Source: Roseimaritima ulvae
Lineage (GTDB): Bacteria; Planctomycetota; Planctomycetia; Pirellulales; Pirellulaceae
Length of the DNA: 64,000 nt
NCBI RefSeq assembly: GCF_008065135.1
Contig: NZ_CP042914.1
Coordinates: forward strand, 5,065,404 to 5,129,403
Direction of reading: 5' to 3'
Numbering within the stretch: position 1 is the first letter of the stretch; each line of letters starts with the position of its first letter. Both the position numbers and the translations under genes were made by a program. Below are positions 1 to 64,000 of this stretch, in pieces. Below the pieces are notes generated by a model. It saw nothing but the letters and a program-made list of their open reading frames with translations, ran no database searches and was not told the DNA's origin.

Positions 1-211
1 CGATCAGTTTCTGGACGTCTTCCACCTTCGGCAGCGCGGTGGGTTGGATCGGCTGGACCGGTGCCGGGGTAGCGGGATCGATCGGCGGATCCAGAGGCAG
101 TTGCTGCTGAGCTTGCAAGCGAGGGGCAAACACCCCCCCGCCGAGCAAAAACGGCAGGACCACGGCCAGCAGTAAGCAGGAGGTCACCGATCGTCCGTAA
201 AAGCAACGCAT
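1..211 (-). CDS. Secreted protein, N-terminal part only
   Basis: This minus-strand reading frame starts at an ATG at 211 and runs off the left edge. The first ~35 residues form a clear Sec signal peptide: MRCFYGRS, a Leu/Val-rich core (LLLAVVLPFLLGGG), then APRLQAQ as a likely cleavage site. A Pro-rich linker follows (PLDPPIDPATPAP). The mature domain lies outside the window, so no function can be given. The protein is probably exported. Certainty is good that the frame is real, but nil about its job. Confidence 0.7.
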   Translation of the reverse strand, partial: MRCFYGRSVTSCLLLAVVLPFLLGGGVFAPRLQAQQQLPLDPPIDPATPAPVQPIQPTALPKVEDVQKLI

Positions 212-318
212 GGCGTGAAAATCCGTTGGGCCAAAAGTTGTTCTAAAAAAAGATTACGTCGCAACCCTGCTGATGATATGCCCCCCAGTCTCGTTCGCTG
301 GCAACCGCTCCGTCGCGT

Positions 319-783
319 CTAATCGCGACTCAGCCGGTTGATGATTTGCGGACAAGCCGCCTCGATCATATCCAGCACGTACTCAAATCCATCACTACCG
401 CCGTAGTATGGATCAGGCACGTCCTGGGGCCAATCCTGCAGATCGTCTAAAAAGTCGCTTAACATGCAGATCCGGTCGCCCGCGCCGCCGGCCAAGTTCA
501 ATAGATCGTTATAGTTTTGGCGGTCCATGGCGATCACCAGGTCGTGGTCGCGCAGGTCCTGCCGAGTGACTTGCCGAGCCAAACTGTCCAGCTGGTACCC
601 GCGGCGCGAGGCGGCTTGCCGCATCCGGGCGTCGGCAGGCTCCCCCGCGTGCGCACCAATCGTGCCTGCCGAATCGATTGCAAGTTCTGCGTTTTGAGCA
701 GCGGCCACCTGCCGCAGCACGGCTTCCCCGGTAGGCGATCGACAGATATTGCCCAAACACACAAACAATACCCGTTTGCTCAT
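319..783 (-). CDS. Low-molecular-weight protein-tyrosine phosphatase
   Basis: Cytoplasmic phosphatase of 154 residues, the usual LMW-PTP length. The phosphate-binding loop VCLGNICRSP gives the C-x5-R signature (Cys9, Arg15) at the extreme N terminus, and the general-acid loop DPYYGG is present near the C terminus. In this family these residues remove phosphate from phosphotyrosine or from arginine-phosphate substrates. The start at 783 (MSKRVLFVC) is chosen over an upstream in-frame start because it gives the canonical short N terminus. No neighbour suggests a substrate. Confidence 0.93.
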   Translation of the reverse strand: MSKRVLFVCLGNICRSPTGEAVLRQVAAAQNAELAIDSAGTIGAHAGEPADARMRQAASRRGYQLDSLARQVTRQDLRDHDLVIAMDRQNYNDLLNLAGGAGDRICMLSDFLDDLQDWPQDVPDPYYGGSDGFEYVLDMIEAACPQIINRLSRD

Positions 784-887
784 CGCTCGCTCCGGCCGCC
801 GCCGTCCCCTAGGACTCAATCTGCTGTAACAAATGACTGACCGGGTCGATCCTATCGCAGGTCCCCCACCCCCGCAACATGGTCCAC

Positions 888-1010
888 ATGGTCGTTGTTC
901 GCTCCGCGAACATAACGTTGCGTTTGCGGAGCACTTGCGTTGCGTTCGCGGAGCGAACGACGACCATGCGTTTGCTTGCGTTGCGTTCGCGGAGCGAACG
1001 ACGACCTTGG
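888..1010. repeat. Dispersed repeat cluster (GTTCGCTCCGCGAAC family)
   Basis: Several degenerate copies of a unit built on the dyad GTTCGC-TCC-GCGAAC with GTCGTC and GCAACGCAA flanks lie here in alternating orientation. The same unit recurs at about 61727-61796. The cluster fills the gap between the phosphatase start and the end of the PVC-type dehydrogenase gene. A small open frame across it is repeat-derived and is not called as a gene. Confidence 0.75.
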
Positions 1011-1011
1011 G

Positions 1012-4000
1012 TTAGCGCTGGGTTTGTAGGTAGCGGACGATGTCTAGCAGCTCGGCTTCGCTGAGCGCTTCGTCTAGACCAGCCGGCATTAGTGAAACGG
1101 CCTTGGGGGAAATTTCTTCGATCTCTTCTCGCCGCAGCGCGACAGTCTCACCGCTGGCTTGTTGGAACTGCAGCGTGTCCTTGGATTCGGCCGTCAACAG
1201 CCCCGACAGCACCTGACCATCCACGGTTAAGACTGTGTAGGTCCCGTAATCGCGCACGATACTGGCCGAAGGAAAAACGATTGATTCGAGCAAATCGATG
1301 GCCGAACGGTTGGCACCGATGGTGCTTAAATCGGGACCGACGCGTTTGCCCTGCTCGCCGATCCGATGACAGCTGCTGCACTTGGCTTTGTCGCTGGCAA
1401 ACAGCTGTTGCCCGCGCTGGGCGTCTCCAGTTTCCAGTCGGTCACGCAGGCTTTGCAAGCGTTGCAACTTCTGCTGTTGATGCTGACGCAGCCGTTCCAA
1501 AATCACTTGCCCGCGCTCGGCCGTCTCCGCGGAAAAGGATCGGATCGCGTCGGAGAACTCACCGTCACTCAGATGCAACAGTGCGTCAGCTGAGCCAAGG
1601 GATGTGAAAAACACTTCTGCCGTGTCAGGTTCGACCTGCCCGTGAAAGCTCTGCAGCATGGCACGCAGGTCTGTCGGTGAAGCGTGTGAAAGCAACGCCG
1701 CTACGCGCTGCAGTTGTGGCGAGGAAAGCTTAGCGGTGCCCAAGACCTGAGCGGCCCGACTGGAGATAGACGGCGATCCCGACGCTTCATAAACCTGAAT
1801 CAAGCCGGTGAAGACGTCGGCATCCAACGGGGCTCCACGGCGAACCATCGCGGCAACCGCATCCATACGTACCGTCAACGAGCGGTTGGCGTCCAGGAAA
1901 ATTGTTTTTAATGCCTGCGTCCAGAGTTCGCCATCAAGCGATGTGATGGCTGCGATAGTTTCACGAACCATCAGCTCGTCGTTACTGTCGAGCAATTGCA
2001 GCAACGGTTCAGTCCAGGCCGGATGGGGCGTCGTCTTTCCGGCAGCCGAAATCGCTTTTAGGATCAGCAACGATTTCTCCGCTCCCGCAGCCGGACGCAG
2101 CCACGCCGCGGCGCGCGGAGCAATATTCGGATGCCCGATATACGACGCCAGCAAGGGACCGTTGACAAAGCGTTCATCGAGTTTGTTGCGTTGGAACCAA
2201 GCCGCGAGCAGGGCAACGATCTTCGTCTGCCACTGCGGATGCTTTTCGGCAATCCGGACGGCCGTTTGTTGACAGGCTTTACTGTCAACCGAAAAACCCG
2301 CGACTAATTCATCAAACTTTAAGTCCGCTCCGTCAATCTGGTCGAGGGCCATCACGGCACCGCGCCAGGCGGCTTGCTGTCCGGCCGAGGATGCATCCGT
2401 CAACTCCGGCATGGCCCTGCGGAGCCCCGCGGCGTCGCCGATTTCAATCAGGGCATACACGATCGCATGCTGCTCGGAGCGATCAATCGAGTCACGTTGC
2501 AGGGCGGCGATCAAGTCCGGCAACGCTTCGCCAGCGCGTTGCATTCCCAGAGCTGTAGCGGCTTGCCGTCGAACCGCCGCATGGTCATCGTTCAAGAGCC
2601 GACTGAGCGATGCGGCATCCACAGCCGCTCGGCTGCGCCCCAAGCCGAAGCAGGTGGCTTGCCGGACCGTGGCATCGGGGTCCTTTAACATGCCCTGCAA
2701 CACTGCGGTGGCTGCGGCGGCGTGTTGCTCATGCTGAGCCAGCCGCGTGAGCGTCCAGACGCCATTGGTTCGGGTCCGAGGCGTTCCGTTGTGGAGCTGG
2801 CGCTGTAAGGCATCGAGCATTTCCGCACCGCGTTTGGCCGAAGCATCGATGGCCTTCTGGCGAACGGCGAACCGCTTATCGTCATAACGCGCAACAAACT
2901 GCTCGGCGGTTGCCGCCTGCCAATCCAACTGTTGCCCACGGGGATCGACCACTGCGGGCGCCCCACTGCGGCGGATGCGATAGATGCCTCCCAGCAACTC
3001 GGGCTTGGCAAACTGCGACGTCGGACAGCCGCGATAGAACCAGCCGCCGGTATCGATCACCAGCAAACTTCCGTCCGCATCTTCTAGCACGTCGGTGGGG
3101 TGAAACTCGCGACTGGTCGATGACAGGAAATTGTGTTGCGTCACTTCGTATGTCGAATCCTTGGGTTGCACGCTCAGCCGCACGACTTTGCCACTATTGA
3201 AAAACGTGGCGAACCAATCGTCGCGCCAGCCTGAGTCCAAGGTCGCACTGCGGTACCGCGTCAATCCGGAAATTGCCACGTGGCCAAATTCATGCGCCGG
3301 TTCCAACAGGTCGCCGGTGATTTTGATTTCATCGAGCACCTTCTGGCGGTGCGGATAGGCTCCACCATGTAACCAATGCACCAAACAATCGACTCGCGGC
3401 CGGGTGTACAGGATATTGACGGTGCCCAACATGTCGCCCGCTTCGGTAAAGTCTAACTCCACGGGGTTGTCCATCCCGCCGCCGCAGTGAATTTGCGGAT
3501 CGGATCCATCGGGGCGACAGGAGAACAAGTACGATCCTTCGCGTTTGCTGGTGACGTTCCCCGCTTCGTCCTTAAACTCGTGACCGTGGTAGCCGTCGGT
3601 CCAGTACAGCCGCCCATCGGGGCCCGAGAAGCAGCCGTGGATGCTGGCCGCGTTGCCGGTGTAACCAAATTGACCAACGATGATTTCGCGCTGCTCGGCA
3701 ACTCCATCGTCATTGCTGTCGGTCAATCGCCAGATATTGGGCGGCGAGGCCACGTGCAGCGAACCGTCATGCCAAGTGCCTCCCATCGGGAACGTCATCC
3801 GATCGGCGAACACGGTGGAGTCATCGAAGGTGCCGTCCCCATCGCGGTCTACCAGCCGAACAATCGTGTTAGGCAGCGTCTGCTCCAGTTCGGTACTGGA
3901 AAGATTCACGCCGGCGTTGTTGCACACATACAACCGCCCCTGATCGTCAAAGCAGCCCATCGTGGGATGCGTCACCAGCGGCGGCCCGGCCACCCGTTCG

Positions 4001-4140
4001 ACAGTAAATCCCGGGGGAACTTGCAACGGCGCGGGTTTGCTGATGCCGAGGTTGTCGACGTCTTGTGATGAAACCGCGATCGGCAGCAGGGCGACCACCG
4101 TGACGGCCAGCAACAGGTCGCGGGCGAATGTGGTTTGCAT
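1012..4140 (-). CDS. PVC-type membrane-bound dehydrogenase with HEAT repeats and cytochrome c domain
   Basis: A 1042-residue exported protein of a class abundant in Planctomycetes. It has a signal peptide (MQTTFARDLLLAVTVVALL), then a beta-propeller dehydrogenase-like domain (PGFTVERVAGPPLVTHPT onward, about 370 residues), a long alpha-helical HEAT-like region (repeated ATVRQAT / AAVRRQA segments), and a C-terminal c-type haem domain with CSSCH at roughly residue 920. Related proteins are thought to oxidise sugars or alcohols in the periplasm and pass electrons to the haem; the substrate here is unknown. The start at 4140 gives a clean signal peptide, whereas the longer frame begins inside a dispersed repeat. 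It stands alone. Confidence 0.88.
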   Translation of the reverse strand: MQTTFARDLLLAVTVVALLPIAVSSQDVDNLGISKPAPLQVPPGFTVERVAGPPLVTHPTMGCFDDQGRLYVCNNAGVNLSSTELEQTLPNTIVRLVDRDGDGTFDDSTVFADRMTFPMGGTWHDGSLHVASPPNIWRLTDSNDDGVAEQREIIVGQFGYTGNAASIHGCFSGPDGRLYWTDGYHGHEFKDEAGNVTSKREGSYLFSCRPDGSDPQIHCGGGMDNPVELDFTEAGDMLGTVNILYTRPRVDCLVHWLHGGAYPHRQKVLDEIKITGDLLEPAHEFGHVAISGLTRYRSATLDSGWRDDWFATFFNSGKVVRLSVQPKDSTYEVTQHNFLSSTSREFHPTDVLEDADGSLLVIDTGGWFYRGCPTSQFAKPELLGGIYRIRRSGAPAVVDPRGQQLDWQAATAEQFVARYDDKRFAVRQKAIDASAKRGAEMLDALQRQLHNGTPRTRTNGVWTLTRLAQHEQHAAAATAVLQGMLKDPDATVRQATCFGLGRSRAAVDAASLSRLLNDDHAAVRRQAATALGMQRAGEALPDLIAALQRDSIDRSEQHAIVYALIEIGDAAGLRRAMPELTDASSAGQQAAWRGAVMALDQIDGADLKFDELVAGFSVDSKACQQTAVRIAEKHPQWQTKIVALLAAWFQRNKLDERFVNGPLLASYIGHPNIAPRAAAWLRPAAGAEKSLLILKAISAAGKTTPHPAWTEPLLQLLDSNDELMVRETIAAITSLDGELWTQALKTIFLDANRSLTVRMDAVAAMVRRGAPLDADVFTGLIQVYEASGSPSISSRAAQVLGTAKLSSPQLQRVAALLSHASPTDLRAMLQSFHGQVEPDTAEVFFTSLGSADALLHLSDGEFSDAIRSFSAETAERGQVILERLRQHQQQKLQRLQSLRDRLETGDAQRGQQLFASDKAKCSSCHRIGEQGKRVGPDLSTIGANRSAIDLLESIVFPSASIVRDYGTYTVLTVDGQVLSGLLTAESKDTLQFQQASGETVALRREEIEEISPKAVSLMPAGLDEALSEAELLDIVRYLQTQR

Positions 4141-4177
4141 GGTGGGCAGAAAGTGAAAGGTGAGGTGAGGGAAGGGC

Positions 4178-4284
4178 GTAGCCGAAGTCGCCAGACTTTG
4201 GACGGCTTGGCGAAAAATCCAAACTCTGGCGAGTTCGGCTACGGAAACGTGCGAAACATCCAAACTCTGGCGAGTTCGGCTACG
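4178..4284. repeat. Palindromic dispersed repeat (GTAGCCGAA..TCGCCAGA family), three arms
   Basis: One arm reads CGTAGCCGAAGTCGCCAGAC (4178 on); two nearly identical arms in opposite orientation (CTCTGGCGAGTTCGGCTACG) end at 4243 and 4284. Together they can form a cruciform or hairpin. The family recurs at 54409-54478 and, unusually, inside a coding sequence at 31102-31166. It lies upstream of the minus-strand dehydrogenase gene. The remaining gap to lspA (4285-4471) shows nothing I recognise. Confidence 0.8.
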
Positions 4285-4471
4285 GTAACGAGTTCGGTTA
4301 CGGAAGATAGGTTTGTCGAAGTCGAGCCCCAGTATAGGTAAAGGCTGATAGCAAAGGTTGGCGTCGACGTGACGTCCTCTGATCGCCGGGATTCTGGGTT
4401 AGCTCCACGCGGCCCGTTCTGCTAGTCTCGTCGTCTCCAGCATCTCCCTGCCCTTTGCCCCCCCAGTTGCC

Positions 4472-5038
4472 GTGCTGAATTCGGATCTTTCGCCGCCTGC
4501 CGAGCGGGCTCAAGGTACTCAAAGCACACCAGGCACGCGACTTCGCGATGCCGCGATGTTGTTGCCGCCGTTGGTGGTTTGTGTGATCGTCGACCAAGTC
4601 ACCAAGCAATGGGCTACGGCCACGTTGAAGCATGGAGAAACCCTGTCTTTTTGGGGCGATCGTTTTCGGCTGCAGTATGCGATGAATTCAGGCGGCTTCC
4701 TGAGTCTTGGCAGCGAGTTTTCGGAATCCGCGCGCTTCGCTCTGTTCATCGGCTTTAATCTTGTCTTGATGTGTGGCCTGGGTTGGTTTCTGTACGCGGC
4801 GCCGCGAGCCCGTCGCGGCTTTCAGTTTGGCGTGGGATTACTGCTCGCCGGCGGCATCGGCAACCTGATCGATCGCCTGACACAAAACGGGCAAGTTATC
4901 GACTTTATGAACCTGGGCATCGGCTCCTTGCGCACGGGAATTTTCAACGTGGCCGATATCGCCATTGTCGCGGGTGCCGTGCTGTTAGCCGGTTGCAGCT
5001 GGACGGCGGGCGGAACGCGCACCGACATCGCGCGATAA
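4472..5038 (+). CDS. lspA: Lipoprotein signal peptidase (signal peptidase II)
   Basis: Inner-membrane aspartic protease that cleaves prolipoprotein signal peptides after lipid attachment. The four expected hydrophobic segments are present, with the conserved VDQVTK after the first, GGIGNLIDR (first catalytic Asp) and FNVADIAI (second catalytic Asp). The length of 188 residues is normal. The longest frame uses a GTG at 4472; an ATG at 4556 just before the first membrane segment would give 160 residues, and no Shine-Dalgarno site decides between them. The lipobox proteins at 24361 and 31055 are likely clients. Confidence 0.94.
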   Translation: MLNSDLSPPAERAQGTQSTPGTRLRDAAMLLPPLVVCVIVDQVTKQWATATLKHGETLSFWGDRFRLQYAMNSGGFLSLGSEFSESARFALFIGFNLVLMCGLGWFLYAAPRARRGFQFGVGLLLAGGIGNLIDRLTQNGQVIDFMNLGIGSLRTGIFNVADIAIVAGAVLLAGCSWTAGGTRTDIAR

Positions 5039-5168
5039 CCACAGGCGTTAAACGTCATCGCGGGGCCCACACGCCCTCGCGTCCAGCGTACAATGTCTTG
5101 CACATGACGGATCCAGCACCTGCCTGGATCGCTTCTCCTGCTCTGGGATCAACGCAAGCCGCTGTCTA

Positions 5169-5681
5169 ATGCCCATGTCCACGCCTGACGAATCCGCTGA
5201 ACCACCGCAACCCAACGTCGACGCTGCTCTAGACCGCGGGGCAGCGGACATTGGCACTGGCAACGTTGGCGGTGAGAGCGACGAGGCAGCCACGAGCGAC
5301 GAAGCGATCGTGGCCACGCTGGTCGATGACCCAAGCATTCAGCAAGCTCGCACAGGAGAGGTTCGAACAGGCTCGCCCTTTGTGGTCGACCCACCGGCGG
5401 TCCGGCAGCGGGCCGCCGCAGCGCTAAAGATGCGCCGCGAATTCGAAGCCGGACTTTGGCGACTGACCGCCGCTAGCGCCGTGATTGCCGCCGGCATGCT
5501 GGTGGTGTTTGCCGCCATTGCCTTTTGGGTGTTCCAGACCGGCGCGTTGTTGATCGCCGGCCTGGGCGGAGTGATGAGCCTGCTGGGGCTGACGTCGATA
5601 TATCCCAGGTGGGCGTTCAGTTTATTGCTGATTCACACGGGATTGTTTGTCGGCACCTTCTGGCTGACCATGCGGATTTAG
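5169..5681 (+). CDS. Hypothetical membrane protein with acidic N-terminal domain
   Basis: 170 residues. The first ~95 are hydrophilic, acidic and Ala-rich, with no recognisable domain. The last ~75 hold three hydrophobic segments (ASAVIAAGMLVVFAAIAFWVF, LLIAGLGGVMSLLGL, FSLLLIHTGLFVGTFWL). Two ATG codons lie two residues apart (5169, 5175). It follows lspA by 130 bp on the same strand and ends tail-to-tail with the next gene, overlapping it by 4 bp. I do not recognise the family. Confidence 0.7.
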   Translation: MPMSTPDESAEPPQPNVDAALDRGAADIGTGNVGGESDEAATSDEAIVATLVDDPSIQQARTGEVRTGSPFVVDPPAVRQRAAAALKMRREFEAGLWRLTAASAVIAAGMLVVFAAIAFWVFQTGALLIAGLGGVMSLLGLTSIYPRWAFSLLLIHTGLFVGTFWLTMRI

Positions 5682-7138
5682 GCGTTCACCAATTCGGGCA
5701 CGGCAAAGCCTTCACGGTAGGTGCGTTTGAGCATCGCGTTGGCTGATTCCGAGCCGTCGCCGGTGAACCGTTCCGTCTTGTGGTCGTAAGTCAGCACGGT
5801 GCTGGACACCAACTCGCTGGTGGACACATCAAACGGTTTTAGCTGCTTCTCCATTTGCTCGATCAGCACCGGCCAAGCTTCCAATTGCGAACGACTGGCC
5901 AGGGCCTCATGGTCATACGACTGACCAACCTGAAAAGCGACATTGGCTAGGTTGCACCAACCGCTGCTGTGATGTCCGGTTTCCACCGGTGCATTTAACA
6001 TCGAAGCATCATTGGCCAGCACGGCATCGATAAAGTTGCGGACATGCAAGGCCACGATGCTGCCACCTTTGAAGGCACGCAAGCGATTGCCGTCGCTATC
6101 GTAGGCCTGTCCACGTCCGCGTTGGCCGGCGAAGTAACCGCCTTCGCAGACGACGACGTAGCCACTGCCAGGGTTTCGAACGCGCGGATGAATCGGGCAA
6201 TCCCAACTACCTTTGCCGGCGGGCGAAGCGTGCAGGTTGCTGAGCGCCATCAGGGTCGGGAAGGAGTCGGTTTCCAACAGGGCGTAATGCACGTTGGGCG
6301 TATTGCCGGCGTCGTTCCAAGCCACGCGTCCTCCGGCGGCGACCAGGCGCGAGGGCATGGCAGCGGAGTCCTGGTAAGCGACGTTGCGGACGTCGTCCAG
6401 GATGTGCACTCCCCAGTTGCCCATCTCGCCGTTACCGGTATTGAAGTCCCAGTGCCAGTCGTAGTGCAGGCTGTTGCGATAGATCGGTTGTTTGGCGGCC
6501 GGCCCCAACCACAGGTTGTAATCGACTTCGGCCGGCGGCGTGATCGGCGAAGCCTTGCGGCCAATCGAACCTCTTGGTCCCAACCGATTGGCTTGCACGT
6601 ATTGGATCTCGCCCAGCGCTTTGTCTTCGTGCAGGAATTTTTTGATTTCGGCTTGCATTGGATCGCTGCGTTGCTGCGTTCCAATCGCGCACACCAAGCC
6701 GCTGGACTTGGCGGCAGCCACCAGTTGCTGACCTTCCCACTGGGTGTGAGACAACGGTTTTTCCACGTACACATGTTTGCCGGCATCCAACGCCCAGATC
6801 GAGGCCAGGCAGTGCCAGTGATTGCAGGTCGCCACGACCACCACATCGACGTCGTCGTTATCGAACACCCGTCGCAGGTCGGTGACGGCTTCGGCTTTGT
6901 ATTCATTCGCCAGGCTGTGGGCGCGTCGGTTGTCGGGGTCAGCAACCATCACGATGCGGACGCCTTCGGTACCAGCAAAAGCGCCGGCCATTTCGTTGCC
7001 ACGCCCGCCGGCACCCACAATGCCCACACGCACCTCTTCCGTGGCGGCGGCAAAGGCCGGACGGACGGTTGCCGTGGCCACGGTTGCAGCGGTCGTGGTG
7101 CTCAAGAAACGCCGTCGATTAAATCGCAACGTGGACAT
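5678..7138 (-). CDS. Secreted Gfo/Idh/MocA-family oxidoreductase
   Basis: A 486-residue NAD(P)-dependent oxidoreductase with a Tat-type leader (NRRRFLST, residues 7-14, then an Ala/Thr-rich core). The Rossmann motif GAGGRG is at 42-47 and the family-typical EKP at 126-128. Members oxidise or epimerise sugars and cyclitols; exported versions are common in Planctomycetes and often serve glycan breakdown. The start at 7138 (MSTLRFNRRRF) is preferred because it places the twin-arginine motif near the N terminus. No substrate can be assigned. Confidence 0.9.
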   Translation of the reverse strand: MSTLRFNRRRFLSTTTAATVATATVRPAFAAATEEVRVGIVGAGGRGNEMAGAFAGTEGVRIVMVADPDNRRAHSLANEYKAEAVTDLRRVFDNDDVDVVVVATCNHWHCLASIWALDAGKHVYVEKPLSHTQWEGQQLVAAAKSSGLVCAIGTQQRSDPMQAEIKKFLHEDKALGEIQYVQANRLGPRGSIGRKASPITPPAEVDYNLWLGPAAKQPIYRNSLHYDWHWDFNTGNGEMGNWGVHILDDVRNVAYQDSAAMPSRLVAAGGRVAWNDAGNTPNVHYALLETDSFPTLMALSNLHASPAGKGSWDCPIHPRVRNPGSGYVVVCEGGYFAGQRGRGQAYDSDGNRLRAFKGGSIVALHVRNFIDAVLANDASMLNAPVETGHHSSGWCNLANVAFQVGQSYDHEALASRSQLEAWPVLIEQMEKQLKPFDVSTSELVSSTVLTYDHKTERFTGDGSESANAMLKRTYREGFAVPELVNA

Positions 7139-7225
7139 CGTTTGCTCTCCCAACAAAAAACGGTTGTGTGAAATTTTTGACAACCGTCAGTATAGCCAGA
7201 CGCGGATCGGTTGCGGTCGGCGCAT

Positions 7226-7262
7226 AAAAAAAGCCCCCGGATAGTACGTGTCCCAGGGGGGC
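7226..7262 (-). terminator. Rho-independent terminator on the minus strand
   Basis: Read on the minus strand, GCCCCC (7262-7257) pairs with GGGGGC (7238-7233) around an 18-nt loop and is followed by a run of seven T. This is a textbook intrinsic terminator. The nearest minus-strand gene upstream, the GGDEF gene, ends about 370 bp away at 7630. The stretch 7263-7629 has no convincing gene; it may be a long 3' untranslated region or a small RNA. Confidence 0.7.
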
Positions 7263-7629
7263 GGAGGACGACGCGCTAAGGATCCGGGAGCCGGTGGTTT
7301 TTCGTTTCGACGAATCTTCAAACGCATCCTTGCGTCATCCGATCGCCGAGCGGAAAGCTTAATGGTTTAGCCAATCGCTGACGAACTCACATCCATGTAA
7401 GCCGCCAAAATGATTGTGTCCGCAGCGCCGAAGCACCCATGCGAGACCGCTGTCCATCAAACCTACCGTCGTTGGGTCGAGCCCCGCGGGGTTCGCCTCA
7501 ACGACGATGAAAGGAACATACGCGGAGGTCGTTTTGTGGGTCAAGGCGACTTTAGCGATAAATCTGAAAAACTAAAATCTGACCGTCGTCAGCGGATAGC
7601 TTGCGCTCGTTGTTGTCAGGAGACAAGAT

Positions 7630-9147
7630 TTAGCTGATCAACTGAGGACGTCGCACGGCCAGTTGGTTTCCGCCCGCTTGCTGGACGTCTTCTGCGGCGG
7701 CGGTGGCCAACGATAGCACGCTGTCGAAATCATCTTCGGCCGAAACGCAAGCGATACCGATACTGACGGTCAACGGGCCGACGCCCGCTACCGCCGGCGA
7801 CTGTTCGACTCCGCTGCGAATTCGTTGAGCGCGTTCGACGGCACTATTTTCGTTGGCGCTGGGCATGCAGACCACCAGATCTTGATTGCTGGTCTGGCCG
7901 ATGTAATCCAACGACCGGGTGGTGGCGCGAATTACTTTTAAAATACTGGCATCGGTCGCCGTGGCGGGACGCGCTTGATCGCAACGGATGACCAGCACAA
8001 ACAATTCGACGCTGACCTTAGAAAGCCGATCGACCAAGCGACCAAAGTGTTCACGCAACTGAGGTTCGCCGGCCAGCGTTTTATCGGCTGTTGCCGGAGC
8101 GGTCATAGCGTCCCCAACTGCCTCTGCTTCAAGAGACTGTTCGCCGCTAGCGGCTTCAACGCGAAGGGTTTGCCCGGCCGGACCACTGCTGGTTTCGGCG
8201 GGCAAAGCGGGCAAGGCGGTTGTTTTGTTCAGTTGGGCATCGCGCAGTGGCCGTGGGGTATCACCGTCCATCCAGTGCCCACAATTGCGTCCCGACTGCT
8301 TGGATGTGTACAGCGCTGCGTCGGCGCGTTTCAGCCAATCCTGCACCGATTCGCCGGCTTGCAATTCGGCTAGGCCGGCAGACATTTTGACACGTAGACT
8401 ACGGTCCTCGAAGATAATTTCTCGTTCGCCGATAGCACGACGGCTCAGTTCGGCTTGGTGCCGACAGGCGTTGATGTCGCGGCCAGCGAACAACACGGCA
8501 AATTCTTCGCCGCCGTAACGAGCCACGAAGGCGAAATCGGCGAGCCGTGCACGCAGCATCACCGCCACACGCGTCAGCACGTGATCGCCCGCCACGTGCC
8601 CATAGGTATCGTTAAACTTTTTGAAGTGATCCACGTCCACCAGCATCAACGAGCACGCTTGCTCCCCGATTTTGGCGTGGCATTCTTGCAGCTGTTCGTC
8701 CAAAGCGCGTCGATTCCAGACCTTGGTCAGCGAATCGGTCAGGGCGCGTGCTTCGGCCGTTTGAATCTGTTCGGATTGTTCGTGAATTCGCTCCTGCGCC
8801 TGCTCCAGCTTGGCCTGCATGTGTTGATTGGCCGTGATCAAATCAGCCACGGTGGCCACGATGGACTCCGCCGTCGGAGGGACGTCGCTGTCACAAAGGA
8901 CGTTGCTGGCCCGCTGCACCTGGGTGTGGTGTTCGTCCACATCGGCGGCCACGCGAGCCGTCAAACGCTGCAATTGCTCGGCAACCTGATTGACCGTATT
9001 GCGGTCCAGGGCGTCTTCGCTGGTGGTTTCCTCGCCAGCCGGATCGACGGCAGGCGTTTCATTCTCTTGGCTCAGCGAACCACGCAAGAAATATCCCGCC
9101 AGCAAGCCGCCCAGACCGCAAACGAGGGCAAAAATAAATTCTAACAT
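7630..9147 (-). CDS. Membrane-anchored diguanylate cyclase with second, degenerate GGDEF domain
   Basis: 505 residues. An N-terminal membrane helix (MLEFIFALVCGLGGLLAGYFL) is followed by an acidic linker and a coiled-coil helical stretch. An intact GGDEF domain follows, with TDSLTKVWNRRAL and the signature RYGGEEFAVLF, expected to make cyclic di-GMP. After a linker, the C-terminal ~140 residues repeat the GGDEF fold (LDYIGQTSNQDLVVCMP...VSIGIACV), but QDLVVC replaces GGDEF, so this copy should be catalytically dead. The start at 9147 puts the membrane helix at the N terminus. No EAL domain is seen. The cognate signal is unknown. Confidence 0.87.
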   Translation of the reverse strand: MLEFIFALVCGLGGLLAGYFLRGSLSQENETPAVDPAGEETTSEDALDRNTVNQVAEQLQRLTARVAADVDEHHTQVQRASNVLCDSDVPPTAESIVATVADLITANQHMQAKLEQAQERIHEQSEQIQTAEARALTDSLTKVWNRRALDEQLQECHAKIGEQACSLMLVDVDHFKKFNDTYGHVAGDHVLTRVAVMLRARLADFAFVARYGGEEFAVLFAGRDINACRHQAELSRRAIGEREIIFEDRSLRVKMSAGLAELQAGESVQDWLKRADAALYTSKQSGRNCGHWMDGDTPRPLRDAQLNKTTALPALPAETSSGPAGQTLRVEAASGEQSLEAEAVGDAMTAPATADKTLAGEPQLREHFGRLVDRLSKVSVELFVLVIRCDQARPATATDASILKVIRATTRSLDYIGQTSNQDLVVCMPSANENSAVERAQRIRSGVEQSPAVAGVGPLTVSIGIACVSAEDDFDSVLSLATAAAEDVQQAGGNQLAVRRPQLIS

Positions 9148-9329
9148 CGCTATAACCTGTTGTTCTGCATGCTCACCGCTGTACAGCCCCACCCTCCTGT
9201 ATCTACGACTTAATGGGGGAAAGTCAAACCAAGCGTCGGCGGATCGAGCACACCGCTGCTACAACCCCACCGCCGCCACATGGATATTCCAATCGTTCCG
9301 ATCATCACCGTCCTGCGGTTGCCTGCTAG

Positions 9330-10676
<1,347 letters not shown>

Positions 10677-10685
10677 GGCACTTCC

Positions 10686-11273
10686 ATGGTACGTTTGCTG
10701 GCCGAACAACCCACCCTGCTGGCGATCATGTTAGCGATCCTCGGCGGTGGTTGTGTATACGGTTGGTTACAGACCGGCAAACGTCCCGCCGCCGTGATCG
10801 GATTAATCTGTTTCGCCCTGATTCCCGCCGGCTATCTGCTGGCGGCGAATTGGGAAACCGATCGTGAACGGCTCACCACTCTGGTGCACTCGACCGCCGC
10901 GGCGGTCGAAGCCAATGATGTCGACGGCGTGCTGGCGTTTATCGATCCGGCTCAGCCGGAGATCCGCGAGCGGGCGGCGAGCGAAATGCCCAAGTACACG
11001 TTTACACGAACCGAAATCGGTCAAGTGCGATCGATCAAGTTCGTGCAAAACGCGGTACCGCCCGAAGCTCAAGTGGACCTGACGGTCAATTTCACCGGAG
11101 GTTTGCAGAGTGGAGAATTCGCCGGACAAAACGCCTCGCGACGCGTCGTCCTGCGATGCCGCAAACAGAATGACCGTTGGTACATCTCCGACTACACGCA
11201 CCTGCCGGTCATCGGCGGTCCCGACGGCTTCACGCCCAACAGCGAACTGACCCGCTCCTATCGCGCCCCCTAA
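10686..11273 (+). CDS. Hypothetical membrane-anchored protein, NTF2-like outer domain
   Basis: 195 residues. Two N-terminal hydrophobic segments (PTLLAIMLAILGGGCVYGW and AAVIGLICFALIPAGYLLAA) are followed by a ~140-residue soluble part with helices and then strands (STAAAVEANDVDGVLAFIDP ... RWYISDYTHLP). That order resembles NTF2/SnoaL-like cone folds, but this is an inference from pattern only. It starts 9 bp after eno and ends 6 bp before tmk, so the three are probably co-transcribed. Confidence 0.78.
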   Translation: MVRLLAEQPTLLAIMLAILGGGCVYGWLQTGKRPAAVIGLICFALIPAGYLLAANWETDRERLTTLVHSTAAAVEANDVDGVLAFIDPAQPEIRERAASEMPKYTFTRTEIGQVRSIKFVQNAVPPEAQVDLTVNFTGGLQSGEFAGQNASRRVVLRCRKQNDRWYISDYTHLPVIGGPDGFTPNSELTRSYRAP

Positions 11274-11279
11274 TACCGA

Positions 11280-11885
11280 ATGTTTATCACCCTCGATGGA
11301 ATCGATGGCGCCGGCAAGTCGACGCAAATTGGCATGCTCTGCCAATGGCTAAGCAGCCGTGGCTGTGTGGTCGAATCGGTGCGTGATCCCGGCAGTACGG
11401 CACCCGGCGAAGCGATCCGCGGACTGTTGCTCGATTCCGATCTGGAAATGCATCGTCGCACCGAAGCTTTGTTGTACATGGCCGCCCGCAGCCAGTTGGT
11501 CGAAGAACGCATTCGACCGGCCCTGCAGTCCGATACGGTGGTTGTCAGCGATCGCTTTCTGCTGGCCAACGTGGTGTATCAAAGCGTGGGCGGCAATGAG
11601 CAACCGGACTTGCTGTGGCGGCTGGGGCAAATCGCTACCGCGGGCTTGCAACCCGACCTGACCATCCTGCTGGACTTGCCGGCCTCCCAAGCGTTTGAGC
11701 GATTAACAGGCCCGGCCGATCGCATGGAATCACGAGGCGTGGATTATTTGGAACAAGTTCGCACCGCGTTTCGAGAACACTTGCCCCGCAGCGGTCCCCA
11801 AACGGCGATCATCGACGCCACCCAATCGATCGACTCCATGCACGCAGCGATCATCGCAGCGGTAGAATGTTTGCTGCCTACTTAG
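11280..11885 (+). CDS. tmk: Thymidylate kinase
   Basis: Phosphorylates dTMP to dTDP for DNA synthesis. 201 residues, normal for the family. The P-loop GIDGAGKST lies at residues 7-15, the DR-x motif is RDPGST at about 36-41, and the SDRFLLANVVYQ segment holds the family's conserved Asp-Arg and the substrate-binding region. The lid region near TGPADRMESRG is short with Arg. It follows the small membrane protein by 6 bp, and holB comes next after a palindromic repeat; tmk-holB proximity is common in bacteria. Confidence 0.95.
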   Translation: MFITLDGIDGAGKSTQIGMLCQWLSSRGCVVESVRDPGSTAPGEAIRGLLLDSDLEMHRRTEALLYMAARSQLVEERIRPALQSDTVVVSDRFLLANVVYQSVGGNEQPDLLWRLGQIATAGLQPDLTILLDLPASQAFERLTGPADRMESRGVDYLEQVRTAFREHLPRSGPQTAIIDATQSIDSMHAAIIAAVECLLPT

Positions 11886-11897
11886 CTTAGCAGGACT

Positions 11898-12030
11898 TCA
11901 CCCTCCCTCTGGGAGGGTCGCGAGGAACGAGCGGGGAGGGTTCAGTGGACTTGCAGGTCGTCAGAAGGCTTTTGTTCCACCAGTAACCCTCCCCTCGCTA
12001 AGGCTCGACCCTGCTAGCGGGAGGGTGATG
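11898..12030. repeat. Long palindromic dispersed element (CACCCTCCC family), copy 1
   Basis: Terminal hairpins CACCCTCCC-tct-GGGAGGGTC and GACCCT-gctagc-GGGAGGGTG bracket a longer inverted pair (GCGGGGAGGGTT / AACCCTCCCCTCGC) with the shared core GGACTTGCAGGTCGTCAGA. It fills the tmk-holB gap. Close relatives are at 14466-14596 and, inverted, at 25857-25987; partial ones are at 13151-13244, 19631-19673 and 35698-35741. Confidence 0.85.
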
Positions 12031-12091
12031 TGAAATTACTTGAGACTTTGTCAGCCTGGAAAGGCTAACGTACTTTTTGCGACACGCTGTT

Positions 12092-13096
12092 ATGAATTGG
12101 GACGAACTGCTGGGCCATCGACAACAACGCGATTGGTTCGCGCATGCGATCGACAAACGGCGTCTGGGCGGCGCGTTTTTGTTTGTCGGCCCGGCCGGCA
12201 TCGGCAAACGCACGTTCGCCAAACTGCTGGCCAAAACCGTGCTCTGCGAAACGAATGAAGCTCGGGAGATGAATCCCTGCGGAGCGTGCGAAGCCTGTGC
12301 ACAGGTCGAAGCGGGAACGCACCCCGATCTGTTGCAGATCGCTAAACCGGCAGATAAATCCACGCTGCCGGTGGAACTTCTGATCGGACCACGCGAAGCC
12401 CGCATGCAGTCCGGGCTGTGCCACGACATCCATTTGCGACCGTTCCGTGGTCGCCGCCGCGTAGGGATCGTGGAAGACGCCGATTACCTCAGCGTGGAGG
12501 CCGGCAACTGCATGCTCAAGACCCTGGAAGAACCGCCGCCCTCGGCCGTGATGATCCTGATCGGCACCAGCGCCCAAAAACAACTACCCACCATCCGCTC
12601 ACGCTGCCCAACCCTCCGCTTCGCGCCGCCGGTTGGCGAAGACGCCGTCGCCCTACTGCGGATGCATGGCGCCGAAGCCGAGACGGTCGAACAAGCCGAG
12701 CATGCCATTGAACTGGCCGGCGGCGACATCCCGCAAGCCGCCGCACTATTGCAAGGGAATGCTGGAGAATTTCGTGATACCCTGGCGGCCGCGCTGGACC
12801 AGCAGCCCATCGACGCCATCGCGCTGGCACGCAATGTGTCGACGTATGTCGACGATGCGGGCAAAGACGCCTCGCCGCGACGAGCCCGGATGCGAGAAGT
12901 ATTCGGCGTCGCCGTCCAACACTTTCGTCGCCAACTGCGCCGCGCGGCCGAAGCCCAGCAAGCCGGCGATCGCGAACTGTACCGGCTGGACCGCTGCCTG
13001 CAGGCCCTGGCGGAAGTCGATCGCAACGCCAATCAAGCCACGCTGATCGAAACCTGGGCCACCGATCTACAACGCGGCAAAGAATTGCCCGTGTAG
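12092..13096 (+). CDS. holB: DNA polymerase III delta' subunit
   Basis: AAA+ clamp-loader subunit of the replicative polymerase, 334 residues. Walker A is GPAGIGKRT (33-41). A zinc-binding cluster has CGACEAC (63-69) plus an upstream Cys (52), as in delta' and gamma/tau. VGIVEDADYLSVEAGNCMLKTLEEPP and the sensor-1 SRC motif (IRSRC) are typical. As is usual for delta', the Walker A is present but ATPase function should not be assumed. The start at 12092 (MNWDELLGH) matches the family N terminus; an in-frame start 15 bp upstream is less likely. Confidence 0.93.
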   Translation: MNWDELLGHRQQRDWFAHAIDKRRLGGAFLFVGPAGIGKRTFAKLLAKTVLCETNEAREMNPCGACEACAQVEAGTHPDLLQIAKPADKSTLPVELLIGPREARMQSGLCHDIHLRPFRGRRRVGIVEDADYLSVEAGNCMLKTLEEPPPSAVMILIGTSAQKQLPTIRSRCPTLRFAPPVGEDAVALLRMHGAEAETVEQAEHAIELAGGDIPQAAALLQGNAGEFRDTLAAALDQQPIDAIALARNVSTYVDDAGKDASPRRARMREVFGVAVQHFRRQLRRAAEAQQAGDRELYRLDRCLQALAEVDRNANQATLIETWATDLQRGKELPV

Positions 13097-13150
13097 TCAG
13101 GACGGTTGGCGGTCCAGGCGAGCCCTAAAGAAACGGCTGACTCAATGGCA

Positions 13151-13278
13151 TTTCACCCTCCTTTCAACGAGGGCATTGGTATCTACACATCTTCCTTCAC
13201 CCTCCCTCCGGGAGAGTCGAGCCTCCTTGAAAAGGAGGGTGAAATGAGATGGTGCGTCTTGTGTAGATACCAATGCCC
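13151..13278. repeat. Nested inverted repeat between convergent holB and esterase genes
   Basis: The outer arms GGGCATTGGTATCTACACA (13171-13189) and its exact complement (13260-13278) form a perfect 19-bp inverted repeat. A second pair (CACCCTCCTTTCAA at 13154-13167 and TTGAAAAGGAGGGTG at 13228-13242) is nearly perfect, and the centre carries the CCCTCCctccGGGAGAGTCGAG motif. It is a variant of the CACCCTCCC family and lies where both flanking genes end, so it could terminate transcription. Confidence 0.75.
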
Positions 13279-13301
13279 AGAGAGAGAGTGAAGGGAATCC
13301 G

Positions 13302-14387
13302 TCACTTATTTTTTTCACGTCCCGGGCGAGCGTGAAGAGAATCTCTAGAGACCAGCGCCGCATCGATCGTCTGGTAGGCGGCCTCACGCATGTCTTCGGG
13401 AAAATTATGATCGCAGTCGGGGTGTTCGACACGTAGCTTGCCGGCGGCACCGAGCAATGCGTAAATCGGCTCCGCCGCCGCCGCGCATTTGTCGACGCTT
13501 TGCCATTGAAAATTGCTGTCTCCCAGCGGTGCGTTGACAAACACGGGCCGCGGAGCGAGCGCAGCCAATAACTGCGGGAAATCAAACGGGATGTCCTGCA
13601 ACCGGCCGCGGTAGTCGGACATCTGTGGCATGTAGCGTATCTGACACCAACCTTGTCCAAACATCCAAACCTCCGGATCACCGCCTTTGTAATCCGCAAA
13701 GGCATCGAAGCCGCAACTGGACACGATCACGCGGATCCGTTCGTCAAGCACCGCCGTATAAATTGCGTTGTGCCCGCCCAGCGAATGCCCGATCGCCCCG
13801 ACACCGGAAGACATCTCGACAAAGTCCAGCGAAGCCAGCAAGTCGATGCCGCGGACATTATCACGGATCGCTTTCATGGTTCCGCTGACATAACCCAGCT
13901 TGGAAAGATTGGGCCAGTAGTTCGCCAAGTGAGGGTAGGCGGGCGACAGCGTGACGTAGCCGCGGCTGGCTAATTCGGCAGCGTACTGCCGACCACTGCG
14001 GCCGCCCAGCCCGACGACAACCTTGTGCCCCACCGTGTTGTCGGTGGGATGCAGACACAGCACCGCCGGCGCTTTGCGCTGTCCGGCCAATACATCGTTG
14101 GGGATACACAGATAAGCCGGAGTGTGACAGCCGGCATCGGACTGGTAAGTGATCAACCGCCGCACGTAGCCATCGACTTGTTGTTCTTCGATGACTTTGA
14201 CCGCAAGATCTGGCTCGCTGTCGTGACGCGGCAGCGGGCCCATCACCTGAGTCATCCCCTGGATGATTTCCGCCCGCCGTTGCGGCCACTGATCGGCCGA
14301 GGCAACGCCCAGATCCGCGGGCTCCGATTGAGCCGCAGCCGAAGTTGCCGCAAGAATAACAAGTAAGCCGATCGTTGTGGTTCGCAT
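13302..14387 (-). CDS. Secreted alpha/beta-hydrolase, acetyl-xylan-esterase/dienelactone-hydrolase-like
   Basis: 361 residues with a cleavable signal peptide (MRTTTIGLLVILAATSAAAQ). The hydrolase fold shows VLCLHPTDNT near the oxyanion region, the nucleophile elbow GHSLGG (Ser202), a candidate acid in NAPLGDSNFQ (Asp290) and the catalytic His in CDHNFP (His327). Such periplasmic esterases deacetylate polysaccharides or cleave related esters, which fits the glycan-degrading neighbourhood, but the substrate is not readable. The start at 14387 gives the cleanest signal peptide. It is monocistronic. Confidence 0.85.
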   Translation of the reverse strand: MRTTTIGLLVILAATSAAAQSEPADLGVASADQWPQRRAEIIQGMTQVMGPLPRHDSEPDLAVKVIEEQQVDGYVRRLITYQSDAGCHTPAYLCIPNDVLAGQRKAPAVLCLHPTDNTVGHKVVVGLGGRSGRQYAAELASRGYVTLSPAYPHLANYWPNLSKLGYVSGTMKAIRDNVRGIDLLASLDFVEMSSGVGAIGHSLGGHNAIYTAVLDERIRVIVSSCGFDAFADYKGGDPEVWMFGQGWCQIRYMPQMSDYRGRLQDIPFDFPQLLAALAPRPVFVNAPLGDSNFQWQSVDKCAAAAEPIYALLGAAGKLRVEHPDCDHNFPEDMREAAYQTIDAALVSRDSLHARPGREKNK

Positions 14388-14421
14388 CGCGTAGAGTCTT
14401 TGCGTAATGGACATTAGCAAT

Positions 14422-14442
14422 CGTTTAACCCACAGCCGAAGG
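14422..14442 (+). repeat. CGTTTAACCC-family dispersed repeat
   Basis: The motif CGTTTAACCC followed by an AGCCGAAGG tail occurs here. Other copies are at 15274-15290 (inverted), three times in the array 22509-23015, inverted at 23011-23032, and at 34081 and 54203. Role unknown. Confidence 0.65.
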
Positions 14443-14465
14443 AGGCGCCTGACTTAATAGCATTG

Positions 14466-14596
14466 CACCCTCCCTCTGGGAGGGTCGCGAGGAACGAGCG
14501 GGGAGGGTGCGCTGGACTTGCAGGTCGTCAGAGCCGTTATCCGCAGCCGAAAAACCCTCCCCTCGCTGACGCTCGACCCTCCCAGGGGGAGGGTGA
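14466..14596. repeat. Long palindromic dispersed element (CACCCTCCC family), copy 2
   Basis: It has the same architecture as the element at 11898-12030: terminal GGGAGGGTCG and GGGGGAGGGTG hairpins and the shared core GGACTTGCAGGTCGTCAGA. It sits in the 950-bp gene-free stretch 14388-15340, which holds only repeats: this element, a TAGCCGGTGG hairpin at 14761-14793, the nested element at 14851-15197, and an inverted CGTTTAACCC motif at 15274-15290. Confidence 0.85.
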
Positions 14597-14760
14597 AGCA
14601 TGGCCGTATGACAATTCAATGCTATTAAGTCAGCAGTCTCCGAAGGCGCAGGCGTGCGGCGTCGCAGGTGTTCATAAAGCCCATCCTATATCGCCACCGC
14701 TCGGTGATCCAACTGGTGCGGTCGAGTCCATGATAAGGCGAAGCAGGCATTACCAGATAA

Positions 14761-14793
14761 TAGCCGGTGGTAAGCGCAGCGCCGCCACCGGAT
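14761..14793. repeat. TAGCCGGTGG hairpin repeat
   Basis: TAGCCGGTGG followed by a short GCGCAGCG-rich loop and CCACCGG forms a hairpin. A longer relative with the same arms lies at about 40114-40206, and a GC-shifted one (CCGGCGGTG...CGACCGCCGG) at about 15217-15240. Confidence 0.6.
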
Positions 14794-14850
14794 CAGAAAC
14801 GCAGCAGATGGCCGATCCCGAAGGACGTCAAAGGTGTTAATGAAGAAAAC

Positions 14851-15197
14851 CTGGCTCCCCTCTCCCTCAAAACGAGCTCGCTTAAAAACACGTTTGACAT
14901 CAACGCTATCGTTCGTGTTCTAGTTCAATCGACATCGCGCCAAAGGCTTGTTTTGGGGGAGAGGGGCTGGGGGTGAGGGGGCGACAGAGGATTGGGGCGG
15001 AGTGAGGTGGGAGCCAAGGAAAATGGGGGGCAAATAGGCGCTGACGATCAAAAATCGCCTCGTAGGATTCCCCCTCACCCCCAACCCCTCTCCCCCAGGC
15101 AAGCCTCGGCTAGTCGAGCGCAAAGATGGGTCTCACCGATACGCGATTCTATGCTCTCTCCACCACAATAAGCTTGCCTGGGGGAGAGGGGAGCCAG
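14851..15197. repeat. 347-bp nested palindromic element, copy 1
   Basis: The termini are perfect 16-bp inverted repeats (CTGGCTCCCCTCTCCC at 14851-14866, complement at 15182-15197). Internally, TTTTGGGGGAGAGGGGC plus GGGGGTGAGGGGG (about 14950-14985) can pair with CCCCCTCACCCCC plus CCCCTCTCCCCC (about 15069-15098), and each half folds back on itself. A second copy with the same plan lies at 40255-40598. No protein is encoded. Confidence 0.88.
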
Positions 15198-15340
15198 ACT
15201 TTCATTAGCAATCCGGCGGTGTTCGCTGCGCTCGACCGCCGGCTATTCGCTCTAATCGCTTCGCGATAGAAGACGGCTGCGGGTTAAACGACTAACTGGA
15301 CAGCCGGCAAGTCGGGTGGAAGCGGGAAGAGCAAAATCGC

Positions 15341-16330
15341 TCAGTTGACAATATTCCGCAGCGGTTTGCCGGTGATCGCTCGCAAGCAGGCTTGGCTGCC
15401 TTTGCGGCGCATGTCGATTAGGCCTTCTTCACTATAGAAGGCACTGTGCGGATTGATAATCAAACGCTCATGAGCCGGATGCTGAGGATCGCGCCAGGCG
15501 GCCAGCAAAACATTGTCCGCCGTGGGTGGCTCATCGGGCAACACATCGATCGCCGCGCCCGCCAGTTGGCCGCTTCGCAAAGCCTCTGTCACCGCGCCCA
15601 GTTCAACCACGGCTCCTCGCGCGGTATTGACCAGATAACCGCCACGCGGCATCCAGCTCAGCGATTCCGCGTTGATCATATGATGCGTCTCGGGCGTCAG
15701 CGGGCAGTGGACGCTAAGGATCTGAGCTTCGGCCAGCAGCGTCTGCAACGACTCCACTCGTTCGACGCCGAGGGCTTTGTCGTAGCCATCGGGTTTGTAG
15801 GGATCGTAGAATCGCACGGTCATCCCGCAGGCTTTGGCGCGCAATGCCGTGGCCGTGCCGATGCGTCCCAGCCCCACGACGGCGAACACGCGGTCGCGCA
15901 AACGATGAATCGGAGCGGCCACGCGGTACTCCCAGGGATCCGGCGTATGCCGCAAACGCTGGTTATAAAAATGCACCCCGCGTGCTAACGAGAGGGCCAT
16001 GGCGATGGCCGAATCAGCGACCTCTTCGGTGCCATAGTCCGGCACGTTGGCCACCGGGATGCCGCGCTGTCGCGCTCGCACGCGATCGACGTTGTCGAAT
16101 CCCACGCCACACCGCACGATCAATCGGCAATCTTGCAGTCGATCGATGGTGGCCGCCGACAGCGAGAGATTGTGGTACATCATGATCGCCGCCGCTTGTT
16201 CGATCTGCCCTTGCAGTTCGGATTCGCTGTGCGCGTTTAAAGCCCTCACATCGGCGACGCCAAGAAGGATGTCGCGCTCGACCTGCAGGTCGTCGTCGAT
16301 GAAGTCGGTGATCACGATTTGTGGCAGCAC
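15341..16330 (-). CDS. D-2-hydroxyacid dehydrogenase, CtBP-like
   Basis: 329 residues. The NAD-binding motif GLGRIG lies mid-protein (VFAVVGLGRIGTATALRAKACG), with VRCGVGFDNVD and NVPDYGTEEVADSAIAMALSLAR before it, which is characteristic of the C-terminal-binding-protein branch. Catalytic residues are visible: Arg in VNTARGAVV, Glu in DVLPDEPP, His in INPHSAFYS. It should interconvert a 2-hydroxyacid and a 2-ketoacid with NAD(H); the substrate is unknown. The start is a GTG at 16330 with AGGA five bases upstream. It ends near an inverted CGTTTAACCC repeat. Confidence 0.9.
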   Translation of the reverse strand: MLPQIVITDFIDDDLQVERDILLGVADVRALNAHSESELQGQIEQAAAIMMYHNLSLSAATIDRLQDCRLIVRCGVGFDNVDRVRARQRGIPVANVPDYGTEEVADSAIAMALSLARGVHFYNQRLRHTPDPWEYRVAAPIHRLRDRVFAVVGLGRIGTATALRAKACGMTVRFYDPYKPDGYDKALGVERVESLQTLLAEAQILSVHCPLTPETHHMINAESLSWMPRGGYLVNTARGAVVELGAVTEALRSGQLAGAAIDVLPDEPPTADNVLLAAWRDPQHPAHERLIINPHSAFYSEEGLIDMRRKGSQACLRAITGKPLRNIVN

Positions 16331-16343
16331 GGGTTGTCCTGGG

Positions 16344-18050
16344 TTAGGGAATCAGACCAACAAACCCACCCACCACGGCGGCTTCGGCGATTGCACCGCG
16401 AAGGCTGATCGGTACCGGGGGTACGACCCAGGGAGCACAGCTGCCGGGACGATAATAACCCAGCGTGTACTGGCATTCGGTGGGCGGATGGATGCCCATT
16501 TTATACGGCAGCACGGCGATGTTGACAAAGAAGTGAGCCGTGGACAGGACGGGTTGAGCCACCGGACCGGCGGTATGCCCATAACGCTCCAGGTTAACTT
16601 CTTCAAAGTACAACGGCTTGTGACACAGACCCGACGCTTTCCAAGCGACCTGGCTGGGCGTCCAGTTGCGCGGTGTGTAGTCTTCCTGGCGAATCCGGCA
16701 TTCACTGGGCAAGCCCCACTGCTCGGAAATGTACGCCAAGTCCCCTTCGCTGATGCGGTTCAGCGGAATCTCTTCGGTCGTCCCATGCTCCGATTCAACC
16801 AGTACCTTTTCATAGGCTAGGTCTTGCAATCGACCGCGAGCCATCACGTAGCCATCCATCGATCGCCAGTCACGGATCCCTTGTTTTTCGCTGAACTTGC
16901 GACGTTCTTGTTCCAGATCGTCCGCGTCCAGAATATCGGGACGGAAGGGCGGCGATATATCCAGGGAGATTTTTTCGATGGTGCGTGCGGCGATCCGCTC
17001 GCGAAACGTGTCGCAGGAGAAATCTTGCACACGCGTGGGTTGAATGCTGCGCGGACTGGGCAAGGTTTCTTCCTCACGCATCGGCGCCATCGACTCGCCG
17101 CGGGGACGCTGGAAAGGATTGATGTATTCATCGGGATCCTGCGCGGGCGGCTGGCCGGCTGCAGGCGCGGGGCTATCGTCCTGATCGGGCTGCGCGGGCG
17201 CTTCGCCACGATCATAGGGTGAAGCCGGATCTCGCATCGGATTGGTGGCCGGCGGCGACAGATCGCCCGGCGTGGCCGGCTGCTGCATGCCCTCCTGCGG
17301 CGTTCGCAACGGATCGTCCTGGAACGGATCTTTGTCTTCGTCAAAGATGTCAATGTTTTCGTCGCCGCTACCGGGCAGCTGCAGGCTGGGCGGCAACTGC
17401 AACGTGGAATCCTCGCCGGGGTCCTGGAAGTTGGCTGGCTGAACCGACGAGGCCTGACGGGACTGACGGGACTGACGATACGAGGTGCGGGCAATCGCCG
17501 GCTCGGTCAGCGGGGCGCTGTGCGGCGACAGTTTGCGAATCGGCACCCGCGGCGAGGGCAGGGCGGCCGCCACTACGGAGCCGCCGGAAGCGTCAACCGC
17601 CGCGGCGGGCTGCACAGCCGCAGGGCTGGTCGCCGGCAGATTCGTGGCCGTCTGGTTCGGGGCCGCTTGATTCGGGGCCGCTTGATTCGGGGCCGCTTGG
17701 TTCGGGGCCGCTTGATTTTCAGCCACCGCGATGGGCTGAGGAGCGGCGGCGGGTTCGGTGTGACTGCTCTTGCGCCAATGCAGGTTCCAGGCGGTTTGCC
17801 GAGGCGCGGTTTGGCGGCGGGAGGAGGCCGCGGGCGAAGCTGCTTCGCCGAACTTGGGAACCGGCTTCAGGCCACCGAGTTGCTGTGGCGATTGAGCTTG
17901 CAGGGGCAAGCTGCTGGAAGCCAACAAGACGGCGGCGGCCAAGCCGCCGCGCGACAGCAGCGTGGAGGTAGCCGGTCGGGCCTTACAGAGAATCTCCGCC
18001 AGGCACGTCGGGACTGTAGTTAGGTGCTTCTTGCGTGATCGCGATGTCAT
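16344..18050 (-). CDS. Secreted Pro/Gln-rich protein with divergent SHD1-like domain
   Basis: 568 residues. A long n-region precedes the signal core [19 protein letters not shown]. Residues ~50-350 are low-complexity Pro/Ala/Gln, including four or more AAPNQ units encoded by a 15-bp tandem repeat near 17654-17713. The segment [17 protein letters not shown]...[15 protein letters not shown] matches the order of an SHD1 domain (W-x-G...P-x-x-x-L-S-x-x-D), seen in many planctomycetal exported proteins. The C terminus has hydrophobic segments. The ATG at 18050 has GGGAG ten bases upstream but lies inside guaB, overlapping it by 68 bp, so the two are probably co-transcribed. Function unknown. Confidence 0.8.
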
Positions 18051-19473
18051 GCGGGTGATTCTCCCGAACCGTCGCCGCCGATACTTGGATGAACCGCGCG
18101 TCCTTACGCAGCTCTTCAATCGTACTGGTTCCGACGTACCCCATTCCCGCTCGCAGCCCGCCCACCAACTGGTAGACGAAATCGCCCAAGGGGCCTTTGA
18201 AGGGCACTCGACCTTCGACACCTTCGGGGACCAATTTGCCCGCCGCGGTGTCTTTTTGTCGGTACCGATCGCTGCTGCCTTTGACCATCGCACCGATCGA
18301 TCCCATCCCGCGGTACGCCTTAAAGGTGCGTCCTTGGTAGAGGATCATCTTGCCGGGGCTTTCGGTCAGGCCGGCAAACAAGCTGCCGATCATGACGGTA
18401 CTGGCACCGGCCGCGAGGGCCTTGGTTACGTCACCGCTGAAGCGAATTCCGCCGTCAGCGATCACAGGAATGTTGTGTTCGTCGGCAACGCTCACCGCCG
18501 AAGCGATGGCGCTTATCTGGGGCACGCCAACGCCACTGATGACGCGGGTCGTGCAGATCGATCCAGGCCCAATGCCCACTTTGACGGCGTCGGCACCGGC
18601 TTCAATCAAATCCTTGGCACCGGCGGCCGTGGCGATGTTTCCCGCCACGACGTCGATGTCCCAGTTCTGTCGTCGTTTAATCTCGCGGACCGTCTCGATC
18701 ACGTTTTTCGAATGACCGTGCGCCGAATCGACCACCAACAAGTCAACGCCTTGTTGGACCAGACTCTCGGCTCGCTCGAAGTCATACACCCCAATCGCCG
18801 CTCCGACTCGCAAACGACCTTGCGGATCTTTGCAGGCTTTGGGAAACCGCTTCATCATGTCGATGTCGCGGATCGTAATCAGTCCTGTTAGTTTTCTTTC
18901 TTCGTCAATCAGTAAAAGCTTCTCCACCTTTTTATCCGTTAAAATCCGCTCAGCTTCCTCAAGCGTTACAGTCCCTACCGCCGTGACCAGATTCTCACTG
19001 GTCATGACTTCGGAAATGGGGAGTTCTGGGTGCTCTAGGAACCTCAGATCGCGACGGGTCAGGATCCCGGCCAGCGTGCGGTCGGCATGCACAATCGGCA
19101 CGCCGGAGACGTTTTGCTGGTCCATCAGCTCGGCCGCTCGACTGGCCGTTTCGTCCGGGTGCAGCGTAACCGGATCGACAATGATCCCGTTGGCGCTGCG
19201 TTTGACCTTCAACACCTCTTCGGTCTGACGCTCGGGAGGCAAGTTCTTGTGGATGATGCCCAGCCCCCCCTCTTTGGCCAGCGCGATGGCCATTTCCGCC
19301 TCGGTGACCGTGTCCATGGGAGAACTGACGAACGGGATCTGCAGCCGAATGCGGTTGGTCAGTCGCGTGCTGACATCCACCTCCGAAGGCATCACTTCAC
19401 TGTATTGCGGCTCGAGCAAAACATCGTCGAAGGTGATTCCTTGGGTGGAAATCAAGCCGTTTTCGCTTGCCAT
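17983..19473 (-). CDS. guaB: Inosine-5'-monophosphate dehydrogenase
   Basis: Catalyses NAD-dependent oxidation of IMP to XMP, the committed step to guanine nucleotides, in the cytoplasm. 496 residues. The N terminus has [15 protein letters not shown]; two CBS domains lie at roughly 95-210 ([37 protein letters not shown]); the catalytic loop is [17 protein letters not shown] with the nucleophilic Cys; [17 protein letters not shown] and [10 protein letters not shown] bind the IMP phosphate. The start at 19473 (MASENGLIS) fits the family; a longer frame does not. Its 3' end overlaps the next gene. Confidence 0.97.
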
Positions 19474-19630
19474 CGGGGCTCCGGTGCAGGGGGTGGCACA
19501 GATATGGACGGCCTGCACCCGCTGGCAGGCGGACCGAGCCGCCACAGAAGAATGTTTGAGATTGAGTCTTGAATGGCAAATTATGCCGCAAACGAGCTAA
19601 ACCTTCCAGGGCCTGAGTGCGGAGAGACGA

Positions 19631-19673
19631 CATTCACCCTCCCTCTGGGAGGGTCGAGCCGCGGAGCGGCGGC
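19631..19673. repeat. Partial CACCCTCCC-family repeat
   Basis: TTCACCCTCCCTCTGGGAGGGTCGAG with a short GC-rich tail; one hairpin of the family seen whole at 11898 and 14466. It lies upstream of guaB. Confidence 0.65.
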
Positions 19674-19744
19674 GTGATGAAGCCATGGGCCGCGAGGCCA
19701 ATGCCATCTACTTTGGACCATCAAGGGTGGTTTGGTATGCAAGT

Positions 19745-19793
19745 CCCCGGCCGCCCTGTTGGCGGCCGCGGGCCGCCAACAGGGCGGCCGGGG
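19745..19793. repeat. Perfect 23-bp GC-rich palindrome
   Basis: The arms 19745-19767 (beginning CCCCGGCCGCCCTG) and 19771-19793 are exact complements around a GCG loop. On the plus strand it is followed by an A run, not a T run, so it is not a standard terminator in either direction. It lies between the AEC permease and guaB, both on the minus strand. Confidence 0.85.
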
Positions 19794-19817
19794 AGTAAAA
19801 AAACGCGGACGGATCCT

Positions 19818-19873
19818 AAAAACCCAGGGCGGCGTCAACGCTCGTTCCCCTCGCGTTGACTTGCCCTGGGCTT
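19818..19873 (-). terminator. Rho-independent terminator after the sulfatase/permease genes
   Basis: On the minus strand, CCCAGGGC..GTCAACGC (19873 downward) pairs with GCGTTGAC..GCCCTGGG around an 11-nt loop and is followed by TTTTT at 19823-19819. It lies about 60 bp past the permease stop codon and would separate that operon from guaB. Confidence 0.72.
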
Positions 19874-19931
19874 TGGTTGTTGCGGGACCTTCGGCCCGGA
19901 GAGACTGCAATTGGAAAAGTGACTTTGCCCC

Positions 19932-20894
19932 CTAGCCGCCCAGCCCCAGCCACCAAGCTCCCGCCAATAACCACAAGGGAATCGTGACGATCGCGATCAG
20001 TGAGGTTCCCAACACCACCTGTACAGCGGTTCCCACATCCTGGCCGTACAACCGCACCAGCACGATCGGGAACGTGGCCGCGGGCATCGCCGCCTGCAGC
20101 AACAAGACCTGCTGCAGCGTCGGTTCCCCCAGGGCAAAGCGGGCAAACAGCAGCATCACGCAGGGCACGATCAGCAATCGCAACACCGAGGCCACCGCCA
20201 GCACGCGTTTGCCTTCGTGCCATTTCATCCGCGGCAAATAGTCGACGATGATGGCTCCGCCCAACAACAATCCCAGCGGGACCGCGCACTGGCCGAGCGC
20301 CCGCGTCATTTGCAGAAACGGCAGCGGCAGGTAATCGCTTGCCCCGGTTTGCTTCAGCGCGACCCCGATCAGCACGGCGACCAATGGCGGGCTGGCAATC
20401 AATCGCCGCCACTGCGTGCCGACGCGACCGGCCACCACCAAAATCCCCAAACTCCACAGCGCCAGGTCGACCCCCACGTTGTGCACGATCAACGTGACTT
20501 CCGCTTCGGGATAAAACTGCTGGGCCAGGGGCAAGGGAATATAGCCGTAGTTGCAGATCCCCACGCACAGCACAAAAGCACGGCGATGAGCTTCGGTCTT
20601 GAGACCAATCCGAGGACCGATCAAGTACGCGACCAAGGCGGCGAGTCCGATCCCCAAGGCCGTAAAGGCGAAACCCAGCAGGGGTGGAAACCAAGTCGAA
20701 GTCAGCGACCGCGCCGACTCGCTGCTGATCATCCGATCAAAGAACAAGGCGGGCAACAACACGTTGGCCGTTAAATTGGCCAACGAGCGATCCGCTTCGG
20801 CGGTCAGCCAGCGAGCTCGCCGGCAGAAACCGCCCGCGATCATCACCAGAAACACGCCGAATACGCGCGAGGCGATCGGCAATAAATCATCCAT
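19932..20894 (-). CDS. AEC-family (auxin efflux carrier type) permease
   Basis: 320 residues with about ten hydrophobic segments in two sets of five and a central polar region, the pattern of the AEC/Mem_trans family. These are secondary transporters of the inner membrane; bacterial members export or import organic anions such as malate. Recognisable stretches are LANLTANVLLPALFFDRMI near the N terminus and LLLQAAMPAATFPIVLVRLYG near the end, which match family hallmarks. It starts 3 bp after the sulfatase stop on the same strand, so the two should be one transcript. The substrate is unknown; a link to a sulfated-substrate product is only a guess. Confidence 0.85.
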   Translation of the reverse strand: MDDLLPIASRVFGVFLVMIAGGFCRRARWLTAEADRSLANLTANVLLPALFFDRMISSESARSLTSTWFPPLLGFAFTALGIGLAALVAYLIGPRIGLKTEAHRRAFVLCVGICNYGYIPLPLAQQFYPEAEVTLIVHNVGVDLALWSLGILVVAGRVGTQWRRLIASPPLVAVLIGVALKQTGASDYLPLPFLQMTRALGQCAVPLGLLLGGAIIVDYLPRMKWHEGKRVLAVASVLRLLIVPCVMLLFARFALGEPTLQQVLLLQAAMPAATFPIVLVRLYGQDVGTAVQVVLGTSLIAIVTIPLWLLAGAWWLGLGG

Positions 20895-20897
20895 GTG

Positions 20898-22412
20898 CTA
20901 ACGAATCGCCTCGTCCGGCAATTCTTGGCCAATGCCCTCATCCAGCGGCATCGGGTCCTCTTCCAAGCCCAAATCGTTCATGACTTGAACCAGTTGAGCT
21001 GCCAATTGTTTTACCGTTTGTTGATGTTCGGGATGCTTGATCAGATTGTGGCGTTCCCCGGGGTCGGCCTGCAGGTCATACAGTTCGGCCATGTGTCGGT
21101 CGGGGCTGCCGTCGCCATGCGGGTAGCGGATCAATTTCCAGCGATCGGTCCGCAGGGCTCGCACGTTGGGGGTGTACGGAAACTGCTTCTCGTAGTTGTA
21201 GTAATACAGCCAGCCTGTGCGCCAATCCTTCGACTCGCCGGTGACCATCCGCCGAACCGAGCGACCGTGGATGTTCTTCAGCGGCGAGACCCCGCACAGA
21301 TCCAAGATCGTGGGCGCCACGTCGACGGTCAGCACTTGCTGGGGCACGCGTTTGCCGCCCTCGGGGGTCAGACGCGGGTAGCGAATGATCATCGGCACAC
21401 GAATACTGGCTTCGTGGGCAGTGCGTTTGTCGACCATCCCATGCTCGCCTTCCAACAACCCGTTGTCGCCCATGAACACAAACACGGTATTGTCCAGCTG
21501 GCCCATCTGCTCCAGTTTCGCGACCAGCCGTCCCACGCTGTCATCGACCGACAGGATCGTTCCCCAATAGGCTCGAACCATACGAGCGAAATCCATCACT
21601 CCTTCGGCACTGTCATCGGGGAACTCTTTTCGCCAATCGAACAAGGGCCCGTAGATCCCGTGCCAGGTCTTCAATCGCTGGCGGATCCACTGCGGCTTGT
21701 CTTCTAGCTGGAATGACGAATGCGGATAGTTGATTTCAACGTCGTCGAAGCTGTGTTCGTACTTGGGTTCAGGAAAGTAGAAACTGTGCGGCGCCTTTTG
21801 GCCCAGCATCAGCATGAAGGGTTTTTGTTCGACATCCTGCTTGCCCAACCAGTCGATCGCCATGTCGGTCACGACGGTCGTGTAGTAGCCCGGCACGACG
21901 CGAGCTCCCTGCCCATCGATGTTGAACTCGGTATCGAAATATTTGCCCTGGCCCTTGTGAGTGATGAAGGTATCGAAGCCGGGACGCGGTTCGTCGTTCT
22001 GCTCGCCCATGTGCCACTTGCCGATGTAGGCGGTGCGGTAACCGTCGGACTGCAACGTGCGGGGAAAACTGGCCAGCTCGGCCGGGTAGTCGGTAAAATT
22101 GTTGGTAATACCGTGCGCATGGGCGTACAACCCGCTCAGAATCGACGCTCGACTGGGCGAGCACAGGCTGGTCGTGCAGAACATATTTTCAAAGTACAGC
22201 CCCTCGCTGGCCAAGCGATCGATGTGGGGCGTTTTCAGATGCGGATGTCCCGCACAGGACAGCGCGTCCCAGCGAATGTCGTCGCACAGCACCAGCACAA
22301 CATTGGGCCGCTCGGCCGCCCGCAAATCCCCACCCAGCAGGCACACAGCAAGACACACGACGGCGGCCGAGGCCGAGCAAAATCGTCGGATCAGCGATGA
22401 AAATTCAGGCAT
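20898..22412 (-). CDS. Secreted type I sulfatase
   Basis: 504 residues with a signal peptide (core [13 protein letters not shown]). The formylglycine site is CSPSR (Cys84-Arg88), the complete modification consensus, so a maturase is needed. [14 protein letters not shown] supplies the metal-binding Asp pair (44-45), GKWHMG and [12 protein letters not shown] are further active-site segments. It should hydrolyse a sulfate ester, probably on algal polysaccharide, outside the cytoplasm. The C-terminal ADPGERHNL is a usual sulfatase end motif. It is followed by the AEC permease with a 3-bp gap. Confidence 0.93.
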
Positions 22413-22508
22413 GGGATGATATCCAGGGTCGGGGGCGAGCTCGGATGGCTGGCAGACAAGATTGATTCTAGTCGGAATGGGCTCCGCATCCAGGCGCGGT
22501 CGTCGGAG

Positions 22509-23015
22509 CCTCGTTTAACCCGTAGCCGCAGGAGCCTCTCGAGGCTCGGATCTAACCATCCCGCTCGGCAGGCTCCGCAGGCGCAGGCGCTGTCCGCCGG
22601 GGACGCCGATTGAAACCAACAGGTGCCGCAAAACAAAAATCAATGCGAACTTCCGTGGCCGCGCGCGCCTCCGGCTGCCTCGTTTAACCCGTAGCCGGAG
22701 GAGCCTCTCGAGGCTCGGATCTAACCATCCCGCTCGGCAGGCTCCGCAGGCGTAGGCGCTGTCCGCCGGGGATGCCGATTAAAACCAACAAGGGCCGCAA
22801 AACAAAAATCAATGCGAACTTCCGTGGCCGCGCGCGCCTCCGGCTGCCTCGTTTAACCCGTAGCCGCAGGAGCCTCTCGAGGTTCGGATCCAACCATCCC
22901 GCCCGGCAGGCTCCGCAGGCGTAGGCGCTGTCCGCCGGGGATGCCGATTAAAACCAACAAGGGCCGCAAAACAAAAATCAATGCGAACTTCCGTGGCCGC
23001 GCGCGCCGACGCCTC
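22509..23015. repeat. Three tandem copies of a 169-bp repeat
   Basis: Units begin at 22509, 22678 and 22847, exactly 169 bp apart and nearly identical. Each starts with CCTCGTTTAACCCGTAGCC and contains a CTCTCGAGG dyad, a GCCGCAAAACAAAAATCAA stretch and GCGCGCGCC. An inverted partial motif (GCCTCCGGCTAGGGGTTAAA, 23011 on) closes the array. It fills the sulfatase-LarA gap (22413-23050); no gene or unit-length open frame is supported there. Confidence 0.9.
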
Positions 23016-23050
23016 CGGCTAGGGGTTAAACGACTGCTCCGTCGGCCGCG

Positions 23051-24256
23051 TCAATCCGCTTGGCTGGGGCTGCAGAATTGGGCGCAGTGCAACAGCCCGG
23101 GACGTGTGTGCTCGCTGACCAAGCGGTCCAACGCCTGGGGCGTGTCGAGCGCTCCCAGGCCCAGTTGCTCGACCCGTTCGGCTTCCAGTGGCGAGTACAA
23201 CACGACGCGACCGTCTCGCATGGCGTCCAGCAGCAATGTGGCCACCAAAGCATAGCGGTCGTTGTCTTTGAGCAACCGTTTGCGGATTTCGTCTTCGTTG
23301 CCGGACTGCAATTCCCGCAGCCGTAACAGCGACCCGCGAGGCGGGTCGTCAACCGCGGTGATTAACGCGATGGTGCCGCCCGGCTGCACCAACGAACGAG
23401 CGACATGCAGGGCTCGACCGATGTTTTCCCAGGTTTGTTGTTGCTGGTCGCCATCCACGTACGCCAACACCAAATCCACCGCATCGTCGGTAGCCGGTTG
23501 TCGGTTGGATTCGGTGTCGGGTTTTAGCTTGTCGTAGATCCCGTCCGCCGTGCCGGCTTCGATCTTGTAGATCTGGCCTTCCACGGTCGGCGTCACGGCG
23601 ACCATCAATTGATATCCCAGCAACCAAGCCACCTGCCTCGGTTCGACTTGTTCCTGCTGGCGTCGCATCAGCAAATCGTAGCGATACCGCCGGCGACTGG
23701 TCGCGTCGGCCAAAGCCGGAGCGATGCCGCCATATACCCAGTCCGGATCGAGCGAACCGTGGGGACGCGTCAAGACAACCGGGATGACCAGATCGGCAAA
23801 GGTCAAGTCGCGATTTAAATACAGCGGATCGCCGGCTTGGTTGGCCGCCAAATAGGCCATGGCATCTTGAGTAGCCGCGTCGTGCTGTTTGACAACGACC
23901 GCTTCGGGCAACACCTCGCGCAACGCTTCCAGCGTCGACTCCAAGGCTTCTTCGTTCAATAACACGATCACGTCGCCCAAATCGCCCAGCGGCAAAGCGT
24001 CGACGATTCCAGCGACCACGTCCTGCAGATCGGGCACATTGGGGTCGACGGCGATCGTCACGCTGTCGCCTGGCACCACGACCTCGCTCAGCGGAGGAAA
24101 ATCCAGGGGCTGCTCGACCGCGGCCCGCGCCGCGGGCCGCGGATCGCTCAAACGCTGAAAACCGGAGGGCATGAAATCCCAGCTGATCGCCGATTCGGCT
24201 GCGGGTAGATCTTGTAAGCGGGGAAGATTCACGTCGGAACGCGTGGGCTTTGTCAT
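23051..24256 (-). CDS. Divergent LarA-like (nickel-pincer lactate racemase family) protein
   Basis: 401 residues, normal length for LarA. The first part fits the N-terminal LarA fold (DSVTIAVDPNVPDLQDVVAGIV), followed by KQHDAATQDAMAYL (His125) and ADLVIPVVLTRPHGS (His166), which line up with the NHD...EPH segments of lactate racemase. The Asp-x-x-Arg site expected near the N terminus is not evident (VDPNVPD instead), so racemase activity is doubtful. LarB, LarC and LarE cofactor genes are not in the window. An in-frame TTG one codon upstream is ignored in favour of the ATG at 24256. Divergent from the lipoprotein gene at 24361. Confidence 0.65.
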   Translation of the reverse strand: MTKPTRSDVNLPRLQDLPAAESAISWDFMPSGFQRLSDPRPAARAAVEQPLDFPPLSEVVVPGDSVTIAVDPNVPDLQDVVAGIVDALPLGDLGDVIVLLNEEALESTLEALREVLPEAVVVKQHDAATQDAMAYLAANQAGDPLYLNRDLTFADLVIPVVLTRPHGSLDPDWVYGGIAPALADATSRRRYRYDLLMRRQQEQVEPRQVAWLLGYQLMVAVTPTVEGQIYKIEAGTADGIYDKLKPDTESNRQPATDDAVDLVLAYVDGDQQQQTWENIGRALHVARSLVQPGGTIALITAVDDPPRGSLLRLRELQSGNEDEIRKRLLKDNDRYALVATLLLDAMRDGRVVLYSPLEAERVEQLGLGALDTPQALDRLVSEHTRPGLLHCAQFCSPSQAD

Positions 24257-24360
24257 CAATACTCTACCAACGAACGGTCGATAAGTGCTAAACAGTGTTT
24301 TACGCCTTTTTCCGCTCGCCGGCGATGGTCCTAATGATGGCTTTTGCAGAAATGACAGCG

Positions 24361-25845
24361 ATGCAGCAACTTATCCGCCGCAGTGGCCGAACACTATGCA
24401 TCTGTGCAGCATTATTGGGGGTGGTCGCGACGGCCGGATGCGGAGGCGAAACCTCTTCGCCATCGACCGGCGATCCACAGGCTTCCTCCGGCCCCTCGAC
24501 CATGCCGGCAGTCCAGCGTGGCAACGGCGATCCGGCGGCGATCCGTCCGATCACGCAGCGCGGCGGTCAGCCGGGCGCGGAGCCATCCGAACAAGACGAT
24601 CCGGCTCGGCGAGTGTTGAACCAGATGCTGTCGCGGTACCGCAGAGCTCAGCGGTACTCCGATCAAGGCACGGTGCAGCTGAGCTACCGACAAAACGGAA
24701 CTCCGCAAACCGATACTGCGCCCCTGGCAGTGCAGTACGAATCGCCCGGATTGCTGGCCGTACAGGCTTATGGCCTGCAATTGGTTTGCCAGGGCGGTCT
24801 GCTCTCGGCTCAGGTCGTAGACCCCCATTCGTCCGATCTGGATGGCCAACGCCTGCAGCAACCGCTCGCCGGCGAACGCTTGTCGTTGGATGCGATTTAC
24901 GCCGACCCGATCGTCACCCAATTCGCCACCGCGGGCCTGGGCGGCCCGCCCCCGCAACTGGAATTGCTGTTCGGCGAAACTCCACTGTCGGGATTGCTGG
25001 TCGAGCAGTCGCGGTTGTCGCTCGCTGCGCCAGCGTCACTCGAACAACACAGCTGTCACCGCTTGCGGATCACCAATACGAATCCACCGCTGGAGTATGT
25101 GCTTTGGATCGACCGGCAAGACCTGACGTTGCGGCGGATCGAACTGCCTCTGGCCTTGGTGCCGGGATTGGTTGACGACGTGACCATCCGCGAAGCCAAA
25201 CTGACGATCGAACTGACCGGGGCAAGTTTTGATTCGCCGGGGCGCGATCATTTTCGGCTTCCCCCCCGCCGCCAGCTGCAACCCGTCTCCCGTTTTATCC
25301 CGCTGCCGCCGCCGCTGGACAGTCCGTTGCTCGGTCGCACCCCGCCCGCGTTTGCTTTTGATGCCCAGGCTCGCACGGGCGGGTTTCGAATCACCGCCGC
25401 GGGCTCGGACCGCCAGGTGACGGTGCTGTTGTGGGTGGCCCGACATGAAGGTTCGCAAGCCGCCGCGGTCGGGCTGCAGGAAATCGCGAACAGCTTGCCG
25501 CAGGAACTCCGCGATGCCACGCGGTTTGTGATTGTGATGGCCGAAGCCGGCGGCCCCACCGATCAGACGTTGCAGCAATGGGGCGTCGAACTGCCCTGGG
25601 TGAACGATACCGAAGCCGTTGGACGCGACGTGTTTGGCGTCGAACAGGCGCCGACGTTGGCGGTGCTGAGTTCCAATCGGCAGATCGAATGGTTTCAGCA
25701 CCGAGTCGAACCGGGCGCGATGTTGGCACTGCCGCAAGTCATCGCCGACGTGATGGCCGGTGCGAGAGTGGGAGAGACGTTAAGGACCGACCACGCGGCG
25801 AATCAGCAAGCCTATCAAGACGCCATCCAACAAGCGGCTCCGTAG
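24361..25845 (+). CDS. Lipoprotein with LolA/DUF2092-like and cysteine-less thioredoxin-like domains
   Basis: 494 residues. The start at 24361 (MQQLIRRSGRTLCICAALLG) leads into the lipobox VATAGC. Residues ~75-330 have the alternating strand pattern of LolA/DUF2092-type proteins (QYESPGLLAVQAYGLQLVCQGG). The last ~150 residues look thioredoxin-like (VTVLLWVARHEGSQ... FGVEQAPTLAVLSSNRQIEWF), but the CxxC site is absent, so it is not a redox enzyme of the usual kind. The product should be membrane-anchored in the periplasm. Role unknown; both domain calls are by pattern, not by search. Confidence 0.72.
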   Translation: MQQLIRRSGRTLCICAALLGVVATAGCGGETSSPSTGDPQASSGPSTMPAVQRGNGDPAAIRPITQRGGQPGAEPSEQDDPARRVLNQMLSRYRRAQRYSDQGTVQLSYRQNGTPQTDTAPLAVQYESPGLLAVQAYGLQLVCQGGLLSAQVVDPHSSDLDGQRLQQPLAGERLSLDAIYADPIVTQFATAGLGGPPPQLELLFGETPLSGLLVEQSRLSLAAPASLEQHSCHRLRITNTNPPLEYVLWIDRQDLTLRRIELPLALVPGLVDDVTIREAKLTIELTGASFDSPGRDHFRLPPRRQLQPVSRFIPLPPPLDSPLLGRTPPAFAFDAQARTGGFRITAAGSDRQVTVLLWVARHEGSQAAAVGLQEIANSLPQELRDATRFVIVMAEAGGPTDQTLQQWGVELPWVNDTEAVGRDVFGVEQAPTLAVLSSNRQIEWFQHRVEPGAMLALPQVIADVMAGARVGETLRTDHAANQQAYQDAIQQAAP

Positions 25846-25856
25846 CGGCTTTGGCT

Positions 25857-25987
25857 TCACTCTCCCTCAGGGAGAGTCGAGCGTCAGCGAGGAGAGGGTT
25901 TTTGGGCTGCGGAAAAGGCCCCTGGCAACCTGCAAGTCCAACGAGCCCTCCCCGCTCGTTCCTCGCGACCCTCCCAGGGGGAGGGTA
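25857..25987. repeat. Long palindromic dispersed element (CACCCTCCC family), inverted copy
   Basis: TCACTCTCCCTCAGGGAGAG at the left and GGGGGAGGGT at the right, with the shared core in reverse (ACCTGCAAGTCCA). It sits between the lipoprotein gene and the end of ileS, which converge here, and could act as a bidirectional terminator. Confidence 0.8.
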
Positions 25988-26085
25988 AAATGAGCCGTCT
26001 CCCTACCTTCGGCTGCGAGCTAGATCACTGAATCAACGCTTGCGCGCGCCAACCGGTCGCTAGCGCGATGCGGCTGATTCTCTTC

Positions 26086-29000
26086 CTACGCTTTGGCGAC
26101 GCTCAACTCGCCGTCTTCTCCGGCGACCGTTAAGGACTGCGGTTCCGAGCCCGGCACGCGTGAATCGAGGATCGCATCGGCCAGCGTTTCTCGCTGGATC
26201 ATGTCCTGGTGTTCGCTTACGGCTTTCTTGACGTCGCTGCTTTCGGTCAGGATGCCGACCACGATGCGATCGACAAAGTCACAGCCCATCTCTTTGCGGC
26301 GGCTTTGAATAAAACGAATCAAGTCCCTGGCGATGCCTTCGCGGAACAGTTCGGGGGTGACGTGAGTGCTAAGTACGACCACGCTGTTAGGTCCCTGAGT
26401 GGCAGCGGAGCCTTCATGGGCTTGCAATCGCACCTGCACGTCTTCGCTGTCCAACTTCAGCGTCGAATCGTCCAAAGTCAATTCGATGAACCCGTTGGCT
26501 TGCAGTTCCGCCATCAACTGGCCGCCGTCGGCTTCGCCCAACAGCTGCTTGACCAGCGGAATGTTTTTGCCGACTCGCGGGCCCAAGCGTTTGAAGTTGG
26601 GTTGGATGCTGTAGTGCACCAGGTCTTCCGCGTCGGTGACGTACTCGACCTGTTTGACGTTCAGTTCATTCTGTACCAACGCGTCGTGGGCTTTCAGCCA
26701 TTGCACGTGTTGTTGATTGGGCAGCACCACGGTGACCGAAGCCAACGGTTGGCGGACTTTCAGCTTGGCTTCGGCCCGAGCGCTGCGTCCCAGCGAAGCG
26801 ATTTCTCGCAACAATTCCATCCGCGTCGACAACGTCGCATCGACGCGCTGCGGATCGCTGGTCGGGTAATCACACAGGTGAACGCTTTCCGCCGTTTCGC
26901 ACTTACCGGCAAAGGGTTTAGTCAGCTCCTGCCATAAACTTTCGGCCAGGAACGGCACAAACGGAGCGATCAGCTTGGTGATCTCCAATAGCGTTTCATA
27001 CAGCGTCCAATAAGCGTCCAGCTTGTCGGGCGAAGTTTTATCTTTGGCCCAATAGCGGTCGCGGCTGCGGCGCACGTACCAGTTGCTCAGTCCATCGACC
27101 AAAGCCGTGATCTGTTGACAGGCGCCGTAGTTGTCGTAGGCGTCCATGCGTTCGGTGACCGCCGCGATCGTGCGATTCAGTTCCGACAGGATCCAGCGAT
27201 CGATTTCAGCGCGTTCGGAAGCCGCTCGATAACCCTTGCCGGTTTTCAACTCCTCCGCCGACAACTGACCATTACGATGCGTTACACCAGAGGTCGGATC
27301 AAATTCGTCGATCTCGGCGTAGATCGTGAAGAAGCTGAACACGTTCCACAGCCGCAGCAGGAATTCGGGGATCGAATCGCGGATCGTGCGTTCGCTGTAC
27401 AGGATCGAGGTCCAGGGCGGTTGGTTGGCGAAGAAATACCACCGCAGGGCGTCGGCGCCATAGAGGTCGAAGATTTCGTCGGGGCTGCGGTAGTTCCGCA
27501 GCTGTTTCGACATCTTGCCGACCTTCTTCTCATAAGCCTTGCCGAACTTCTCTTTGGCTTCCGCCTCGGTTAAGGCGATCGTTTTCTTGTCATCCGACTT
27601 CTTGGGTTCGTACCACTCGGCCATCATCAGGCCCAGCACGATGCAGTTGCGAAACGGATGCGGCCAGGGCTGTGGAGTCGCGGCGTTGTCGTCGCCGACG
27701 GAATTGTCTTGGCCGGCAGACTGGTCATCGCCATCTTGTGGGCCGAACAACAACGTGCTGATCGCCAGCTGACTGTAGAACCAGCCACGGGTTTGGTCGA
27801 GCGCTTCGCTGATGAAGTCGGCGGGGAACTGGCTCTCGAACTTCTCTTTGCTGCCTTCCTGATGCGGATACCCGACCTGGGCGAAGGGCATCGCGCCGCT
27901 GTCATACCAGCAGTCGATGACTTCGCTCACCCGCTGCATCCGGGCTCCCGGCGCAAAGGGCGAATCGTAGGTCACCGCGTCGATGTAGGGTTTGTGAACG
28001 CGGAGGTCGTCGGCCAGGTCGGGATTGGCGGCTTTGGCGTTTTCCCAGACGTCCAAGCCGGCGACGCCGGGCTTGTCCAGCAATTCTTCATAAGCGCCGA
28101 TGGCTTCCATGCGGCCGGTTTGCTGACAGACCCAGATCGGCAGCGGAGTTCCCCAGAACCGCTCGCGCGACAGAGCCCAGTCGACGTTGGAGGCCAGGAA
28201 GTTACCGAACCGGCCGTCGCGGATATGTTCGGGCAGCCAACCGATCTGGGCATTGTTTTCCAGCATCCGGTCTTTGAACTGCGTCGTGCGGATGAACCAG
28301 CTTTCTCGCGGGTACTGGATCAGCGGATCTTCGTCGGCTCGCCAACAGAACGGATAATCGTGCAGGTATTGTTCTTGGAACAGTAGCAACCCGCGTTCTT
28401 TTAAATCGCGGATGATCGGCCGGTCGCCGTCCTTGACCCACAGCCCGGCAAACGGTCCGGCTTCGGCGGTGAATTTCCCGTCGGCGGCCACGCAGTGAAA
28501 CAGTTCGGGTTGTTGGCCTTCGACAAAACGTTGTTGATCGGTAGCCAGAACTTCATAGTCGACTTCGCCAAACGCCGGCGCTTGATGCACCAAGCCGGTG
28601 CCGCTTTCGGTGGTCACGAAGTCCGCGGCCAGGACTCGCCAGTAGTGATATTCGGACGTGCCGTCGAGCAACTCTCCACGGTCATCGGCTTTGTCGGCAT
28701 AATAAAAATCAAACGGAGGGCGATAGCGCAAACCGATCAGGTCGCTGCCGCTGCAGGTTTTTAGAACCGTCAGTTCTTGTTTGGTCTTGGTGGCGATCGT
28801 TTCCACCAGAGCCGCAGCGATCCACAGCTGATCCTCGCTGTCGGCCACCGAGACCAGGGCGTATTCCAGGTCCGGATGCACCGCAGCGTACATATTGCTG
28901 GGCAACGTCCAGGGCGTAGTGGTCCAGACCAGTAAGCTTTGCTGCGGATGCTCGATCAAGGGGAATTTGACAAATACGCTGGGGTCGGCCACCTGCCGAT

Positions 29001-29592
29001 AGCCCTGACCGACTTCGCCAGAGGACAGTGCCGTGCCGCCCTGAGCCCACCACCAGACGATCTTATGGCCTTGATACAACAGCCCGCGATCGAAAAGATT
29101 TTTTAGACTCCACCACACGCTTTCCACATAGCTTTGGTGGTAGGTCACGTAAGCCGATTCGAGATCGACCCAAAAGCCCAGGCGTTTGGTCAGCCGTTCC
29201 CATTGCTGCATGTACCGCCACACGCTTTGTTGGCAGCGTTGGATGAACGGTTCAATGCCGTAAGCTTCGATTTCTTCCTTGCTATGGATGCCCAGTTCTT
29301 TGCCGACTTCGACTTCCACCGGAAGGCCGTGCGTATCCCAACCCGCTTTGCGTTCGCAGCGGAACCCTTGCATCGTTTTGTAGCGAGGGAATACGTCTTT
29401 GATGGCACGGGTCAGGCAATGACCGGGGTGCGGCAAGCCGTTTGCGGTGGGGGGGCCTTCGTAAAATACAAAAGCCGGCGCATCGGCACGGCGAGCCAGC
29501 GACTTGGCGTAGATGTCACGCTGCTCCCAAAGGTCCAACACCAGCTGTTCACGTTTGGGAAACGAGACATCCGTCGATACTGCTTTGAACAT
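26086..29592 (-). CDS. ileS: Isoleucyl-tRNA synthetase
   Basis: Class Ia aminoacyl-tRNA synthetase that charges tRNA-Ile. 1168 residues, long for a bacterial IleRS and nearer the eukaryote-like type 2 form. The HIGH signature reads HPGH (residues 55-58) and the KMSKS loop reads KMSKQ (about 693-697). The editing domain lies between them. A Gly/Asp/Gln-rich insert ([18 protein letters not shown]) interrupts the catalytic domain. The C-terminal domain contains [15 protein letters not shown] and ISYL-like anticodon-binding helices. Type 2 enzymes are often resistant to mupirocin; whether this one is cannot be told. A hyperacidic small protein is encoded just upstream on the same strand. Confidence 0.96.
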
Positions 29593-29646
29593 ATTCCGTG
29601 ACAGGGCAGGGGGCTGTTGCAGGGAGAGTTTTTTGGGGGAGGTGCG

Positions 29647-30063
29647 TCAGTCGGTCAAGTCGTCGAGGTCATCCAGGTCGTCGTCGACATCGACCACGTC
29701 GTCGTCAAAGCCCGCGCCGCCAAATTCGGTGGGGATGTCGTCGTCCAGGTCCAGTTCGTAGTCGTCTTCCAATTCCTCTTCGAAATCATCATCGAAGTCG
29801 TCGTCGAAATCTTCGTCGTCGATGTCGTCAAAGGTATCCAGATCGTCTTCGTCGTTGTCGCCCGGCGGGGGCGCATCGACATCATCGTCGTCGTCATCGT
29901 CCAGGTTGTCGTCGTCCTCTTCGTCCAGGTCGTCTTCGTCCTCGAAGCCCGACAATTCAAGCCGGGTGCCCGTAAGAGGGGGTGCCGGCGATGGGGTAAG
30001 CGGGTTGACCTGGGCGGGGGCAGGGTTGAATTCCGTCAACCGAGTGGGCTCGACAATACTCAT
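29647..30063 (-). CDS. Hyperacidic low-complexity protein
   Basis: 138 residues, ATG at 30063. The first 40 are Pro/Thr-rich. From residue 41 on, 61 of 98 residues are Asp or Glu by my count, broken by Phe, Leu and Ile at loose intervals (FDDDFDDDFEEELEDDYELD). There is no signal peptide, Cys or Lys-rich region. The coding DNA is a degenerate GAC/GAT triplet repeat. It ends 54 bp before ileS on the same strand. It might be a DNA mimic, a chaperone-like polyanion or a cation buffer; none of these is shown. The antisense frames are poly-Ser artefacts. Confidence 0.7.
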   Translation of the reverse strand: MSIVEPTRLTEFNPAPAQVNPLTPSPAPPLTGTRLELSGFEDEDDLDEEDDDNLDDDDDDDVDAPPPGDNDEDDLDTFDDIDDEDFDDDFDDDFEEELEDDYELDLDDDIPTEFGGAGFDDDVVDVDDDLDDLDDLTD

Positions 30064-30344
30064 GGGGTTGCTAGCTGCGGACTGCAGCAGCCTTTAAGGG
30101 TGGCAGACTGTGGAAAAAGTTAAAAGTTTCGCGACCGCCGGAGGTTTGTCAACGCAGTACCGCCCCGACCGCCGATCTTTGCCAGATAGTTGCTACCGCA
30201 TTGGGGCACTTCATCTTGGCAGCAGCCGCCCCGATTTAGTACTTACAACCTTGGCCCAATGTCAAGGAATGACAGCAAATGCTAGCGATTTAGGTTTTCG
30301 ACGCGCTAGTTTGACACATTTTCATCGAATTAGGTTACCGAGCG

Positions 30345-31055
30345 ATGCGACGACGCGATTTTCTCAAACTCCACGTTGCCTGGGCTCCCCTGGCCGCCCT
30401 GGGCATCTCCGCAGGATGTGCCGGCCGCCGCTATGCTCACATCCTCAAACCGGGCGATACCGATCTGGTGGGCAGCCATCAAGCCGGCTCGGCAGTCTGG
30501 AACCCGCTGGTCGATGAAGCGGTGGCGAAACTGCTGTCACGCTGTCCAACCGTTCAGCCCGCTGCGTACCAAGCCGCCCCCGGCCAACTCCCGCCCCCGC
30601 AGCCCAACGGACCAGCCACGGTCTGTTTCATCGGGATCGAAAACAAAGGCATCGAAGAGCTGGTGGATTTTAAAGACCAGCTGTACGAGCGAATCGATTC
30701 GCAAATCAACGGCAACGCGGGCTTCCGCAGCATCAGCCGCCGGATGGTCGACGCGGCCCTGCTGGAAACCCGCCTGCGGCCCGATTCGCTGTTTGTGCCC
30801 CACAACCGCGACGTGTTCGCCGCCGCTCTCGGCCGCCAAGGCGCGCCGGTCGACCACCTGCTGTACGCTCGCATCACATCGGGCACCACCGAACGCAATG
30901 AGTCCACCCAGCGGGACTATCTGCTGACTTTGGAAATGGTCGACCTGCACAGCGGCGAATACATCAAAGAATCAGCCACGATCAGCAAGGGATACCACAA
31001 ATCGCGAGCCGGCAAGATCTGGAATTACGGTCTGTTCAATCAAGCCGACGGCTGA
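30345..31055 (+). CDS. LpoB-like (penicillin-binding protein activator) lipoprotein
   Basis: 236 residues. A Tat-like MRRRDFLKL start leads into LAALGISAGC, a lipobox. The body matches the LpoB/YcfM family: VCFIGIENKGIEELVDFKDQL, IDSQINGNAGFRSISRRMVDAALLETRL, and DHLLYARITSGTTE. In Proteobacteria LpoB is an outer-membrane lipoprotein that stimulates PBP1B. Its stop overlaps the next start (TGATG) by one base, and that partner resembles the TPR protein that often accompanies LpoB homologues. The gene-free 281 bp before it presumably hold divergent promoters; I see no clear boxes. Confidence 0.83.
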   Translation: MRRRDFLKLHVAWAPLAALGISAGCAGRRYAHILKPGDTDLVGSHQAGSAVWNPLVDEAVAKLLSRCPTVQPAAYQAAPGQLPPPQPNGPATVCFIGIENKGIEELVDFKDQLYERIDSQINGNAGFRSISRRMVDAALLETRLRPDSLFVPHNRDVFAAALGRQGAPVDHLLYARITSGTTERNESTQRDYLLTLEMVDLHSGEYIKESATISKGYHKSRAGKIWNYGLFNQADG

Positions 31056-32491
31056 TGCACGTGAATACGTCCAGCATCCCGTTGCGCGTAGTCAGATTTC
31101 TCGTAGCCACGCTCGCCAGAGCGTGGGGTTCGCGCGGGGCCCACCGTCTGGCGACGGTAGCTACGATGTGCTTGCTGGCCGGTTGTTCGGTTACCCGCGA
31201 TCCGCTGGCCGATGGTCGCGTGGCGTTCCTGCAAGGTGACGTGCAAGCCGCGGAAGAACTGTTTGCTTCAGCAGCCGAAGCCGACGCCCGCTGGGAACCG
31301 GTAGCTCGCATGGATCAAGCCATCGCCCACTTGGCAGCAGGCGAACCCCAAGCGGCCGAACGACTGCTGCGCGATGCCCGTGATCAATTCGACCAGATGC
31401 CCAAGGTCGATCCCTTGGCCGAAGCCCAGTCGATGCTCACCGACGACACCAAACGTCCCTATCGAACGGCCGGCTATGAGCAGGTGATGCTGCGGGCGAT
31501 GTTGGCGATGTGCTCGCTGACCAGCGACGGTGCGGATGCGGAAAGCTATGCCATGCAGGCCCAACTGCGGCAAACCGAATTGGCTCAACAAGCCGAACAG
31601 CGGGGCATCGCCATCGCCGAAGTCTTCCAACCCGTCGCCCTGGCACCCTACCTGCGCGGCGTACTGAGGGAATCCAGCCATCATGATTACGACGACGCGA
31701 CTCGGGCCTACCAATTGGTCGCCGAGTGGCAACCGGCCTTCACCCCGGTGGGCAGCGACATCCAGCGCGCCGCCGGCGGCGTGCACAGTCAACCGGGCCA
31801 CGGGGTGTTGTACGTGTTCGCCTGCGTCGGTCGCGGCCCCGTGCGAGAGGAACGGATCGCCGAAACGACCAGCGACGCGCTGCGGATCGCTTCGCTGGCG
31901 GTCGACAGCGCGGCAGGACAAGCCGCGGTGCCGCGAGTTTCCGACGTGCCGATTGCGGAAATCCTGATCCCACCATCGCCGGCTTTCGGCGTGGGCGTGC
32001 GGATCGACGGACAACCGCGAGCCGCCACGGCCACACTGACCGACGTCGGACGCTTGGCCACGCTGCAAGCCGACGCGGAGCGTCCCTGGACGATCGCACG
32101 GGCGGTGATGCGGCGAGTCACCAAAGAAACCTCGCTCAAAGCCACCAGCAACGCGCTGGCCATGGATGACCAAATGGCGGGCTTGTTCGCCTTCGCCGCC
32201 GGATCGATCTGGGAATCGACGGAGCGTGCGGACCTGCGGTGCTGGGGCCTGCTGCCGCGTGAAATCCAGGTGGCGCGGATCGAATTGCCGGCCGGCTCGC
32301 ATCGGCTGGACCTAGAAGTGCTGGGGCAAACCGCTCAACCGGTGGGCCCGCCACATTCACAACGGGTGGATATCGTCGACGGAAAAAACACCTACCTCCT
32401 GGCCTTTGCCCCGGCCGATCAGGTTGTTGCGGTGACGGGAAATCGCACGCAAAATAGTCCACCGCCTACGCTCCGCGTGGAAAACGAGTAG
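31055..32491 (+). CDS. TPR-type lipoprotein, COG3014-like partner of LpoB
   Basis: 478 residues with lipobox LLAGC at the end of a long leader. A TPR-like helical domain (FLQGDVQAAEELFASAAEAD, PYRTAGYEQVMLRAMLAMCSL) is followed by a beta-rich region with GHGVLYVFACVGRGPVREE and ADQMAGLFAFAAGSIWESTERADLRCW. That order, and the LpoB neighbour, fit the uncharacterised COG3014 family. Oddly, part of the leader (VATLARAWGSRGAHRLATVA) is encoded by a palindromic dispersed repeat at 31102-31166, leaving MCLLAGC immediately after it. It overlaps the LpoB-like gene by one base. Confidence 0.8.
   Translation: MHVNTSSIPLRVVRFLVATLARAWGSRGAHRLATVATMCLLAGCSVTRDPLADGRVAFLQGDVQAAEELFASAAEADARWEPVARMDQAIAHLAAGEPQAAERLLRDARDQFDQMPKVDPLAEAQSMLTDDTKRPYRTAGYEQVMLRAMLAMCSLTSDGADAESYAMQAQLRQTELAQQAEQRGIAIAEVFQPVALAPYLRGVLRESSHHDYDDATRAYQLVAEWQPAFTPVGSDIQRAAGGVHSQPGHGVLYVFACVGRGPVREERIAETTSDALRIASLAVDSAAGQAAVPRVSDVPIAEILIPPSPAFGVGVRIDGQPRAATATLTDVGRLATLQADAERPWTIARAVMRRVTKETSLKATSNALAMDDQMAGLFAFAAGSIWESTERADLRCWGLLPREIQVARIELPAGSHRLDLEVLGQTAQPVGPPHSQRVDIVDGKNTYLLAFAPADQVVAVTGNRTQNSPPPTLRVENE
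31102..31166. repeat. GTAGCC..CGCCAGA palindromic repeat inside a coding sequence
   Basis: The arms CGTAGCCACGCTCGCCAGAG and CCGTCTGGCGACGGTAGCTA face each other around GTGGGGTTCGCGCGGGGCCC. They match the intergenic family at 4178-4284 and 54409-54478. Here the element is in frame and supplies part of the lipoprotein signal peptide. Confidence 0.8.
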
Positions 32492-32546
32492 ACTTTGCAG
32501 CGTTCTTGCTGCCCGCCGCCCGAAGATTTACGAGGATTCCGACCCC

Positions 32547-34046
32547 GTGCCTGCACCTCCCTCTCATCTTGCCATCGACCTGGGCGCCTCAGGCGGGCGC
32601 GTCATCGCCGGTTCCCTGGATAACGGCCAATTGCGGCTGGAGACCACACACCGGTTTGTCAACGATCCCGTGTTTGTGCAGGCCAGCATGCAGTGGGACA
32701 CGCTGGGATTGTGGCGAGAAATCCAAACCGGCCTGAAACTCGCCGCCCAACAAGCCGAAGCGGCCGGCGGTTCAATTCGCTCGGTGGGCGTCGACACTTG
32801 GGGCGTCGATTACGTGCTGCTGGGCAGCGACAACCAGCCCGTCGCGCCGGCCTACCATTACCGCGACCATCGCAATGACGGGATGGTGGAAAAGGCCTTC
32901 GAAATCGTTCCCCGAGACGAAATCTTCGCCGCCACGGGGCTGCAGTTCATGCAGATTAATTCGCTGTATCAATTGCTGTCCGCCCAGCAAACGAATCCGC
33001 AACGACTGCAGTTGGCGGAAAGCTTTTTGATGATGGCGGACTATTTCCATTGGTTGCTGTGCGGCGAACGCTCGGTCGAAATCACCAACGCTTCGACCAG
33101 CCAAATGCTGAATCCGCAAACCGGCGATTGGGCGGGAGCGTTGATCGAACGCATGGGCCTGCCACGACGCATCTTCGGCCCGCTTTCCCAACCGGGCACC
33201 GTGTTGGCGCCGATCCAGCCCTCGGTGGCCGCACGCACCGGTCTGAACGACGTGCCCGTGATCCTGCCCGCGTCGCACGACACCGCTTCGGCCGTGCTCG
33301 CCGTCCCCGCGCAAGGCTTTGCACCGGAGAAACCGGATTGGTGTTACATCAGCAGCGGCACGTGGTCGCTGATGGGCTGCGAGCTGCCCGCGCCGTTGGT
33401 CAACGCCCGCTGTGCGGAATTAAATTTCACCAACGAAGGCGGCGTCCGCGGCAGTACGCGGTTATTGAAAAACATCGGCGGGCTGTGGGTCTTCCAACAG
33501 ATCCGGGCGGCGTTGGAGCGACGGGGACAAGCCGCCTCGTGGTCCGAGATGGTGGCCGAGGCCGAACAGTCACCGCCCTTCGCCCTGTTGATCGACCCGG
33601 ACCACGAAGAATTCCTGGCGCCGGCCGATATGGTCGATGCGATCTGCGGCTACGCCGGTCGCAGCGGGCAACCGGTGCCAGCGGACAACGGCGCGTTGTA
33701 TCGCGCGGCCCTGGAAGGCTTGGCGTTGCGGTACCGCATCTGTCTGGAAATGTTGGAATCGTTGGTGGGCAATTCGATTCGCACGATTCACGTCGTCGGC
33801 GGCGGTTCGATGAACCATTTGCTGTGCCAGATGACTGCCGATGCCTGTCGCCGAGAAGTCGTCGCCGGTCCGGGCGAAGCCACGGCCACGGGCAACGTGC
33901 TGATGCAAATGATCGGCAGCGGCCTGTTGCAGTCGGTCGACGAAGCTCGAGCATTGGTGCGAGACAGCATGCAGCCGACCACCTTCGAACCCCGCAACCC
34001 AGACCCCTGGGACGAAGCCGCCGAGAAATTTGTCCAGCTGCCCTAA
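32547..34046 (+). CDS. rhaB: Rhamnulokinase
   Basis: FGGY-family sugar kinase, 499 residues, phosphorylating L-rhamnulose to L-rhamnulose 1-phosphate. The N-terminal phosphate loop is AIDLGASGGRV, followed by VGVDTWGVDYVLL, YHYRDHRNDGM, SHDTASAVLAVP, YISSGTWSLMGCELP and VVGGGSMNHLLCQMTADACRR, all RhaB hallmarks. The start is a GTG at 32547 with GAGG eleven bases upstream. rhaA and rhaD are not in the window. Rhamnose use fits the sulfatase and esterase content. The heptamer repeat array follows its 3' end. Confidence 0.94.
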   Translation: MPAPPSHLAIDLGASGGRVIAGSLDNGQLRLETTHRFVNDPVFVQASMQWDTLGLWREIQTGLKLAAQQAEAAGGSIRSVGVDTWGVDYVLLGSDNQPVAPAYHYRDHRNDGMVEKAFEIVPRDEIFAATGLQFMQINSLYQLLSAQQTNPQRLQLAESFLMMADYFHWLLCGERSVEITNASTSQMLNPQTGDWAGALIERMGLPRRIFGPLSQPGTVLAPIQPSVAARTGLNDVPVILPASHDTASAVLAVPAQGFAPEKPDWCYISSGTWSLMGCELPAPLVNARCAELNFTNEGGVRGSTRLLKNIGGLWVFQQIRAALERRGQAASWSEMVAEAEQSPPFALLIDPDHEEFLAPADMVDAICGYAGRSGQPVPADNGALYRAALEGLALRYRICLEMLESLVGNSIRTIHVVGGGSMNHLLCQMTADACRREVVAGPGEATATGNVLMQMIGSGLLQSVDEARALVRDSMQPTTFEPRNPDPWDEAAEKFVQLP

Positions 34047-34080
34047 GCCAGCCGCGGAGGGTGGAGCAGGGCGTCGCAAT

Positions 34081-34119
34081 CGTTTAACCCGTAGCCGCAG
34101 GCGCCGGCGAATACGGGCT
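34081..34119 (+). repeat. CGTTTAACCC-family dispersed repeat
   Basis: CGTTTAACCCGTAGCCGCAG followed by GCGCCGGCGAATACGGG. The same extended form (with GGCGTCGGCGAATACG) occurs at 54203-54240. Confidence 0.65.
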
Positions 34120-34180
34120 CGGCAGCCAACGACGATGCATCGCACCGCACACTCGCCCACGAACATTGGGTCGACCGCTC

Positions 34181-34607
34181 AATTCTCAAATCACAAATCA
34201 CAAATCACAAATCACAAATCACAAATCACAAATCACAATTCACAATTCACAATTCACAATTCACAATTCACAATTCACAATTCTCAATTCTCAATTCTCA
34301 ATTCTCAATTCTCAATTCTCAATTCTCAATTCTCAATTCTCAATTCTCAATTCTCAATTCTCAATTCTCAATTCTCAATTCTCAATTCTCAATTCTCAAT
34401 TCTCAATTCTCAATTCTCAATTCTCAAATCTCAAATCTCAAATCTCAAATCTCAAATCTCAAATCTCAAATCTCAAATCTCAAATCTCAAATCTCAAGAC
34501 TCAAGACTCAAGACTCAAGACTCAAGACTCAAGACTCAAGACTCAAGACTCAAGACTCAAGACTCAAGACTCAAGACTCAAGACTCAAGACTCAAGACTC
34601 AAGACTC
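34181..34607 (+). repeat. 61-unit heptanucleotide tandem array in homogeneous blocks
   Basis: 427 bp of uninterrupted 7-bp units, in order: AATTCTC x1, AAATCAC x7, AATTCAC x6, AATTCTC x21, AAATCTC x10, AAGACTC x16 (counted by hand). The first 45 units contain no G on this strand and are 5/7 A+T, in sharp contrast to the GC-rich surroundings. Because 7 is not a multiple of 3, all three plus frames stay open and read related heptapeptides, but no start or stop context suggests translation. It ends 27 bp before the ATG of the next gene, so copy-number change could alter that gene's promoter. Confidence 0.97.
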
Positions 34608-34634
34608 AAGTCAACCAACTAGGAAATCAATTTT

Positions 34635-35675
34635 ATGCGTGCAGGGATTTTGGGTGTCGGGTTCATGGGCTGGATCCACTATCTGGCCTACCAAGCCTCC
34701 GAGCGGGCCGAGTTGGTCGCTTTTTGCAGCCGCGATGCCGGCAAACGCAGCGGCGACTGGCGTGGCATCAAAGGTAATTTTGGGCCCCCGGCCGAACAGA
34801 TCGACGTCTCGCAACTGGCCACCTACGAGACCCTGGATCAGATGTTGGCCGATGATTCGATCGATCTGATCGATATCTGTCTGCCGCCGCACCTGCACGT
34901 CGACGCGGTCAAAAAATGTTTGGCAGCCGGGAAAAAAGTGCTGTGCGAAAAACCGCTTGCCCTGACCGGCGAAGCCGCGGCGACGCTGGCAGCCCAGGCC
35001 GCTCCCGGTCAATTGCTGGTCGCTCACATCCTGCCTTTCATGCCCGAATTCCGCTTCGTCGCCGACGCGGCTCGCGAAGGACGCTTTGGCAAACTGCTGG
35101 GCGGGACCTTTAAACGCGTGATCGGACCGCCCGACTGGATCCCCGATTTCTACGATGCGGATCGCGTTGGCGGCCCGCTGATGGACTTGCACGTCCACGA
35201 CGCGCACTTCATCCGCATGCTGTTTGGCATGCCCCGCAGCGTGTTTACGCGTGGCCGCATGCGTGGCGACACGCCTCAATATTTCGAATCGACCTTTTCC
35301 ACCGCCGATCCGGACGTGGTCTTGTCGGCTTGCAGCGGCGTGATCGATCAACCCGGTCGCCCCTTCACGCACGGCTACGAAGTGCATTTCGAACAGGCCA
35401 CGGTGCGGTTTGAATTTGCCGCGTTCAGCGACGGTGAGTCCTCGCTGGTGCCGCTGGTCGTGTTCCACGCCGACGGTTCGATCGAACACCCGCAGCTGGG
35501 CGACGGCGATCCCGTGCAGTCGTTTGTGCTGGAAATCGATGCCGCCGCGGCGGCCGTGGACGAAGGCCAGATTCACCCCGCTCTGGACGGCAACATCGCC
35601 GCCGATGCGTTACGATTGTGTGATGCCCAGCTGGAAAGTGTCCGCACGGGCAAACCGGTTACAATAGCAGAGTAG
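34635..35675 (+). CDS. Gfo/Idh/MocA-family oxidoreductase (cytoplasmic)
   Basis: 346 residues without a leader. The Rossmann motif GVGFMG is at 7-12, EKP at 105-107 (VLCEKPLAL), and GGPLMDLHVHDAHFIRMLFG carries the conserved family Asp/His residues. It should act on a sugar or inositol-type substrate with NAD(P). An in-frame stop at 34620-34622 fixes the start, which has AGGA about ten bases upstream. The gene begins right behind the heptamer array and 589 bp after rhaB; a shared role with rhaB in deoxysugar use is possible but not shown. Confidence 0.9.
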   Translation: MRAGILGVGFMGWIHYLAYQASERAELVAFCSRDAGKRSGDWRGIKGNFGPPAEQIDVSQLATYETLDQMLADDSIDLIDICLPPHLHVDAVKKCLAAGKKVLCEKPLALTGEAAATLAAQAAPGQLLVAHILPFMPEFRFVADAAREGRFGKLLGGTFKRVIGPPDWIPDFYDADRVGGPLMDLHVHDAHFIRMLFGMPRSVFTRGRMRGDTPQYFESTFSTADPDVVLSACSGVIDQPGRPFTHGYEVHFEQATVRFEFAAFSDGESSLVPLVVFHADGSIEHPQLGDGDPVQSFVLEIDAAAAAVDEGQIHPALDGNIAADALRLCDAQLESVRTGKPVTIAE

Positions 35676-35697
35676 TAGCCCGCTGCCCCGACCGCGT

Positions 35698-35741
35698 TTT
35701 ACCCTCCCTGTGAGAGGGTCGCGAGGAACGAGCGGGGAAGG
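35698..35741. repeat. Partial CACCCTCCC-family repeat
   Basis: TTTACCCTCCCTGTGAGAGG then GTCGCGAGGAACGAGCGGGG, one arm of the larger element seen at 11898. It lies between the oxidoreductase and the iron-sulfur protein gene and explains an artefactual N-terminal extension of the latter's open frame. Confidence 0.65.
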
Positions 35742-35851
35742 TGTATGCGGCTGGCAAGTCGTCCACGACGCTGCCACGCCATGCGAACGCCCGGCCTTCC
35801 CAGAGCGAGGGCGAACCGAGTTTTCCATCCCACAACCCCACAATAGTCCAC

Positions 35852-36859
35852 GTGATTCAAACGATCTCCACCGCCCCGTTGACGGTCGTCGTTTCCAAAG
35901 GCCAATCCAGAGCGCCGGATAAGCGTGCGCTGGAATCGACCGTGGCTGAAGCGGCGGCGACGCGGGATGGGGTCAACGTGTTGGTCATCCCCCACCTGTA
36001 CGACCTGCCACCGAACGGCGATACGATCACCCAGCTGCGGGCGATCGAAGGCGACATCGTGCTGCTGACCTGGATCTTTCCGCGGGCGGCTCACTGGGTG
36101 TTGGACCGAGCCGGCATCCGCGGGCAGTTTGGCGAAGTCGAACTGAGCGAGGAATTAGACGAAGACGAGCAGGTCGATGCGGCGGAAATGGACGATAACC
36201 CGCTGAGCGATCGGGTAATCGATGAATTCCCCCGCCCGGATCGCACGATCTATACGCTCGACCTGCGACTGGCCACCGGCCCCGAACCCTTCCTGGACGA
36301 AATCGATCGCATCCAGCGAACACAGGGCGCCGACGGCGTGAGCCCCGCGGCCCCGCCGCCTGCCGCAGCGTCCAACGGCCTGTTTCAGATCGAAGAGACC
36401 ACGGCGCGGCGTTGGTATCCGGTGATCGATTTCAGTCGCTGCACCAACTGCATGGAGTGCATCGATTTTTGTTTGTTCGGCGTGTATGGCGTCGACGACG
36501 TCGATACGATTCTGGTCGAACAGCCGGACAGTTGTCGCAAGGGCTGCCCGGCCTGCAGCCGCGTCTGCCCGGCCAACGCGATCATTTTTCCTCAGCACAA
36601 AGCACCGGGAATCGCCGGCAGCGCGGCGGTCGACGGGGGCGGTTTAAAAATTGATTTATCGTTGTTGTTCGGAGCCCCCGACAAAGACGAAGACCCGATC
36701 GCGGTGGCGGCGCGAGAACGCGATGAACAGTTACTGCTGACCGGTCGCGAAGCGGTCGGCATCGACGACAAATTGGCCAAGCGACAGAGTGAACGAAAGC
36801 AAGGCCCCAAAGACGACCTCGACGATCTGCTGGACGAGCTGGACGCGATGGAACTGTAG
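35852..36859 (+). CDS. Protein with C-terminal pair of 4Fe-4S clusters
   Basis: 335 residues from a GTG at 35852; the upstream in-frame extension is repeat-derived. The first ~130 residues form an alpha/beta-like domain (LTVVVSKGQSRAPDKRALE, VNVLVIPHLYDLPPNGDTI). An acidic stretch follows. Residues 197-207 hold CTNCMECIDFC and 228-240 hold CRKGCPACSRVCP, giving Cys spacing for two [4Fe-4S] clusters. The C terminus is charged (DDLDDLLDELDAMEL). It looks like a cytoplasmic electron carrier or an oxidoreductase subunit. No redox partner gene is adjacent, and I do not recognise the N-terminal domain. Confidence 0.8.
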   Translation: MIQTISTAPLTVVVSKGQSRAPDKRALESTVAEAAATRDGVNVLVIPHLYDLPPNGDTITQLRAIEGDIVLLTWIFPRAAHWVLDRAGIRGQFGEVELSEELDEDEQVDAAEMDDNPLSDRVIDEFPRPDRTIYTLDLRLATGPEPFLDEIDRIQRTQGADGVSPAAPPPAAASNGLFQIEETTARRWYPVIDFSRCTNCMECIDFCLFGVYGVDDVDTILVEQPDSCRKGCPACSRVCPANAIIFPQHKAPGIAGSAAVDGGGLKIDLSLLFGAPDKDEDPIAVAARERDEQLLLTGREAVGIDDKLAKRQSERKQGPKDDLDDLLDELDAMEL

Positions 36860-36909
36860 CCGGCGGTCGGAGTGTCGTGGCAGGTGTCAGACAACGGTGA
36901 GGCAGGCGG

Positions 36910-37611
36910 ATGATCCCAATCCAACCCTTGCAGCGAAATCGTCCCGCTCGGTTGCAACATCTCCAACGCCTCGCCGCCTGGGGGCTGTTGGCGCTGCTGA
37001 CCAAAGTCCTACTGGCGATCCTGGTTGAGTATCGCCATTACTTTCCGCCCGATTTTGATGTCGCGTTTCTGACCGGGCGACGAACGATGTTTGTGGGCTG
37101 GTACCCCGCGGCCTTCTACACACATATCCTCAGCGGTCCCATCGTATTGGTATTGGGTGCATTGCTGATGTTCAGCGGTTCGCGGCCTCATTTACGCTCG
37201 GTGCATCGTCGCGTAGCGCGCGTCCAGATGCTGCTGCTGTTTGTCGCCCTGGTGCCGAGCGGCCTTCTGCTGGCCAGTCAAGCTCAGGCGGGACCGCTGG
37301 CGGGATGGGGCTTCGCCGGCTTGTCGCTGACCACCGCCGCGACGGCGGCCGCCGCCGTTTACTTTGCGACCACCGGCGACTTGCAGGCCCACCGTCGCTG
37401 GGCAACGCGCTGCCTGCTGCTGCTGGTTTCGCCCCTGTTGCTGCGGCTCACCGCGGGGCTGGCGATCATGACGCATCTGGATTCCGATGGCTTCTACCAG
37501 GCCAATGCCTGGCTCAGCTGGTTGATTCCGCTGGCCGGATTCGAACTTTGGCGTCGGTTCGGCCGCCTCCACTCCCTCGTCCCTCCGATTCAGGAACCCA
37601 GCCATGCGTGA
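36910..37611 (+). CDS. DUF2306-type integral membrane protein
   Basis: 233 residues with about six hydrophobic segments. Segment two onward matches DUF2306: [20 protein letters not shown], then [27 protein letters not shown], and [23 protein letters not shown], with the conserved His residues of that family (YTHI, VHRR, AHRRW). Function is not established for the family. GAGG lies nine bases before the ATG. Its last 8 bp overlap the DUF1559 gene, so the two are co-translated. Confidence 0.82.
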
Positions 37612-38680
37612 TTCAAAGCCGACGGTTTGCCGGACCGCCCCCGCCGGCTTTACGCTGGTCGAACTGCTGGTCGTGCTGGCCATTATCGTCATTGTGGCGG
37701 CCTTGTTTTTGCCCGCGGTCCGTTCGTCGAAGGAAGCCGCCCGGCGGATGTCCTGCGGCAACAACTTAAAGCAGTTGGGACTCGCATTGCATAATTATCA
37801 TGACACCCACTCGCACTTCCCCGCGGCCATGGGAGGCACGCTCGGCGGCACATCGGACCGCGACAGCAACGCGGGGCGATTGAGCGGGTTGGTGGCGATG
37901 CTGCCGTTTCTCGAACAGCCCGGCTTATGGCAACAGCTCCAGCAGCCCAGCGAACACGACGGAGTGACATATCCGGCGATGGGCCCGGCCCCGTGGGTCG
38001 CCGAGTACCCGGTTTGGAGCCGGCAGTTGAGCACGTTGGCTTGCGCCAGCGCCGCGCCGCAGTCGTCCGGTCTGGGCCGTACCAATTACGCCTTCAGCAT
38101 CGGCGACCTGGCCGTGCAGATCCATGATCCCGGTGTGCTGCGCGGCGCGTTTGCGTGCGGCCAGACATCCCGCCTGGACGACATCGCCGACGGCGCCAGT
38201 TATACGTTGGCGATGGCCGAAATCGGCACGCGGGACGGTCGGGCCGTGCAGGGGCAGTTTGCCGTGAACCAATCTAACCAGATCCTGAAGGATCCATCCG
38301 CATGCTTCGCCACTTCGGCGGACGAGCACTACGCATCCCAGCAACCGCTCAGCGACGACGGACGAGGCGGTCGCTGGGCGGATGGGGCGGCCGGCTATGG
38401 ACTGGTCCAGACAATCCTGCCGCCCAACAGTCCCAGCTGTGCCGTGGGCGGCATCGAAGCGGTCGATGGGATTTACTCCGCCGGCAGTTACCATCCCGGC
38501 GGATCGCAGATCGTAAAACTGGACGGAGCGGTGAGCTTTATCACCGCCGATGTCGATACCGGACAAACCTCCGCAGCCCCGCTATCGCCGCAGCGTTTAC
38601 AAGCCGGTCCGGTGCCAAGTCCCTACGGAATCTGGGGAGCGTTAGGCACCGCCGCCGGTGAAGAAACATCAGCCGATTGA
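37604..38680 (+). CDS. DUF1559 protein with prepilin-type N terminus
   Basis: 358 residues. A type IV prepilin-like leader, [26 protein letters not shown], precedes the planctomycetal signature [37 protein letters not shown]. The C-terminal H-x9-DG motif region is seen as [19 protein letters not shown]. Such proteins are expanded in Planctomycetes and are presumed to be exported and processed by a prepilin peptidase into pseudopilins or surface fibres; this is inference from the leader. It overlaps the DUF2306 gene by 8 bp. Confidence 0.93.
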
Positions 38681-38692
38681 GGCTGAAAGGAG

Positions 38693-39166
38693 TTAAGGCC
38701 ATCGAAGGTCAGGATTTCGTGGGCGGTGAAACGAGTGGCAGCGTACGATCAGGGTGATGGCGTAAACGGCCCAGCAAGACGCAAACAACTGCAAGGCCAG
38801 CACCGGAGACTTGTGTGTTGGTAACCAGTTCGCGGCAACCAAGACGTCATAGTTTGTCATCGAAACAATCAAGGCGATCGGATATATACAGCATATCAAT
38901 GCCGTCCAGGGAAACCGCCGGAAGGAGGAGCGACGGATCCCAAGTCCGTTTACCGTGATCATGTACGCAACTAGGTCGATGAACGCGTAATCCGTCCAAT
39001 GGGCGACCACTAGAGGCCAGGCACATTGATAGATTCCCAAGCCGCAGACGACACGCCGCGTACGGCTTGCCATCGCTTTAGGAATCCCCGTGAGTTCGAC
39101 CTGCGTCGACTCGACTTCTAGCTGCGTGTCCGATGGCGGTTGATAGGGATTGTGGATCGTATCCAA
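38693..39166 (-). CDS. Small membrane protein with NPYQPP N terminus
   Basis: 157 residues. It begins MDTIHNPYQPPSD; an NPY[QR]xP start is a recurrent feature of small planctomycetal membrane proteins of unknown role. Four hydrophobic segments follow, with Arg-rich loops (ASRTRRVV, GIRRSSFRRF). The start is a TTG at 39166; the next in-frame ATG would delete the NPYQPP motif, so TTG is preferred. It converges with the DUF1559 gene, 12 bp apart. Confidence 0.65.
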   Translation of the reverse strand: MDTIHNPYQPPSDTQLEVESTQVELTGIPKAMASRTRRVVCGLGIYQCAWPLVVAHWTDYAFIDLVAYMITVNGLGIRRSSFRRFPWTALICCIYPIALIVSMTNYDVLVAANWLPTHKSPVLALQLFASCWAVYAITLIVRCHSFHRPRNPDLRWP

Positions 39167-39231
39167 CCTTGCGATTAGGAAACGGAAAATGCAGCGTACG
39201 AGGCGTTAGGGGCTTGCTGGCCAGTGGCTGC

Positions 39232-40068
39232 TTACATGCCCCATTTCTCACGCAACGCATCGACGAGTTCGGTTTTGTCGTCGGCGTTCAACAGCTCCCA
39301 AGCTGGTTCTCCTTTCCGCACGGGATAACATGCGAAAACCGAAAAGCTAAAATCTTCCATCTTCATTTCGGTACGGCACAAGGCGTGAGCTAAATCTTCG
39401 CCGTCATTCACATGCCCCAATACATCGATCTTGTCCATTTTGATGGATGTGGACAAGGTTTCGATAGACAAAGCTTTATCGCGAAAATGCTGCGTCCGCT
39501 CGAACGCCGTGATCATTCGCATGGTTTCCACATTCAGAAGTTGATACCAGCGTCCTTCGCTCTTGCGGCAACTGATCGGGCTGGGCCGCGGCATGACGGT
39601 ACGAGTAATCACGTGAACCGTATCGAGTTTTTCCTCGATCTCGCCAAGAACTTCCAACTCAGCGTTCTTGAAAATCTCTTCAAATCCCGGCACCTGTGCG
39701 AAGGAGTTTTTCAGGAACGCGGCAAGCAGCTCCGATCCATCGGCCGAGGCCACACTCTCCGACGAATCGTATGGCGCCAACAATTCGCGGATCTGCCGGA
39801 CCTGTCCATCAGGATCATCAAACGCAAACACGTCGCTGGCAAATGCTTTAAAGCGTTTGTGTTCATCCGGATGAAACAGAGCCACAAAAGCCGGAATGTC
39901 TTGGTTTTTCAGGGCTTCGAAAGACCCGCGAGCCACGGCGACAGGTGACGACTGAGGTTTCAGATTTTCTTGACCGCCAACGGGAGCGTTGCTGAAGACT
40001 ACCAGCGATAGAAAGGCCCCAAAAACGATGTAGTTAGAAATGACGTGTTTAGAGATGTTGAGCAACAA
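39232..40068 (-). CDS. Secreted hypothetical protein
   Basis: 278 residues from a TTG at 40068 (AAGG eight bases upstream; a second TTG follows at once). The leader LLNISKHVISNYIVFGAFLSLVVFSNA ends near GGQ. The mature part starts with a helical segment resembling NTF2-like or DUF-type growth of the form ARGSFEALKNQDIPAFVALFHPDE, and then a mixed region with three Cys. I do not recognise the family. Codon use appears less GC-biased than in neighbouring genes. Confidence 0.7.
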   Translation of the reverse strand: MLLNISKHVISNYIVFGAFLSLVVFSNAPVGGQENLKPQSSPVAVARGSFEALKNQDIPAFVALFHPDEHKRFKAFASDVFAFDDPDGQVRQIRELLAPYDSSESVASADGSELLAAFLKNSFAQVPGFEEIFKNAELEVLGEIEEKLDTVHVITRTVMPRPSPISCRKSEGRWYQLLNVETMRMITAFERTQHFRDKALSIETLSTSIKMDKIDVLGHVNDGEDLAHALCRTEMKMEDFSFSVFACYPVRKGEPAWELLNADDKTELVDALREKWGM

Positions 40069-40113
40069 TTTAAAAGCCTTAACAAAAGTCGGACTGCCCC
40101 AGAGCGTTAACGA

Positions 40114-40206
40114 TTAGCCGGTGGCGAACGAAGACGGTACGTTTCCAAGCCTCAAAGTTTACCACCTCAGTTTGTTTCCGGTGGTGGCGCTGCGCTGACC
40201 ACCGGC
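40114..40206. repeat. TAGCCGGTGG / CCACCGGCTA inverted repeat
   Basis: TAGCCGGTGG at the left and CCACCGGCTA at the right enclose a degenerate copy of the same arms. It is related to the hairpin at 14761-14793. It belongs to the 670-bp gene-free stretch 40069-40737. Confidence 0.65.
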
Positions 40207-40254
40207 TATTGTCTGCATTTCCCTTGGGACGTGAAATGTATTACTGACGAAAAT

Positions 40255-40598
40255 CTGGCTCCCCTCTCCCTCAAAACAAGCTTGCGGATAACAGGTTTCA
40301 TCTCAACGCTACCGTTCATTTGCTAGGTCAATTGACTTCCTCGCAAAGGCTTGTTTTGGGGGAGAGGGGCCGGGGGTGAGGGGGCGACAGAGCAGCCCTT
40401 GCATGTCGTGTGCGCGCTAACAAATAAACGTCAATACAGCACGTTCACCCAGAAATCGCCTCGTGGAATTCCCCCTCACCCCCAGCCCCTCTCCCCCAAG
40501 CAAGCGTCTGGAAATCGCACGCAAAGTATGGGGAAGCTGACTGTTTATCCAAAGTCTACTCCACCACCACGAGCTTGCTTGGGGGAGAGGGGAGCAAG
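40255..40598. repeat. 344-bp nested palindromic element, copy 2
   Basis: Same plan as 14851-15197: CTGGCTCCCCTCTCCC at the left end, GGGAGAGGGGAGCAAG at the right, and a central pair (GGGGGTGAGGGGGCGACAGA against TTCCCCCTCACCCCCAGC). The arms are well conserved between copies while the loops differ, as expected when base pairing rather than coding is selected. The last 140 bp before the next gene show nothing else. Confidence 0.88.
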
Positions 40599-40737
40599 AA
40601 TTGCTTCACTAATTAACTTCACGTCCCCTTGGGAAAAACTCCTGCCCTCTCGCCCACACAACAAACCATTGCATCGACGCCAATTCACCTGGCCTTCAGC
40701 ATGCGTCCGCTCGGAGAGTGATGCTACGGCTGCTTCG

Positions 40738-41694
40738 TCACAGCTTTAGCGATTCAAAATACTCTTCGGGCTTGTCCAGTTCGCGTTCGTTCGATCGAGC
40801 GCTGCGGGTGCCGCCGACGCGGTGTTTGATCTTGGAGTACGGGGCGTAGGTCGCAATGACCAAGTTTCCGTTGTGCAGAAAGGCTTCACATTCCGCACCC
40901 TGAACCATCCCCGCTCCCGACACCATCGTGCCCGCGACGCCTTCCACCCCCGAGCGATTAACCGGACGTCGGTCTGACAAACGGATACTCATTTGATCCA
41001 ACAACGCTCCCGTGCCACCGCTTTGCTGCAACGGAGCCGGCAACGAGGCCACGACCAGCGAATACTGCGAGCCGGTTTCCTTGCGTCGCGCGATTAATTC
41101 GTGAACCGTGGTCCCGGGAAACTGCTGCGACTTGCGTTGGCGTTCCTTGCCAGCGGGCATGTTGATCGTATAGCCCCGAAAACTCTCCGCCGCCCAACCG
41201 CTGTGCCGTGAGCCGGCCATGCCGATGGCCAAGATAATGCCTCCGCACAGCAGCAGACCGGTCATCCCCAGCGCCCCGATGATGCCGATAATTTTCAGCG
41301 CCGTCTTGCCTCCGCCACCGGACTTGCGTCTGGCCGCCGGGGCAGGCGCCGGCCGCGGGGGAGCTTGAAAACTGGGCGTCCCAAAGCTTGGCGGCGACGC
41401 CGGCGCTTGGAAGCCAGCTGGTCCGCCAGTCGGCGGCATCGCAAACCCCTGACCGCCACCGCTGGGCGGATTGCCAAAGTTCGGCAGGCCACCAAATGGA
41501 TCGGTCGCGGGCGCCGCAGCGGCCGGGGCGGGTGCCGAGGCACGGGCGGGTCCTGGTGAATTGGCCGGGCCGGCCGGGGCTCGGATCGACAGCACCGTGG
41601 CGCACTTGGGGCATTTAACCTTGCCCGCCCCCATTGAAGCCGGTAGTTGCAAAATGGTGCTACAACGAGGACAGGTGACGCGTCGTGCGGTCAT
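40738..41694 (-). CDS. Zinc-ribbon membrane protein with Pro/Ala-rich linker
   Basis: 318 residues, ATG at 41694. An N-terminal MJ0042-type zinc ribbon (CPRCSTILQLPASMGAGKVKC and CPKC, two CxxC knuckles) is followed by a Pro/Ala/Gly-rich linker of ~80 residues, a membrane helix (ALKIIGIIGALGMTGLLLCGGIILAIG) and a C-terminal domain of ~140 residues with strands. Zinc ribbon inside and folded domain outside is a layout common in planctomycetal proteins of unknown role. It is the last gene of the sigma-kinase-SHD1 run, 47 bp after its neighbour. Confidence 0.8.
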   Translation of the reverse strand: MTARRVTCPRCSTILQLPASMGAGKVKCPKCATVLSIRAPAGPANSPGPARASAPAPAAAAPATDPFGGLPNFGNPPSGGGQGFAMPPTGGPAGFQAPASPPSFGTPSFQAPPRPAPAPAARRKSGGGGKTALKIIGIIGALGMTGLLLCGGIILAIGMAGSRHSGWAAESFRGYTINMPAGKERQRKSQQFPGTTVHELIARRKETGSQYSLVVASLPAPLQQSGGTGALLDQMSIRLSDRRPVNRSGVEGVAGTMVSGAGMVQGAECEAFLHNGNLVIATYAPYSKIKHRVGGTRSARSNERELDKPEEYFESLKL

Positions 41695-41741
41695 GCGCAA
41701 ACCATTGAAAAGAGAAAGAATGTAGAACCCAAAAGCGTCGA

Positions 41742-43670
41742 CTACTGGACGTCGACCAAGCCCTGCAGCGTGAACTGGGACGCCATCAACGCGGCCGCGG
41801 TTCCACCACCACTTTGATTGTCACTGGGTTTCTGCATGAACTTGGGAAATTGTAAACTGGCGAACATCGATGTGTTGGGCGCTTTCCCGGCTTCGTCCAA
41901 GGCCTCCTGCATCGTCTGCCCGCGTTTGGTCCGCAACAGGCCCGGGATGTTGGTGCGAGTGCTCGTCCACAACGTGTGGTCCTGCCACTGCAATTCAGCC
42001 TTCGAAGTGTACTGATTCACCACGTACGAACCCGCAGCGATGTAACTGACCGCCTCCTGCTCGGGGCCGGTGATGGTGGCCGAGAGCCGAATTGGTGACG
42101 AGCCATTGACCTCGTAGCCGGACGCGGCGGCCGATTTTTCCAATCCCTCGCGGACCGTTTGCTGATGCTGCTGCGGAACCTGGGAAACGTCGATGGAAAC
42201 GGCCACTCCGGGATGCAGCAGGAACAAACTGGGGTCTTCCTCGGCTTTTTCCAACATCTTCACGGCCTCGGGATGCGGCAAAGTGAACGGCGAGAGCAGG
42301 CCGCCACCGTCGCCGAACTTGGCCACGAAGCAAGTCCCACCGATGGTCTGGATGTGATTGGCATCGCGATACTCGCAAACCTTGATTTTGCTCCGCAGAT
42401 CCACCAATAAGCGGTTCTCGAGCAACACAAAGTTCTCATCCGGATAGCTCATCGCATTGGGAGCCACCGGTCCACCGGGAAACGAAAAGTCAACCTCCCA
42501 GTTGCCCGTTTCCACATCCATCACGCGGATGTCGTTGATCGAGGTTAACAGCAAACGTTTGCCGCTGGGGCTCCAGGCCAACCGACACCAACCGGTGGCC
42601 TCGGACGACGGCAAGGCCGTGCTGCCCAGCACTTCGGCCGAGTCGGGCCTGACCACCATCAAAGTTTTTTCGTCGAACAGCGCGAGCAGTTCGCGATCGG
42701 CGGACAGGGTCATGGCAAAGTTGCGTTCGCTCAATCGCCCATGCCACAGCGGTTTGCGACGCGGCAGGTTCCACAAGACGACGTGCCCTTTGTTGCTGAG
42801 CGTCAGTACGCGATGGCGGTCCAGCACCTCGGCGGCCACCACCGCGGCAACTTGGCCACGGCGATCTTTATCGTTTTCATAAGGAACCCAGCTATCCGAG
42901 CGAACGATCTGCTTGCCATCGAATCGCCAAAGTTGCAGCTCGTTCTTCTGCTCATAACCGCCGCGTTGATCGCTGCAGCCGACCATCAGGATCGAGCTGC
43001 CATCGTCCAGCAGGGCCAGCGGCCGCATGTGCGCGGTGACCGCTTCGGAATGCACGGATTTGCCGGTCACCAGGTCGACCAGAGAAAGCCGTGTTTGTGG
43101 TTTGGGCACGGCAAAGGACACCGAGGAAGCCACCACGGCGCGGCGGCAGACGGTGTTGATGGCCACCCGATGCAAGTGTTCATGGAAATTTGCCTTTTTC
43201 GTCAGCGCGGCGCGCTTGGGCGTAAAGTCCAAGCGGCCTTTCGATTCGGGCAACTGCCACTGCACACCCGCCAAAGTGGTGAATTGTTCGGCGTCCTCCC
43301 AGTTCACCGCTTGCGGACCGCTCCACCATTCGGTGGACGCGACGGCACTGCCAGTGGATGCCCGGCCGGGAGCATTCCCACTCGAATCGGCCCCGTCGAC
43401 CATCTCAAACGGGTTTTGCTCGCCTTTCAAAAACGCCTGATCGGCTTCGCTCAGACGATCGATGGGGATCCTTAATTTCTTGCCTTGCGAATTTTCCAGC
43501 AGGACATTGCCGTCTTGAACTTCGAGCAGTTTGCCGGTGACTTTAAAACGCCCCGTGGAATCGGTCCATTCGCGGACCGCGTCGTCGGCAGCCAGCGAAC
43601 CGGTCGCCAGTACCAGAACGGCCAGCAGCCATCGCATGCCATGCAGGGTTCGGTAACGATAGATGTTCAT
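41742..43670 (-). CDS. Exported SHD1-domain protein with WD40-like beta-propeller
   Basis: 642 residues. A signal peptide (MRWLLAVLVLATGSLAADD after a short extension) leads into an SHD1 domain at about 35-85: REWTDSTGRFKVTGKLLEV...LRIPIDRLSEADQAFLKG. The next ~350 residues show WD40-type blade motifs (LLDDGSSILMVGCSD, HRVLTLSNKGHVVLWNLPRRKPLWHG). A C-terminal domain follows. The start at 43670 lies 7 bp after the kinase stop; an alternative ATG at 43637 gives a tighter signal peptide. The placement right behind a kinase and sigma factor suggests a role in that signalling unit. Confidence 0.82.
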   Translation of the reverse strand: MNIYRYRTLHGMRWLLAVLVLATGSLAADDAVREWTDSTGRFKVTGKLLEVQDGNVLLENSQGKKLRIPIDRLSEADQAFLKGEQNPFEMVDGADSSGNAPGRASTGSAVASTEWWSGPQAVNWEDAEQFTTLAGVQWQLPESKGRLDFTPKRAALTKKANFHEHLHRVAINTVCRRAVVASSVSFAVPKPQTRLSLVDLVTGKSVHSEAVTAHMRPLALLDDGSSILMVGCSDQRGGYEQKNELQLWRFDGKQIVRSDSWVPYENDKDRRGQVAAVVAAEVLDRHRVLTLSNKGHVVLWNLPRRKPLWHGRLSERNFAMTLSADRELLALFDEKTLMVVRPDSAEVLGSTALPSSEATGWCRLAWSPSGKRLLLTSINDIRVMDVETGNWEVDFSFPGGPVAPNAMSYPDENFVLLENRLLVDLRSKIKVCEYRDANHIQTIGGTCFVAKFGDGGGLLSPFTLPHPEAVKMLEKAEEDPSLFLLHPGVAVSIDVSQVPQQHQQTVREGLEKSAAASGYEVNGSSPIRLSATITGPEQEAVSYIAAGSYVVNQYTSKAELQWQDHTLWTSTRTNIPGLLRTKRGQTMQEALDEAGKAPNTSMFASLQFPKFMQKPSDNQSGGGTAAALMASQFTLQGLVDVQ

Positions 43671-43677
43671 AACTAAC

Positions 43678-45402
43678 TCAATCGATGGGAATAAACGGGT
43701 TTTCGTCGTCCAAAATTTCCGACGTTTCCAACTCTTGATTCACTTCCGTCACTTCCTGCGGCGGCAGAACTTCGAAGGGATTCTTCCGCAACACGGCTTC
43801 GGCCAACTCGCGTTGCGTGTCCGTTCCCCGCCGCGAAAGTTGAACGACCAACGGCAGGGCTTCCGGGGGAATCTCGCGAGCCGGCAGCGCGGCTAACCGC
43901 AGCAGCCAATAACGAACTCGCTGGTCGGCTTTCAGGTCCGCAACCAGATTCACGCGATCGAGTGCATCCAAGGGCCCCTCCCGGAGAAGCGTAGCGGACG
44001 AGTCGGCCATTGCGGGCGTTTCGGTTTGCTGCTGTTGTTCGCTGACAGGCTGGGCATCAGCGCTCAACGCGGTTGCCAAGGGTGCCGATGGCTGGGCTAC
44101 CTGCGGGGGCTCCGCTGACGTTCTCAGCCAAGGCGTGATCAACAAATACACCAGAGCCACCGCGAGCGCGAGGCCGGCCAACGATGCGACGATGCGCTTC
44201 CGTAGTCGTGAAGGAGAGGCCAACGGCAAGGTCAACTCAGCCGGCAGCGGCACGTTTGCGGGTTGTTGAAGGTGTTCCGCCAATTGGGAAAAAAGCCGTT
44301 CCAGGCAACAGGCATCAAAACGGCGAGCATCCGGTTCCGCGACCAGCAAACCGGCGATCAAGCGATCAAACCAAAGCGGCAAATCTGCATTCAGCGTTGA
44401 AGCCGCCGGATATTCCACTCGCTGGATTTTGGCCAGCGTGGCAAAGTGGTTATCGGCTTCAAAGGGCGAGCGTCCAGTGGCCATCCAAAACAGCAGGCTG
44501 CCCAGCGAGAACAAGTCGCTGCGTGAATCCAGCGTGGTCCCGCGAGCCTGTTCGGGAGACATAAATTGTGGAGTTCCGTGGACTTCGCCCGAGAGCGTCA
44601 TGGTTTCGCCCCCGACGACGCGAGCGAGGCCAAAATCGGCGACCACCACTTCTGCCAGTCCGCCCAGCAACAGAATATTGGAAGGCTTGATGTCGCGATG
44701 GATCATGCCCTGGCCATGCGCCGCGGCCAGACCGGCGGCGACCTGGCGGCCCAGGAGAATGATCTGGTCCAAGGTCAGAGAGCGTGAAGCGCAGTAGTCG
44801 CGCAGCGAACCCTGTTCGACCAGCGGCATCACCATGTACTCGACGCCACGCCAGCGGCCGACATGAAAAATCGATACCACGTTGGGGTGATGCAATGAAG
44901 CAGCCAATTGGGCTTCGCGGGTAAAACGCTGTTGAGCCCGCTGGTTGGCCGCCAGTTCGGGCCGCAGCGTCTTGATCGCCACGTCGCGTTGGAGTGCGGG
45001 ATCGCGAGCACTCAGAACCAACCCCATACCTCCGATCCCCACCACGTCTTGAACCTGATAGTTTTCGATTTCTCCAAGCCAACCGGAAGCCTCACCCGTC
45101 ACCAGCCAAGAACGCAAATAGTCTTCCAGTTCCGGTCTGGCGGCCAACAGAGTCTGCGGCGGCACATGGGGCGGGCGATGGGTGTCGCCCGTCCAATCCC
45201 GCCGCGTATCGAGCTGCTTCGCGGCGGCATGCCAAAATTCCGGTTCCGCAGCCTGATGCTCCATCGCCCGCCGACAACTCAGACAATCCGTCAGGTGCTG
45301 TTCGATCGATCGCTCCTCCGCCACCGCGCAGCCGCCTGCCAGGTATCGCCGCAGGGCGTTCGGGTCGCAGCCGCGGTGGTGGGAGGGCGTAGGAGTCGGC
45401 AT
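43678..45402 (-). CDS. Ser/Thr protein kinase with N-terminal anti-sigma-type zinc finger
   Basis: 574 residues from the ATG at 45402 (a GTG at 45435 with AGGA close by is possible). The N terminus carries Cys12, His36, Cys40 and Cys43 in the H-x3-C-x2-C arrangement of ZAS anti-sigma domains (IEQHLTDCLSCRR). The Hanks-type kinase domain follows: GIGGMG loop near 122, VAIK with Lys144, HRDIKPSN with Asp237, DFG at 256-258, SPEQARG. A single membrane helix (SLAGLALAVALVYLLI) lies near 405-420, and a ~150-residue extracytoplasmic part follows. It is directly downstream of an ECF sigma factor, its likely partner. Confidence 0.92.
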   Translation of the reverse strand: MPTPTPSHHRGCDPNALRRYLAGGCAVAEERSIEQHLTDCLSCRRAMEHQAAEPEFWHAAAKQLDTRRDWTGDTHRPPHVPPQTLLAARPELEDYLRSWLVTGEASGWLGEIENYQVQDVVGIGGMGLVLSARDPALQRDVAIKTLRPELAANQRAQQRFTREAQLAASLHHPNVVSIFHVGRWRGVEYMVMPLVEQGSLRDYCASRSLTLDQIILLGRQVAAGLAAAHGQGMIHRDIKPSNILLLGGLAEVVVADFGLARVVGGETMTLSGEVHGTPQFMSPEQARGTTLDSRSDLFSLGSLLFWMATGRSPFEADNHFATLAKIQRVEYPAASTLNADLPLWFDRLIAGLLVAEPDARRFDACCLERLFSQLAEHLQQPANVPLPAELTLPLASPSRLRKRIVASLAGLALAVALVYLLITPWLRTSAEPPQVAQPSAPLATALSADAQPVSEQQQQTETPAMADSSATLLREGPLDALDRVNLVADLKADQRVRYWLLRLAALPAREIPPEALPLVVQLSRRGTDTQRELAEAVLRKNPFEVLPPQEVTEVNQELETSEILDDENPFIPID

Positions 45403-45489
45403 CGCAGGCACGATCGAGGAGAAAAGCGGGTTCACTGAATCCTATACACCGCCGACCGCGATTTCTGACAGCGTGTATCCAGAAAGTTC

Positions 45490-46110
45490 TTAATTTCTTG
45501 GATTGCTTGGATTGTCAGGATTGCTTGGATCGTTGTCGATTTCTTCCCGCAGCCGCCGCATGATCCGGCTGCGGGCGGCGTAGACGCTGCCGGTCTGTTT
45601 CCCCAATTTCTTCGCGACCTGCTCGATCGGCTGCTCTTCGACCGTCGATAGCCAAAACGCCTGCCAGGTGTCTTCGGCAAACTCCCGCTCGATGCGACGA
45701 GCGGCGGCGCGAAACCGTTCTTTTTGGTACTCACGCTGCAGCACCTCGGCCTCGTCCGAGCGATCGGCCAGCTGATCCAGCGTCCGCTGCAGGGCCGAAT
45801 CCCCGGACGCTTGTACCGCCGGTCGGCTGCGGAGCATGTTGATGGCGGCGTTGCGGGTGACCGTGTCGAGCCAGGTGCGGAATCGAGCTCGGTTGGGATC
45901 GTGCGGTCGTTTGGCGAGCGATTTCCCGACCGACACCAAGACCTGTTGAGCCACATCCAGAGCGTCGGCGTCCTGCAGACCTCGGTAACGGGCGGTGCGG
46001 TAAATCACCGGATGATACAGTCGCACGAACTCTTCCCAGGCCACCTGATCGGCGGGATCGCTGAGCCGAACCAGCAAACTTAAACGCGTCTCAGGATCAG
46101 GGAAACTCAT
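45490..46110 (-). CDS. ECF-family RNA polymerase sigma factor
   Basis: 206 residues. Region 2 is visible in EFVRLYHPVIYRTARYRGLQDADALDVAQQVLVSV and FRTWLDTVTRNAAINMLR, and region 4 in FWLSTVEEQPIEQVAKKLGKQTGSVYAARSRIMRRLREEI. It ends with a short Asn/Pro/Asp repeat (DPSNPDNPSNPRN). It redirects RNA polymerase to stress or envelope promoters. The ATG at 46110 heads a four-gene run with the ZAS-kinase, an SHD1/beta-propeller protein and a zinc-ribbon protein. It resembles the planctomycetal ECF groups known to be linked to Ser/Thr kinases. Confidence 0.9.
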   Translation of the reverse strand: MSFPDPETRLSLLVRLSDPADQVAWEEFVRLYHPVIYRTARYRGLQDADALDVAQQVLVSVGKSLAKRPHDPNRARFRTWLDTVTRNAAINMLRSRPAVQASGDSALQRTLDQLADRSDEAEVLQREYQKERFRAAARRIEREFAEDTWQAFWLSTVEEQPIEQVAKKLGKQTGSVYAARSRIMRRLREEIDNDPSNPDNPSNPRN

Positions 46111-46358
46111 ACATCAAACACAAACAGCGAAGCGCGGGGGACCATCGAATACTTTACACCAGGGGCAAGCCTCTATGCAGCGGACAAAATTATGGCGATC
46201 AAGAACCGCTCGCCGGAACCTTGCAGCTTTGCCAAGGTACCGATACGTTCAAAGCAGATTGAAATGCGTCAGTGGCCGGCCTTGGGCCAGGCCAGGGGAA
46301 GATGAAAGCGAGTCAGGCGATCTGGCCGAGTTTTGTGGGTGAACCGATGGTGGGATCG

Positions 46359-46658
46359 ATGCATGTAGTGATCAGTCAGTTTGTGGTGGCAAACGACATG
46401 GAGGAAGAAGTGCGTCAGGCCTTCCGGGATCGACCGCATCTGGTGGATGACGCCCCGGGCTTTGTCCGCATGGAGGTCGTTTGCCCGGTCGAGGAACCTG
46501 CCAAATTCTGGTTGATGACCTACTGGGAAGACGCGGAGTCTTTCCAGTCTTGGCACCGCAGCCACAAGTATCAAGACTCGCACATGGGCATTCCCAAAGG
46601 TCTAAAACTAGTGCCGGGACAGAATAAGATCTTTCAGTTCAACCACATCTGCTCATGA
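46359..46658 (+). CDS. IsdG/antibiotic-biosynthesis-monooxygenase-like protein
   Basis: 99 residues, the normal size of an ABM-fold monomer. Asn12, Trp65 and His75 (FQSWHRSHKYQDSH) reproduce the Asn/Trp/His set of IsdG-type haem-degrading monooxygenases, with the same ten-residue Trp-His spacing. It is cytoplasmic. The ATG at 46359 is chosen as the family start; longer in-frame extensions are unlikely. It overlaps the cobalamin-binding gene by 4 bp (ATGA), so the two are translationally coupled. Haem degradation versus another ABM oxidation cannot be settled from sequence. Confidence 0.8.
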   Translation: MHVVISQFVVANDMEEEVRQAFRDRPHLVDDAPGFVRMEVVCPVEEPAKFWLMTYWEDAESFQSWHRSHKYQDSHMGIPKGLKLVPGQNKIFQFNHICS

Positions 46659-47713
46659 ACGTGGCTCAGACTCTCGCTCAGACCATCACGGCCGATCAGG
46701 AGATGCTCTCCGCCCAGTTGGTGGATCGGTACTTTGAAGTGCGTCCGGAACTGAATGCTCGCTTCGGTGAGTCGGGCAAAGTGAAATGCAGGGAGGATGC
46801 GAAGTACCACTTCAGCTACCTGATTGCTGCATTGCAAACAGGAAAGCCAAGCCTATTCCTGGATTACGCGCAGTGGACCCAACAACTTCTCGTAAACGTC
46901 GGTTTGCCTCACGATGAGCTGAGACGCTACCTTGCCGAACTACGCGCCCTGCTGCTCGAACGGCTAGCAGAGCCGGCACAGCAACAGACCGCCAAAGATT
47001 TTTTGGGCCCCGCCATCGCGGCGGTCGGACATAAACCGCTGATAGTCGCTAGCCACCTCGACGGTGATTCAAGTGTCACTCGACTGGCCGTGGATTACCT
47101 TCAGCTACTGCTGCAGGGCGATCGCATGGCGGCCGTCGGCTTGGTGACCAATGCCGTCGATGAGGGATTGTCGATCAAATCCGTATACCTGGACATTTTT
47201 CAACCGGTTCAGTACGAGGTGGGTCGGCTCTGGCACCTTGGTCAGGTGAGTGTTGCACAGGAGCACTATTGTACCGCGGTCACGCAGTGGGTGATGTCGC
47301 GACTGTACCCGATGGTGTTCACCGAACACCGCAGCGACAAACGGCTGGTGGCGGCCTGCGTATCCGGCGACTTGCACGAGATCGGCCTGCGCATGGTGAC
47401 GGACCTGCTAGAGCTGGAGGGTTGGGACACCTGCTACTTGGGGGCCAGCGCTCCCCCTGCAGGTATTATTGAAACCGTGGCTAAACAGCGTTCTCAGGTG
47501 CTCGCCCTCTCGGCTACAATGGGCTTCCATCTCGGGCCCCTAACCCAAACGATCGAATTGCTCCGCCGCGATCCGGCATTAGCAAATGTGAAAGTTATCG
47601 TTGGTGGCCGACCTTTTCTCGTTGAACCCTCGCTTTATCAGGCGATCGGGGCCGATGCGATGGCAACCAATGCAGAAGAGGCGAGCGATATTGCAGAACA
47701 TTTGCTAGGTTGA
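46655..47713 (+). CDS. CarH-like cobalamin-binding photosensor without DNA-binding domain
   Basis: 352 residues. Residues ~150-352 match the light-sensing half of CarH: a four-helix B12 cap with LWHLGQVSVAQEH, an exact W-x9-E-H motif (Trp193, Glu203-His204), then the Rossmann domain with GDLHEIG, in which His241 would be the lower cobalt ligand, and further VGG near 317. In CarH this W-x9-EH motif covers adenosylcobalamin and makes it photolabile. The MerR DNA-binding domain of CarH is replaced by ~130 residues of uncharacterised helices. It overlaps the monooxygenase gene and is followed 14 bp later by a histidine kinase gene, its likely output partner. Confidence 0.88.
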   Translation: MNVAQTLAQTITADQEMLSAQLVDRYFEVRPELNARFGESGKVKCREDAKYHFSYLIAALQTGKPSLFLDYAQWTQQLLVNVGLPHDELRRYLAELRALLLERLAEPAQQQTAKDFLGPAIAAVGHKPLIVASHLDGDSSVTRLAVDYLQLLLQGDRMAAVGLVTNAVDEGLSIKSVYLDIFQPVQYEVGRLWHLGQVSVAQEHYCTAVTQWVMSRLYPMVFTEHRSDKRLVAACVSGDLHEIGLRMVTDLLELEGWDTCYLGASAPPAGIIETVAKQRSQVLALSATMGFHLGPLTQTIELLRRDPALANVKVIVGGRPFLVEPSLYQAIGADAMATNAEEASDIAEHLLG

Positions 47714-47727
47714 ATCCGGAACCGTTC

Positions 47728-49026
47728 ATGACGTCCCCACAGCGCGGTCCCAAAACGTCGCCAGGCGAGCGTGAATTCGAAGAACTGACTCGAATCACCA
47801 ACGAACTGGTTACCACGCAGCGGCAACTTTATAAGCAGAGCTGTGAGCTGCGTCGTTTGAACGAGGAAAAAAACATCGCGATCGGCATCGTCGCCCATGA
47901 TTTGCGAAATCCACTGGCCCTAATGAAGATGCAAAGCGAGCTTCTGTTGGACCAATGTGCCGGCGAATTGTCCACCGATCATCAGCAACTGCTGCAGAGC
48001 ATCAGCGAACAGGGGCGGATGATGCTGACGATCGTCAACGATCTACTAGATGCCTCGGCGATCGAGGCCGGCTCTTTCCATCTTGCCCGCGAAACGGTCG
48101 ACGTGATCCCGCTGGTCGAACACTTCGTACAGTCGCAGGCATTGTTGGCGGCTCCGAAGTCGATCTCACTGCGGTTCTTGCCCCCCCAAGGTGTGCTATT
48201 GGCTTTGCTCGATCCGGCAAAGTTCCAGCAGGTCTTAACCAACCTGATTGGCAATGCGGTCAAATTCTCTCCCGCCGAAACAGCCGTAGACATTTCGCTA
48301 GCCGATCACGGCGAGCAATTTGAAATTCGCGTTCGGGATTCGGGCCCTGGGATTCCCGACAGCCAGCTCAAGTCCTTGTGCGAGCCCTTTCAGACGGTGG
48401 GAGGAAGATCGCAGGGCGGTGAGAAGAACACGGGTTTGGGTCTGACCATCGTACGTCGAATTATCGAGAAACACGGAGGCTCCCTAAACGTCTCCAGCGA
48501 GCCCGGTGTCGGCTCGGTGTTCTCTGTCTCGATGCCAACCGGACAGCCACAGCTATCCGGCGAGGCCCCGTCTTCGCCACCGGTCGCGACGTTCGCAGCA
48601 ACCGACACTCCCCCGGACACTGCCGAGGCTCCACTCCGGGTTCTGATCGTCGACGACTATCTTCCAGCGGCAAAGATGACGGCCACGATGGTTGCTCGAG
48701 TTTGCCAAGCGGACATCGAACTTGCCAGCGACGGTGCTGCGGCGGTGGAGCGGGTTACGACGTTCGAACCCCATCTTGTCCTGCTGGATATCGAACTTCC
48801 TACAGTTAGCGGCCGTGAAGTCGCGAAACGTATTCGCGAGCACGACACCGCTCATCCTCCGCTCGTTTGCGCAGTAACTGCGCATGCTGGCGAGGAACTG
48901 GAAAAGATCGCAAGCTTAGACACGTTTGATTGCGTATCGGCAAAGCCCATTTCGCTGGCTGACCTACAATCATTTGTCGACGCAGCGAAGCGCCGGCTGA
49001 AGTCCGGCGTGATATCCAACGGTTAA
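47728..49026 (+). CDS. Soluble hybrid histidine kinase with C-terminal receiver
   Basis: 432 residues, ATG at 47728 with CCGGAA upstream; a TTG at 47710 overlapping the previous stop is less likely. After a short coiled coil comes the dimerisation helix IVAHDLRNPL (phospho-acceptor His57), then the N box NLIGNAVKF, G1 DSGPGIP and G2 TGLGLTI of the ATPase domain, and a receiver domain (LRVLIVDDY, phospho-Asp354 in LLDIELP, Lys406). It has no membrane segment and no PAS or GAF sensor, so the adjacent cobalamin-binding protein may be its sensor. The downstream target of the receiver is not evident. A 205-bp gap follows. Confidence 0.92.
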   Translation: MTSPQRGPKTSPGEREFEELTRITNELVTTQRQLYKQSCELRRLNEEKNIAIGIVAHDLRNPLALMKMQSELLLDQCAGELSTDHQQLLQSISEQGRMMLTIVNDLLDASAIEAGSFHLARETVDVIPLVEHFVQSQALLAAPKSISLRFLPPQGVLLALLDPAKFQQVLTNLIGNAVKFSPAETAVDISLADHGEQFEIRVRDSGPGIPDSQLKSLCEPFQTVGGRSQGGEKNTGLGLTIVRRIIEKHGGSLNVSSEPGVGSVFSVSMPTGQPQLSGEAPSSPPVATFAATDTPPDTAEAPLRVLIVDDYLPAAKMTATMVARVCQADIELASDGAAAVERVTTFEPHLVLLDIELPTVSGREVAKRIREHDTAHPPLVCAVTAHAGEELEKIASLDTFDCVSAKPISLADLQSFVDAAKRRLKSGVISNG

Positions 49027-49231
49027 GTCGTTCCCGACGGCCGTCTACATTCGGCGCCAAGCGTGTTGGATGATTCTCTGCCAAACCGGCGTGTGGTCGC
49101 CCAACGCTTATGGACTGTTCGACCTCCATCTGAGCGCTTTCCAGCGTCCGGCTGGCCTGGCGCGATACTTGCACGGTTGGTGAATGACAAAGCTGAGACA
49201 ACCAACACCAACCACTTGTGGAAGCGCGCAC

Positions 49232-50170
49232 ATGCTAGGATTTGGAAACTCCCCGATAGCCGAACACGAAGCAACCGGCGAGATTGATCGGGTCTACCAC
49301 GAGATACGCCAGTCGCTGCGAGTTAGCGGAGTCAACTTAGTTTTTCGAACGTGGGCCGGGCATAAAAATCTGTTGCCCGTTTTGTGGGATAGTCTGCGGC
49401 CAAATTGCGAAACACAAATTTTTGAAAGCTTGGCGGACGAGATCCGACATCAAGCTGCCGAAGCGGCCCTCTCGCTTCCTCCCATCCACCCGACCGCCGC
49501 AGCCAAGCTGGGTGAAAGCCAGTTGTTTCAGCTGAACAAAGCGTTGCAGCTATATCATTTCGTCAACCCCAAGCTACTGCTGTTTGCTTCCACCGTCAGG
49601 TTAGCGCTGGCCGGGGAACTCCCGCCCGCTGCAGATACACCTCCCACCGAATCGCTATTGCGCGTTCAACGCGGTGTTCCGGACGACATGTATCCAATGA
49701 CCATGGTCGAAGAAAAGGCGGAAGACAAAACAACGCGTGAGCTTTTTGATGACATCCAGCAAACGCTCAATCTGGATTCAATCAACAGTGACTACCGCAC
49801 CATGGCATTGTGGCCCAACTACCTCCAGGCCATGTGGAAAGAGCTCAAACCAACCATCTCCACCGCTGAATACGAATCGGCCGCCGAGCGATTGCGAGAC
49901 CGTACTCGCGCGCTAGTGCAGCGATTGCCGCTGCCGATCTCGCTATCCGCCGACGCCGTACGAGCCGCCGGTGCGAACGTCGACAAAGCCATTGAAACCA
50001 GTGAGTCTTTCGAACAGCTATTGCCGGGACTGGTCATCAACATCGCGATCTGTCTTCGTGAGCTAGTGAACGATGATCAGCTATCTTCGTCGCCATGGTC
50101 GACCACCTCGAGTGCGGGCCTGCAATCGTTTTCTTCTCTTCACGTTTCAAAACTTTCCGAAAGTGTGTAA
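49232..50170 (+). CDS. DehI-family 2-haloacid dehalogenase-like protein
   Basis: 312 residues. The protein is two similar halves: IDRVYHEIRQSLRVSGVNLV...WAGHKNLLPVLWDSLRPN and ELFDDIQQTLNLDSINSDYR...LWPNYLQAMWKELKP, the pseudodimer plan of DehI. Asp187 in SDYR lines up, from memory of the family, with the catalytic Asp of Pseudomonas DehI. That enzyme hydrolyses both enantiomers of 2-haloacids without a covalent intermediate. The ATG at 49232 with GGAAG upstream is preferred to one 48 bp earlier because it gives the family N terminus. It overlaps the next gene by one base (TAATG). The substrate is unproven. Confidence 0.83.
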   Translation: MLGFGNSPIAEHEATGEIDRVYHEIRQSLRVSGVNLVFRTWAGHKNLLPVLWDSLRPNCETQIFESLADEIRHQAAEAALSLPPIHPTAAAKLGESQLFQLNKALQLYHFVNPKLLLFASTVRLALAGELPPAADTPPTESLLRVQRGVPDDMYPMTMVEEKAEDKTTRELFDDIQQTLNLDSINSDYRTMALWPNYLQAMWKELKPTISTAEYESAAERLRDRTRALVQRLPLPISLSADAVRAAGANVDKAIETSESFEQLLPGLVINIAICLRELVNDDQLSSSPWSTTSSAGLQSFSSLHVSKLSESV

Positions 50171-51048
50171 TGAATTGGCAAGCCTATCAAGCGATGCAAC
50201 GCGTCGTCGAACTCGGCAACCGCTTTATCAGCTATGTTGATCAACCGGCAGCGACGGACACCAACGAGCAGCCCGTCGTATTGCTGCATGGGATCCCCAC
50301 GTGGGGCTTCATGTGGAAAGATCTGATTGGACCTCTGTCGCAATACCGACGTACGCTTGTCCCCGATCTGCTGGGGTTTGGCTTTTCCGATCAACGAGAC
50401 TGCTTCGACCGCTCGATCGCGGCACAGGCCGATTACATCGTAGCCTGGATGGATCAATTAGGCGTGGAGTCGTCGACATTGGTGGCCCACGATATCGGTG
50501 GGGGTGTGGCCCTGCGATTGGCGACACTCTACCCGGATCGCGTCTCACGGCTCTGTGTCCTGAACACGGTATGCTACGATTCGTGGCCGATCGAATTGAT
50601 GCTGCAATTCGGCCATCCCTGGGCAAACCGCAAAGCCTCGGCGTCCACCGCGATGACGGTCTTGGGGACGGCTCTGCGAAGCGGGTTCGCTCACTCTCCC
50701 GATCGCGACCTGTTGGACGGACTGCTGGCGCCCTACCGCACGGAGGTGGGCAAGCAATCTTTGGTTCGCAACGCCGCATCGCTCAACACCAATCAGACCA
50801 CCGAAATCACCCATTTGTTGCCACGCATTGCGGTCCCAACTCGGGTGCTCTGGGGTGAAGACGACAAGTTTCAGGAAATCCAATTCGGTAGACGGCTTGC
50901 CAACGACATCCCGGACGCCGAATTCGTTCCCATCGAAGACGCACGCCACTTCGTTATGATTGACCAACCACAAGCGATCGAGAAACAGGTTTGCGACTTC
51001 GTGCTGAAGCCGCCGACGACACGCCCCTCGCACCCGATTCTTGTCTGA
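50170..51048 (+). CDS. Alpha/beta hydrolase with Asp nucleophile, haloalkane-dehalogenase/epoxide-hydrolase-like
   Basis: 292 residues. HGIPTWGFMW (40-49) is the oxyanion-hole segment typical of haloalkane dehalogenases, VAHDIGGG places the nucleophile Asp at 108, GEDDK offers the acid near 231-232, and ARHF gives His260. Dehalogenases usually have Trp right after the nucleophile to bind halide; here it is Ile109, so epoxide hydrolysis or another reaction is equally possible. The start at 50170 overlaps the DehI-like stop by one base, indicating translational coupling. Rhodopirellula is known to encode haloalkane dehalogenases, which makes this neighbour plausible. It converges with the carbonic anhydrase gene. 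Confidence 0.85.
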   Translation: MNWQAYQAMQRVVELGNRFISYVDQPAATDTNEQPVVLLHGIPTWGFMWKDLIGPLSQYRRTLVPDLLGFGFSDQRDCFDRSIAAQADYIVAWMDQLGVESSTLVAHDIGGGVALRLATLYPDRVSRLCVLNTVCYDSWPIELMLQFGHPWANRKASASTAMTVLGTALRSGFAHSPDRDLLDGLLAPYRTEVGKQSLVRNAASLNTNQTTEITHLLPRIAVPTRVLWGEDDKFQEIQFGRRLANDIPDAEFVPIEDARHFVMIDQPQAIEKQVCDFVLKPPTTRPSHPILV

Positions 51049-51151
51049 GCTTACCAACCCACTACAGAACGCGTCCCCAAGCCCCGAACGGACGCTAAAG
51101 AGCAACCGGCTTGCAATGCAGGGTGGGGACGCGAAACTCGGTTTGGAGAAA

Positions 51152-51817
51152 CTAGATTGGCGGTAGGGTGCGGTCGGGCATTGTGGCCGGTGGCGAAATG
51201 TCTTCGATCGGCAAAAACGCGTTCCGCTCGGGATTAAAAGCGAACACCTCGCCAGTCTCGAATTTGTAGACCCAACCGTGAAGTTTCAGCTCGCCTCGCC
51301 CTAAAGCTGCTGCCACCGATGGGTGAGTCTTGAGACTCTCCAGTTGGACCAGCACGTTTTCCTCCACCGTCAGGGTCAAGCGCTTGGACGGATCGGTAAG
51401 GTGCTGATAGTTCTCTTCGACAATCCGCCGCGTGGCCTCGGCGTGCTGCAGATACGCTTTCACCGCCGGCATCTTTTCGACCGACGCCGGATCGAGCAGC
51501 CCGGCCATGGCTCCGCAGTGCGAGTGACCGCAGATGATGATGTCCTTGATTCCCAGCGCCATCACCGCGTACTCGATGGTGCAGGCTTCCCCTGCGAAGA
51601 CGCTGCCGTAGGCGGGAACGATGTTGCCAGCGGTCCGCTGAATGAACAGCTCGCCGGGTTCAGTCTGGGTCAGCCGACTGGGATCGATTCGGGAATCCGA
51701 ACACGTAATAAACAACGCCAGGGGATTCTGACCTTCGGCCAATGTTTCAAATAGCTTCTGGTCACGACTAAACGATTCCCGTTGGAACCGGTGAATTCCG
51801 TCGACAAGCTTCTGCAT
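51152..51817 (-). CDS. Beta-class carbonic anhydrase
   Basis: Zinc enzyme that interconverts CO2 and bicarbonate, 221 residues, cytoplasmic. Zinc ligands are Cys39 (in CSDSR), His98 and Cys101 (in CGHSHCGAM); Asp41-Arg43 is the conserved dyad. The start at 51817 ([12 protein letters not shown]) has GAGGA upstream. Two palindromic sites just upstream (51849-51883) probably regulate it. It faces the alpha/beta hydrolase gene across 100 bp. Confidence 0.95.
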
Positions 51818-51848
51818 GGGGGTATTTCCTCGTATTCGCGTACGGACC

Positions 51849-51883
51849 TGCAATCTATTGCACGCGGCCTGCAATTTATTGCA
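51849..51883 (-). promoter_or_regulatory. Two tandem palindromic operator-like sites upstream of carbonic anhydrase
   Basis: TGCAATCTATTGCA (51849-51862) and TGCAATTTATTGCA (51870-51883) are perfect TGCAAT-N2-ATTGCA palindromes whose centres are 21 bp apart, two helical turns. They lie 32-66 bp before the ATG at 51817. The symmetry and phasing are those of paired binding sites for a dimeric regulator; the regulator is unknown. The rest of the 288-bp gap to 52105 shows no gene. Confidence 0.7.
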
Positions 51884-52105
51884 CGTTGTTTAGCACTATC
51901 GTACAGTTTTCGGCCCCTGCCCGCAGTACCAGGAGCTTTTCGCGTTCGATTAGCGCGAAAATTCGATCTTCATTAAGCAACCGGGGGGCGGGTGCAGCGA
52001 ATCGGCGGCTGTCGGCGCGCCGCTGGGTGTTTTGTGCTTTGCGCTAGCGTTTTAGGTTTTCCGCTTGCGCGCGAGCGGCTGAAGCCTGGACTCCAGCGCC
52101 AGAGC

Positions 52106-52756
52106 TCATTGCTCAGCGGCTGTCTGATTTTGACTTTCCTCGCCGGGCGGTGCTTCATCGACCGGTTGGAGACGGATCAGGATTTCGTTGCGTCGCAGCG
52201 GTGGCGGCGTGAAGGGCGGATCGTAGCCGGCCGTTTCCACTTCGCCGGCCGCCTGCAAACCTTGCGACTTCATCCACTCTCGCAACTTGGCCTCCTGCTG
52301 CCGTGCCGACGTGGCGTCCAGGCGCCCGGAGAAACGCACCACGGCAAACCGCCCGCCGGGACGTTTTCGCAGCTTCACTTTCTCGCCGGTCGGCTCCGGG
52401 GCGCCCTCGGCGGCCACTTCCTTGGGAAGCACAAATCCCATCGAGCCGGAAGCCTCCTCGTCGCCGCCTTGCATGAACACGGGCGTCGTCATCTCGATTT
52501 TCTGCTCCGCTTGGTTGGCGCCGCTGATGTATCCAAACAACCGCATGAAGCTGCCGTCGCGGCCCTTGGCCTGCGGCTGCGAATCGGTGGCGGCCAGCAT
52601 CAGATCCGGGTAGTCGCGAACTTCAAACGCCCCGTCCGACTCCACGACCTCGTATTCGGCCGATTCGTAGGCGGCTCGGGCGGTAAACGTCCAAACAGCG
52701 GTGCCGAGAATCGCCAGCGTGACGACCACCAGGGCGGAAGTGACTCGTTTCTTCAT
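52106..52756 (-). CDS. SOUL/HBP-family haem-binding-like protein
   Basis: 216 residues from the ATG at 52756. A membrane anchor or uncleaved signal (TSALVVVTLAILGTAVWTF) is followed by the SOUL signature: YESAEYEVVESDGAFEVRDYPDLMLA, FMRLFGYISGANQAEQKIEMTTPVFM and RFSGRLD. Family members bind haem or tetrapyrrole loosely, or act as apo-proteins. Residues near the C terminus (PPFTPPPLRRNEILIRL) match the family end. It sits outside the cytoplasmic membrane. Earlier in-frame starts are rejected because they lack a signal-like context. Confidence 0.88.
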   Translation of the reverse strand: MKKRVTSALVVVTLAILGTAVWTFTARAAYESAEYEVVESDGAFEVRDYPDLMLAATDSQPQAKGRDGSFMRLFGYISGANQAEQKIEMTTPVFMQGGDEEASGSMGFVLPKEVAAEGAPEPTGEKVKLRKRPGGRFAVVRFSGRLDATSARQQEAKLREWMKSQGLQAAGEVETAGYDPPFTPPPLRRNEILIRLQPVDEAPPGEESQNQTAAEQ

Positions 52757-52896
52757 GGTTCGCTGCTCAAGACGCGTCGGAGAACAAGAGAGGAGGGCTT
52801 TAGACCGTAGGACGACGGCAAGCCCTTGACAAAGTACATGTTGCAACATATAACTAGAGGGTCGACGCGGTTGGGACGCGCGATTCATAACTCAGT

Positions 52897-53105
52897 AGCA
52901 TGGGCCCCCGGCCCGTGGCGTTCGATCATCCAACGACACACGGGCCGGGGGCCCAGGGCTGTAAGGGTGTCGTCAAACGTCGCTTTTCCCGGCTTTTGCA
53001 GGAAAGTCAAAAATCAAATTCTCAGATGCATGGTTGTGTTTTACGAGAAAAGGCCGTTTTCATTGTGTTTCTTACCCTTACAGCCCTGGGCCGGGGGCCC
53101 ATGCT
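52897..53105. repeat. GC-rich nested inverted repeat upstream of pirin gene
   Basis: AGCATGGGCCCCCGGCCC (52897-52914) and its exact complement (53088-53105) form the outer arms. An inner copy, GGGCCGGGGGCCCAGGGCTG extended by TAAGGGT (52942-52968), pairs with CCCTTACAGCCCTGGGC ending near 53091. The left pair can also form a local hairpin. It fills most of the 457-bp gap between the SOUL gene and pirin. Confidence 0.85.
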
Positions 53106-53213
53106 AGGAAGAAGATCACACGTCCCGCCCGCGATTTTGTTTTAGCCCAATATCTGTTTCCACAGATATTTGCCGTCACTCGCCCGTATGGTTTCCCAAA
53201 GGAAGAAACGAAG

Positions 53214-54119
53214 ATGAGAAGTCCCACACGCATCACCACCGCCAAGCCGCATTTGGAAGGCGCCGGCGTGCATCTGCACCGCGGCTTTGGGTTCGGCGAA
53301 ACCACGCCCTTCGACCCGTTCCTGTTGTTCGATGACTTTCGCAACGACGACCCCAGTCGTTACCGCAATGGTTTTCCCTGGCATCCGCATCGCGGGATCG
53401 AAACCATCACCTACGTGCTGGCTGGCACCGTGGAGCACGCCGATAGCCTGGGCAACCGCGGCACGTTGGGCGCGGGCGACCTGCAGTGGATGACCGCCGG
53501 CAGCGGCATCCTCCACCAGGAAATGCCCCAGGGCGACTCCGCGGGACGAATGCACGGTTTTCAGCTGTGGGCCAACCTGCCCGCCAAGCACAAAATGACC
53601 GCGCCTCGGTACCAGGACATCCACGCCGCGGATATTCCCACGGTAGTCGATGACGATGGAACCAGCGTGCGGATCCTGAGTGGCGATTTTTGGGGCCGGC
53701 AAGGTCCGGTCGCAAGCATCGCCACCGACCCGCGATACCTGGACATCAGCCTGCCCGCGAACATGGTGCGGACGATCCCGATCGAAACCACGCGGCATGC
53801 CTTTGCGTATGTGTTCGCCGGTTCGGTGCGTTTTAAAGACGCCTCGGACCCACGAGACGTACGGGTGGAAGATCCCATGAATCACGGCCAAGAGTTGACG
53901 GAATTTGCCGGCAATCGTTCGCTGGTGCTGTTCGACCAAGGCGACTCGATCCGCGTCGAAGCGGGGGACGAAGGCGGCCGGTTCCTGTTGGTTTCGGGCG
54001 AACCGCTGAAAGAACCCGTGGCCTGGCGCGGACCGATCGTGATGAACACCCAAGACGAGCTCCGCCAAGCCTGGCAAGAACTCGGCGACGGCACGTTTAT
54101 CAAAGCGCAACCCGCCTAG
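53214..54119 (+). CDS. Pirin-family protein
   Basis: 301 residues, a two-cupin protein. The metal site is complete in the N-terminal cupin: FPWHPHRGIETITYV (His57, His59) and GILHQE (His101, Glu103). Bacterial pirins bind iron and some have quercetinase activity, while others are redox-linked regulators. The ATG at 53214 has GGAAG nine bases upstream. Residues 34-50 (DPFLLFDDFRNDDPSRY) are the usual pirin N-terminal signature. Nothing in the context reveals its target. It is transcribed alone. Confidence 0.93.
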   Translation: MRSPTRITTAKPHLEGAGVHLHRGFGFGETTPFDPFLLFDDFRNDDPSRYRNGFPWHPHRGIETITYVLAGTVEHADSLGNRGTLGAGDLQWMTAGSGILHQEMPQGDSAGRMHGFQLWANLPAKHKMTAPRYQDIHAADIPTVVDDDGTSVRILSGDFWGRQGPVASIATDPRYLDISLPANMVRTIPIETTRHAFAYVFAGSVRFKDASDPRDVRVEDPMNHGQELTEFAGNRSLVLFDQGDSIRVEAGDEGGRFLLVSGEPLKEPVAWRGPIVMNTQDELRQAWQELGDGTFIKAQPA

Positions 54120-54202
54120 CAGGACAGCGCCAGCTCATCGTAGCTACGCAGCTCCGAACATGACGGTCCGCTTCCGTCAGGCTTGCAGGCTGTCGATTTA
54201 GT

Positions 54203-54240
54203 CGTTTAACCCGCAGCCGAAGGCGTCGGCGAATACGTTA
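54203..54240 (+). repeat. CGTTTAACCC-family dispersed repeat
   Basis: CGTTTAACCCGCAGCCGAAG then GCGTCGGCGAATACG, the same extended form as at 34081. It lies in the 405-bp gap between convergent pirin and DUF1501 genes. Confidence 0.65.
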
Positions 54241-54408
54241 ACGGGTGCCTAGGGTCATGGCTCGCACCCTATACTCCGGCGCAACCATTAAATCGACCAC
54301 CTGCAAACCCCGGCGGAAATACGTGCATTCTCGAACGGTGCTGCGCAAACGTCGCAGTGGTTTTCATCAATCAGGGTGCCGCGTTATCATTTGATCTTAG
54401 GTTCCGGC

Positions 54409-54478
54409 CGTAGCCGAGCGTCGCCCGACTTTGGACATCTCTGCCGCCTCGCTCCAATCTCTGGCGAGATCGGCTACC
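54409..54478. repeat. GTAGCCGAA..TCGCCAGA-family palindrome
   Basis: CGTAGCCGAGCGTCGCCCGA at the left and CTCTGGCGAGATCGGCTACC at the right face each other around TCTGCCGCCTCGC. It is the third locus of the family also seen at 4178-4284 and 31102-31166. It lies between the pirin and DUF1501 stops and may act as a terminator. Confidence 0.75.
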
Positions 54479-54524
54479 CTAATAAAAGACCTTAACAAAA
54501 CCCATAGTCTCCGTCGCTTACGCA

Positions 54525-55925
54525 TCAACCGATCAGTTCCGGGATGACTTTGCCGCCGAACTGACTGAGCTGTTTGAACCGGCCGGCGTGGTAGTAGGTC
54601 AACTTGTTATCGTCCAGGCCTAGCAGCCGCAGCAGGGTGACGTGGAAGTTGCGAACGGGGTGCACATCTTCGACGGCTTCCATGCCGGTTTCGTCGGTGG
54701 CTCCGATTGTGTGTCCCGCTCGGCAGCCGCCACCGGCCAACCAGATCGTCATGGCGTTGGGATTATGGTCGCGACCATAAGCGACGCCACCGCGGACACC
54801 GTTGTCGGGCGTCCGGCCAAATTCTCCGCACCAAACAATCAGCGTACTGTCCAACAGACCGCGTGCTTTCAGGTCTTTGATCAGCGCTGCAATCGGTTGA
54901 TCGACACCGCGAATCAGATTGCCGTGGGCTCGTTCAATAAAGTCATGGCTATCCCACGTGCCATTGAACAACTGCACAAACCGCACGCCTTTTTCGACCA
55001 GCTTTCGCGCCAATAAACATTTGCGGCCAAACGCATCGGTCTCGTCGGCACCGATCCCATACATATCAAGGGTCGCTTTCGATTCGTCGTCCAGATGGAT
55101 GGCATTGGGGATTTCGGTCTGCATGCGAAACGCCAATTCGTAACTTTCCAGCCGTGCGGCGAGTTCCCGGTGTTGGGGATGCAGTTGAGCGTGGCGTTGA
55201 TTCAGCGTTTTCAGCAGATCCAAATTCAGGCGTTGCCTCTCCGCGGAGATGCCTTCGGGCGGCGACAGGTTCAGGATCGGCGATCCCTTGGGGCGCAGCG
55301 GGGTGCCTTGGTAAAACGCCGGCAGGTACCCGTTGCTCCAGTTGGCCGCACCGCCCTGCGGATAGGAGACTTCGGGCAGCACGACAAAGCCGGGCAGGTT
55401 CTGGTTTTCGCTTCCCAGTCCGTAGGTCACCCAGGCACCGATGCCGGGATCGCCGCCGAAGCGATTACCGCAGTTCATTTGATACATCGCCGTGGGATGG
55501 TTGACGCTATCGACCTGACAGCCGCGGAAGAAGCACAGCTCGTCGGCGACCGTGGAAAGGTGCTGCCAGTTCTCGGCCATGTCCGCGCCGCTTTCGCCGT
55601 ACTTACCGAATCGAAACGGGCTCTGCACAAAATAGCGCCGCCCGCTTTCCATGGCCGATTTTCGTTCGCCACTGCGGGTGAATTCCTGCAGATGCAGTTT
55701 GGCCAGCGCGGGTTTGGGATCGAAGGTATCGATGTGCGAGGGCCCGCCTTCCATCATCAAAAAGATGCAGTTTTTGGCTTTGGCCGGCACGTGTCCGGGC
55801 TGTGGCGCCAGCGGGTTGGAGCGTTGCTCCGCGCGAGCCTCGTCCGCCAACAGGCTTGCAAACGCCAGGCTGCCCAGCGAGGTGCCGATGCGGAACAGGC
55901 TATCGCGGCGATTGATATGCGGCAT
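54525..55925 (-). CDS. DUF1501 protein, exported
   Basis: 466 residues. It begins MPHINRRDSLFRIGTSLGSLAFASLL, a Tat-like leader. The DUF1501 body includes NCIFLMMEGGPSHIDTFDPKP, FRGCQVDSVNHPTAMYQMN, FVQLFNGTWDSHD and WCGEFGRTPDNG, which resemble sulfatase/alkaline-phosphatase-fold metal-site segments. It is a partner of DUF1549/DUF1553 proteins across Planctomycetes; the biochemical role is unproven. The start at 55925 (AAGG upstream) lies 13 bp past the DUF1553 stop codon; a longer frame from 55961 would overlap it. Confidence 0.92.
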   Translation of the reverse strand: MPHINRRDSLFRIGTSLGSLAFASLLADEARAEQRSNPLAPQPGHVPAKAKNCIFLMMEGGPSHIDTFDPKPALAKLHLQEFTRSGERKSAMESGRRYFVQSPFRFGKYGESGADMAENWQHLSTVADELCFFRGCQVDSVNHPTAMYQMNCGNRFGGDPGIGAWVTYGLGSENQNLPGFVVLPEVSYPQGGAANWSNGYLPAFYQGTPLRPKGSPILNLSPPEGISAERQRLNLDLLKTLNQRHAQLHPQHRELAARLESYELAFRMQTEIPNAIHLDDESKATLDMYGIGADETDAFGRKCLLARKLVEKGVRFVQLFNGTWDSHDFIERAHGNLIRGVDQPIAALIKDLKARGLLDSTLIVWCGEFGRTPDNGVRGGVAYGRDHNPNAMTIWLAGGGCRAGHTIGATDETGMEAVEDVHPVRNFHVTLLRLLGLDDNKLTYYHAGRFKQLSQFGGKVIPELIG

Positions 55926-55938
55926 GACGGGCAGTGCC

Positions 55939-58869
55939 TTAATAAACGTAAACGAACTCATTGGAATTGAACATCACCAAACACACGTCGCCCAGTGCAC
56001 GGACGTGGCGATCGACATCCGCGGCTTGCAGATCCGGCTGAAATTCTTCGTTGGCAAACAGCTTTTCTTCAAACGCAAACCGCTCGCCGGTGTTCTCTTC
56101 GACCGCTTCGCGTCGCACCTTTCGTGGCACCGGTGCAGCCGCGCGCGGCTCGGCGGGCAACTGGTTTTCAATCGCTTGCCAATGAGCCAGCAACGTTTGC
56201 ACTTCTTCCGCCGTGGCGGGACGGCTGTAGGCCAGTTCAATGCAGCGTTCGATCGCCCTGGCATCGCGATGTGGATCGGCTGGAGTGTTTTCCGATTCGC
56301 TGACTTCACTCCAGCCGCGGTTGGCCAGAGCCAGGGCCCGGGCGTAGGAGTTGTGACTGTTGAACAGGCTGAATACCTGGGGAGTGACTGTGGAACTCTC
56401 GCGACGTTCGCAGGAAAAGTCGGGCGCGGGCGAATTAAAAACTTCCAACATCGGGTGCAGCAGGCCTCGCAGTTTCAGCACGTAGATCGATCGTCGATGC
56501 CGCTGTGTGGGCAGCGGATTGGGAACCCAAGCCGACGCGAAGGTGCCCATCACTTGACGCGGTTGCAGAGCCACTTCCAGGTTGATCTCCGGCCGGCAGG
56601 GAATGCCGCCCAGCGTGGGGTTCAGCTCGCCGCTAACGGCCAACATCGCATCCCGCAGTTCTTCGGCCGACAACCGCCGCGGAGGGAACACCGCCAAGAA
56701 CTTGCCCTCGGGATCCAGTTCGGCGAGCCGCTGTGGATGCGGGTGCTGAGACGAACGGCGATAGGCTTCGGACAGCAGAATGCGGCGTTGCAGTTTTTTG
56801 ATCGACCAGCCCTCGGCGACAAACGTGGACGCCAGGTAATCCAACAGCCGCGGATGCGTGGGACGGCGACCGGTCGACCCGAAGTTGTTTGGATTTCCGG
56901 CCAGGGCGGTTCCGAACAGCCATTGCCAGACGCGATTGGCGATCACGCGCGTGGTCAGTGGGTTGTCCGCGTCCGCAATCCACTCGGCCAACCGGGTGCG
57001 ACGACCATCCAGACCGGTTGGAATCTGCACCGCGACCAACTCGTCCAGCACACTGAGCGTGCCGGGCTGGACGCTTTCGCCCGTGGCAAAGGGGTCCCCT
57101 GCGGATCGAATGCACGAAGATTCCAGTTCGCCATCGGTGCGGTTCTGTGGCATACGGAGCGGCGACTGCACGCGTACCAACGTGGGCGTGTGTCCGTTGT
57201 AGACCGAGTGAGCATAGGGTTGATAACGATCGAATTCCCAATTCAAACGCTGCAGTCCCTTGCTGGAAATCCGTCGCAGCCCGTGTTGTTGCGGAGTGAA
57301 GCCCACGTATCGCGGTGGCAGATCGTCCTGGGCGACGCCCGCCTTCATCAAGCCCGAACGTGCGGCGTCAAAGGCATTGGTGGGATTGCGTTGCTGAGCG
57401 GCCGCCAGGGCTGCGTTCCAGCGCTGCTGCAATTCCGAGATTTTCGTTTTGGCTTTCGTTTTCGTTTTTGCTTTCGCGTTGTGTTGCGTTTCGGCGGGCG
57501 CCAAGCGATTGACGAACCAGGCTTGGGCATTGGTCGCCAACACCTCTTGCAGTTGTTGTTGGGTCTCGCGATACGACTGCCTGGCACGACTGAGGAACCG
57601 CTTTTCTTCAAAACCTTCGGTGTTCTCGTCGTCCAGAAATGCCGCCTTGCGATCGGCCAGTTGCGTGGTCGCAAACACGGCTTGGATGCGGTAGTAGTCG
57701 CGAGTCGGCACCGGATCAAACTTGTGATCATGACAGCGGGCGCACTGCAGAGAATGGCCGAGAAAGGTTTCGCCCACGCTGTTGGTCACGTCATCCAGGA
57801 AACGTTGCCGAGCGATACGCTCGACTTCCATCCCGGTCAGTTCCCAAGGTCCCATCCGCAGAAAGCCGGTGGCGATCACACCTTCGGGATCGTCGGGCAT
57901 GATCTCATCGCCGGCGAGCTGTTCTTTGAGAAAGCGGTCGTAGGGTTTGTCATTGTTGAACGAGCGGATCACGTAGTCGCGATACCGCCAGGCGTTGCCG
58001 CGTTCGAAGTCGTTGGCGAAGCCTGATGAGTCGGCGTAGCGGACAACGTCCAACCAGTGTTGGGCCATGCGTTCGCCGTAGTGCGGGGAAGCGAGCAGCC
58101 GATCCACAACGTCGGCAAAGGCTTCGCGGTCCGGTCGCGGGTCGTCCAGGAACGCTTGCCACTCCTCGGGCGTGGGCGGCAGGCCCGTCAAATCAAACGT
58201 CGCCCGTCGGATCAATTCGCCGCGCGTCGCCGGAGGGGCCGGTTGCAGTTCAGCCGGCAAGGCCTCGTCAATCAGGACATCGATCTCCGCACGATCGCCC
58301 TCGGAAACCTCCAACGGCCGCAGCGGCTGATAGGCCCACAGGTCTTGGGGATCGTATCGTCGGTTGGTCCAAGCCGGTGACAGACCGCCGGAGGTGGCGA
58401 CGCGGACGCCATCTTCCACCGACCAAGCGGACGCGTATGCCCGTTGGATCGCCTCTTGCCGTTGCTCGGAGGGCCACGCGGCGCCAGAGCGAATCCAATC
58501 GGCCAACCACCGCAGCTGTTCCTCACTCAGTCGCTCCGCCTGTTTGGGCGGCATGGCCGAGAAGTCGGCATCCTCGCGGAGGGCCGCCAGATAAATCGAA
58601 CTGCGCTGCGGATCGCCCGGCACGATACCCGGTGCCGCGCTATCGCCACCGGCGGTCAAGGTCTCGAGCGAGGTCACGTCCAGCCCGCCCTCAATTTCGT
58701 CGGCCTGCTGCCCATGGCAGGCCGCACATTTTTCCCGCAGCAGCGGTGCGATCCGCCGGGCGAACAGAATTTCGCTGTGGTCGGCTGGCAGGGCGTCTTC
58801 CGCCCACAGGCTCGGCAACCAGCATCCGATCAGACAAAACAGACCTAAGATGGCAGTGCTGATTTTCAC
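55939..58869 (-). CDS. Planctomycete cytochrome c / DUF1549 / DUF1553 protein
   Basis: 976 residues, GTG start at 58869 with GAGGG upstream. A signal peptide is followed by a planctomycete-type cytochrome domain with one haem site (CAACH at 48-52, distal MPPK near residue 110). DUF1549 follows (LVDEALPAEL...ATFDLTGLPPTPEEW, ...HYGERMAQHWLDVVRYADSSGF) and then DUF1553 (TRVIANRVWQWLFGTALAGNPNNFGSTG...RRLSAEELRDAMLAVSGEL). These proteins are thought to oxidise polysaccharide or aromatic substrates outside the cytoplasm. It precedes its usual DUF1501 partner. Confidence 0.94.
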   Translation of the reverse strand: MKISTAILGLFCLIGCWLPSLWAEDALPADHSEILFARRIAPLLREKCAACHGQQADEIEGGLDVTSLETLTAGGDSAAPGIVPGDPQRSSIYLAALREDADFSAMPPKQAERLSEEQLRWLADWIRSGAAWPSEQRQEAIQRAYASAWSVEDGVRVATSGGLSPAWTNRRYDPQDLWAYQPLRPLEVSEGDRAEIDVLIDEALPAELQPAPPATRGELIRRATFDLTGLPPTPEEWQAFLDDPRPDREAFADVVDRLLASPHYGERMAQHWLDVVRYADSSGFANDFERGNAWRYRDYVIRSFNNDKPYDRFLKEQLAGDEIMPDDPEGVIATGFLRMGPWELTGMEVERIARQRFLDDVTNSVGETFLGHSLQCARCHDHKFDPVPTRDYYRIQAVFATTQLADRKAAFLDDENTEGFEEKRFLSRARQSYRETQQQLQEVLATNAQAWFVNRLAPAETQHNAKAKTKTKAKTKISELQQRWNAALAAAQQRNPTNAFDAARSGLMKAGVAQDDLPPRYVGFTPQQHGLRRISSKGLQRLNWEFDRYQPYAHSVYNGHTPTLVRVQSPLRMPQNRTDGELESSCIRSAGDPFATGESVQPGTLSVLDELVAVQIPTGLDGRRTRLAEWIADADNPLTTRVIANRVWQWLFGTALAGNPNNFGSTGRRPTHPRLLDYLASTFVAEGWSIKKLQRRILLSEAYRRSSQHPHPQRLAELDPEGKFLAVFPPRRLSAEELRDAMLAVSGELNPTLGGIPCRPEINLEVALQPRQVMGTFASAWVPNPLPTQRHRRSIYVLKLRGLLHPMLEVFNSPAPDFSCERRESSTVTPQVFSLFNSHNSYARALALANRGWSEVSESENTPADPHRDARAIERCIELAYSRPATAEEVQTLLAHWQAIENQLPAEPRAAAPVPRKVRREAVEENTGERFAFEEKLFANEEFQPDLQAADVDRHVRALGDVCLVMFNSNEFVYVY

Positions 58870-58959
58870 CCGTTGCGACCCTCAGTCGGTGGTGTTTGGA
58901 AAAGACGGCATGACAACATGCACGTCGTCCAGTGTACCACAATCAGGCTGGCGGCAGGC

Positions 58960-60177
58960 TCAATCCTGGGTCTGCTTCTTGAGCAGTTCCACGGATTTGA
59001 TTTCGACGTGCATGTCCTGTCCGCCGTGCAACTGCAGCGCGAAATGTCCCTGCTGGGCAACTTTGGCATCGCGGATGTCGCAGGCCAGGATATCGCCGAC
59101 GTGGGTTACGATGCGGTCGCCGTGCACGCTGACCACCATCGTGGTCCAGTTCTCGGGCGTCAAACCGGCCAGCACTTTGGCCCATTGTTTTTTGCGCCCG
59201 CCCTGACGGTCCGCGGAAAACGAATCGAAGTAGCCCAACGGTTTGGCGATCCAGCCGCGTCCGCCGGTTTCGTACAAGCCGCCCACCGCGTCGCTGTTTT
59301 CCAGTTCCGCCTGGACGCCGTGGATGCCAACGGCTTGATCGACAGGCTGGCTGTGAAAGTAAAAGCCGCTGTTGCCCGAGGTGATGCGGAAGACAATTTT
59401 TGCGGTGAAGTCGCCGTACGATTTTTCACTCAACAACAACCCGTGTTTGGCTTCGCTGGCCGGGCTTTTGCCGACCAACACGCCATCTTCCACGCTCCAC
59501 TGTCCGCCGCCGACGGCTTTCCAACCGCTCAGGTCTTTGCCGTTAAACAGCGGCTTCCAAACGCTGCGGCCATTGTCTTGAACTCGCAGGTTGCGGAAGC
59601 GATACAGTTGGTCCTTTTCACCGTGATGCTGCAGCCCGATGCGGCCGGTCAAATCCACCGGGTCGTGGTAGTCGGTGGTGGGCACGTCGTTGACGAAGAA
59701 CTGCAGCTGATCGCCTTCGGCAACGATTTTGTAGCGGTTCCACTGTCCCTTCTTAAAAGCTTTCTGAGCTTCCGGCTGGTCGCTCAGCGGATTCAGCCAC
59801 TGGCGGCGGCCTTCGTCGTACAGTCCGCCCGACCACGCCCGCTCGGTCGGATCCGCTTCGGCCTGATACCCATACACGCGATTTTTGCCTTCCTGGCCAC
59901 GAACCATGAACCCGGAGTTTGACTTGCCTTCGGGCAAAAACACTTCGCCCTCGAACACATAGTCCCCGTACTCACGATCGCTCATCAGGAAAAACTTGCG
60001 TTGCGCCACCAGATGGATCTCGCCGTCCTTAACCGTTGTTTCCCCCCATTCGTAAGGGTTGTGCCAGCCGTCGAGCGTCTTGCCATCGAATAGCGGCGTG
60101 GACGCAGAGGGGGCGTCTTGTGCGGATAGAAAAGGCGTTGGGAGAAGCGTTAGGAAGGCGAACAGGAAGCGGTTCAT
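58960..60177 (-). CDS. Secreted protein with two DUF1080 (3-keto-disaccharide hydrolase) domains
   Basis: 405 residues with a signal peptide (MNRFLFAFLTLLPTPFLSAQ). Two concanavalin-like DUF1080 domains follow: STPLFDGKTLDGWHNP with DGEIHLVAQR at ~26-215, and KPLFNGKDLSGWKAVGGGQW with DGVLVGK at ~225-405. Members hydrolyse 3-keto-glucosides or bind sugars; a Gfo/Idh-type dehydrogenase often supplies the keto-sugar. The start at 60177 is the first that gives a proper signal peptide. It lies 61 bp after the sulfatase. Confidence 0.9.
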   Translation of the reverse strand: MNRFLFAFLTLLPTPFLSAQDAPSASTPLFDGKTLDGWHNPYEWGETTVKDGEIHLVAQRKFFLMSDREYGDYVFEGEVFLPEGKSNSGFMVRGQEGKNRVYGYQAEADPTERAWSGGLYDEGRRQWLNPLSDQPEAQKAFKKGQWNRYKIVAEGDQLQFFVNDVPTTDYHDPVDLTGRIGLQHHGEKDQLYRFRNLRVQDNGRSVWKPLFNGKDLSGWKAVGGGQWSVEDGVLVGKSPASEAKHGLLLSEKSYGDFTAKIVFRITSGNSGFYFHSQPVDQAVGIHGVQAELENSDAVGGLYETGGRGWIAKPLGYFDSFSADRQGGRKKQWAKVLAGLTPENWTTMVVSVHGDRIVTHVGDILACDIRDAKVAQQGHFALQLHGGQDMHVEIKSVELLKKQTQD

Positions 60178-60238
60178 GAGTTGGTCGGGGAGTTTGGGTT
60201 TTAAGGTTTGGAGTTTGGAGTTGGTAGATTGAGACCAA

Positions 60239-61618
60239 TTATAGTTTGATGGGTTGCCCGTAGGCGTCGACGAGTGGTGGTTCGGTGACATTGGCCATTT
60301 GGGCATCGATATAGGCCTGCAATTCAGCTTGAGCCGCGAGATCTGTGGCGGTCATCGCTTGCGGATCCACCTCGATGGCTTCCAATGGCCGATCCGTCAA
60401 TCGCATCAGCGGGCCGCCGCGAAATAGTTTGTAGTTCTTGTTCAGCGCAAACACACTGCGACCGAACCGCTGTTTGTCCCAGCCGGGGCGAGGGTCGTAC
60501 CAAAAGAAAGCAATTTGACGCTGTGGTCCGGTTTGCCCATTCAATTGCGATGCGAAGCTGATTCCGTCGCGTGGCGTGTCGCTGGATTGGCGCGTGCCGG
60601 CCCAGTGCATGAGTGTGGGAAAAAAATCCGAGGCATCAACCAACGCGTCGCAGACCGCCGGTTCAAATCGATCGGGGCAGCGAACGATCAACGGCACGTG
60701 GATGCCGGTTTGCTGCGGCGTGGCTTTTCCGCCCTGGATCGTGCGTCCGTCCTTCAGTTTCGAAAACACATCCAGGTGCGTGCCGTTGTCGCTGTAAAAA
60801 ACCACAATCGTGTCGTCCGCCCTATCCCGCTGCTGCAGTCCGCCTAGTAGATTGCCCACCGCGGTGTCCATGTACTCGATCATGTCCACGCTGTAACGCA
60901 GGTCGGTGGGTTGCGGCTGGTGAGGATCCCAGTCGCTCGAACGCGGCGTCGGTTGAAAGGGCCAATGGGGCAGCGCCATGGGGTAATAGACAAAACTCGG
61001 TTGATCGGGATGTCGATCTAGAAAGTCCAAAATTTTGTCGCCCCACACGTCCTCGCCATAACCGCCCGGATACGATTTCAGTTCCCCTTCGCTCCCGGCC
61101 CGTCCTTCCAACATCGTGGGGTTGGCGTAGCGTGAGCCCTTGTCTTCGGTATGCAGGGCGTGGAACAAAGCGTATTCGTCAAAGCCGGCGTGTTTGGGAT
61201 GCATTCCCGTTCCGCGTCGCTGCGCCGCGCCGGGCCAATCGGGTGGATCGTAGGATTCCAGTTGCCACTTTCCAAAGATTGCCGTTGCGTATCCGCTGGC
61301 CTGCAACGCGTGGCCGAAAGTGGTTTCCTGCGGATCTAAAATACCGAACGCGCGCCAGTTGCGGTGGTTGTATTTACCAGTCATCAACTGCACGCGTGTA
61401 GGTGTGCAAAGGGGCTGGGCATAGGCGTGGGTAAAACGCACCCCCTCGGCGGCCATTTGGTCCAGATGGGGCGTGCGGTAGGAGGTGCCGCCGTAGCAGC
61501 CCAGCCCTTCGATGCCCACATCATCCGCTAAAATCAGAATGATATTGGGACGCTCTGCGGCCGCGACGACCGACGCGCACAGCAGCCCGCTCGCAACATA
61601 GAAGACCAGTCGAAACAT
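60239..61618 (-). CDS. Secreted sulfatase with CTPTR active site
   Basis: 459 residues with a signal peptide (MFRLVFYVASGLLCASVVAA). Metal-site residues are in LILADDVGIEGLGCYGG, and the modification motif is CTPTR (71-75), with Thr where most sulfatases have Ser; Cys and Arg are intact, so conversion to formylglycine is still likely. Other motifs are FGKWQLE and FYSDNGTHLDV. The substrate is probably a sulfated glycan. It heads the run with DUF1080, DUF1553 and DUF1501 genes on the same strand. The start at 61618 fits the signal peptide. Confidence 0.9.
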   Translation of the reverse strand: MFRLVFYVASGLLCASVVAAAERPNIILILADDVGIEGLGCYGGTSYRTPHLDQMAAEGVRFTHAYAQPLCTPTRVQLMTGKYNHRNWRAFGILDPQETTFGHALQASGYATAIFGKWQLESYDPPDWPGAAQRRGTGMHPKHAGFDEYALFHALHTEDKGSRYANPTMLEGRAGSEGELKSYPGGYGEDVWGDKILDFLDRHPDQPSFVYYPMALPHWPFQPTPRSSDWDPHQPQPTDLRYSVDMIEYMDTAVGNLLGGLQQRDRADDTIVVFYSDNGTHLDVFSKLKDGRTIQGGKATPQQTGIHVPLIVRCPDRFEPAVCDALVDASDFFPTLMHWAGTRQSSDTPRDGISFASQLNGQTGPQRQIAFFWYDPRPGWDKQRFGRSVFALNKNYKLFRGGPLMRLTDRPLEAIEVDPQAMTATDLAAQAELQAYIDAQMANVTEPPLVDAYGQPIKL

Positions 61619-61726
61619 CGTCGGACCTAAACGGAAGCCTGGAAACGGGGACAGCACCAATCCCAAGTCTACTCGCAAACGTTTGCCCAGACAGGCTACG
61701 ACTTACCAATCCGCCCCCCAAGCACC

Positions 61727-61796
61727 AAGGTCGTCGTTCGCTCCGCGAACGCAACGCAAGGTCGTCGTTCGCTCCGCGAACGCAACGCAACGCAAC
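61727..61796. repeat. GTTCGCTCCGCGAAC-family repeat, second cluster
   Basis: Two direct copies of GTCGTCGTTCGCTCCGCGAA followed by CGCAACGCAA, matching the cluster at 888-1010. It lies between the phospholipase-like gene and the sulfatase start, both on the minus strand. Confidence 0.75.
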
Positions 61797-61847
61797 AAAG
61801 ATCGCTAGCGGAACGCTCCCCAACCCAAATCCTCCCTCACCCCACGC

Positions 61848-62240
61848 TCAGCGACCGCGCCGCAGCAACCTACCAGCTATGGCTTGAGCATTCACGAACG
61901 CTTCGCCGGCTCCGACCCGCGTGGCGGTGTACATCAATCGAGCGGTGATCCGGCAGCAAATCGGATGGCGAGAATCTTTGCAGGCGCACTGCATGTCGCG
62001 GAGGAACTGCTGGTCGCATCGACTGCGGTCGGCACCGGGCACTCCGTAACATGCGTCGTGTCGGCGGCAGGCGGGGCGAAAGTCCGCACCGGCAACGCCT
62101 TGAGGAATCAGATACCGCAGCGGACCTTGCATGCTGGAAGGGCCGCATGGACGGGGATTGAAGTCCACGGCAGAACTCACATTCCCCAGCATCAGCCCAG
62201 CCAGCACGATCAGCAACAACGGAAGAAGGCGCAGGTTCAT
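61848..62240 (-). CDS. Secreted phospholipase A2-like protein
   Basis: 130 residues. A signal peptide (MNLRLLPLLLIVLAGLMLG...SSA) is followed by a Cys-rich domain (8 Cys). ACRRHDACYG (57-66) is the PLA2 active-site signature C-x2-H-D-x-C, with the His61-Asp62 dyad. The order of helices and the second Cys-rich stretch (DMQCACKDS...CCRI) fit small prokaryotic secreted PLA2s, which cleave the sn-2 ester of phospholipids using Ca2+. The Ca2+ loop is not obvious. The start at 62240 is chosen for the signal peptide; a longer open frame upstream is unlikely. Confidence 0.8.
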   Translation of the reverse strand: MNLRLLPLLLIVLAGLMLGNVSSAVDFNPRPCGPSSMQGPLRYLIPQGVAGADFRPACRRHDACYGVPGADRSRCDQQFLRDMQCACKDSRHPICCRITARLMYTATRVGAGEAFVNAQAIAGRLLRRGR

Positions 62241-62457
62241 GGGTTCACCGTGGGCGGCAGGAAGGAAAGCGCGGCGGGCGGTCAGCGAGGCGGGCTGCAC
62301 AATGACGGCTTGTAACAACCCTACGACACCTGCCGTTGGCTCCAACTGCAGGGCGGTCAAAAACAAAGCGAAATTCCGTCGCCCCAGCGATGCTTCCTGT
62401 TGTAACGATTTATGGGCCGCCAAGGGTCGCCTGCCACCCGACCTACGGCCTCTCGCC

Positions 62458-63048
62458 TTATTCCATGCCGTAACCGCTTTCCATGCCCATTTGGCGGCCC
62501 GAGCTCGGCTGCAGGGTGTTAATGTCTAACAGCCCTTCTGCGGCCAGGATTGCAGATTGCATTTGCAACTCGACGACGCGATCCTTGGCAGCCTCACGTC
62601 GCTGCAAATCGTTCTCCAATTGTTGAAGACGCTTTTTCAAGCGTTCCAAATCCTGCTTCCGTCCGGCGATCATTTCGTCATAGCGGTTTTGCAACGCGGT
62701 TTCGGTGTACTTCAGCAGCGCGGCCTTCTCCTCTTGGTTTTTAGCACTACCTATGCGTTTGATCGCGGTTTTCAGTCGACGTCGAAACTGCTCCGCCGAA
62801 GATATCGGCGAGCCCATGCCCATGCCCATCTCCATGTCCATGTCCATCATCTCCATCCCCATCCCCATGTCGCCCTCTGCGCCCATAAAACCAGCCCCGC
62901 CGGAAGGCGGATCTTCAAATGGGTTCGCGATATCCGATTTGGATGCGGGGGAGGGAGGGGACGGCTCCTCGCCAAAACGGTCCTGTGCGGACATTCGGGT
63001 GGCGGACAACAGGCAGATTGTCAGCAACGTTGCGGTGATGCATTTCAT
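62458..63048 (-). CDS. Exported Met/Gly-rich coiled-coil protein
   Basis: 196 residues, ATG at 63048 with a strong GAGGA site. The signal peptide (MKCITATLLTICLLSATRMSAQ) is followed by a Pro/Ser-rich stretch, a Met-rich segment (GDMGMGMEMMDMDMEMGMG, residues ~59-77) and a long charged helix with heptad character (QDLERLKKRLQQLENDLQRREAAKD). The C terminus repeats Met/Gly (GRQMGMESGYGME). It lies 51 bp after the kinase gene on the same strand. Met-rich segments can bind copper, but other explanations are open. Confidence 0.75.
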   Translation of the reverse strand: MKCITATLLTICLLSATRMSAQDRFGEEPSPPSPASKSDIANPFEDPPSGGAGFMGAEGDMGMGMEMMDMDMEMGMGMGSPISSAEQFRRRLKTAIKRIGSAKNQEEKAALLKYTETALQNRYDEMIAGRKQDLERLKKRLQQLENDLQRREAAKDRVVELQMQSAILAAEGLLDINTLQPSSGRQMGMESGYGME

Positions 63049-63099
63049 TTGAATTTCCTCTCTGCATTGAATGAACGAAGGCGGGGAACGAAGGCGATT

Positions 63100-64000
63100 T
63101 CAGTCGCGTGGATCACTTGCTTGGCGGATTGCCGTTTCTAAATTCTGAATCTGTTTCCGCCAAATGCGGTCATCTTCAAAGCCCTGAAGCATCTCGTTGT
63201 CGACTTCGGCTTGGAGCCCCACAAGTTCATTCCTAACGGATTGAAATGGAGTCTCCCAATTGGAATGCTTCCATTTCAGCGGGTCAAAGACAACCGAATC
63301 AGGGTTTTCTGCTGCCTGGGCAAGATCGGCCTCTAGTCTGGCAATCCGCTGTCTCGTGGGCGGATCATCCAGGGAGGCAACGATCTGAGTAGCCACGAAG
63401 TCAAACGTGGAGCTGGCATGTTCCATGGACTCGAACGAGCCCATGTTTTTGGACGTGTGGTTTGGCGTTGCGTTCCTCCACACTCGCAACCGTGGCACCG
63501 CCGCCGGCTGGTTTATCCAGTTCATCAATCCCCACGTCGCCGATGTCGCCACGGTAAACACGGCGACGGTCGCGAGGGCGACTCGCCATCCCGCGATTGA
63601 TCGACGCCGACTTCGGCGGCCATGTTGATGCTCGCACTGGGCTTCGGCAATTTTTTCACTCACGGCTTGGCAGTCCTGTGGGCGGCGCTCGGTCGACCGT
63701 TGCAACAATTGTTGCACCAGCCGCACCAAGCTAGGGGGCAGGTCATCGCGCCAGTGGGTCAATGAGAACGCTCGCTGCGACACGATCTTGTGCAATACCG
63801 CAAGCGTGTTCTCGGCATCGAAGGGTGGCCGCCCCGAACACAGGAAATACAGTACACAACCCAAACTGAACAGATCGCTGCGGTGATCGATGGCTTCGCC
63901 GCGAGCCTGCTCGGGGCTCATGTAGTGCGGCGTCCCCGCGATCACTCCGGTGCGGGTGAGCGTCATGGAGTCCGCAGCGCGCGCCAGTCCAAAGTCCGTA
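63100..64000 (-). CDS. Ser/Thr protein kinase, C-terminal part (runs off the right edge)
   Basis: The visible ~300 residues start in the catalytic core: TDFGLARAADSMTLTRTGVIAGTPHYMSPEQARG, with DFG and the APE-equivalent SPE, then HRSDLFSLGCVLYFLCSGRPPF. A basic juxtamembrane stretch (GRRSRRRSIAGW), one membrane helix (ALATVAVFTVATSATWGL) and a ~150-residue outer domain follow. The N-terminal lobe, including the glycine loop and the catalytic HRD, is outside the window. An internal ATG at 63966 is not the start. It heads a run with the Met-rich protein and the phospholipase-like gene. Confidence 0.9.
   Translation of the reverse strand, partial: TDFGLARAADSMTLTRTGVIAGTPHYMSPEQARGEAIDHRSDLFSLGCVLYFLCSGRPPFDAENTLAVLHKIVSQRAFSLTHWRDDLPPSLVRLVQQLLQRSTERRPQDCQAVSEKIAEAQCEHQHGRRSRRRSIAGWRVALATVAVFTVATSATWGLMNWINQPAAVPRLRVWRNATPNHTSKNMGSFESMEHASSTFDFVATQIVASLDDPPTRQRIARLEADLAQAAENPDSVVFDPLKWKHSNWETPFQSVRNELVGLQAEVDNEMLQGFEDDRIWRKQIQNLETAIRQASDPRD

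Follow-up and report, generated by a model that had tools for sequence, protein, structure and literature searches.

Five genes lie in tight order on the plus strand of a 64,000-nucleotide stretch of the genome of the planctomycete Roseimaritima ulvae (here called the window), and they raise the question of whether a B12-binding sensor, a histidine kinase, a dehalogenase, and two further enzymes form a single system. The original prediction had proposed such a unit, in which a CarH-like protein passes a light or cobalamin signal to the kinase and which includes hydrolytic dehalogenation and haem chemistry. Judged from gene order in other genomes, the five genes are two modules, one comprising a small ABM-fold monooxygenase, a globin-B12 protein, and the kinase, and the other a DehI-type dehalogenase and an alpha/beta hydrolase. 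The first three genes resemble a portable switch for sensing light, which would consist of a B12 and bilin receptor, a kinase probably under its control, and a small enzyme that may contribute to pigment synthesis.

Gene content and order

The ORF reading of the window contains all five plus-strand genes within positions 46359-51048, and the arrangement originally described, with overlaps of 4 and 1 bp and gaps of 14 and 205 bp, was confirmed. Pfam matches were obtained across the locus, namely, ABM, B12-binding_2 with B12-binding, the kinase domains, DehI, and Abhydrolase_1. The 4-bp overlap, ATGA, joins the stop of the ABM gene to the start of the B12 protein gene.

The B12 protein and its globin domain

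The second gene (46655..47713, plus strand) encodes a photocobilin-type sensor protein of 352 aa, in which an N-terminal bilin-type globin is followed by a B12 four-helix bundle and a Rossmann domain. The top PDB sequence matches of the protein were photocobilins, and a structure search with a model of the whole protein retrieved the photocobilin 8j2w_A as the solved structure nearest to the B12-binding domains (residues 139-352; 47069..47710), with a Z score of 26.2 and an rmsd of 1.9 across 208 residues. The light-responsive cobalamin signature GxxW, EH, GxxH, and GxxxP has been defined previously (PMC11796333), and in our alignment all four elements are present (47222..47455) as G190RLW193, E203H204, G238DLH241, and G263ASAP267. 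The motifs reported initially, W-x9-E-H (W193, E203, and H204) and D-x-H-x-x-G (around H241), were thus both found, and H241 is predicted to be the lower Co ligand. The likeness to CarH holds for this signature but not for the rest of the protein, since the Pfam scan detected no MerR-type DNA-binding or other HTH family and the N terminus is a globin instead.

Because the B12 domain filled the match list of the whole-model search, the globin domain (residues 1-125; 46655..47029), which the original prediction had not recognised as a separate domain, was predicted and searched alone. Its model had a pLDDT of 95.5, and all 50 listed structural matches were phycobiliproteins, designed or engineered bilin proteins, or a photocobilin (Z scores of 14 to 16; 15.5 for the biliverdin domain of 8j2w). 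Profile matches included 8j2w (E value of 2.7e-8) and allophycocyanin (1.3e-6). The predicted bilin site is the segment Cys45-Arg-Glu-Asp48 (46787..46798), which was aligned with the phycobiliprotein CxRD motif; Cys45 corresponds to the attachment Cys of phycobiliproteins, and Asp48 aligned in both pairwise and profile comparisons with Asp270 of SasPcob, the residue that holds the pyrrole rings. By sequence and predicted structure, this protein is a photocobilin whose globin precedes the B12-binding part. We infer that it binds AdoCbl and responds to light, and that a bilin is bound at Cys45/Asp48.

The kinase and its probable link to the receptor

The third gene (47728..49026, plus strand) encodes a soluble hybrid histidine kinase for which Pfam detected HisKA, HATPase_c, and receiver domains only, in agreement with the earlier view that it has no sensor domain of its own. 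Its start codon is either ATG 47728, the choice that leaves the 14-bp gap, or TTG 47710 in the same frame. From the sequence, the phosphoacceptor His is read in the H-box AHDLRNP and the phosphoacceptor Asp in the receiver motif LLDIELP. Homologues of this kinase are fused to the B12 protein: the B12 region and a receiver-bearing kinase form one chain in five planctomycete genomes (G013, G083, G123, G478, and G363) and also in a Verrucomicrobiales MAG locus (L084), where an ABM gene accompanies the fusion. Furthermore, of the 25 rows in the clade that contains the window protein, 20 have an adjacent or fused kinase, compared with 0 of 29 in its sister clade. These fusions, together with the gene order described below, support the proposal that the B12 protein feeds the kinase; a photocobilin-like receptor probably controls the adjoining kinase, presumably by direct contact.

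Distribution of the putative sensor genes

The order ABM, globin-B12 protein, and kinase is found in the window, in three further genomes (G032, G276, and G247), in a member of the Chlorobiota (L081), in Rubrivivax (L083), and in Magnetospirillum (L090). This module recurs in four phyla, and translational coupling of the ABM gene to the receptor gene is seen across phyla. A search of the genome contigs with the single sequence of the window B12 protein returned no relatives; these were recovered with a two-row alignment. No orthologue of the flanking carbonic anhydrase was found by which an empty site could be located in congeners. In G143, an ABM gene and a globin with the motif CLED are present, the B12 part is absent, and a kinase lies out of frame directly 3' of the globin; since either a deletion or an assembly fault might account for this arrangement, it was excluded from the counts.

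All 9 ABM-linked rows have both Cys45 and Asp48, versus 4 of 45 others. This correlation is drawn from related sequences, with only two independent pairs on supported branches, and the receptors outside the Planctomycetota were gathered partly by a pattern that includes the Cys-x-x-Asp motif. Neither an ABM nor a haem oxygenase gene adjoins the Cys-x-x-Asp receptors L086, L087, and L088. At two ABM-less loci, L089 and L092, a haem oxygenase identified by Pfam (36.7 and 61.1 bits, respectively) is encoded divergently beside the sensor. In seven of the genomes with an ABM, no haem oxygenase was detected by a whole-genome Pfam search and a protein query of low overall sensitivity. The Pfam negatives weigh little, because the whole-genome search missed the L089 enzyme that hmmscan finds; the protein query was the more sensitive of the two.

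The small monooxygenase

The first gene (46359..46658, plus strand) encodes an ABM-fold, IsdG/HmoB-like monooxygenase of 99 aa (Pfam ABM, 56.9 bits; E value of 2.5e-15). Matches to NCBIfam models of the HmuQ/IsdG type were weak and under the cutoff, the nearest structures in the PDB were TT1380, MhuD, and HmoB, and orthologues occur in photoglobin operons. Ser6, Trp65, and His75 occur where IsdG has its Asn-Trp-His triad, so that the triad is not canonical here. All nine photoglobin-linked ABM loci have Ser in place of the catalytic Asn, and in two of them Tyr also replaces the Trp; of the 26 other planctomycete ABMs, which have far lower scores and other gene contexts, 25 retain the Asn. All characterised IsdG enzymes require this Asn (PMC5557675), so that the linked ABMs may cleave haem differently or no longer at all. 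The haem chemistry initially proposed is plausible for the ABM, but the catalytic triad is altered. We consider the chances about even that the ABM acts in the supply or loading of a bilin. A more specific and rather doubtful possibility is that it is a re-tuned Ser-Trp-His enzyme of the IsdG type whose product, a bilin distinct from biliverdin IX-alpha, would be attached to Cys45 of the receptor. If true, it would be the dedicated, noncanonical chromophore enzyme of a B12/bilin two-component photoreceptor, and such a photoreceptor would have spread across phyla with its own chromophore enzyme by horizontal transfer.

The dehalogenase-hydrolase pair

The fourth gene (49232..50170, plus strand) encodes a DehI-type 2-haloacid dehalogenase (Pfam DehI, 78.4 bits; PDB 5gzy, E value of 5e-30). 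Its ORF reaches 49184, and the start is best placed at 49232, which gives the 205-bp gap and is the same in relatives. The Asn of NPK and the Asp of NSDY, which we take to be active-site residues, are invariant in five homologues and in 5gzy. The fifth gene (50170..51048, plus strand; TAATG start) encodes an alpha/beta hydrolase of the Abhydrolase_1 family with the motifs HGIP and HDIGG. In haloalkane dehalogenases, the Asp nucleophile is followed by a halide-binding Trp; this hallmark is absent from the hydrolase, in which Ile follows the Asp of HDIGG, and the homologue in G083 has Asn in place of the Asp.

That all five genes form one system, with light or B12 governing hydrolytic dehalogenation, is highly improbable, even though they share a strand, the gap between the kinase and dehI genes is only 205 bp, and this gap contains no convincing terminator (scans for a terminator or promoter performed no better than on shuffled sequences; fold z of -1.07). 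Four other Pirellulaceae carry the DehI-hydrolase pair, and in none of them (0/4) does it lie near B12-kinase genes; G013 and G083 carry both modules at separate places, and DehI is absent from every other ABM-B12-kinase locus found. The original prediction was to fall if the five-gene order was not conserved beyond close relatives, and outside the window the two modules recur apart. The gene-order evidence led us to reject the five-gene unit, and the pair is most likely an unrelated neighbour of the sensor genes.

Proposed mechanism and alternatives

Our preferred reading, to which we assign a probability of about 0.62, is that light governs the kinase by way of AdoCbl and a bilin antenna, with the ABM as the probable source or maturation factor of the bilin. 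Positions 46359-49026 would then be a two-component light-sensing operon with the 352-aa photocobilin-type protein as receptor. AdoCbl would be held between the four-helix bundle and the Rossmann domain, with His241 as the lower ligand, and Cys45/Asp48 of the N-terminal globin would hold the bilin. The Co-C bond would be cleaved directly by green or blue light and, through the bilin, by red light; the loss of adenosine would rearrange the region of Trp193 and Glu203-His204 and change the assembly of the receptor, thereby altering autophosphorylation of the adjoining kinase. The latter would represent the detached output half of the receptor-kinase that is fused in other genomes, and the signal would exit via its receiver domain to a partner. 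The ABM would most likely make the bilin from haem or help to load it, and the DehI-hydrolase pair would be a neighbour rather than an output.

The main competing view, which we regard as the less probable one though well worth considering, retains the receptor and kinase as a light sensor and disconnects the ABM from the bilin; the enzyme would act on another substrate or serve as a small regulatory subunit, with a globin that obtains biliverdin from elsewhere or holds none. The uniform Asn-to-Ser replacement in linked ABMs fits this view, as do the relatives in Sorangium, Minicystis, and Azospirillum that have kept a Cys-x-x-Asp globin without an ABM and the light response of AbDPcob despite its poor binding of biliverdin (PMC10979010). 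It accounts less well for an ABM that tracks the Cys-x-x-Asp globin and whose gene is coupled in translation to that of the receptor across phyla, for the true haem oxygenase that replaces the ABM at two loci, and, within the low sensitivity of that search, for the lack of a detected haem oxygenase in seven of the ABM genomes. A B12 protein that informs the kinase of cobalamin supply, or of a redox or oxygen state, instead of light is unlikely. AerR/AppA-type B12-binding regulators share the fold (Z scores of 20 to 21 in the whole-model search), and a B12 fold by itself is no proof of photochemistry; yet the light signature is complete, the closest structural match is a photocobilin, and a fused bilin-type globin would be pointless in a pure B12 sensor.

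Comparison with known systems

A light-sensing role of the first three genes would matter for several reasons. (i) B12-bilin photoreceptors are new, and those characterised in the literature surveyed are one stand-alone protein and one diguanylate cyclase fusion. (ii) A receptor with a separate, adjacent kinase would permit in vitro reconstitution and a red/green two-component tool. (iii) The participation of IsdG-type haem breakdown products in light signalling was named as an open possibility in the LFO1 study (PMC5557675), for which the window ABM offers a concrete test case. This reading shifts attention to the small monooxygenase, which is conserved with the receptor, and away from the probably irrelevant dehalogenase.

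The photocobilins SasPcob and AbDPcob (PMC10979010) likewise combine a B12 four-helix bundle and Rossmann domain, the CarH-type signature, and a biliverdin-binding globin in one chain. The window protein differs in that its globin is N-terminal and has, unlike SasPcob, a Cys three residues before the Asp; its predicted output runs through a hybrid histidine kinase encoded separately instead of a diguanylate cyclase, and an ABM gene is coupled to it. CarH and LitR have the B12 photoreceptor signature in common with the window protein, which lacks their MerR DNA-binding domain; the window genome encodes its own CarH/LitR-type protein elsewhere. According to the papers that describe them, photoglobins (Schneider et al. 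2022, as cited in PMC11796333 and PMC10151467), for which a CXQD motif is reported, and bilin biosynthesis-associated globins (BBAG; PMC10151467) also tie a bilin-type globin to B12-binding proteins, often together with a haem oxygenase; relative to these descriptions, the window type has CxED or CxDD and an IsdG-like ABM that replaces the haem oxygenase. IsdG, MhuD, HmoB, and HmuQ belong to the same fold family as the linked ABMs and share the triad Trp and His with most of them, whereas this photoglobin-linked subfamily has Ser throughout for the catalytic Asn. The window DehI, finally, shares its fold family and the Asn (NPK) and Asp (NSDY) with known DehI 2-haloacid dehalogenases, from which it differs in being paired with an alpha/beta hydrolase, outside the putative sensor operon.

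Gene layout of the cluster

The five open reading frames, their overlaps, and the named motifs were all read in the window sequence as the original prediction had described them. The gene for a small IsdG/HmoB-like monooxygenase (ABM; 99 aa; 46359-46658) ends, and that for the B12 protein (46655-47713) starts, in a shared ATGA; 14 bp separate the latter from the kinase gene (47728-49026), and the two would overlap if the kinase started at TTG 47710. The gap between the kinase and DehI (49232-50170) is 205 bp with start 49232, the same as in relatives, and DehI overlaps the hydrolase gene (50170-51048) in TAATG. GC content is 55 to 58% across the cluster (46000-51000) versus 59 to 62% in the flanks. 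One gene past the cluster lies a SOUL haem-binding protein (52106-52888, minus strand; Pfam, 153 bits), a nearby haem-related gene with no sign of a link to the cluster.

Receptor and kinase

Pfam recognized only two B12 domains in the 352-aa B12 protein (residues 147-343), whose top PDB matches were the photocobilins 8j2w/8j2x/8j2y. In the whole-protein model (15-row alignment; pLDDT 93.3), the B12 part matched 8j2w_A with a Z of 26.2 (rmsd 1.9 over 208 residues), whereas CarH domains scored lower (Z ~20). The protein carries all four light-responsive signature elements, GxxW, EH, GxxH, and GxxxP (PMC11796333). With phmmer, residues 54-85 showed trace similarity to the C-terminal domain of these photocobilins. 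The N-terminal 128 residues modelled alone reached a pLDDT of 95.5, and all 50 structural matches listed were phycobiliproteins, designed or engineered bilin proteins, or the photocobilin biliverdin domain (Z 15.5 to 8j2w_B 226-345; Z 16.3 to smURFP); profile matches included 8j2w (E 2.7e-8) and allophycocyanin (E 1.3e-6). In alignments of this domain, Cys45 matches the attachment Cys of phycobiliproteins, and Asp48 matches both the phycobiliprotein Asp and Asp270 of the photocobilin SasPcob (chain index + 6 gives the published numbering), its chief biliverdin contact (PMC10979010). By predicted structure and sequence, the protein is a photocobilin-type receptor; of the earlier label "CarH-like", the light-responsive signature holds, but the closest structure is a photocobilin and a bilin-type globin is added.

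The window genome contains two further B12 proteins. An HTH-B12 regulator of CarH/LitR type (L127 4337-5266; G000:C1 ~4.098 Mb) neighbours an apparent oxidoreductase and short conserved genes, which we take to be typical of LitR loci. A second globin-B12 protein (L034 8805-9911; G000:C1 ~58.8 kb) lacks Cys45/Asp48, an ABM, and an adjoining kinase.

The kinase comprises HisKA, HATPase, and receiver domains, preceded only by a short helical N terminus. B12 region and kinase form a single ~800-aa polypeptide in five genomes (G013, G083, G123, G478, and G363), and a Verrucomicrobiales locus encodes a fusion of 1281 aa in which PAS and Hpt domains accompany the kinase and receiver. When 54 globin-B12 proteins were placed in a tree built without the motif columns, the window receptor fell in a 25-row group (support 99); an automatic criterion detected a neighbouring or fused kinase in 20 of these rows and in none of the 29 rows outside the group. 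These sequence comparisons back the proposal that the B12 protein feeds the kinase, and we infer that the kinase is the output half of the receptor and would contact it.

Proposed partnership of ABM and receptor

The order ABM, globin-B12, kinase occurs in Planctomycetota (window, G032, G276, and G247) and in MAGs of Chlorobiota (L081), Rubrivivax (L083), and Magnetospirillum (L090); in a Verrucomicrobiales MAG (L084), ABM lies upstream of a B12-kinase fusion. ABM and receptor genes overlap or almost touch. By gene order and co-occurrence, ABM goes with the receptor. Cys45 and Asp48 are both present in 9/9 ABM-linked receptor rows versus 4/45 others (Fisher p 3.8e-7), and within Planctomycetota in 4/4 versus 1/37 (p 4.9e-5), p-values that disregard kinship among rows; supported branches provide only two independent pairs, neither running the opposite way. 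One of the 45 unlinked rows keeps Cys45 with Glu for Asp48.

Several loci depart from this layout. In L084 (2697-9825), one ABM gene is common to two divergent receptor-kinase fusions, whose receptors are close copies of each other. In G143 (L158 6850-8345), ABM precedes a globin with the Cys-x-x-Asp motif CLED but no B12 domain, and a kinase follows immediately out of frame, reflecting either a deletion or an assembly fault. In the Sorangium and Minicystis receptors (L086 5413-6945; L088 5455-6984), the Cys-x-x-Asp photoglobin is preceded by additional N-terminal sequence resembling another photoglobin in degenerate form.

An Asn-Trp-His triad, needed for haem breakdown, is the defining feature of the IsdG family (PMC5557675). 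At the photoglobin-linked loci, Ser replaces Asn in 9/9 ABMs (His kept in 9/9, Trp in 7/9), whereas Asn is present in 25/26 other planctomycete ABMs; on this sequence difference, the linked ABMs are classed as a distinct subfamily outside the IsdG definition. The haem chemistry originally proposed is plausible, but the triad is altered; these ABMs may form another product, use another reductant, or load bilin instead of making it. Haem oxygenases also occur beside such sensors: a divergent one (PF01126, 36.7 bits) lies immediately upstream in Telmatospirillum (L089, without ABM), and a B12-kinase pair in Desulfovibrionaceae adjoins the gene for a 504-aa protein (L092 4339-5853, minus strand) whose haem-oxygenase domain scores 61.1 bits. 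This protein's long C-terminal tail weakly matches the photoglobin profile (E 6.6e-4), so that it is possibly a haem oxygenase-globin fusion. Since two unrelated enzyme types adjoin the same kind of sensor, these neighbourhoods point to a role in bilin supply.

The DehI-hydrolase pair

Dehalogenation had been placed within the sensor unit, a reading that the Pirellulaceae do not support. Of 99 other Pirellulaceae sampled, four have a DehI homologue, each time with the same hydrolase behind it, and ABM, B12, or this kinase was found near none of the four; the proposed five-gene order does not recur at these sites, and G013 and G083 hold the DehI pair and a B12-kinase fusion at separate sites. 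Judged by these gene neighbourhoods, the pair is a separate module. Haloalkane dehalogenases have Trp directly after the Asp nucleophile; the hydrolase lacks this Trp, and one homologue has Asn for that Asp.

Distribution and comparison with known systems

Among 241 Pirellulaceae genomes, the ABM subfamily was detected in two, those of the window and G032; it was absent from all three congeners examined, one of which has a fused receptor-kinase without ABM. The flanking carbonic anhydrase had no close match in these congeners, and hence no empty site could be defined. The patchy distribution suggests horizontal transfer.

Photocobilins are an established kind of receptor (PMC10979010), and bilin globins have been tied to B12 proteins and haem oxygenase, with a CXQD motif in photoglobins (PMC10151467). 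In SasPcob the globin is C-terminal to the B12 domain, whereas in the window receptor it is N-terminal to the B12 domains. Because both kinds of protein are known, and literature text searches retrieved no paper connecting an ABM or IsdG-type protein with a photocobilin- or photoglobin-type receptor, we consider the ABM partnership the new element; the kinase arrangement may already be mentioned for photoglobins.
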